This document shows positions 1 to 32,437 of a DNA stretch of 32,437 nt, piece by piece. The stretch is taken from the NCBI GenBank assembly GCA_016791475.1, contig JAEUWI010000072.1, positions 1-32,437 on the forward strand, in the 5' to 3' direction. The position numbers and the translations under genes are program-made. The notes beneath the pieces are model-generated. The model searched no databases and had not been told where the DNA came from. It saw nothing but the letters and a program-made list of their open reading frames with translations. The stretch comes from Candidatus Hydrogenedentota bacterium (lineage in GTDB: Bacteria > Hydrogenedentota > Hydrogenedentia > Hydrogenedentales > JAEUWI01). Position 1 is the first letter of the stretch, and each line of letters begins with the position of its first letter.

Positions 1-1
1 T

Positions 2-85
2 CAGCCTCCAGCCTCCAGCCTCCAGCCTCCAGCCTCCAGCCTCCAGCCTTCAGCCTTCAGCCTTCAGCCTTCAGCCTTCAGCCTA
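2..85. repeat. Heptamer tandem array, two unit types
   Basis: Twelve consecutive 7-base units: six CAGCCTC (2-43), five CAGCCTT (44-78) and a final CAGCCTA (79-85). The two main variants form separate blocks, which points to growth by slippage from two founders. The last unit supplies the TAG stop codon (minus strand, 83-85) of the neighbouring gene, so the array begins inside that stop codon. The array runs to the window edge and probably continues beyond it. Confidence 0.95.
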
Positions 86-1093
86 CCCGGCCAGGCCGGC
101 GAGGGCCTCGATATAGTCCGGCGAGGTCCCTTTTACCTTTCCGGCTTTGGCCTGATGGCAATATTGTTTCAGCCATTGCCTGGCGGTTTCCGGTCCGACG
201 GCATTCACGACGGCCTCGAAGAACATGCTTGGGCTTTCGGGGGCTACGGCGCATTCGATGCCGCGACACGTCCATGTGTCGGTCAGGAGAAAAGAGATGA
301 CGCGTGTGGAGGTGAGCCGTGTCTGCATGTGGACGCAGTTAAAGAGCTTCAGCTTGGGGAGCGACTTTCCGGTGCGGTTGACCTGGAAGGTCGATGCGTC
401 CAACTGTCCCGTATCGAGCCCGTTGCGCGTGACGGGGTTGAAGGCTTTGAGGGCCAAGGTGCACATCTTCTGCTTCAGGCCTTCGGTTTCCTTCTTGGAG
501 AAGGTGTGGGGCGGGGTCGTGCCCGCGGTGTACTGGAGATTGCGGTGGATGCCCAGGGGCTCGTAGCCCACGGGCAACGCCGTCACATAGGCCTCCAACT
601 CCCGGTGATGCTCCTCCCGGCGATAGCGGTCCGGCAGGAACAGAATCCCCGCGCGCAGCGGTTCCGTCATCTCCTCCTTCAGTCGTTCGTGGAGCAGGCG
701 CAGGTGCTTGTATTCCTGGGCCACGCGTCGGCTGCCTTCCTCCGGGTTTTTTGCCACCACCAGCGAAAGCTGCGTCTTGCGCTTCGCGGCCGTCGTGACT
801 TTAACCGTGAAGATCAGGCGGAACTCGTCCTCCGCGGTCAGTGCGAAAATCAGGCTGTTTGCCGCGCCCGGACCGAGCACTTTCTCTATGGCGGGCTGGA
901 TCAGGCGGTCGCGATCGCGCACCAGCTTGTCCACCGCGCTCGCGAGGGTTTCAAGTTGGTAGAAGCGGCGGAACGGCTTGCCGCGATGGTCCACAAATTC
1001 CACCATGTTGTTCCACTTGGTGGTGAAGACCAGCGGGCGAGACGCCTGGCCGCGTCCGGTAAACGCCTTGGGTTTTCTGCGGGCTTGGGGCAT
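83..1093 (-). CDS. Protein of unknown function, 336 aa
   Basis: I do not recognise a family with confidence. The protein is soluble, with a basic N terminus (MPQARRKPK), no signal peptide and no membrane helix. Residues roughly 80-145 contain beta-strand-like stretches ending in LSLVVAKNP followed by a helix with QEYKHLRLLHERL. That lysine/glutamate spacing weakly recalls the N-lobe of kinase or aminoglycoside-phosphotransferase folds, but I see no HxD catalytic loop or DFG-like motif, so a catalytic role is not supported. The C terminus has a short helical region (ETARQWLKQYCHQ). It starts 13 bases after the stop of the upstream DUF6526 gene on the same strand, so the two are probably co-transcribed. 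Its stop codon is the first unit of the heptamer array. Coding status is supported by length, the operon arrangement and typical codon use. Confidence 0.75.
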   Translation of the reverse strand: MPQARRKPKAFTGRGQASRPLVFTTKWNNMVEFVDHRGKPFRRFYQLETLASAVDKLVRDRDRLIQPAIEKVLGPGAANSLIFALTAEDEFRLIFTVKVTTAAKRKTQLSLVVAKNPEEGSRRVAQEYKHLRLLHERLKEEMTEPLRAGILFLPDRYRREEHHRELEAYVTALPVGYEPLGIHRNLQYTAGTTPPHTFSKKETEGLKQKMCTLALKAFNPVTRNGLDTGQLDASTFQVNRTGKSLPKLKLFNCVHMQTRLTSTRVISFLLTDTWTCRGIECAVAPESPSMFFEAVVNAVGPETARQWLKQYCHQAKAGKVKGTSPDYIEALAGLAG

Positions 1094-1106
1094 GTAAATC
1101 TTTCTT

Positions 1107-1559
1107 TCAGACGCGGTGGTGGTCGGCCTGCCAGTTGTTCACCAGCTTCTTGATGGCGTCGGCCTTGGCAATGTTTTCGTCGAGCACTTTGCGCGCCAGA
1201 TCGGGCAGTTCTTCATCGGAGGCAAAGCGAAGCCCGACCAGTTGTTTCACGGTCAGCTTCTTCGCCGGGCCCTTCAGTTCATCGGGGAGCACTTCGGCCA
1301 GACGCAGCCGCATTTCCGTGCGGATAATGCGGTCCTGCAGCGTTACGGCGTAGTTGCGCATGAGCAGCAGTCCGAAAATCGCGGAGAAGGAATTGAGGAG
1401 CAGGGCGGTGCCCACAAGGCAGTGTCCCGCCGTGGAATTGGGCATCAGAAGGCCCACGGTCGCCATGATGGCGGACGCGAGAAACAGGACGGTAACGATT
1501 ACAAATTTGGTGGGAAAAACCACGTGGTTACTATAGTTTTGAGGGACGGCCTCGGCCAT
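1107..1559 (-). CDS. DUF6526 family membrane protein, 150 aa
   Basis: The protein has the layout of the DUF6526 family: a short N terminus with QNYSNH, two hydrophobic helices (about 17-40 and 47-70), then a soluble tail with RLRLAEVLPDEL, RFASDEELPDLARKVL and a terminal IKKLVNNWQADHHRV. The tail motifs are the recognisable part; the function of the family is unknown. The reading frame stays open far upstream, but ATG at 1559 is the natural start because AAGGA lies just before it and the family homology begins at MAEAVPQNYSNH. It is the first gene of a probable two-gene unit with the unknown gene downstream. The two helices place it in the cytoplasmic membrane with the tail probably in the cytoplasm (inferred). 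Confidence 0.85.
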   Translation of the reverse strand: MAEAVPQNYSNHVVFPTKFVIVTVLFLASAIMATVGLLMPNSTAGHCLVGTALLLNSFSAIFGLLLMRNYAVTLQDRIIRTEMRLRLAEVLPDELKGPAKKLTVKQLVGLRFASDEELPDLARKVLDENIAKADAIKKLVNNWQADHHRV

Positions 1560-1724
1560 GACAGGTCCTTTCCGTTGACGGCGATTGACAGGGGCATGCA
1601 GGGTGTCGTTCGCTGGGAATCCAGCGATGCGGCCTGATACTATAACACATCGGCCCGGAGGGGCTGGAATTATGTGCACCAGGCCATTTTCCGCCCCCAG
1701 GACCCTCGGGCCCGGAGCGGGAAA

Positions 1725-2510
1725 ATGCTCAATCAGGCACAGTGCGATTTCTATCGGGAAGCGGGCTATCTCCATATCCCGGCGGTGTTCTCGCCGGAGG
1801 AGATGGACGCACTCGAAGGTCACCTCGCCATTCTGTTGAAGGAATGGGCCCAGACCGATATCGGCTGGACGGGTCCCTGGCGCAAGGCCTACATGGACGA
1901 GGCCACGGAGAAAAAGTCGAAACTGACCCATCTTCACGACCTTCACTTCTATTCCGACGCCTGGAGCCGCGCGATGCACAACCCGAGATTGGTGGGGGCG
2001 CTGGCGGATCTTCTCGGGCCCAATGTGGAGCTGCACCACACCACCCTCCACCTCAAGCCGCCGGAGACGGGCCATCCCTTCCCGCTCCACCAGGACGACG
2101 CCTTCTATCCCCATACCGATGACCGTTATATCGACGTGCTCGTACACTTGGACGATACGTGCCACGAAAACGGGGAAATCCGCTTCACCGCCGGCAGCCA
2201 CAAGGCCGGACGCCTGCCCCACATTACCCAGACGCCCGAAGGCGAGTGCACGCCCCACCTGCCCACCGATGCGTATCGCCTGGAGGATACCATTCCGGTT
2301 CCGGCAAAGCGGGGCGATATCGTAGTTTTCAATATTTTTACGGTCCACGGCAGCCACATCAACCAGACCGATCGCATGCGGCGGCTGGTCCGCTGTGGAT
2401 TTCGCGATCCGGCCAATGCCCAGCTTGCCGGACAGAGCGTGGGGCGTCCCGGCATTATGGTGAGCGGATTGCGCCCCTGCGCGCCGGGGCAGTTGCCCTT
2501 CCCGAGTTGA
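1725..2510 (+). CDS. Phytanoyl-CoA dioxygenase (PhyH) family protein
   Basis: Fe(II)/2-oxoglutarate-dependent oxygenase fold, 261 aa. Seen directly: an N-terminal FYREAGYLHIPAVFSPEEMDAL segment typical of PhyH proteins; an HxD iron motif (H122, D124 in PLHQDD); the distal iron histidine H208 in FTVHGSHIN; and arginines at 219-223 (RRLVR), where 2-oxoglutarate is normally bound. Intervening HLDDTCHENGEIRFTAGSHK matches the usual core strand with the acidic/Gly motif. Family members hydroxylate very different small molecules, so the substrate cannot be read from sequence. ATG at 1725 is preferred over the upstream in-frame start at 1674 because GGAG lies eight bases before it and homology starts there. 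The gene ends 8 bases from the convergent stop of the receiver-phosphatase gene. No signal peptide, so cytoplasmic. Confidence 0.9.
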   Translation: MLNQAQCDFYREAGYLHIPAVFSPEEMDALEGHLAILLKEWAQTDIGWTGPWRKAYMDEATEKKSKLTHLHDLHFYSDAWSRAMHNPRLVGALADLLGPNVELHHTTLHLKPPETGHPFPLHQDDAFYPHTDDRYIDVLVHLDDTCHENGEIRFTAGSHKAGRLPHITQTPEGECTPHLPTDAYRLEDTIPVPAKRGDIVVFNIFTVHGSHINQTDRMRRLVRCGFRDPANAQLAGQSVGRPGIMVSGLRPCAPGQLPFPS

Positions 2511-2518
2511 GGGGATCC

Positions 2519-3700
2519 TTAACCCTTGTAGCGCACCGCCAGCATGGTGATGTCATCGTGCTGTGGATAGTTCACGGTGAAAGCCTCGATGCCCCGCGCC
2601 AGTCCGAGGGCCATTTCGTCCAGGGGCAGCGCGCAGGACTGGGCAAGATGCTCCTCCAGACGCGTGTCGCAGAAGAGGTGCCTGTCCTTGTCCATGGCCT
2701 CCGTTACCCCGTCGGTGTAGAGAAAGAGGCATTCCCCCGGGGCCAGGGTGATCGTAGTCTTCACGTAGGTCGCCTCCGGCATCACCCCGAGCACGATTCC
2801 GCCCTGATTCTGGAGGGGAGACGGCGGCGTGCCGTTTCTCCGCACCCAGTAAGGCGGATTATGCCCCGCATTGCTGTAGGTGACCTCGCCCGTCTTCGTG
2901 TCAAGCACCCCGTAGAACACCGTCACGAAGAGATCCGAGGCGTTGTCCCCGCAGAGCAACCGGTTTACATAGTTCAGGCAGGTGTCGGGGCAATCGTTGT
3001 GCAGGGCCGTCGCCTTGATCAGGGTGCGGCAAACCGCCATGAACAGCGCGGCCGGAACGCCCTTGCCCGAGACGTCCCCTATCACGAACGCGAGGCGGTC
3101 CTCGCCAATGAAAAAGAAGTCGTAGAAGTCGCCGCCCACCTGTCGCGCCGGGGTCATGGTGGCAAACACTTCGATGTCGTGCCGATCGGGGAAGGGTGGA
3201 AAGGTCTTGGGCAGGATGGACTCCTGTATGCGCGAGGCCACCTGCAGTTCGTGCTGAACGGCGATCAAATTGCGGGTTGCCTCCAGGCCCTGCTTCAGCT
3301 TGTGGACTTCGGAGATCGTCTTCTCGATGGTGATCTCGAGATCCGCAAAGTCGATTGGCTTGGTGATGAAATCAAAGGCCCCCCGGTTCATCGCCGTGCG
3401 GATATTGTCCAGATCGCCGTAGGCGGAAATGACCACCGATTTGTACAGGCCGTCCCGCTCCGCCAGGCGCGCAAGCAGGGTGAGCCCGTCCATCACCGGC
3501 ATGTTGATATCCGTCAGGATTACGTCGATGCCGTCGTCCTGATCGAGCACTTCCAGGGCCTGTTGTCCATTCCCCGCGAAGGTGATGTTGTAATTGCCCT
3601 CGCGGATTTTCTTGCGAAACTTTTGCCGGATCAGCGATTCCAGGTCCGGCTCGTCGTCCACGACCAGCAGGCGCACCGGCGGTGTCAATATCGCGTTCAC
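2519..3700 (-). CDS. Receiver-PP2C (SpoIIE/RsbU-like) response regulator
   Basis: A two-domain output protein, 393 aa. Residues 9-125 form a CheY-like receiver with acidic pocket D15/D16, phospho-acceptor D64 (ILTDINMP), S92 and K114 (KP). A coiled linker (about 128-165, ending VASRIQESILPK) leads to a PP2C-type serine phosphatase (about 180-391) with metal-binding motifs GGDFYD (189-194), GDVSGKG (208-214), TDGVTEA (329-335) and HDDITML (381-387). In known systems such proteins dephosphorylate anti-anti-sigma (STAS) proteins and switch a sigma or kinase partner; no STAS or anti-sigma gene is present here, so the target is unknown. The start is GTG at 3700, overlapping the upstream stop as GTGA, which implies translational coupling to the receiver gene. 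Last gene of the kinase operon. Confidence 0.95.
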   Translation of the reverse strand: MNAILTPPVRLLVVDDEPDLESLIRQKFRKKIREGNYNITFAGNGQQALEVLDQDDGIDVILTDINMPVMDGLTLLARLAERDGLYKSVVISAYGDLDNIRTAMNRGAFDFITKPIDFADLEITIEKTISEVHKLKQGLEATRNLIAVQHELQVASRIQESILPKTFPPFPDRHDIEVFATMTPARQVGGDFYDFFFIGEDRLAFVIGDVSGKGVPAALFMAVCRTLIKATALHNDCPDTCLNYVNRLLCGDNASDLFVTVFYGVLDTKTGEVTYSNAGHNPPYWVRRNGTPPSPLQNQGGIVLGVMPEATYVKTTITLAPGECLFLYTDGVTEAMDKDRHLFCDTRLEEHLAQSCALPLDEMALGLARGIEAFTVNYPQHDDITMLAVRYKG

Positions 3701-4077
3701 GATGTCTTCCTCACCGAAAGGATTTTCTCCTTCAGCTCGCCGAAATCCAGCGGTTTGGCCAGGTAGTCGTTGGCGCCGCAGTCCATCGCTTCGCGGTACT
3801 TCTCCTGGTCGTCGTAGGCCGTAATCATGAATACGGGTATGCCCGGGCGGTGCCCCTTGATTTCCCGCAGCAGCTCCAGGCCGCTCATCCCCGGCATGTT
3901 TATATCGGAAAGGATAAGCACCAGGTCGGTACCCGCGCTGCTGTTCAGCACTTCCAGGGCCTCGCTGCCCGAGAAGGCAAAGCGAAACTGGAGCTCACCG
4001 CTCCGGATTTCCTTCCGGAAACGCTGCTCAAAGAGCATCTGGATATCGGGCTCGTCGTCCACGACCATGATCAACAT
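3697..4077 (-). CDS. Single-domain response regulator (CheY-like)
   Basis: A stand-alone receiver of 126 aa when started at the ATG at 4077; a TTG one codon upstream (4080) is also possible. Acidic pocket in VVDDEPD, phospho-acceptor in LILSDINMPGMSG (D59 counted from the TTG), T in FMITAYDD and lysine in LAKPLDF complete the set, so the phosphorylation site is intact. There is no output domain. It sits between the histidine kinase and the receiver-phosphatase. Its ATG shares one base with the kinase stop (TGATG) and its own stop overlaps the next start (GTGA). The order kinase, receiver, receiver-phosphatase suggests a branched phosphorelay or phosphate sink; this is inference. Its FRKEIRSGEL region closely resembles the FRKKIREGNY region of the neighbouring receiver, so the two probably arose by duplication. 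Confidence 0.95.
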   Translation of the reverse strand: MLIMVVDDEPDIQMLFEQRFRKEIRSGELQFRFAFSGSEALEVLNSSAGTDLVLILSDINMPGMSGLELLREIKGHRPGIPVFMITAYDDQEKYREAMDCGANDYLAKPLDFGELKEKILSVRKTS

Positions 4078-6902
4078 CAAGTTTCAACCTTGTGGGTGTT
4101 GGCGGCGCCCGCCGGAAGGGCGATGATGAATTCCGTGTATTCACCAGGATTCGATTGTACGGAGAGCTCGCCCTGGTGTTCCTGCACCACGATGTCGTAG
4201 CTGATGGAAAGACCCAGGCCCGTACCGACGCCCGCGGGCTTGGTGGTGAAAAACGGGGTAAAAACCTTGTCCACGATCCCATCCGGAATGCCATACCCGT
4301 TGTCCCGGATGCGGATGATCACTCTATCAGATTCCAGACCCGTGGAAACAGTCAATTTCGGGTGGAAGCCCGCGCCGTCCCGCTTCTTGCGCTCGTGGGC
4401 CGCGTAGCAGCCGTTGTTCAGGATGTTCAGGAATACGCGGGCCAGATCCTGCGACACCACATCGAGTTCCGGCAGCCTGGGATCGAGGTGTAGGTCCAGT
4501 TCGATGTTGAAAGTGGAATCCTGCGCCCGCATCCCGTGGTAGGAGAGCTGCACGTATTCTTCCAGTAGTTCATTAATCTGCGTGCGGCGTTTTTCATCCT
4601 TCTTGCCTCGGGAATGGAGCAGCATCGTCTTCACGATGTTGTCCGCGCGCTTGCCGTGCTCCTGGATCTTCCGGGTGTTCTGCTGGATGTCGGAAAGGAG
4701 ATCGGCCAGGGTTTCCCGCGCTTCCGGGGAGAGCGCGGCACCCACGGCGCCCAGCTCCTCCTCCAGCTCGCCCGCCAGTTCCACCGTGAGTTCCGCGAAA
4801 TTCGTCACGAAGTTCAACGGGTTCTTGATTTCGTGGGCGATGCCCGCGGTGAGGGAACCCAGAGAGGCCATTTTCTCGTTCATCACCAGTTGGGCCTGGG
4901 TGTTTCGCAGCTCCTCCAGGGCGCCGGCCAGCTCGTCGCGATTCTGCTCCAGCAACATGGTCCGCTCCGCCACATCCCGCTCCAGCGTCGCACTGTACTC
5001 GCGCAGGATGCGATCCGCCTCTTTGCTGTCGCTGATATCGCGCAGGTTGATCACCGTGCCCGCGATGCTTGCATCGTCCAGGCGGTTCGTGCCCACGGAA
5101 GCGATGTAGATCCAATGCCCCTCCTTGTGCCGGAGCCGATACTCCGACCGGGTGGGCGCGCCGGGATTCAGCAGGGCCCGTTCCGCCGCGCGCTTGATCT
5201 GAAGCACGTCGTCGGGATGGATCTTGTCGAAGAGGGTCTTTCCGAGGACTTCCTCGGCGGTATAGCCGAATGTGCGCTCGAAAGAAGGGCTCACGAAGCG
5301 CGCCGTAAAGTCCGCATCCAGCACGACGATCACGTCCGGCGCAAACTCGATCAGGGCCTTGTAGTATTGCTGGCTGCGCTCCACCTCCTCCTGGGCGCGC
5401 TTGCGCTCCGATACTTCCTTTTCCAGCGAACCGTAGAGCACCTGGATCTTGTCCATGAAGCGGTTGAACGAACTCGACAGTTCGGCCACTTCGTCTTTTC
5501 CGCTCACCACCAGTCGCTGATTGAGGGCGTCTTCGCCTTGAACCATGCCCTTGAGAATGGCCACCGTGGAGCGGATGGGCCGCACGATCGGCTTCGCCAG
5601 GTAGTCGGCCACGAAACACAGCACCAGAATGGCCACGAGCACGATCGCGTCACTGAGGTACAGCATGCGGCTCACGAATTCCCGCGATGTCTTCTCCATC
5701 TCCTTCACCGTCTTGAAGGCCTCCACCGTGTCCACCTGCGCTATCAACGCCCACGTGACGCCCAGGATCTGGATCGGTCGGAAGGCGATCAGGGCCTCGT
5801 GTCCCGCTGCGTCGCGGTAGACGTCGCAACCCGTCTGGCCGAGGTGAAAGACAATCCGCGCCGGCTCAATGTCGAGTCGCGGCGCGTCGGGATCGCTGCC
5901 GTTCTCCTGAATTTCCGACCGGCGTGCGAACACCTTGGCCGCTCCGCCGCGCGGTTCGTAGTCGGGTCCCACCAGATAGACCGCGCCGGAATCGCCCAGG
6001 GCCGTCATGGCGCCCAGAATGTCATTGAAGCGTTCGATGCTGAACTCGAAGAGGACCACGCCCTTCTTCTCGCCGCGCGAAAAGATCGGTGTCGCGATGA
6101 AGCAGACGTCCTCGTTGTTCGCGGGCAGGTAGGGCGCGGCATCTTCGAAGATTACCTTGCCCGGTTCCCCCGCCCAGGCCGAGCGAAAGGCCCGGGCCGC
6201 GTGACTTTCGGCCAGCGGACCCTGGACCATGGACGCGCCGAAGTCCAGGTCCTTTTTGACGGAGTAGACGACCTCGCCCCGCACGCCGTCAACCAGAATG
6301 ACGTCCTCATAGCCCAGGCGCGCCAGGGTGCTCACCCAGAAAGGGTGAATCGAATCGTGCATCTTTGCATAAGGCGAGTCCGCCGGCTGGGGCGTCGGTG
6401 GCGGCGCGTCCACAGCGGCGGTGGGCGTCGGATGTAGCAGGTATGCATGTTGCAGGGCCACGCCCGAGGGCGAGAGTGCCGACACATACTCCGCCGACGA
6501 TGGAGGGCCCGCCTCGCCGGCTGGGGGCATCTTTTCGAGTCTGGTGGAATACCATGCGCGGAGCTCCTCGCGCATCCGGGCGAGTTCGTCTGGAGGAAAT
6601 GCTTCGGGGGGCGCGGCGCGGAAAAAGACCTCGCTGTCGAGCATTGCCTGGAGGTGATAGAACTGGCTGAGGAGGCGCGCCTCGTTTGACAGGCCCTGGA
6701 CGAAAGTATTCAGGTGGTCCCCCTGGGCGCTGACCACGGCGGAGATGTGATCCTTCGCCTTCTGCTCGAGTGCCACCCGCGCCTGCTCGCCGGTGTCTTC
6801 CAAAGCGCGCTTGGTGATCGTGTGGGTGAAGAGGGTGCCCAGCAGCAGCGGGACCAGGCCGCAGGCAAGGAGCGCCAGGGTAAATTTTCCGAGCAGATTC
6901 AT
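4077..6902 (-). CDS. Transmembrane Cache-HAMP-PAS sensor histidine kinase
   Basis: First gene of the operon, 941 aa. Domains in order: membrane helix 7-27; a large extracytoplasmic sensor of about 385 residues with double-Cache-like features ([22 protein letters not shown], then [21 protein letters not shown]); second helix about 415-433; HAMP about 434-488; coiled coil; PAS about 510-628 with [12 protein letters not shown]; a second coiled coil; HisKA with H690 in [13 protein letters not shown]; HATPase with the N box (N826, N829), G1 DNGYGIPDG (867-875) and G2 [11 protein letters not shown]. All catalytic motifs are intact. Residues about 150-180 of the sensor contain a proline-rich stretch. 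It should sense an external small ligand and phosphorylate the two receivers encoded directly downstream; the ligand is not predictable. ATG at 6902; the ribosome-binding site is weak. Confidence 0.95.
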
Positions 6903-6941
6903 GGCAATGGGTACCGATAGGGGAGGTTCACTGATTGCGAT

Positions 6942-6970
6942 ATACTACCCTATTCCGGCCCCGGAATGAA
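6942..6970 (-). promoter_or_regulatory. Candidate promoter of the kinase operon
   Basis: On the minus strand TTCATT (6970-6965) is followed after 17 bases by TAGTAT (6947-6942), about 40 bases before the kinase ATG. The -35 match is only partial. A perfect interrupted palindrome lies across the spacer (separate entry). Read by eye only. Confidence 0.35.
6952..6967. promoter_or_regulatory. Perfect palindrome, candidate operator
   Basis: ATTCCGGCCCCGGAAT: seven-base arms ATTCCGG/CCGGAAT around CC. It lies between the putative -35 and -10 of the kinase operon and 200 bases upstream of the divergent GGDEF-EAL gene. Its position would suit a repressor that blocks polymerase, or shared control of the two divergent signalling units. 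The regulator is unknown. Confidence 0.4.
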
Positions 6971-7166
6971 CAATGGTCCCCCGCCGTCGTCGGGCGGGTC
7001 GACCGGATCGGGGGCGTTCGCGCCGGGAGACGAATTCAGTAGATCGCCGCGAGCGTAATCGGTACCATGGTGCCATAACAAGGCGCGGTCCGGCCTGAAA
7101 CCGGCGTGCCTGAAGGTGTTGGGAACTTGTAGTCCGCTCGGGCTTGGGGAAGGAAAGGCTGGCGGT

Positions 7167-10007
7167 ATGTCGTTGAGGGTCAAGGTGGAGTTGGTGCTCT
7201 TCATCGTCTTCGGATTGGTGATCGGGTTGACCTATGGGATCCAGCGGTTCGTTATCATACCTGGACTGGAGCCCGTCGAGCGCAAGACGGCGCAGAAAGA
7301 TATGGAGCGCTCCTCGGAGGCGCTTGAACGCCAGGCCGGCATCGTGAAGCGGCGCGCCGCCGAGTGGTCCAGACTGATTTCACGGCGTATTGCCGCGGGG
7401 GATTCTTCGGCGGTTGTTCCCGAGGAAGACCTGGTGGCCGCCGGTGTTTCCGCCGCGTTCTGGTTCAAGCCGGGGGGGGGCGAGCGGAACTGGGGCTACA
7501 CCGCCCCGGATCCCACAGGCGGATCGCGTAAGTTTGCCGAGTTTGCGTCGGGCGTGAAACCGGAGCAGGCCTACCTGCTGGAGGCGGCGAAGCATGGAGA
7601 GGCCGTGGCGGGTGCGCTGCTGACCAGCGAAGGCCCCGCCCTGGCCGCCGTGGCCCCGGTTGTACCGAGCGGGGGGGGCGCCCCGGGGATGCTGCTGGTG
7701 CTTCGTCTTCTCGATCCGGCCCTTCTCGCACAGATGCACCAGCAGGCGGCCATCGAATTTCAGGTTTGGGCCTTGAACGACCCGGCGCTCACCCCGGAAG
7801 AGCGCGGTGTCGTACAGGAGTTGCTGGCGGGCAACGACGTGCAGGTACGGGAGGCGGGCGAGGAAGAGTTTCGGGTCTACTCGTCCTATGCGAGTATTTC
7901 GGGCCAGCCCCTGTTTCTGCTGCGTTCGGAGATCCATCGCAGTCTCCTGGCTCGTGCGCGCTCCACCATGCAGATCGGCCTCCTCGCCCAGGTGGGCATC
8001 GGTCTCGCCGCGCTGGTCTTGCTCATTATTTTGTTCCGCCGCACCGTGATGGACAGCCTTTCCCTGCTGACCGACCACACGACTTCGATCGGCGGGTCCA
8101 ACGATCTGTCGGCCCGCCTGAAGCTGGACCGAAGCGATGAGCTCGGTACGCTCGCGTCGGAATTCAACCGGATGGTTGAGGCCCTGGAGAATGATCGGAG
8201 GCGACAGATCGAGATCAAGGAGCGGCTTCGCGAAAGCGAAGAACGCTACGCCCTGGCGGTGCGGGGCGCAAACGATGGTCTCTGGGACTGGAACCTCCTC
8301 GCCGATGAAATGCATTACTCGACCCGCTGGAAAAGCATGCTCGGTTACGGCGAGGATGAAATCGGGGACACGCCGGAAGAGTGGTTGGGCCGTATCCATC
8401 CGGATGACAGGGAGAACGTGCAGGCGGCGCTGAACGCCCACACCCAGTTGACGACGGCCCACTTCGAGTCCGAGCACCGCATTCGGCACAAGAGCAACAA
8501 CTACATCTGGGTCCTCTGCCGGGGCCTGGCCGTGCAGGACAGCAGCGGCGTCCCCACCCGCATGGCGGGCTCCCAGACCGACATCACCCTGCGCAAGGTT
8601 TTCGAAGAGCAGTTGCGCCATCAGGCGCTCCACGACTCGCTCACGAGCCTGCCCAACCGCGCCCTCTTTCTGGACCGCCTCAATCAGGCGATCCGGTTGA
8701 GCGAGCGACAGAAGGAATACCGTTTTGCCGTTATGTTTCTCGATCTGGACCGCTTCAAGGTCTTGAACGACGGTCTGGGGCACGTCGTGGGCGACGCCCT
8801 GCTCAACATGTTCGCGGAGAAATTGCAGCATATCCTGCGGGCGGTGGACACGGTCTGCCGCCACACCGGTACCCTGGCGCGCTTCGGCGGCGACGAATTC
8901 GTTCTTCTCCTCGACAATATCTCCGGCGTGGGGGATGCCACGCTGGTCGCGGGCCGTATCGAACGCATGCTGGAGCAGCCCTTCCAGATCGACCAGCACG
9001 AAGTGTTCACCAGCGCAAGTATCGGGATAGCCATGAGCGGGCCGGGCTACACCAACCCGGAGGAACTCATCCGGAACGCCGACACGGCCATGTATCGCGC
9101 CAAGGCCCGTGGCAAGGCCTGTTTTGAGATTTTCGACGCCGACATGCACTCCAAGGCCATCGAGCGGCTGCAATTGGAGAATGATCTCCGGCGCGCGATT
9201 GAACGGGAAGAGTTTCGCGTTCATTACCAGCCCATTGTATCGCTGAACACGGGGCGCATTGTCGCCTTCGAGGCCCTCATACGCTGGGAGCACCCGGAAC
9301 GCGGCATGATCTCACCCATCGAATTTGTCCCCGTGGCCGAAGAGACCGGCATGATCGTCGCCATCGGCGAATTCGTCCTGCGTACCGCCTGTCGGCAGTT
9401 GCGCATCTGGCAGACCACGGTTTCGGGCGAGTCCGAACTGATGGTCAGTGTGAATCTCTCCGTGAAGGAATTCTCCAAACCCAACCTCATCGCCGCCATC
9501 GCGGATATCCTGACGGAGACCGAAGTGCAACCCGGATACTTGAAGCTGGAGATCACGGAAAGTGCGCTAATGGAAAGCGTGGAGTTCGTGACGCGCACCC
9601 TGCGGCAACTGCGCGACATGGGGATTCAACTCGCCATCGACGATTTCGGGACGGGCTACTCCTCCCTCAGCTATCTGCACCGGTTTCCCATGCATACGCT
9701 CAAAGTGGATCAGGCCTTCATCCGCGAAATGTCGTCAAGCCGGGAGAGCGAACAGATCGTCAAGACCGTGCTGCTGCTGGCCCAGGCCCTCTCCATGTCC
9801 ACCATCGCGGAGGGTATCGAAAACGCGACCCAGGCGGAGGCCCTCCAAGCGCTCCGGTGCGAGTCGGGCCAGGGGTACTTCTTTTCAAAACCGCTTCCGG
9901 CGGACCAGGCCACAGAACTGCTGACTCAACCGCCGGCGTGGCCGATCACTGCGGCAGGGAAGGAGCCCTATGGCCCGGTGGCGGCTGAATTGAAAGGGCT
10001 TTCTTGA
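7167..10007 (+). CDS. Membrane CHASE4-like/HAMP/PAS/GGDEF/EAL protein
   Basis: c-di-GMP turnover protein, 946 aa. Order: membrane helix about 8-30; extracytoplasmic region about 32-265 starting like a CHASE4 domain (PGLEPVERKTAQKDMERS); second helix about 270-290; HAMP about 291-345; PAS about 357-478 (MLGYGEDEIGDTPEEWLGRIHPDD); GGDEF with the intact motif at 574-578; EAL about 675-922 with E702-A-L, N763, E795, D825/D826, K846 and E882, the metal and catalytic set. Both activities could therefore be functional; such hybrids often have one dominant. RAVD upstream of GGDEF resembles an inhibitory I-site, but twelve residues separate it from GGDEF rather than the usual five. Two G8 runs (7472-7479, 7671-7678) lie in the sensor part. 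ATG 7167 is chosen for AGGAAAGG eight bases upstream. It overlaps the lipid kinase gene by TTGA. Confidence 0.93.
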   Translation: MSLRVKVELVLFIVFGLVIGLTYGIQRFVIIPGLEPVERKTAQKDMERSSEALERQAGIVKRRAAEWSRLISRRIAAGDSSAVVPEEDLVAAGVSAAFWFKPGGGERNWGYTAPDPTGGSRKFAEFASGVKPEQAYLLEAAKHGEAVAGALLTSEGPALAAVAPVVPSGGGAPGMLLVLRLLDPALLAQMHQQAAIEFQVWALNDPALTPEERGVVQELLAGNDVQVREAGEEEFRVYSSYASISGQPLFLLRSEIHRSLLARARSTMQIGLLAQVGIGLAALVLLIILFRRTVMDSLSLLTDHTTSIGGSNDLSARLKLDRSDELGTLASEFNRMVEALENDRRRQIEIKERLRESEERYALAVRGANDGLWDWNLLADEMHYSTRWKSMLGYGEDEIGDTPEEWLGRIHPDDRENVQAALNAHTQLTTAHFESEHRIRHKSNNYIWVLCRGLAVQDSSGVPTRMAGSQTDITLRKVFEEQLRHQALHDSLTSLPNRALFLDRLNQAIRLSERQKEYRFAVMFLDLDRFKVLNDGLGHVVGDALLNMFAEKLQHILRAVDTVCRHTGTLARFGGDEFVLLLDNISGVGDATLVAGRIERMLEQPFQIDQHEVFTSASIGIAMSGPGYTNPEELIRNADTAMYRAKARGKACFEIFDADMHSKAIERLQLENDLRRAIEREEFRVHYQPIVSLNTGRIVAFEALIRWEHPERGMISPIEFVPVAEETGMIVAIGEFVLRTACRQLRIWQTTVSGESELMVSVNLSVKEFSKPNLIAAIADILTETEVQPGYLKLEITESALMESVEFVTRTLRQLRDMGIQLAIDDFGTGYSSLSYLHRFPMHTLKVDQAFIREMSSSRESEQIVKTVLLLAQALSMSTIAEGIENATQAEALQALRCESGQGYFFSKPLPADQATELLTQPPAWPITAAGKEPYGPVAAELKGLS

Positions 10008-10897
10008 CACAAATTCATGTCATTGCCAATCCCGTCGCGGGCGGCGGCCGGGGACGGGTCGTTGCCCGGTCGCTCGCAACCGACCTTGAGCGAAGAGGTT
10101 TTGACGTCTCCCTTTTCGAAACGTCCCAGGCCGGCGATGCCCGTGTCGAGGCCGGGCGGTGCGACGCCGCGCTTATCACCGTTGTAGGCGGTGATGGCAC
10201 CCTGAACGAAGTCCTTAACGGCCTCCCGGACCGGTGCGCGGCTTCAATCGCGATTTGCCCCGTGGGCACCGCCAATGTGGTTGCACGCGCGCTGGGGATG
10301 CGGCCGGATCCGGGCTTTGTGGCGGAGGCCATCGCGGCGGGCGGCATTCGCGCCATGGACATCGGGCTGCATGGCACGCGTCGATTCTTGCTCGGCGCGG
10401 GCGCGGGCCTGGATGCGGCGGTGACCAAAGCCGTGCAGGAAAGTCGTGGACGGAAATCCAGCCTGCTCAAGTGGGCTCTTCCGGCGATCCGCGTCGTCCT
10501 GTCGTATTCCTGGCCCCGAGTTCGGGTCACGGTCGACGGCGAGGTGATCGCTTCGGCTGCGAGCTACGTAATCGTGGGCAACTGCCGCTATTCCGCCGGA
10601 ATCTTCCCCGCCACACCGAGGGCCGACACCGCCGACGGGCTTCTGGACGTCTGCGCCCTGAGCGATCTCGCCATTCCGAGGCTGCTCTGGCTCCTGGTCA
10701 ATGTCTGGCGTCCGTCCTTTGTGGAAAAACCCTGGATCGCCTATCACCAGGGGCGCGAAATCCACCTGGAACCCGCCGAGGGCGAAGTCCCCGCCTACCT
10801 GCAGGTCGATGGCGACCCCGCCGGAGCCATTCCCGCGTCATTCAGCGTTGCCGATTGGCAAATCAACATGGTTGCGCCGGTGGAACATGGCCCCTGA
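10004..10897 (+). CDS. Diacylglycerol kinase family lipid kinase
   Basis: 297 aa, cytoplasmic, of the DAGK_cat / YegS-LCB5 family. Seen: N-terminal IANPVAGGGRGR nucleotide-binding loop, VVGGDGTLNEVLNGL with GGDGT at 62-66, ICPVGTANVVARALG (the P-x-GT-x-N-x-x-AR motif), and the C-terminal FPATPRADTADGLLDVCAL strand typical of these kinases. They phosphorylate diacylglycerol or related lipids with ATP; the exact lipid is not predictable. The start is TTG at 10004, which overlaps the upstream TGA (TTGA) and has AAAGGG seven bases before it, so the gene is probably translated by coupling with the GGDEF-EAL gene. A link between c-di-GMP signalling and lipid phosphorylation is suggested only by this linkage. 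Its end is 25 bases from the convergent phosphodiesterase stop. Confidence 0.93.
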   Translation: MTQIHVIANPVAGGGRGRVVARSLATDLERRGFDVSLFETSQAGDARVEAGRCDAALITVVGGDGTLNEVLNGLPDRCAASIAICPVGTANVVARALGMRPDPGFVAEAIAAGGIRAMDIGLHGTRRFLLGAGAGLDAAVTKAVQESRGRKSSLLKWALPAIRVVLSYSWPRVRVTVDGEVIASAASYVIVGNCRYSAGIFPATPRADTADGLLDVCALSDLAIPRLLWLLVNVWRPSFVEKPWIAYHQGREIHLEPAEGEVPAYLQVDGDPAGAIPASFSVADWQINMVAPVEHGP

Positions 10898-10922
10898 ACG
10901 CGGTGATCCCGAAATGCGTCCG

Positions 10923-12452
10923 TTACTCACGCCAGCCCTTCGCCTGGTCGAAATAGGTGAGCCCGCGATACTCGCTCAAGGCCACTTCCATCTGATAGCG
11001 CAGGCCGCCGTCCAGGACGTGCTCCGTGCGAATCGTGCGGGTGGTGATTTCCGACGGCGGATTGGGGTCATCCTCCGCCAGACCTTCGAATAAGACACGA
11101 CCTTCCATCGTATTCGCAGGCCGCACCCCGAGGAGGTGGCAGATCGTCGGGGCCAGATCCACCGCATGAGACGGAATGCCGGAGAGGCGACGGACGGCGA
11201 AATCGGGACCCAGCGCGATCAGCGTATTGTGTACATCCCAAGGACTCGCGCTGCCGTGGCCCGCGACCTCGACGTTGGCTACCGTGCCGGCAAATCCGGT
11301 CGCGCCCATTTCATCGGACCACACGGGAGAGAAAACGATATCCGGAGCGCGCTCCGGGTGCATTTCGCGTACCACGTCGAGCGCCAGCGTTCCCTCGACG
11401 CTTCCCACCGTGGAGCCGGGGACCTTGGCGCGGGTGAAGATTGGTCCAACCCACGGCGTGGCTTGCAAGGTGGCGACCAGCGCCGGGAGGGAAGCTTTGG
11501 CGATATCTTTCAGATAGATGCAGCTTCCGGTGAGAATGATACTGTTTTCGGGAAGGCCCTGCGCCGCTTCGAAGGCGCGAATAACGTCGGCCGGATCGCT
11601 CTTCAGCGTGTGGGTGGAGAATCCGTGATCGGAGGTGATGAGGAGGTTGGTCGTCGCCATCCGTCCCGTCCGCTTCAGTTCCACCGCTATTTTTCCGATT
11701 TCATCATCGGCCAGGCGAAGTGCCTGGGTGGTCTCGGGGGTAGACATGCCGTATTCATGGCCCGTGTGGTCCGGGTCGCTGATCCAGAGGATGGACAGGT
11801 CCGCGTTCAGCTCGTTGAGCCCATAGTCGAGGAAGGTGCGCACGATACGCGCATTTCGTTCCCTGTTGGGCGAGGCGTCTGGCGGCGTTTCGCCCATGCG
11901 CGGCAACAGGCTGGCCGACAGTGATTCGGGAAGTATGAAGCCATTGTTGATCACCAGGCCGTTCGGAACTTTGTGGTTGAGCAGATAGGCCGAACCGGAG
12001 GAACCGGAACTGAAGACTCCCGTCTTTTTGCCTTGGCGCGCCAGCACTTCGCCCAGTGACTCCGCCGTGAGCAGGTTGCCCCCCGTGTGGGTGTTGATCT
12101 TCTCCAGGTCGCCCTTGCTTCCCGTCGAAAGGGTCTTGTCCGGCTCCACACCGGGAAAGTACACGCTGTTGTCCACAATCCCATGGCGGTCCGGGTAAGT
12201 GCCGGTTGCGATGGTGGAAGCGTTGACCCGGGTGACCGTGGGGAAGGCCGCGTGATGCTTCTCGAAAACCACGCCCTCCCGGCTCAGCGCGTGCAAATTG
12301 GGCATCAGCCGTGGATTCACGTAGTCCGGTCGGAGCCCATCCATGACAATCAGAATCACCTGCGTGCCTCGTGGTTCCCCATGGGCCGGGTTGGACACAC
12401 AGGTGAGCAAAAGCGCCGCAAGGAGCGCGGGCAGAATTCTCGTGCCGATCAT
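10923..12452 (-). CDS. Secreted NPP-type phosphodiesterase (alkaline phosphatase superfamily)
   Basis: 509 aa. A signal peptide (about 1-25, ILPALLAALLLTCVSNPAHG) precedes a type I phosphodiesterase / nucleotide pyrophosphatase domain. Metal and catalytic residues visible: D38 in VMDGLRPDY; the nucleophile threonine in FPTVTRVN (T74 at the position of KTFPN in NPPs), followed by TGTYPDRHGIVDN; D228 and H232 in DPDHTGHEYG; D275-H276 in TSDHGF; and a late histidine in VAGHGSASPWD. The enzyme should cleave phosphodiester or pyrophosphate bonds outside the cytoplasm; the substrate is not predictable. An upstream in-frame extension exists, but ATG 12452 has GGAG at correct spacing and puts the signal peptide at the N terminus. 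Monocistronic, divergent from ctaA. Confidence 0.92.
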   Translation of the reverse strand: MIGTRILPALLAALLLTCVSNPAHGEPRGTQVILIVMDGLRPDYVNPRLMPNLHALSREGVVFEKHHAAFPTVTRVNASTIATGTYPDRHGIVDNSVYFPGVEPDKTLSTGSKGDLEKINTHTGGNLLTAESLGEVLARQGKKTGVFSSGSSGSAYLLNHKVPNGLVINNGFILPESLSASLLPRMGETPPDASPNRERNARIVRTFLDYGLNELNADLSILWISDPDHTGHEYGMSTPETTQALRLADDEIGKIAVELKRTGRMATTNLLITSDHGFSTHTLKSDPADVIRAFEAAQGLPENSIILTGSCIYLKDIAKASLPALVATLQATPWVGPIFTRAKVPGSTVGSVEGTLALDVVREMHPERAPDIVFSPVWSDEMGATGFAGTVANVEVAGHGSASPWDVHNTLIALGPDFAVRRLSGIPSHAVDLAPTICHLLGVRPANTMEGRVLFEGLAEDDPNPPSEITTRTIRTEHVLDGGLRYQMEVALSEYRGLTYFDQAKGWRE

Positions 12453-12777
12453 GACTCGTATCTCCGGTAACCCTTCGTGAAACAACTGAGGGGAAGAGTA
12501 AACCACGAACACACCCCGGTTTTCACGAAGGAAATGGGTCGGCGAGGGGGCTGGTAACGATTTGCCCGCAGGCATTCCCCCGTGTCCCGGAAGGCGCGCG
12601 CGACGTGCGAACCAGTCCCAATCTTTGCATGAACCCTGCCTTTCGCGCTATGATGAAGGGCGTGCGCAAGGCTGCCCTCGACCCGAATTCAGCGCCGCAC
12701 CCCCATCACCTGCCCGACCCTGGGGAATCCTCCGGGGCCATAGTTTTTTGCCCCGTTCTACGGAAAGTGTGCGCAAC
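12453..12777. other. Divergent intergenic region, phosphodiesterase / ctaA
   Basis: 325 bases with no credible gene. It holds the 5' ends of two divergent units and one plausible promoter toward ctaA. The stretch at 12500-12530 (CCACGAACAC and TTTTCACGAAGG) resembles relics of short dispersed repeats but is too degraded to call. Confidence 0.6.
12625..12654 (+). promoter_or_regulatory. Candidate sigma70-type promoter for the ctaA operon
   Basis: TTGCAT (12625-12630), 18-base spacer, TATGAT (12649-12654). It would give a 5' leader of roughly 115 bases before the ctaA ATG. The hexamers are good matches, but this was found by eye. Confidence 0.4.
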
Positions 12778-13863
12778 ATGTCAAACACCGATATAACGGA
12801 ATCGACCCCCGCCCCCGCCTGGCTCCGCCGTTTTGCCTTTGTGCTCTGCATCTCCACGCTGGCCCTGATCTTCTTTGGCGGCCAGGTAAAGAGCCATGAA
12901 GCCGGCCTTTCCGTTCCCGATTGGCCCCTGACCTACGGCGAAAACCCCGTCACCTTCGGCATTTCCAAGTGGACCGGCGGCATCTTTCACGAGCATTTTC
13001 ACCGTCTATTCGCCGGTGTCGTCGCTCTGGCCACGGTCGCGCTGGCGATCAGCCTCTATCTCAAAGAGAGCCGGGTCTGGCTCGTCGCGCTTGGTTTCGG
13101 GGCCGTGCTGGCCGTCCTGCTTCAGGCCCTGCTGGGTGGCATGACGGTGTGGTACCACCTCCCCGTGCTCGTCTCCAGCTCTCACGCGATTCTCGCCCAG
13201 ACCTTTTTCCTCATTACCCTCATCATCTGGTATGGTCTGTCGCGCGAGCGTGCCCGGCGCCTGGATGTCATCGCTTCGGGTGGCAACGAAACCGCGACAC
13301 TCCTCAAGTACGGCGCCCTGGTACTCATAGCCCTGGTCTATGGCCAGCTTTTCCTGGGGGCTTTAATGCGCCACACGGAATCCGGCCTCGCTGTCTATGA
13401 TTTCCCGACCACGGCCGGCTCCATCATCCCCCGCGTGGACGATGCGGCTCTGGCGGATATTAACCACTGGCGCTTCGAAAACACCGACAGCCTGGGCGCG
13501 GAACTGCCCGACGTGACCAAAGGGCAGGTGCTCATTCATCTCGCCCATCGCGGCGGCGCCATCGTGGTCACGATCGCGATTGTCGTGCTGGCCGCCATGG
13601 CCCATAAACGGCGCGCGACCCACCCCGCTCTTTGGCGCAGCAGCCTCTGGCTCTGCGGCGCGGTTGCCCTCCAGATTACCCTTGGGGCCTTCACCATCTG
13701 GACCATCAAGCACCCCTATGTGACCAGCATACACGTAGTTACAGGCGCGGGCATCCTGGGGTTGAGCGCCATGCTGGCCCTGCGCGCCTGGCCCCTGACG
13801 TCCCAGCCGGTCAAAGCCGAGACCCAGTCGGCCAGTCCTCGTCTCAACACGGCACTGTCGTAA
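12778..13863 (+). CDS. ctaA: Heme A synthase (COX15/CtaA family)
   Basis: 361-aa integral membrane protein with about eight hydrophobic helices in two similar halves. It oxidises the C8 methyl group of heme O to make heme A for aa3-type oxidases. The family hallmarks are visible: HEHFHRLFAG (E72, H75), SSSHAILAQ (H136), HLAHRGGA (H254/H257) and SIHVVTGAG (H319), the two histidine pairs that bind the hemes; SVPDWPLTYG in the first extracytoplasmic loop is also typical. The frame is open 216 bases further upstream, but ATG 12778 has GGAAAG ahead and fits the family N terminus. It starts the operon ctaA-ctaB-sco-DUF420; ctaB begins 16 bases after it. No oxidase structural subunit is in the window. 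Confidence 0.95.
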   Translation: MSNTDITESTPAPAWLRRFAFVLCISTLALIFFGGQVKSHEAGLSVPDWPLTYGENPVTFGISKWTGGIFHEHFHRLFAGVVALATVALAISLYLKESRVWLVALGFGAVLAVLLQALLGGMTVWYHLPVLVSSSHAILAQTFFLITLIIWYGLSRERARRLDVIASGGNETATLLKYGALVLIALVYGQLFLGALMRHTESGLAVYDFPTTAGSIIPRVDDAALADINHWRFENTDSLGAELPDVTKGQVLIHLAHRGGAIVVTIAIVVLAAMAHKRRATHPALWRSSLWLCGAVALQITLGAFTIWTIKHPYVTSIHVVTGAGILGLSAMLALRAWPLTSQPVKAETQSASPRLNTALS

Positions 13864-13879
13864 GGCGGGCCCCGGCACG

Positions 13880-14746
13880 ATGGGGAAATCTCTGTTCAAA
13901 TCCTACGTCGAGCTGACCAAGCCGGGGATCGTTCGCCTGGTGCTGGTTACCACCGTCATCGGGTTCGCGCTGGGGGGCGAAGGCGTCACCCGCTGGTGGC
14001 TCCTGCTCATGACCCTCATCGGGACCGCCCTCGGGTCGGCGGGCGCGTTTGTGCTCAACCACTATGTGGAGCGCGAAGTAGACGCGCTCATGCACCGCAC
14101 CCGCAATCGTCCCCTGCCTGCGGGAACCATTGCGCCACCACCGGCCCTCGTCTTTGGCATCATGCTGATTCTGGCCGGAACGGGCATCCTTGCCTGGGGA
14201 GTAAACGGTCTCACCGCGAGTCTCGTATTTCTTACAGCAGTGATGTATGTGTTGGTATATACGCCACTGAAGCGGTATTCGTGGTGGAACACCCCCATCG
14301 GCGCCATACCCGGCGCCATGCCCCCTATGATCGGCTGGACCGCCGCCTCGGGCCACATCGACCCCGGTGCCTGGATTCTATTCCTGATCCTCTTCCTCTG
14401 GCAGCATCCCCATTTCTACGCCCTCGCCTGGATGTACAAGGACGACTACGCCCGGGGCGGATTCAAGATGCTGCCCGTGGTGGATCCCGACGGCAAGAGT
14501 ACCTTTCGCCACAGTCTGGTGACGGTAATTCTACTGGTTCCGGTGAGCCTCTGGCCGACCTTTGTTCGGATGTCCGGTGTGATCTATTTCTGGGGTGCGT
14601 TGGTTCTCGGGCTTGGCTTTTTGTCGGTTTGTATCCGTTGGCGCATCTCCAAGACAATCAAGGACGCGAAAATCGTGTTTCTGTATTCGCTCCTTTACTG
14701 GGTGTTGTTGTTTGTTTTTATCGTTATCGATGCGTATTTCTACTGA
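13880..14746 (+). CDS. ctaB: Protoheme IX farnesyltransferase (heme O synthase)
   Basis: 288 aa, UbiA prenyltransferase superfamily, about eight or nine membrane helices. It attaches a farnesyl chain to heme B, giving heme O, the substrate of the CtaA protein encoded just upstream. Seen: first prenyl-diphosphate motif N60-HYV-E64-REV-D68-ALM followed by HRTRNRPLP (the NxxxExxxDxxM variant found in many CtaB/CyoE proteins), YTPLKR, and the later DDYARGGFKMLPVVDPDG loop that supplies the second diphosphate site. Length is normal for the family. The ribosome-binding site is poor, so coupling to ctaA is likely. cyoE is an alternative name, but the linked ctaA supports a heme A pathway. Confidence 0.96.
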   Translation: MGKSLFKSYVELTKPGIVRLVLVTTVIGFALGGEGVTRWWLLLMTLIGTALGSAGAFVLNHYVEREVDALMHRTRNRPLPAGTIAPPPALVFGIMLILAGTGILAWGVNGLTASLVFLTAVMYVLVYTPLKRYSWWNTPIGAIPGAMPPMIGWTAASGHIDPGAWILFLILFLWQHPHFYALAWMYKDDYARGGFKMLPVVDPDGKSTFRHSLVTVILLVPVSLWPTFVRMSGVIYFWGALVLGLGFLSVCIRWRISKTIKDAKIVFLYSLLYWVLLFVFIVIDAYFY

Positions 14747-14782
14747 CCGCATCCCGTTGGGTATGCCCCCCTGGAGGTTCCC

Positions 14783-15385
14783 GTGAGTACCAAAGTCCTC
14801 ATCATCATCGGCCTCGTAAGTTTCGTCCTGCTAAACGCCAGCCTCATGGGGCTCTACCTTCTCATGGGCGTCGCAACGCCCGCCGCCAGCGCCGACGAGC
14901 TACCGGTTATCTCGACGCTGCCGGACTTTTCCCTGACCAGCGACAAGGGTACTCCACTCGACAAGGCCAGCATGGCGGGCAAGGTCTGGATTGCGGACTT
15001 CATCTTCACCTCCTGCGCGGGCCCCTGCCCGGTCATGACCCGGAGCATGGCGGATGTGGCGAAGAAACTGGAACTCCATCCCGAAATCGAATTCGTATCC
15101 GTCAGCGTCGATCCCGAGACGGATACCCCCGAAGTGCTGGCGCGCTACGGCGAAAAGTTTGGCGCAGACCCGAAGCGGTGGCATTTCTTGACCGGCTCGA
15201 CCGAAGCGATCCAGGAATTGGCGGTGAAGGGATTCAAGATTGGTTCCGTGGATGATCCGGTCATCCACAGCACGAAGTTCTGCCTGGTGGACAAGCAAGG
15301 CCAGATCCGGGGGTATTACACCGGCACGGACGAAGTCGAACTCGAACAACTTATTGCGGCCGCCACGCGCCTGCTGGAGGAATAA
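14783..15385 (+). CDS. SCO1/SenC copper chaperone for cytochrome oxidase
   Basis: 200 aa. An N-terminal helix (about 5-30) anchors a thioredoxin-fold domain facing outside. The copper ligands are intact: C78 and C82 in TSCAGPCP and H162 in VIHSTKFCLVD. SCO proteins deliver copper to the CuA centre of cytochrome c oxidase subunit II or act as its thiol reductant. The start is GTG at 14783, with GGAGG 7 bases upstream; it lies 36 bases after ctaB and 3 bases before the DUF420 gene, which makes it part of the oxidase assembly operon. Confidence 0.95.
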   Translation: MSTKVLIIIGLVSFVLLNASLMGLYLLMGVATPAASADELPVISTLPDFSLTSDKGTPLDKASMAGKVWIADFIFTSCAGPCPVMTRSMADVAKKLELHPEIEFVSVSVDPETDTPEVLARYGEKFGADPKRWHFLTGSTEAIQELAVKGFKIGSVDDPVIHSTKFCLVDKQGQIRGYYTGTDEVELEQLIAAATRLLEE

Positions 15386-15388
15386 TTC

Positions 15389-15808
15389 ATGACTGTCGAT
15401 CAACTCCCCGCCGTTAATGCCAGCCTGAACGGTCTGGCGACGGTGTTTCTCTTCGCAGGCTGGTGGGCCATCAAGGTCAAGCACAACGCGGCACTCCACC
15501 GCGCGCTCATGGGCGCGGCGCTGATCAGTTCCGCCGTGTTTCTTTCCTGCTACCTCTACTACCACTACAATGCCGGCGCCATGACAAAATTCGAGAAGGA
15601 AGGGGCCATCCGGCTGGTCTATTTCTCTATTCTGATCACCCACATTCCGCTTGCGGTGGCCATGGTGCCCTTTATTCTGGCCGCGGTCTGGTTCGCCCTC
15701 AAAGGCCAGTTCGACAAGCACAAGAAGCTCGTAAAGTGGGTCTGGCCGGTGTGGATGTACGTGTCTGTCACTGGCGTGCTGATCTACGTGATGCTTTATC
15801 AGATGTAG
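15389..15808 (+). CDS. DUF420 membrane protein (CtaM-like)
   Basis: 139 aa with four hydrophobic helices (about 12-28, 40-60, 73-100, 115-136). DUF420 proteins, including CtaM of Firmicutes, are linked to maturation of heme-copper oxidases. Typical features here are LNGLATVFLFAGWWAIKVKHNAALHRALMG, where histidines could bind heme or metal, LYYHYN and THIPLAVAMVPF (given here as positions about 13-42, 57-62 and 84-95). The ATG has GGAGG 13 bases upstream, inside the end of the SCO gene, and the gap is 3 bases. It is the last gene of the operon; no clear terminator follows, only a 96-base gap and then a dispersed repeat. Confidence 0.9.
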   Translation: MTVDQLPAVNASLNGLATVFLFAGWWAIKVKHNAALHRALMGAALISSAVFLSCYLYYHYNAGAMTKFEKEGAIRLVYFSILITHIPLAVAMVPFILAAVWFALKGQFDKHKKLVKWVWPVWMYVSVTGVLIYVMLYQM

Positions 15809-15904
15809 TGAGGGACGGACCCGCGCACGGAATCTCCAGAAGAGGTCGGTCGCTCGGGTTAAGCCGGTCTGACGCGACCAGGCGGCAGGTGTCTCAAGGC
15901 GCGG

Positions 15905-16070
15905 GCCTGTCCCCGTGGAGTAAGGGTCGTTCGCTTGAACGTTTCGAGTAGCTCTCCAACATCCACTGGGACATGCCGCCGCGTTCAGGGTTTTCACGCA
16001 CGAATAGCAGTGAAGTTGACGCAGCAGGCCCCTGCCGCTTCCGACAGCGAACCTGCGGCGGTACGTCCCT
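15905..16070. repeat. Dispersed stop-codon-flush repeat, copy A
   Basis: Shares three blocks with 31328-31494 at nearly the same spacing: GCCTGTCCCCG (15905-15915); a 24-base block at 15959-15982 (ending GGGACATGCCGCCGC); and GCGGCGGTACGTCCCT (16055-16070). The second and third blocks are near-inverted repeats of each other and could pair around a 72-base variable loop. The block edge touches the stop codon of fprA with no base between. The CCTGTCCCC motif is like REP sequences mobilised by REP-associated transposases; no transposase is in the window. Confidence 0.85.
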
Positions 16071-17438
16071 TCAATCCAGCACGGCCAGCATTTCTTCGAT
16101 GCGCGTGAAGCGTTCCCGGGGCTTGCCGACTGCGGCGCCCCGGGCTTGCTCGGCCGCGTCGATCTGCTGCCAGTCACTCAGCGAGACAAAGCGAACCTTT
16201 CGCGACGCCAGCAGCGCGGGAATCGCTTCCGATTCGCGGACGGGGCAGGGGGGTAGCGCCGCCAGATCTTCCAGAATCCGGTCCGCCGTGTCGTGGCTGT
16301 CCGGCTTGTTGGTGCCGATGATGCCCGTCGGTCCGCGCTTGATCCAGCCCGCCACGTAGAGCCCCGGTACGACGCCCTCGGGCCCCTTTACCCGGCCATC
16401 CACATTGGGAATCAGGCCCCGCTTCTCGTCGAAAGGAACGCCCGGCATGGGGATACCCCGGTAGCCGATGCTCCGGAAGACGAGATCGCAGGGAAGCGTC
16501 AAGGATTCGCCCGTTCCCTCGGCCCATTGCTTGAAAGGTTCGTTGCCTTCTAGCCGGTTTCTCCCCAGCACGATGGACCCGACCCGACCGTTTCCGGTGA
16601 TTTCCAGGGGGCTCTCCAGGAAGCGAAAATACATCCGGCGCGCCACACCACGATCGGACAGGACGGCGAACTCGTTCAACAATTCCATATTGCGATGGAC
16701 GCTGTTTTCCGCGAGCTCCGCCTCGCTGGTGGGGTTCAAAACGAGGCTCTCGGGCGAAACAACGGGCTGGCAGAGCGCCAGTTCGCCCATTTCCTTCAGC
16801 TCCATCGGCGTGAAAGCCGCCTGCGCCGGTCCGCGCCGTCCCACGAGATGGATCTCGCGGACTTTGCTTTCCGCCAGCGCGTCCAGCGCGTGGGCCGCAA
16901 TATCGGTCGTCTTCAACTCATCCACGGACTTCGCCAGAATACGCGCGACGTCCATGGCTACGTTGCCCACGCCAATGACCACGGCGACCTCGCCAGACAG
17001 ATCAAAAGTGCAGTCGCGGTAATCGGGATGACCGTTGTACCACCCTACGAACGACGTCGCGGTATAGCTGCCTTGCAGGTCTTCGCCCGGAATACCCAGC
17101 GAACGGTCCGTCTCCGCGCCATAGGCGAAGAGAACCGCATCGTAATGCTGTTGCAGCTCCGCCACTGAAATGTCCTGGCCGACCCGCACGTTGCCGAAAA
17201 AGCGGAAGCCTTCCCGGGCCGCGATTTTTTCATAGACCTTGGTTACATTCCGGATTTTTCCATGATCCGGCGCAACGCCGCCGCGCACCAGACCGAAAGG
17301 CGTGGGCAGGCGATCGAACATGTCGATGAGGCAGGGGTGCTCGGGTTTCAGGAGGTGTTCCGCGGCATAGAAGCCGCCGGGGCCACTGCCAACGATGGCA
17401 ATTCGTGCGGGGATCTCAGGTGTGCCAAGTATCGTCAT
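16071..17438 (-). CDS. fprA: NADPH:ferredoxin reductase, FprA/adrenodoxin reductase type
   Basis: 455 aa, cytoplasmic. FAD-binding Rossmann motif [11 protein letters not shown] (17-27), the [17 protein letters not shown] segment (43-59) that marks the adrenodoxin-reductase branch, NADPH-binding [15 protein letters not shown] (156-170), [13 protein letters not shown] and the C-terminal [17 protein letters not shown] that closes on FAD. It should pass electrons between NADPH and a ferredoxin; no ferredoxin or P450 gene is nearby. Length matches bacterial FprA. ATG 17438 is preceded by GGAGGAG. It stands alone on the minus strand, and its stop touches repeat copy A. Confidence 0.93.
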
Positions 17439-17725
17439 GAAAAAAGCTCTCCTCCCGGCGGGGTTCTCTCCAATGGTTCCCCGAGGCCCCTATCATGCGC
17501 ACGAAAGGCCCCAAAAGGCAAGAAAGCCATATTGCGGATGTATCATTGCCTGAACTGAGAGGGACGCACGCGAGTAATGCACGGCTTAAATCCAAGCTAA
17601 TCCGCCGGCTTTGCCGGTGAGAATTCATCAGGCTCCGCCGTTCGGTCGTCAATCTTTGTGACGATAATGGGGGAGGCTAACCGCCGTTGACAGTATATAC
17701 TTCCGCCGTATTAGCTCCGAAGGAG

Positions 17726-17940
17726 CGGCATATCGTAGCCCAGGGGCGAGCGAAGCGAGTCCTGGGTAGGATAAGAAAACGCACTCAGCCCCAGCGGGGC
17801 GGCACAGGAATGCCTGGATCGCGTTTGCAGTCTCTCCTATGTCACCCCTTGCGGGATTAGTCAATTCTCGTTCCCTGTCCCAGGACTCGCTTCGCTCGCG
17901 CCCACCACGGCGGGTCTTCGACCTGGGCTACGATATGCCG
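17726..17940. repeat. Large inverted repeat
   Basis: Left arm: CGGCATATCGTAGCCCAGG (17726-17744) then CGAGCGAAGCGAGTCCTGGG (17747-17766). Right arm: the exact reverse complement of the second block at 17879-17898 and of the first at 17922-17940. The right-arm blocks are spaced 23 bases apart instead of 2, and their order is not mirrored, so this is two head-to-head copies of an element and not one simple cruciform. Confidence 0.85.
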
Positions 17941-17986
17941 TCCCTGCGGGACCAAAACCAACGTGACTTTACATTCAATCCACCGC

Positions 17987-18032
17987 GGCCCCTTTCAGGG
18001 GCCTTCCTCATACCACCGGTTCTACCGGTGGT
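17987..18032. repeat. Paired hairpins
   Basis: Hairpin 1: GGCCCC / GGGGCC around TTTCA (17987-18003). Hairpin 2: ACCACCGGT / ACCGGTGGT around TCT (18012-18032). They lie 150 bases before the sigma fusion start. No T-run follows either, so they are not typical intrinsic terminators. They look like the end of the same dispersed element. Confidence 0.7.
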
Positions 18033-18184
18033 TACTGATTGACAAGATTCACACCCGTATTGCCACTGGGCGTCCGATTCTCCCGAAATCCACGATTGCG
18101 GCGTCTATTGCTTCGTGCGCAACGCTTTGGCGCTTGAACAAGATGTAGAATAGAGGCGAGTTCTGAACGGGAGCGGAAATCTTA

Positions 18185-21100
18185 ATGGGTGATGCGGAAC
18201 TAATCAGGCGAATTCGGGCAGGGGAGACGGCACTTTTCTCTCATCTGGTGACCTCTTACGCCGGTCTGGTGTGGGCGACGTGTTCATCCTACATCGACAA
18301 TCCGGTGGATCGGGAAGACGTCGTGCAGGAAATCTTCACGAAGTGCTTTCTGAATCTTGATTCGCTCAGGGACGTCTCTGTTTTCGGGGCCTGGCTTCAT
18401 ACTCTGGCGCGACGGCAATGCCTGGACTGGCTTCGCTCGCAAAAGCGTGCCCGCGCGGCGCTGGGGCGACTTCAACGTGAAATGGACACCGCACCCGAGC
18501 AGGTGCATAACCACGCGCGCGGCGATCTGCATCGTACCATTCGTGGATTAATCGTTGGTCTGCCCCCCAGGACGCGCGAGGCCATGCTCCTGCACTATGC
18601 TGAAGGCTACACGATGCTGGAGGGGGCCCGCATGCTCGGCACCTCGCCCGAAGCCTTCAAGAAGCGAATTCAGTACGGGAGGCGCATCCTTACGGAGCAA
18701 TTGAGCGATGAGCTCGCACCGGCCCTCAGGGAAGAAAAGCACCGGGAAGGCCTTGCGCGCGCCGTCGTCGCGGGTGTGCCGCTGGGCCAGGCCCCGTGGC
18801 TGACGCGCGTCGCGACGCCAAGTGCCGCGCCCACGGTAGGTATCGGTCTCGCGGGGGGGACGATGAAGTACGCGGTCGTGATCGGGGGGCTCGTGATTCT
18901 CGCCGGGTTGATCACACTATCTGGGGTGATATTGCCGTCCAGCCAAACGGCGGCCCCGGTAATCCCTGCCAGCTCGACGCCCGTTACGGAACCGGTCGCA
19001 GACCCGAATACCGCCCCCATTGCATCTGGGGAACCCATTCCCACCGAATTCCAGGAGGTTGCGTTGGCAAATCCTGCCACGCCGCCAAACGGACCAGCCG
19101 TCGTGCGCGGCACGGTGCTCGATCAGTCGGGCCGGGTCGCCGCGAATGCGCAGGTGACACTCTTACCGAATCCCTACCTGCGATCTCAGAATGCAACCCA
19201 GCGATGGAGCATTGAAACAACAACAGACGAAGACGGCAGGTTCGTGTTTGACGGCCTCGAGCTCAGCCGCTATACCCTCATTGCACAGCGCGGCGACTGG
19301 GCGGGGCGCCAGCTTTTTTCACTCGGTGGCGTGTATGCGGATCTGGTCGTCTCGCTTGCACCCGGCGAATATGCATCGGGACAGGTTGTGGATGAGCAAG
19401 GGCAGCCCGTGGAAGGGGCAACCGTGAGCGTGGCGGAGTTCATCGCAAATGGCCGCTACGTATCCATAATGTACGATCTCGACTCCAGTGGGAGTGGCCA
19501 TTCGACACATTTGTATGTCGCCGACGTTTATAACGCGATCACCGATAATGAAGGGCGGTTTATCCTTGGGCCTTTGCCGGGAGAGCGCTTTTCGTTGCGC
19601 ACATCGCATTCGGGCTTTGCGGCGAATGTGAGTAATCCGCTGCCCATAGGTGCGAAGGACCTGCGTATCGTACTCGGCGAGGGGGGGCGGCTCACGGGCC
19701 GCACGGTCCGTGATGAAGATGGTGCGCCCGTCCCGGATGTGCCGCTGGTCCTGGTCGGTAACCAGCGTACAGAGGTTTATCAGACGCGCTCCGATGAGGC
19801 GGGTGGCTTTGCCATGAAGCATTTGCGAGAGGGTACCTACGAGGTAGTTACGGAACACGGCGAGGGCCGTGTTGTTGCGGCAACAGACGGACTGTTTGTC
19901 GAGGTTTCGGCGTCGGGCGAGGTGGCCTTCGTCGACGTGCCGCTCGTGGAGGGGGGCCGGGTGCGCGGACGGGTGATCGACGTGGGTCGGGGCAAGGCGA
20001 TGGCGGGTGCTTGCCTGGAGATCATCTCTCGGGACCAGTTCGGGCTCGGAGACTGGAGCACACGCACGGATGAGTCGGGCTTCTATGAGTTTCGCGGGCT
20101 ACGCCCAGGCCGATACGAGTTTACGTTGTGGGCCAATCCGAACCGCAATGAATATGAGACACGGCGCTCTCGTGACGCGATGCTGACGCTGGGCGGGCGA
20201 ATCGATGCGTTGGATTTCTACGCGACTTCAACGGATTCAATCTCGGGCCGGGTGGTCAACCCGTCGGGTGAAGGTGTTGCCATAGCCTATGTCTATGCCC
20301 GGTGGCCCGAAGTAAAGAACGCTCAGGCCGTATCGCGAGCGGACGGCACATTTACGTTGGAGGGGATTCCATCGGGAACCGAAGTCATTCTAGAGGCTGA
20401 GTCAGGCGGGTTCGTTTCGGAGGCGCCTAGGAAGGTGGTGGCCGGTACGAAAGAGGAGGTACACGTGACGCTGGTGGAGGGAGGTGTCGTGGAAGGCGTG
20501 GTGCAAAAGGGCGGCGGCGCGGTACCCAATTCGGAGCAGCGAATCTTCATAGTCGGGGAAGGGCTCCCCACCTACGGCAAGTGGGCAGCATGCAGCCCCG
20601 CCGGACGCTTCCGAATCGGGGGCCTCCGGGGGGGGAACTACGCGATACGCGTCGGGGATGGACCTGCGCTCGATATACAGGTCAGGGCGGGTAGCGTGAC
20701 ATCGGGGCTCGTCCTGGAGAACGAAATAGACGGTGCGCCGGAGGCTTCACCGACAATCACCACGACCCAGCAAAGTGCCATCGCGCTCGCCGGCAACGTG
20801 ACGGATCAAAGCGGCAATCCGGTGGCGGGTGTGGAAGTCGGGGTGGGCTATGAAAGCTCCGCCAATGTATTCACGGATGTGAGGGGAGACTTCGAGGTGC
20901 TTGGATTCCCAGGCAAAAGTCGCGAGATTCAGGATCTTTACCGATCTGGATTTCTTAAACGATCGAGTCGGGAACGTCTATCCTTCCCGTTTGGCACCAA
21001 GGGCATCGAACTTGTAATCGAACGTATGGGATGCGTAACGGGGCGTGTGGTGGATTCCGAGACCGGTGCGCCTGTTCCCGAATTCGAAATTGCCCTGGCG

Positions 21101-22147
21101 CTGGAAGGAGACGGGGACTTATTGACGGCGAAAGGGCAGTATGTAAAGTGGATCGCGGGAGGCAATCCGGCGGGGACTTTCCGGGCTGAGTTCAATCGCG
21201 ATGAGACTTTTGCTGTCGTCTTATACGCCCGCGCACCAGGCTACGAGACGCTGTGCGAAAAAATCGGCGAACTTGGGCCCAATATTCAACTGGAAGACGT
21301 GACCATCACGCTGAAGCCCGGAGGGCAGGTTGAAGGACTGGTGACCGCGGCGGACGGGAAACCCGTGATTGGCGCGGAGATTTTCGCGGGGACTCTGGAT
21401 CCCAGCGACATGTTGCATGGCGTGCAACCCATAGCCGTGAGTGGACCGGATGGGTACTATCTTATCGGGTCCATGCCGCCTGGCGGATGCATGGTGTCCG
21501 TTATGCACCCGAACTTTGAACAAGCGAAACTCTCCCTGTCCATAACGAAGAGCGGCGTCACGCGGAAGGATATTCGATTGGGACGCGGTGGCGTGATCTC
21601 GGGTGTCGTCACACGCGCAGGTGTTCCATTGACGGGAGGAGTTTTCTCTGTCAAAGTGGAAGAAGAATTTGCGCAACGGTCCTTTAATATCGATGCTCAG
21701 GGTAGATTCAGCGCCGGTGGCTTGCCTGGGGGAGTTTTACGCGTGCAAGTCGGCGGCTACGAGCAGGATGTGCAGCTCTCCGCCAACGAAACGCGGGTCA
21801 TGGCGATTGAACTGCCCGAAGCGACAGGCCAGATCTCCGGCACGTTACTTTTCGATGGTGAGCTTCCCGACGAGCAGTCCATTTTCTGCCAAATAAGATT
21901 TCCCATGCTCGAGGGCACGTATAGCGTTTCCACCTGGGCGAGAAAAGGGGCCTATCTGCTCGAAGACATTCCGGCAGGCACCGGGGAAGTTCATGTGGTT
22001 GTCCATCTACTCGACGGAAGCGCCGAAAGGCGTATCCCTGTGGAGATTGCGGAGGGAGAATCACTGCAACTGGACATCGATCTGGCCGATACGGAACCCC
22101 CAGAGACCAATCCGTACCCGTCCGACCGCTCAATCGAAGTCGAATAA
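18185..22147 (+). CDS. ECF-like sigma factor fused to TM helix and carboxypeptidase-regulatory-like repeats
   Basis: 1320 aa. Residues 12-88 are sigma70 region 2 (DREDVVQEIFTKCF at 42-55; FGAWLHTLARRQCLDWLRSQKR at 68-88 in the part that binds -10 DNA). About 118-172 is region 4 (LPPRTREAMLLHYAEGY, then a helix-turn-helix ending FKKRIQYGRRIL). A linker leads to one hydrophobic helix (about 228-250) preceded by a lysine. A Pro/Thr-rich spacer (252-305) is followed by about eleven beta-sandwich repeats of 70-130 residues, each opening with a strand like VRGTVLDQSG, SGQVVDEQG, TGRTVRDED or SGRVVNPSG and containing DEDGRFVF-type turns. These resemble CarboxypepD_reg/CNA-B modules. By the positive-inside rule the sigma part is cytoplasmic and the repeats are outside. 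GGGAGCGG lies upstream of ATG 18185. No anti-sigma gene is adjacent. G8 at 20628-20635. Confidence 0.92.
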   Translation: MGDAELIRRIRAGETALFSHLVTSYAGLVWATCSSYIDNPVDREDVVQEIFTKCFLNLDSLRDVSVFGAWLHTLARRQCLDWLRSQKRARAALGRLQREMDTAPEQVHNHARGDLHRTIRGLIVGLPPRTREAMLLHYAEGYTMLEGARMLGTSPEAFKKRIQYGRRILTEQLSDELAPALREEKHREGLARAVVAGVPLGQAPWLTRVATPSAAPTVGIGLAGGTMKYAVVIGGLVILAGLITLSGVILPSSQTAAPVIPASSTPVTEPVADPNTAPIASGEPIPTEFQEVALANPATPPNGPAVVRGTVLDQSGRVAANAQVTLLPNPYLRSQNATQRWSIETTTDEDGRFVFDGLELSRYTLIAQRGDWAGRQLFSLGGVYADLVVSLAPGEYASGQVVDEQGQPVEGATVSVAEFIANGRYVSIMYDLDSSGSGHSTHLYVADVYNAITDNEGRFILGPLPGERFSLRTSHSGFAANVSNPLPIGAKDLRIVLGEGGRLTGRTVRDEDGAPVPDVPLVLVGNQRTEVYQTRSDEAGGFAMKHLREGTYEVVTEHGEGRVVAATDGLFVEVSASGEVAFVDVPLVEGGRVRGRVIDVGRGKAMAGACLEIISRDQFGLGDWSTRTDESGFYEFRGLRPGRYEFTLWANPNRNEYETRRSRDAMLTLGGRIDALDFYATSTDSISGRVVNPSGEGVAIAYVYARWPEVKNAQAVSRADGTFTLEGIPSGTEVILEAESGGFVSEAPRKVVAGTKEEVHVTLVEGGVVEGVVQKGGGAVPNSEQRIFIVGEGLPTYGKWAACSPAGRFRIGGLRGGNYAIRVGDGPALDIQVRAGSVTSGLVLENEIDGAPEASPTITTTQQSAIALAGNVTDQSGNPVAGVEVGVGYESSANVFTDVRGDFEVLGFPGKSREIQDLYRSGFLKRSSRERLSFPFGTKGIELVIERMGCVTGRVVDSETGAPVPEFEIALALEGDGDLLTAKGQYVKWIAGGNPAGTFRAEFNRDETFAVVLYARAPGYETLCEKIGELGPNIQLEDVTITLKPGGQVEGLVTAADGKPVIGAEIFAGTLDPSDMLHGVQPIAVSGPDGYYLIGSMPPGGCMVSVMHPNFEQAKLSLSITKSGVTRKDIRLGRGGVISGVVTRAGVPLTGGVFSVKVEEEFAQRSFNIDAQGRFSAGGLPGGVLRVQVGGYEQDVQLSANETRVMAIELPEATGQISGTLLFDGELPDEQSIFCQIRFPMLEGTYSVSTWARKGAYLLEDIPAGTGEVHVVVHLLDGSAERRIPVEIAEGESLQLDIDLADTEPPETNPYPSDRSIEVE

Positions 22148-22426
22148 CTCCCCCAGGAAGCCCCGTTTCTTCTTCTTCCGATAGTCCCCATGATAGCCGC
22201 CGGAATCGTGGTCAAAATCGCTCTCGTAGTCGCGCGGGCGTTCAAAGGCTTTCTGGCGCGGGCGCTGGGGTTCCATCGCCGGACTCTGGCTCAGGGAGCG
22301 CTCGATAATTTTGTCCAGCTCGCCCCGGTCCAGCCACACGCCGCGGCACTGGGGACAGTAATCAATCTCGATGCCCTGGCGCTCGGACATGACGAGGGCG
22401 ACCTGATTGCATACGGGACAGTTCAT
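22130..22426 (-). CDS. Zinc-ribbon (zf-TFIIB) protein, 98 aa
   Basis: Small cytoplasmic protein. It starts with the zf-TFIIB ribbon MNCPVCNQ (C3, C6) and DYCPQCRGVWLDRGELDKI (C24, C27; the WLDRGEL tail is diagnostic), then a charged, low-complexity region rich in Arg, Asp and Tyr (about 50-80) and a basic KKKKRGF stretch near the C terminus (GELFDFD end). The role of this bacterial family is unknown; nucleic-acid or protein binding is possible. ATG 22426 has GAGAGGAG upstream. Its 3' end overlaps the end of the sigma fusion by 18 bases tail to tail, so convergent transcripts would overlap. Confidence 0.92.
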   Translation of the reverse strand: MNCPVCNQVALVMSERQGIEIDYCPQCRGVWLDRGELDKIIERSLSQSPAMEPQRPRQKAFERPRDYESDFDHDSGGYHGDYRKKKKRGFLGELFDFD

Positions 22427-22504
22427 GAGACGCGCTCCTCTCTGGCATCGGTACTGGATTAAATGGCGGCACTACCGCAAGCGCCGAAATCAGTATAGCA
22501 TTCC

Positions 22505-23800
22505 TTATTCGGCCGGCGGCAACGGCAGGGGGCCGGGGTCCACCACGTTGCGCCCGTCGGAATCCACCGGCGCATCGCGCACCGCGCGGGTATCGTCCAG
22601 TGGCGCATCGCTCAGCGTCCAGCGGAGGAGGCCCGCATCGCGCGGCGACGGATTGGCCCCCGCCGCATCGGGCTCGCTTCGATAGCCTGTGCCGAAGGCC
22701 GTCAGTAGCGTTCCGTCCTGCAGTAGTACGGTGGACGTGGCCTGGCAACTTGCCCACCACTTGTTCTCGCCCAGGCGGTTGCCCCGCCAGGCGTGGAGTA
22801 TGTAGCGATGGTCCAGATCCCAGGTGCGGCCGTTGTCCGCGCTCAAGATCGCCTCGATGCCAAACTGCGGGTAACCCTCCGCCGTATCCACATAGCCCTT
22901 GCGGACCACGTAGGTCATCAGGAGTCGGCCATCCGGCAACAGCACGAGGGAGGGATGGTGTCGGCCATAGTCGTAGAGCTTCTCCACCGCGCTCCAGGTC
23001 TGGCCATCGTCGCGGGAAATGGAAATGCCCAGGCCCTCAAAGTGATCGATCCATTCACCGGCCTTTGACGGCGGAATGTCGGTTCGGCAGGCCGCCACGA
23101 GTTCGCCGTTGGCGGCCCGCACCAGCGCCACCTCGCTGACTTCTTCCCATGCGGGCACTTTGATGCTCTCCGTCCACGTAGCCCCCCGATCATTGCTGAA
23201 GCGCAGATAGCCCTGCTGGTGATCCTTCGCCACCTCCGGGGCCCGGTGCCATGTGTAGCCCGTTTCGATCAGTCGCGTCACCGCGCCCGAAACGGGATCG
23301 CGATCCGCCCAGAGGGGGTCCCAGGTGTACCACGGCTTGCCATCCACCGTCGGCGCCACCACGGACCCCGCCGTCCACGTCTCGCCATAGTCCCGGCTAA
23401 CCCAGCGGCGATCGCCGGTCAGGAACAACACCTCGCCCTCCCCCAGATAGGTCAGGCAGGTGCCGAGGCCGCCCACCGGAGCACCATCGGCCACCACACG
23501 TCGCGGTGCCGACCAGGTGTTTCCCCCATCGTCGCTGTGAAGCACCTCGGGGTGATGGGGGTAGTCACAACCCACCAGCATCAGCAGGCGCTGCTTTTCC
23601 GGCATGTGCACGATATAGGGCACCGCCACCACTCGCTTCCACGACTCGGAAACGATTTGGACCTTCGCGCCAACGGGAATGGGGCTCGCCGGGCCGTTGA
23701 GCAACTGTATGGTATGGTCCCGCCACTGCGCCGAACACGGTGCGGCGAGAAAAAGGGTGACCCAGCCGATCAGGCAGGCGCGCATGGCAAATGCATTCAC
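22505..23800 (-). CDS. Secreted sialidase-like (BNR/Asp-box) propeller protein
   Basis: 431 aa. A signal peptide (about 1-24, LIGWVTLFLAAPCSA) precedes a six-bladed propeller with five Asp boxes: SDDGGNTW, SRDYGETW, SNDRGATW, SRDDGQTW and SADNGRTW. The family includes exo-sialidases and other glycan-binding or hydrolysing propellers. I cannot place the full sialidase arginine triad with confidence, so sialic-acid cleavage is not shown. The start is GTG at 23800, with GGGGAG seven bases before it; ATG at 23785 in the same frame is the alternative and also keeps the signal peptide. The C terminus after about 390 is Asp/Pro-rich. Monocistronic; the preceding gene on this strand is far away and the upstream region holds the tandem repeat element. 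Confidence 0.88.
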   Translation of the reverse strand: MNAFAMRACLIGWVTLFLAAPCSAQWRDHTIQLLNGPASPIPVGAKVQIVSESWKRVVAVPYIVHMPEKQRLLMLVGCDYPHHPEVLHSDDGGNTWSAPRRVVADGAPVGGLGTCLTYLGEGEVLFLTGDRRWVSRDYGETWTAGSVVAPTVDGKPWYTWDPLWADRDPVSGAVTRLIETGYTWHRAPEVAKDHQQGYLRFSNDRGATWTESIKVPAWEEVSEVALVRAANGELVAACRTDIPPSKAGEWIDHFEGLGISISRDDGQTWSAVEKLYDYGRHHPSLVLLPDGRLLMTYVVRKGYVDTAEGYPQFGIEAILSADNGRTWDLDHRYILHAWRGNRLGENKWWASCQATSTVLLQDGTLLTAFGTGYRSEPDAAGANPSPRDAGLLRWTLSDAPLDDTRAVRDAPVDSDGRNVVDPGPLPLPPAE

Positions 23801-23983
23801 TCAAAGACTCCCCGGGCGCTCCTTGAACGAAGCGCCGCAGTTGGGCTGATAGGAGACTGTTCCGACGAAACAGAACCTGATTCTAAGCCTCGTGTTGGTC
23901 GCAGTACAAAGGAGGGCGCGGACGCTCCGTCTCGGGCGCGGTCGCGGAATACTTTGAAGATCGGCCCAAGGCAGGACAGTCAT

Positions 23984-24345
23984 TCATGAGGCTTCGCCTT
24001 ACCCGTAGTGGTTGAAATCGTATCGGGTTCTACCCCCCCTACCCCCCCGCAAGCGGGGGGGACCAAGAGATTCACTTTGGTGAGTAGGTTTGCCTCCGCA
24101 AGTGGGGGGGACCAAGAGATTCACTTTGGTGAGTAGGTTTCCCCCCGCAAGCGGGGGGGACCAAGAGATTCACTGTGGTGAGTAGGTTTCCCCCCGCAAG
24201 CGGGGGGGGGCCAAGAGATTCACTTTGGTGAGTAGGTCTCCCGCCGCAAGCGGGGGGGACCAAGAGATTCACTTTAGTGAGTAGGTTTCCCCCCGCTTGC
24301 GGGGGGCCAGGGGGGTAAGCTCCCGGTTTGCCAAAGACATTTTCG
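23984..24345 (+). repeat. Dispersed GC-hairpin element, expanded copy
   Basis: Starts with TCATGAGGCTTCGCCT (23984-23999), runs through CGGGTTCTACCCCCC, the 49-base tandem units, CCCCCCGCTTGCGGGGGG, then CCAGGGGGGTAAGCTCCCG and a decaying tail (GTTTGCCAAAGACATTTTC). The reverse complement of 30078-30235 has the same order of blocks with only one internal unit, which defines both ends of the element. No coding capacity is credible. It occupies part of the 874-base gap between the divergent sialidase and permease genes; the rest of the gap shows no gene. Confidence 0.85.
24062..24306 (+). repeat. 49-bp tandem repeat, five units
   Basis: Unit starts at 24062, 24111, 24160, 24210 and 24259 (periods 49, 49, 50, 49). 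Each unit is ACCAAGAGATTCAC, then TTTGGTGAGTAGGTTT, then a GC hairpin CCCCCCG-CAAG-CGGGGGG. Differences are few (TGTGG in unit 3, TTTAG in unit 5, GCCTCC in unit 1); the last hairpin has TT in place of AA. The whole unit repeats, with no unique spacers, so it is not a CRISPR array. Confidence 0.95.
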
Positions 24346-24674
24346 GCTTTCTGATACCGCCATTCGTATATTTTCAGGACCGACGGCGCCGCTCGAATCG
24401 TGCCTGTCGGATTGTATAGGATACTGGAGCAGCGTTTGTCGGGGAGACTTTGCGCTGCTGGGACAGGGGTGGAGTGAAGCACGGGCACAGGGTCACGGTA
24501 TCCGGTTCTTGAGGTAACGGGGACTTGCCTGTAGTGTGCCGCCCCGTGTCACCGCTTTCCAGACCCGCAGCCAGGCGACGGGTACATCGCCGCGCCGCCG
24601 AACAGCCTCAAGCCCTGGAACAACCGCATTGGGAACATAATCCGTTCCCCTGCTCGAAGAGAAAGGTCCGAAAC
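24346..24674. other. Leader region of the APC permease gene
   Basis: About 330 bases between the repeat element and the permease start. I see no gene, riboswitch fold or strong promoter by eye. The permease frame is open from 24525, but that part reads as arginine/proline-rich noise without family resemblance. Confidence 0.5.
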
Positions 24675-26090
<1,416 letters not shown>

Positions 26091-26263
26091 AGAATTCCAA
26101 CGTCCGGGCCCCGGAACGCTGAATTCCTAGATTGCCGAGTCCCGGTGAATGCGTCGCCGGGCTTCCTGCATCCGCCGGTCCACGTCAGCTGTGATCGGAA
26201 CTGCGCTACGCGCCACACTCGCCCGAAGACGGATGATCGCGTGGGCCGTTGCTCCCGACCCGT

Positions 26264-27034
26264 TTACTCGCCGTCGTTCAGGATTCCCGGAGCTTCGCCG
26301 TGGACAGTGTCCAGATGGACCGCGCCCCGGTCCGCCACGTGGTAGCGCGCCGGGAGGCCCAGCGATTGTTCGAATTCCTGCGCCAGCGGCCGCAAGGCGG
26401 CAATCGTGGCGGCGAGGTTCTTCTCGGGCTCGTAGCGTTTATGGTGCAGGTCGAGCTCATCCGGGAGCAGTTGCAGCCAGCCGCGGGGCTGAAAGACCAT
26501 GCGGGGCGAGGTGGAGGCTCCCTTGATGTAGAGGCCAATGGACACGTGGTCGGCAAAGCGCTCGCGCCGGGTTGCACCGCTTTCATCCCGGATCCGTCGC
26601 CATCCGGTGGTGCCGCCACTCTCCTGACGCAGTACGGCCATCAGGCGGGCCGGCTCTTCGACGGTGTAGATTTTTACGCGCCCGCCCGTTCGCGCGTAAC
26701 GCATCTCCAGGGTCCCGTTGTCACGGCGTAGAACGGTACATGACCGAAACCGGTGGTTGTCCCAGGCATGGTAGCCGAGCGCTACCGCGCAGAGGAGTCC
26801 AAAGCCCGCGCCGAGGCCATGGACGCCCCAGGGCAACGATTCGCCCGCGCGGTGGAGCCCCAGGGCCAGGGCGGCATAGACGGCGAGGGGAAGCAGGGCA
26901 AGGAGCACAACGACGAGCGAGCCGAAATGCCGAAGCAAGGTCGGTATCTCCAAGGGCTCGAAACGAATCATGCCGTCATCGGCGAGTGCCCGATATCGGT
27001 TTACCTCTCCGGGGAGTTGTATGTCCTGCTGCAT
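26264..27034 (-). CDS. Two-helix membrane protein of unknown function
   Basis: 256 aa. A short soluble N terminus (1-33, with GMIRFEPLEIP) is followed by two adjacent hydrophobic helices (about 36-60 and 70-90) and a soluble C-terminal domain of about 160 residues with strands such as TLEMRYARTGGRVKIYTVEE and HVSIGLYIKG. The layout recalls small membrane proteins with a PH-like or DUF3592-like domain, but I cannot name a family. ATG 27034 has GGGAGGA seven bases upstream. The gene lies 83 bases after the big phosphoesterase fusion on the same strand, so it may be second in a unit with it. The 173 bases downstream to the permease stop hold no gene. Confidence 0.8.
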   Translation of the reverse strand: MQQDIQLPGEVNRYRALADDGMIRFEPLEIPTLLRHFGSLVVVLLALLPLAVYAALALGLHRAGESLPWGVHGLGAGFGLLCAVALGYHAWDNHRFRSCTVLRRDNGTLEMRYARTGGRVKIYTVEEPARLMAVLRQESGGTTGWRRIRDESGATRRERFADHVSIGLYIKGASTSPRMVFQPRGWLQLLPDELDLHHKRYEPEKNLAATIAALRPLAQEFEQSLGLPARYHVADRGAVHLDTVHGEAPGILNDGE

Positions 27035-27117
27035 GCGCCGATCCTCCCACGCGGGCGAGTCCAGTGCCCGTCAAACTGTAAGGCCGTCGTAGTGCTTGTC
27101 TCGGGGCTGTGATGTTC

Positions 27118-29925
27118 CTACTTCGGCGGGGCGATCACGCCGTGGTATCGGCCCAGCCAGTAGGCGAGCATGTAGTGTACACCATCGCCGTCGCTCTTGC
27201 CCGCGTTGCCGGTCTTTGCGGCGTAGGGATCCATGTTCCAGCGCTCGAAGTGGCGTTCGTCCGCGGGCAGCAGTTCCAGCAGCACCTCGTTTCCGCCGCG
27301 ATTCACGCGTGGGTCAAAGATGACGTCCGCACGGTGCGTATTGTCCATGCCCCAGTCGCGCCGATCCAGCGGCATCTCCCGCAGCGTCTGCACCGCGCCC
27401 TCCACATCGGCGTCGGCGGGATCGACACTTGCGTAGATCATGGCGAAGAGGCTGTTGTGCTCGTCGCGTTCGATGAGGGCCGTGCGGCGGATGGAGCGAT
27501 GGACCGCATCGCGGATCACCGGGTCATACTCAAGTTGAAGGAAGGGATAGTAGGCAATGGCCGCGAGCTGGTCATCGGAATGGTTCAGTTCGTCGGGCCA
27601 TAGCTTCTTCTGGAGCAGCAGGTTGCTCAGGTAGCCGTGATTCTGGATCAGATCGAGGTAGTGCTCCTGATATTTTTCGTCGCCGGTGATGTGGTGCGTA
27701 ACCTGAAGGAAGGACAGCATCATCAGCGAGTAAATGCCGCTTTCCAGATAGTGCAGGTGGCGGCCGTTGAGCAGTTCCGGGTTCCACCAGCCCCACAAGG
27801 TGCGCTTACCGTTCCAGTCGATGATCTGGTAATTGTGATCGAGAATGTAATCGGTGACCTGGCGGATCTGGGCGTCAAGGCGCGCTTTCTCGACCGGATC
27901 GTTCTTCGCGATGTGCTCGTAATAGGTGTAGAAGGCAAAATAGTGGCCATCGATCTGATCACTCGAAACGTCGTCGCGCCACCAGTATTTCCCGTCCGCG
28001 GTCTCGTGCCAGTTTGGCTGTTCTTTGGCCTGGGGCACGTAGGGGTCGTCCGCCGCGATCACGGTTCGCGCCACGAGGCCCTTGATACCCGTCACGTTCT
28101 GCAGGAGGTACATGGCCTCCATGCTTTCCTTAGCGGCCTGCTTGTAGCGCTCCTCGCCGGTGAGGGCATAGGCCAGGGACATGGAGGTGATGTGGTAGGA
28201 GTTCCACAGGCCGTCGCTCGGCTGGGGGCCGCGTACGGGGTTCGTGCGGGCGAAGGGATCGTCGTGCGACGGAGGAGAGGGCATTCCCAGGCGCATCTTC
28301 CGTTCAAGCATATCCGCCAGCATGGCTTCCGCTTTGCCATACATGGTGCGCTCGACTTCGTTGATGGCGCACCAGCCCGCCTTGGTGTGGGCGAATACCG
28401 TTTTGCCGTCGGCGCTTAGGGACACCTCCGTCACATGGTCGTGGGGGAGATAGCGTTGTCCCGCGCGGTAGTACCACTGACGGCCTTCGGCGTAGGGTTG
28501 GTATTGGATCAGGCCCCGCGTGCTGCCGAGCCAGATCCGGTCCTGCCCGTCGATGGCGATGGCGGTAAGCTCTTCCCAGGGCAGTCCCTGACGGCCCCGA
28601 ATGGCGGTCCACTTCCCGCCGCCGTTGCGCGAGCTCAGGCCCGCCGCCGTGGCGACCCAGAGGGTGCCTTTGGCGTCCACAACGATGCCCGCGATCCGGT
28701 TGGACAGGGGGCCGTCAACACCATAGGAGGGGTGGCGTGCGTAGACGCCATTCTCCGCGCTGAAAAGGCCATCCTCTGTGCCGACCCAGGTGAGCTTTCC
28801 CTGCTTCACGGCGGGGGTGGTGATGGTGACGTTGACCGCTTCGGCCTTTTCCGCAATGGCGGGGACCGGCGGGATGTCCGCAGGGGCCGGGGCCAGATCC
28901 GCGCGCACATGCTCCAGCACCGGCGTATCTTCGATGGGCAGGGTCACATCCGAGTCCGGCGTACTCAGGTGCACTTCCGAGGTGATCGGCGGCACCAGGC
29001 TCATCAGCGGGGGAACGGGGTTCAGGATGCTGTTTTTCCGAATGGCCAGCACGCGATCCGTCTCCCGACCAAAACCCGTGATGATCAGTTCTTCCTGCGT
29101 AACCTCCACCGTGGCATAAGACGACTGCTCCGTGTCCACCATGCCTTTGAAGGTCACATAGTGCACGCCATTCCGTTCGCCGTAGTGGCCCGCGTGGTTG
29201 TGGCCGTTGATCCACGCCTTCACGCAGGGGTACTCGTCGATGAGCGCCAGCATCTCCGCCGCATTCCAGAGGTTGTGCTGATTTTCGGGGAAGATGGGGA
29301 AGTGGGCCATGAGCACCACCGACTCCTGGCGCTTCGTGGCGTCGTCCAGCACGCCCCTGAGCCAGGCAATTTGCTCCGGGCCAATCGCACCGTTCCACTT
29401 GGGCGAGGTGAGCTTATTGTCCGCGTAGTACTTCTCGGCGGCGGCCTGCTCCGGGCTGCCCGCCGGGTAGGCGTGGAGGCTGATGTCGTTGCCGTCAAGC
29501 GCCACGAAGCGCCAGCCCTTCACGGAGAAGTCATAGTAGCGCGCGGGCATGTTGAGCCGGCGAAAAACTTCGGCTTTCTTGTCATCGGCCACGGAGAAGT
29601 CGTGATTACCCAGCACGTGATAGGCCGGCATCTTCAATTGCTGATAGATGGGTCCCACTACATCGAAGCTCTCCCAGTTCTTGTCGATGAAATCACCCAG
29701 ATGGACCGTGAAATCCAAGTCGAGGGTGTTCAGGTGATCCACACAGGCCTGAAGTTTCGCGGGGGAATTGCGATAGAAGCGCACCCCACCCGTGTCCGCG
29801 TCACAATACTGGCAATCGGCGATAACACCGAGGGTAAAGGGCGTGGGGGTCTCGGAGTGGGCCCAGAGCGTGGGGGCGATGCAACAGGCCAAGGAGAGGA
29901 TGCGGAGTAACAAACGTGTGGGCAT
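27118..29925 (-). CDS. Secreted ADPRM-like phosphoesterase fused to propeller blades and a helical toroid
   Basis: 935 aa. Signal peptide about 1-22. Residues 29-300 are a calcineurin-like metallophosphoesterase with all metal motifs: ADCQYCD (36-42), LGDFID (76-81), GNHD (106-109), AHFP (207-210) and GHNH (241-244). The ADxQYxD...YRNS layout matches Mn-dependent ADP-ribose/CDP-alcohol diphosphatases (ADPRM). A proline-rich linker (about 300-372) leads to a few regulator-propeller blades (LTWVGTEDGLF, GTLWVATAAGL, DRIWLGSTRGL; about 378-525), too few for a closed propeller alone. From about 530 to the end is a helical region with W/Y/H-rich motifs (YWWRDDVSSDQIDGHYFAFY) like alpha/alpha-toroid glycan enzymes. 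Likely periplasmic or extracellular. ATG 29925 with GAAGGA upstream. No frameshift is seen, so the fusion appears real. Confidence 0.88.
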   Translation of the reverse strand: MPTRLLLRILSLACCIAPTLWAHSETPTPFTLGVIADCQYCDADTGGVRFYRNSPAKLQACVDHLNTLDLDFTVHLGDFIDKNWESFDVVGPIYQQLKMPAYHVLGNHDFSVADDKKAEVFRRLNMPARYYDFSVKGWRFVALDGNDISLHAYPAGSPEQAAAEKYYADNKLTSPKWNGAIGPEQIAWLRGVLDDATKRQESVVLMAHFPIFPENQHNLWNAAEMLALIDEYPCVKAWINGHNHAGHYGERNGVHYVTFKGMVDTEQSSYATVEVTQEELIITGFGRETDRVLAIRKNSILNPVPPLMSLVPPITSEVHLSTPDSDVTLPIEDTPVLEHVRADLAPAPADIPPVPAIAEKAEAVNVTITTPAVKQGKLTWVGTEDGLFSAENGVYARHPSYGVDGPLSNRIAGIVVDAKGTLWVATAAGLSSRNGGGKWTAIRGRQGLPWEELTAIAIDGQDRIWLGSTRGLIQYQPYAEGRQWYYRAGQRYLPHDHVTEVSLSADGKTVFAHTKAGWCAINEVERTMYGKAEAMLADMLERKMRLGMPSPPSHDDPFARTNPVRGPQPSDGLWNSYHITSMSLAYALTGEERYKQAAKESMEAMYLLQNVTGIKGLVARTVIAADDPYVPQAKEQPNWHETADGKYWWRDDVSSDQIDGHYFAFYTYYEHIAKNDPVEKARLDAQIRQVTDYILDHNYQIIDWNGKRTLWGWWNPELLNGRHLHYLESGIYSLMMLSFLQVTHHITGDEKYQEHYLDLIQNHGYLSNLLLQKKLWPDELNHSDDQLAAIAYYPFLQLEYDPVIRDAVHRSIRRTALIERDEHNSLFAMIYASVDPADADVEGAVQTLREMPLDRRDWGMDNTHRADVIFDPRVNRGGNEVLLELLPADERHFERWNMDPYAAKTGNAGKSDGDGVHYMLAYWLGRYHGVIAPPK

Positions 29926-30077
29926 GAATGACGATTCCTTCTGATTGGACGTCTGGTGCGCAAAGATTAATGGAGTTTAGCATATGGAGGATGAGGATTT
30001 GCCAGCGGGTTGGGGAGGGGGGACGCACAGGGACTGGCGCACGGGGCCAAAGCACACCGAGCGGCGGAACCCCAATT

Positions 30078-30235
30078 TCGAGAAAATCTTTACCAAACGC
30101 GGGAGCTTACCCCCCTGGCCCCCCGCAAGCGGGGGAATACTACTCACCCAAGGGCACCTCTTGGTCCTCCCCGCTTGCGGGGGGGTAGAACCCGGCACTA
30201 TTTTCATCGTCTATAGGTGAGGCGAAGCCTCATGA
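30078..30235 (-). repeat. Dispersed GC-hairpin element, single-unit copy
   Basis: Reverse-strand counterpart of 23984-24345. Read on the minus strand: TCATGAGGCTTCGCCT, CGGGTTCTACCCCCC, one unit starting ACCAAGAGGTGC, CCCCCGCTTGCGGGGGG, CCAGGGGGGTAAGCTCCCG, and the tail GTTTGGTAAAGATTTTC. It lies in the 648-base gap upstream of the phosphoesterase fusion. Only one 49-base-type unit is present, so the five-unit form is probably derived. The remainder of the gap (29926-30077) shows no gene. Confidence 0.85.
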
Positions 30236-30329
30236 AGGACGTCCCGTCGTTTGGGAAGTGCACGGGCCACGCTCGAACATACCCAGTCCGCGACAGGGCT
30301 GTCTCACGGTCCGGAGAGAAAGATCTTCC

Positions 30330-30452
30330 CACAGATTTACACAGATTCGCACAGATAAGAGGAGGGGATAACACAACTGGCAGTCACGATAATAGCGGAA
30401 GAAGCTCTGGAATCATGTTTATTATATCTGTAGAAATCTGTGTAGATCTGTG
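30330..30452. repeat. Inverted repeat of CACAGAT motifs (MITE-like)
   Basis: Two 28-base arms (30330-30357 and 30425-30452) match in 24 of 28 positions in inverted orientation around a 67-base centre. Each arm has three CACAGAT-like words at about 10-base steps. This kind of CACAGATT sequence is common as a dispersed relic in environmental genomes. It lies 120 bases before the membrane protein gene. No target-site duplication could be identified. Confidence 0.65.
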
Positions 30453-30573
30453 TGAAAACCTGAAGATGCGGTTAATCGCCGCTTGGCAATCTATTCGCGG
30501 CCAATCATTTGGTTGCGCGTCCGGTGTATCGACGCACTACAATGGACGACATCGGCGAAAGGAGCACGATACC

Positions 30574-31266
30574 ATGGGTGGGTATCAATTGGATCCACAA
30601 AGTGTGGTTGGTCGCGTGCAGGCCAGTGGACTCCCCGCGCGGGTACCGACCCTCCGCGGGTCGCTGCTGCGCGGGGCGCTTGGTTTTATTCTGGTCAGCA
30701 TCGCGGGCTTCGCGCCGTGGGCCGTGGCGGGCGGCTGGTTCTATCGACACATGGGCGAGGCGGGAATGTATATCGCGTGCGCGCTGGTGTTCATGGGGAC
30801 GGCAGGTCTCTTGATGCATCGGCTGATCATCGGTCCGGGGTCTTTGATTCGGTTCTACCTTCTTTTTACGCCCGCCTTCGGCGTTTATTCTGTCGCGTGG
30901 ATAGTGGGTTGGATGACCCTGCGGGGCCACCTCGGCGGCATCGTGGGATTGCTAGCGGGCACAGCCCTGATGGGCGTGATGATCGCCCAGGCGTTCGACG
31001 CACGGAGGCAAACGTTCAAGGTGATCGCGGCGCTTTTTGTGCTGAATTCGGCGGGCTACTTCTTCGGCGGCGTGGTCGAAGGCGCTTTGCTGCACATGGA
31101 GGGATTCCCTGGTTCCGACATGGCGCAGGCCATCGTCGCGAAGTCCTCCTGGGGTGTGTTCTATGGTGCCGGCCTCGGCGCGGGCTTGGGCTGGGCATTT
31201 TACCTGTGCCAGGGGAAGACGCGGGCGCTGCTCGAAGAGACGAACACGCGCCCACGATCAGGTTGA
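30574..31266 (+). CDS. Polytopic membrane protein of unknown function, 230 aa
   Basis: A soluble start of about 30 residues, then about six hydrophobic helices (roughly 35-57, 64-83, 92-113, 121-141, 148-170 and 188-211) and a short charged tail. Motifs: GFAPWAVAGGWFYRHMGEAG between helices 1 and 2 (positions 45-64), YFFGGVVEGALLHMEG after helix 5, and SSWGVFYGAGLGAGLGWAFY in the last helix. No family is recognised. ATG 30574 is preferred to the open frame further upstream because AAAGGAG lies nine bases before it and the upstream part runs through repeats. Single gene; downstream lies repeat copy B. Confidence 0.85.
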   Translation: MGGYQLDPQSVVGRVQASGLPARVPTLRGSLLRGALGFILVSIAGFAPWAVAGGWFYRHMGEAGMYIACALVFMGTAGLLMHRLIIGPGSLIRFYLLFTPAFGVYSVAWIVGWMTLRGHLGGIVGLLAGTALMGVMIAQAFDARRQTFKVIAALFVLNSAGYFFGGVVEGALLHMEGFPGSDMAQAIVAKSSWGVFYGAGLGAGLGWAFYLCQGKTRALLEETNTRPRSG

Positions 31267-31327
31267 TCGCAGTTACACCAAGTGCTCGAAGTGAATGCTT
31301 CCTGGGGACGTGATCACGAATACGCGT

Positions 31328-31494
31328 GCCTGTCCCCGCGGAAGTATCGGGGGCATTTGGATGAAAGTTCGCGTAATTGCATTACATCCACTGGGACATG
31401 CCGCCGCTTTGCCGTGAGTTGTGTCTCGTTGTGGTCATCGTATGGCCTTGGCTTACTTCGCTCAGTCTGGGCGCTCTTGCGGCGGTACGTCCCT
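31328..31494. repeat. Dispersed stop-codon-flush repeat, copy B
   Basis: Same three conserved blocks as copy A (15905-16070): GCCTGTCCCCG at 31328-31338, a 24-base block at 31384-31407, and GCGGCGGTACGTCCCT at 31479-31494. Block spacing differs from A by only 1-2 bases, while the sequence between blocks is unrelated. Four bases separate it from the DUF1080 stop codon. Confidence 0.85.
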
Positions 31495-31498
31495 GCGT

Positions 31499-32140
31499 CT
31501 ACTTCGGCGCGGGCAATTTCCGAATGCGGATGTCCCTGTAGCTTGCCTCGGCGGGCTTTCCGCTGTGAATCTGCACGGCAATGATGCCGGTCTGCGGGAT
31601 TCCGTTTTCTTCTTCCCTGTAGTCCACCGTCTGCACGCCATTGAGCCAGAGCTGGATCCGGTTGCCCTCGCAGCGGATGCGGTAGTCGTTCCAGTCGTCT
31701 TTCTTGAGCGTTTTCTCGATCAGCTCCGGTGCCGGTTGCTGGAGTACCCGTTTTCGCCGCGACTCGTCGTAGAGGCAGCCCCAGTAGTGCTGTCCCATGT
31801 CCGCCTGATAACCGATGACCTCGGTGTCGCTGGGAATGCGCTCGGTGCGGATCTGTATTCCGGCATTGGCGTCTTCGCCCACGAGCTTGACCTTGAGTTC
31901 GAGTTCGAAGTGGTCGTAGCGCTCCGTGGTGCAGAGGAAGTAGTTGCGGTCCAGCGCGGTCGAGAGGCTTCCAGCGACGATAGCACCGTCGTCAATGCGA
32001 AACTTGGTCAAGTCGCCCTCCCAGCCATCGAAGGTCGTGCCGTCGAAGAGGGATTTCCAGTCCGCGGGGGACTCGGCGGGGGTTCGAAACGGCGCAAGGC
32101 CGGTGAGGATCGCGAGGACAACTAGAAAAGGAAGTTTCAT
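31499..32140 (-). CDS. DUF1080 (3-keto-disaccharide hydrolase) family secreted protein
   Basis: 213 aa. Signal peptide about 1-22 (LPFLVVLAILTGLAPFRTPA). The rest is one concanavalin-like beta-sandwich with the usual family words: WKSLFDGTTFDGWEG (28-42), the FELELKVKL strand, NAGIQIRTERI (92-102), GYQADMGQHYWGCLYDE (110-126), WNDYRIRCEGNRIQLWLNGV (150-169) and the C-terminal GIIAVQIHSGKPAEASYRDIRIRKL (185-209). Some DUF1080 proteins cleave 3-keto-glycosides, and many are secreted in Planctomycetes-like bacteria, so a role in glycan use is plausible but not shown. ATG 32140 is chosen over one 33 bases upstream because GGAGA precedes it and the signal peptide starts there. Neighbouring repeat copy B follows its stop. 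Confidence 0.93.
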   Translation of the reverse strand: MKLPFLVVLAILTGLAPFRTPAESPADWKSLFDGTTFDGWEGDLTKFRIDDGAIVAGSLSTALDRNYFLCTTERYDHFELELKVKLVGEDANAGIQIRTERIPSDTEVIGYQADMGQHYWGCLYDESRRKRVLQQPAPELIEKTLKKDDWNDYRIRCEGNRIQLWLNGVQTVDYREEENGIPQTGIIAVQIHSGKPAEASYRDIRIRKLPAPK

Positions 32141-32246
32141 GGGGATGTCTCCGTGGTTCGGGTGTGGGGTCATGCTACAGGACGGGCGTGGCAGATTTCA
32201 GCAGGGAGGGGCATCCTTCTCGAATCTTTCTCCCTCATTCTGTTTT

Positions 32247-32272
32247 CTCCGTGCCTCTGTGTGCTCCGTGGT
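32247..32272. repeat. Relic of a short dispersed repeat
   Basis: CTCCGTGCCTCTGTGTG followed by CTCCGTGGT upstream of the DUF1080 gene. The 'ctccgtgcctctgtg' word is a frequent intergenic relic in many environmental bacterial genomes (from memory). Only one copy lies here. Confidence 0.3.
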
Positions 32273-32367
32273 CAGCAAACTTCAGGTTCTTTTATCGGGG
32301 AAAATCGGTGAGAATCTGTGGGGAGCAATTGTTAGCTGCCGTCACGGGACGCTCGCTCCCCGCTGAG

Positions 32368-32437
32368 CTATCCCCAGTTTGGTGCAGCCTGTGCGGTGGC
32401 CAGTATTTTGAGTGCATCCACGGCGTCCGATATTTTC
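32368..32437 (-). CDS. 3' end of a gene, possible dockerin-type C terminus (partial)
   Basis: Reading the minus strand from the window edge, one frame gives KISDAVDALKILATAQ followed by AAPNWG and TAG at 32370-32368. ISDAVDALKIL is very like the calcium-loop helix at the end of type I dockerin / EF-hand repeats (…VTISDAVDALKIL). If so, the rest of the protein continues beyond the right edge. Only 22 residues are visible, so this is a tentative call. The other two frames on this strand give no similar motif. Confidence 0.45.
   Translation of the reverse strand, partial: KISDAVDALKILATAQAAPNWG

Follow-up and report, generated by a model that had tools for sequence, protein, structure and literature searches.

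A single reading frame in the window (the whole stretch of DNA analysed, 32,437 nucleotides from a Candidatus Hydrogenedentota bacterium) encodes a 1320-residue protein, P0001, that joins an ECF sigma factor, a predicted membrane helix and a long array of CarboxypepD_reg repeats, and that probably serves as a tethered receptor whose sigma output would be freed by proteolysis. More tentatively, and with confidence a little short of even, P0001 and its relatives may form a class of one-protein transmembrane receptors with sigma output that spans three phyla or more; in this class the tether by itself would keep the sigma factor inactive, neither an anti-sigma domain nor an anti-sigma gene being recognisable, and sensors (CarboxypepD_reg, STN, HEAT, WD40, LRR and BNR domains) would be swapped onto a constant sigma-linker-helix module. 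ECF signalling is usually described in terms of a sigma factor and a separate anti-sigma factor. If these proteins are receptors, Hydrogenedentota, Planctomycetota and Poribacteria share a large signalling class that has hardly been studied, and the control of ECF sigma factors without a partner anti-sigma factor becomes directly testable.

Architecture of P0001

The gene and the parts of its product are arranged as follows (positions in the window):

18185..22147, plus strand: gene for the predicted membrane-tethered ECF sigma factor P0001 (1320 aa), ATG start
18245..18448, plus strand: sigma region 2, residues 21-88 (Pfam PF04542, Sigma70_r2, 4e-14)
18539..18685, plus strand: sigma region 4, residues 119-167 (Pfam PF08281, Sigma70_r4_2, 4e-9)
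18755..18799, plus strand: conserved juxtamembrane motif, predicted cytoplasmic, residues 191-205 (clade consensus ILAAIPFGxAPWL)
18869..18934, plus strand: single predicted transmembrane helix, residues 229-250 (hydropathy, AlphaFold and by eye)
18935..19099, plus strand: low-complexity Pro/Ser/Thr/Ala spacer, residues 251-305 (pLDDT <50 nearly throughout)
19100..20719, plus strand: CarboxypepD_reg array, repeats 1-6, residues 306-845
20780..22099, plus strand: CarboxypepD_reg array, repeats 7-11, residues 866-1305, preceded by a 20-residue spacer

The first-pass annotation of this DNA had described one uninterrupted frame of 1320 codons containing complete sigma regions 2 and 4, a single membrane helix at residues 228-250 and about eleven repeats, and each of these elements was recovered. 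The frame opens with ATG and has no internal stops, and its codon-position G+C is coding-like from end to end and shows no discontinuity from residue 172 to residue 300, the stretch in which a frameshift or stop would have separated the two halves. In addition to the Pfam matches to both sigma regions, the NCBIfam sigma70-ECF model matches residues 18-173 (1.2e-21). The presence of regions 2 and 4 with a short linker, and of neither region 1.1 nor region 3, is the arrangement of ECF (group IV) factors. The region 2 model superimposes on E. coli sigmaE in Foldseek (TM 0.92 by target length, 1.2 A, 35% identity), and a profile of the sigma part aligns with the solved AlgU, SigE and SigW chains over both regions at 1e-32 or better. 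Judged by sequence, the first ~175 residues of P0001 are an ECF sigma factor, predicted to direct promoter recognition. Cysteines occur in the sigma part at positions 33, 54 and 79 only, and sigma region 4 has none.

The helix was located at residues 229-250 by eye, at 227-245 in the AlphaFold model, and by a Kyte-Doolittle peak at 222-240 that is moderate in height (1.73). A hydrophobic helix follows sigma region 4 in 58 of the 59 proteins tested, usually after a gap of 35-60 residues, and net charge is greater on the sigma side of the helix in 76% of them (n=58; Wilcoxon p 2e-6, a generous value since the proteins are related and not independent). Hydropathy, the structural model and this modest charge bias fit a predicted N-in/C-out topology. 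The helix of P0001 itself has few flanking charges.

Between sigma region 4 and the helix, the juxtamembrane motif is about as conserved as sigma region 4 and more so than the helix (mean column conservation in the 10-row clade: motif 0.72, sigma4 0.67, transmembrane helix 0.42, spacer 0.36), which suggests that it has a function, e.g., docking on the sigma part or recognition by a protease. In the AlphaFold model this region forms short helices at residues 190-197 and 204-209. Derivation of the linker from the juxtamembrane segment of an anti-sigma factor was considered and is not claimed, the likeness to the ZAS proteins of the genome being loose and judged by eye.

Beyond the spacer, P0001 matches Pfam CarboxypepD_reg at 1.4e-74 (PF13620, 246.9 bits against a gathering score of 32.3), with nine stretches passing individually. 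Inspection by eye and alignment resolve eleven repeats over residues 306-1305, each of 80-105 aa, with a mean pairwise identity of 22%. AlphaFold predicts an all-beta array for the exodomain (mean pLDDT 70, with values of at least 70 for 650 of 1082 residues). Foldseek searches with the array return weak matches with TM scores mostly of about 0.1-0.3, and a glycan-binding or adhesin role was not adopted from them, the matches being to generic beta-sandwich chains. The CarboxypepD_reg label itself implies a transthyretin-like beta-sandwich and no more.

Gene context and anti-sigma factors

The P0001 gene stands alone, and its neighbouring genes lie on the opposite strand:

16071..17438, minus strand: upstream neighbour, a Pyr_redox_2 oxidoreductase, not an anti-sigma factor
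22130..22426, minus strand: downstream convergent neighbour, a 98-aa Zn_ribbon_TFIIB protein, not an anti-sigma factor, overlapping the last 18 bases of the P0001 gene
22505..23800, minus strand: next gene downstream, a BNR-repeat protein

A scan for promoters and terminators around the gene gave a number of matches not above that of shuffled sequence. The source genome contains seven zf-HC2 matches, six of which are directly beside stand-alone ECFs; none of the seven is near a tethered sigma factor or on a contig bearing one. The earlier proposal that P0001 has no separate anti-sigma factor therefore holds at the level of linkage, for a genome-wide search that covered zf-HC2, while anti-sigma factors of other types could act in trans. 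A fused zinc-finger anti-sigma domain was ruled out, as P0001 has no HxxxCxxC motif and no Pfam match to such a domain; no cysteine occurs between residues 80 and 609.

Distribution and exchange of exodomains

Thirteen proteins of the source genome, P0001 included, combine a sigma part, a helix and an exodomain, with 338-1080 residues after the helix, and they make up about 30% of the genome's sigma-region-2 matches (13/44). CarboxypepD_reg is present in the exodomains of 10 of these proteins, L031 has no known exodomain, and the paralogues L035 and L032 show sub-cut-off matches to F5/8 type C and STN, respectively. Stand-alone CarboxypepD_reg-like repeat proteins (L042-L044) are also encoded in this genome. 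Matches to a sigma-linker-helix profile were found in 68/68 Hydrogenedentota genomes searched, an upper bound for the architecture since the profile also matches stand-alone ECFs; among the matches listed, at least 37 of the 68 genomes have one in a frame of at least 450 aa. Collinear relatives of P0001 occur in other families of the order (among the loci compared, L080 and L121 of G042 are one contig).

The same domain order was found not only in paralogues and in relatives within the phylum, but also in Aquisphaera insulae (Planctomycetota), from which a dozen such proteins were read and in which CarboxypepD_reg was present in all five scanned. A Poribacteria MAG contains dozens of frames of 750-1240 aa, each starting with an ECF sigma factor; the helix comes after a conserved linker (LTENIMREISRLKP...PW) in 12 of the 13 read, and the proteins scanned carry BNR/sortilin-type, WD40 or LRR exodomains. 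Within the clade closest to P0001 (n=10), eight proteins have a CarboxypepD_reg exodomain, while L126 and L128 have an STN match instead (just below the gathering score in L126, above it in L128) and retain the sigma part, the AIPFGxAxWL-type motif and the helix of the clade. L131, slightly outside this clade, has HEAT repeats as its exodomain, and a joint scan of 13 exodomains identified CarboxypepD_reg in 12. Read from sequence comparison, the outside parts are exchanged on a constant sigma part, linker motif (AIPFGxAPWL) and helix, a pattern of apparent sensor swapping. Since the exodomain is interchangeable (STN, HEAT, WD40, LRR, BNR), the comparison points to a sensor more than an adhesin. 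CarboxypepD_reg is, to our knowledge, no established sensor domain, which counts against a sensing model.

A quick maximum-likelihood tree was built from 75 sigma domains, with one contig-truncated row set aside when changes were counted. The tethered state is stable on this tree, requiring 2 changes, whereas 200 shuffles required 15.6 on average and never fewer than 12. The tree was sampled by similarity to P0001 and so contains too few stand-alone ECFs from other phyla to settle the number of origins. Twelve Aquisphaera proteins cluster with nine paralogues from the source genome (SH-aLRT 99), a second group unites P0001, three others and an Aquisphaera protein (SH-aLRT 91), and the Poribacteria proteins form a separate group (SH-aLRT 100).

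Comparison with known systems

ECF sigma factors with a membrane-anchored extension are a kind already known. The first-pass annotation regarded the architecture of P0001 as little described, which agrees with the literature searched, where no match was found; the architecture is nevertheless not singular, since the source genome alone has 13 such proteins within a family that crosses phyla. Searches on Hydrogenedentes sigma factors, tethered sigma factors, and Planctomycetes sigma factors with CarboxypepD_reg found nothing relevant. The particular variant seen here (no recognisable anti-sigma domain, a ~1000-residue array, swappable sensors and 13 paralogues in a single genome) was likewise absent from the literature searched, although prior description is possible given that key ECF classification papers fell outside the search.

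The closest tested precedent is IutY of Pseudomonas putida (ECF243), a 374-aa protein with a cytosolic sigma part, one transmembrane segment and a periplasmic domain; cleavage by Prc and RseP strips off the periplasmic part and so releases the sigma factor, and IutY with a truncated periplasmic part is active without a signal (PMC5411451). Like IutY, P0001 has an ECF sigma factor, a single transmembrane helix and an extracytoplasmic C-terminal domain in one chain, as predicted by hydropathy and the structural model. Whereas IutY has a periplasmic anti-sigma (CSS) domain, no such domain is recognisable in P0001, whose exodomain is an array of CarboxypepD_reg repeats about 1070 aa long. Additionally, IutY has a partner receptor, IutA, whereas no TonB-dependent receptor was found among the nearest neighbours of P0001 scanned (Pyr_redox_2, Zn ribbon, BNR, amino-acid permease and UbiA, with the ORFs at 4077-6902, 7116-10007 and 27118-29925 outside the scan).

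ECF52 (SCO4117 of Streptomyces coelicolor), ECF48 and ECF53 also combine an ECF sigma factor, a transmembrane region and a long extension ending outside, and proteolytic release has been proposed for ECF52 (PMC5826349, PMC8999054). The corresponding helix after the sigma part is present in P0001 by hydropathy and AlphaFold. What sets ECF52 apart is a zinc-finger anti-sigma domain, which lies between sigma4 and the transmembrane region, together with a carbohydrate-binding module (smart00776) and a proline-rich region (PMC5826349, PMC8999054). P0001 has no zinc finger and no smart00776-type match, and a Pro/Ser/Thr-rich spacer follows its helix. ECF52 is restricted to Actinobacteria, in contrast to P0001, whose nearest named relatives are Candidatus Hydrogenedentes/Hydrogenedentota.

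Large C-terminal extensions in the planctobacterial world are likewise found in ECF57 and the WD40 ECFs of Planctomycetes, in which the WD40 part is treated as a protein-interaction module and CarboxypepD_reg arrays are not described (PMC8999054, PMC8567305); on the tree, nine of the paralogues are sisters of proteins from the planctomycete Aquisphaera. However, ECF57 has a WD40 extension and conserved cysteines in sigma2 and sigma4, while P0001 has no WD40 match and no sigma4 cysteine. The STN-bearing relatives of P0001 resemble the layout of FecR/PupR-type proteins, which have one helix and then an all-beta periplasmic part with STN at its end; unlike these relatives, PupR is an anti-sigma protein in its own right, and its anti-sigma domain is cytosolic (PMC7186176). 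P0001 itself has no Pfam match to FecR or STN, the latter occurring only in its relatives L126, L128 and L032.

Proposed mechanism and alternatives

By analogy, P0001 most likely acts as IutY does but through a different exodomain, and the route suggested in the first-pass annotation, i.e., signalling by proteolysis at the membrane, gains support from this tested precedent of the same layout (PMC5411451). Proteolytic release is favoured because IutY has been tested, because ECF52 is proposed to behave alike, and, as the weak point of the argument, because the source genome encodes M50 (RseP-type) and S41 (Prc-type) proteases, whose presence says little since such genes are common to the point of being near-universal. 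The sequence data directly establish the intact frame, the order of the domains, the family of homologues, the swapping of outside parts and the lack of linked zf-HC2 anti-sigma genes; the topology (from hydropathy and charge bias), the inactivity of the tethered sigma factor, the proteolysis, the sensing, a ligand and a regulon are inferred. One N-in/C-out helix would hold the sigma part at the inner face of the cytoplasmic membrane, with the eleven beta-sandwich repeats forming an elongated sensor beyond it. The anchored sigma part could not act freely, and the conserved juxtamembrane motif may contribute to this restraint. Once a signal reached the exodomain, P0001 would become exposed to a site-1 protease, after which a site-2 (RseP-type) protease would cut in the helix and the freed sigma part would direct RNA polymerase to its regulon.

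The main rival to proteolytic release, which we consider unlikely, is that the sigma factor acts while anchored, a signal at the exodomain altering its conformation or clustering so that, still uncleaved, it recruits polymerase at the membrane. One-component regulators of the ToxR/CadC type act in this way, some 35-60 residues usually separate sigma4 from the helix, and the conserved motif could couple conformation across the membrane; however, IutY, with the same layout, needs cleavage by RseP for activity (PMC5411451). It is a good deal less probable that the extension is cytoplasmic, with no true membrane helix and with the repeats controlling the sigma part through protein contacts. Control by protein interaction has been proposed for the WD40 extensions of ECF57 (PMC8999054) and the hydropathy peak of P0001 is moderate (1.73), but a hydrophobic helix lies at the same place in 58 of the 59 proteins tested, the spacer and then domains typical of exported proteins come after it, and detergent-soluble fractions of T. 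immobilis appear to contain several of its ECF sigma factors (PMC8567305).

Slightly more improbable still, the helix could be an internal signal sequence: signal peptidase or another protease would cut there constitutively, and the envelope protein and the sigma factor would become separate products that sensing does not connect. The exodomain does resemble the stand-alone CarboxypepD_reg-like repeat proteins L042-L044, but many lineages retain the fusion even as their exodomains are exchanged, which suggests that the link between sigma part and exodomain itself matters. Finally, the chance that an assembly or gene-calling artefact fused two genes is negligible and an assembly chimera is ruled out, for although the assembly is fragmented (7.7 Mb in 529 contigs), codon-position composition is uniform, the genome has 13 such paralogues, and collinear homologues come from independently assembled genomes, including one from another family (L123/L081) in which the two halves, earlier flagged as possibly separate genes in homologues, are fused and collinear with residues 1-1187 of P0001 at 26% identity.

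Tandem pairs and possible variants of the tethered sigma architecture

Genes for tethered sigma factors (single chains of ECF sigma, hydrophobic helix and C-terminal exodomain) also occur in tandem:

L039:5851-8982 and 9276-12023, tandem pair
L046:5817-8642 and 8929-11946, tandem pair

Since each gene's tandem partner is its sister on the quick maximum-likelihood tree of 75 sigma domains, both pairs are read as local duplications. A 597-aa protein from the same genome as the window is possibly a further variant of this architecture. It matches Sigma70_r2 weakly and has a strong hydrophobic helix at 362-380; its C-terminal part lacks a Pfam match and by eye resembles pilin-like DUF1559 proteins:

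L172:764-2554 (-), 597-aa protein

In the Poribacteria MAG SB0668_bin_37 (L158-L165), an ECF sigma opens dozens of frames of 750-1240 aa; the linker LTENIMREISRLKPxxPSxSKPWLPWA and a helix are shared by those read, and C-terminal to the helix lie parts of WD40, LRR plus glycosyl-hydrolase-like, or BNR/sortilin type. One Poribacteria relative retains the sigma part, lacks the hydrophobic helix and may have lost tethering:

L161:1641-4673 (-), 1011 aa

Surroundings of the sigma gene

17708-17958, inverted-repeat element in the intergenic DNA upstream of the sigma gene, with arms of 37 nt (81%) and 24 nt (96%)
22130-22426, opposite strand to the sigma gene, 98-aa Zn_ribbon_TFIIB protein

The Zn_ribbon_TFIIB gene overlaps the final 18 bases of the sigma gene. 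The genome carries 16 copies of the core of the upstream element, GCGAGCGAAGCGAGTCCTGGG, versus 0 of the reversed control; five of these copies stand in tandem on contig C46 at ~165-bp spacing.
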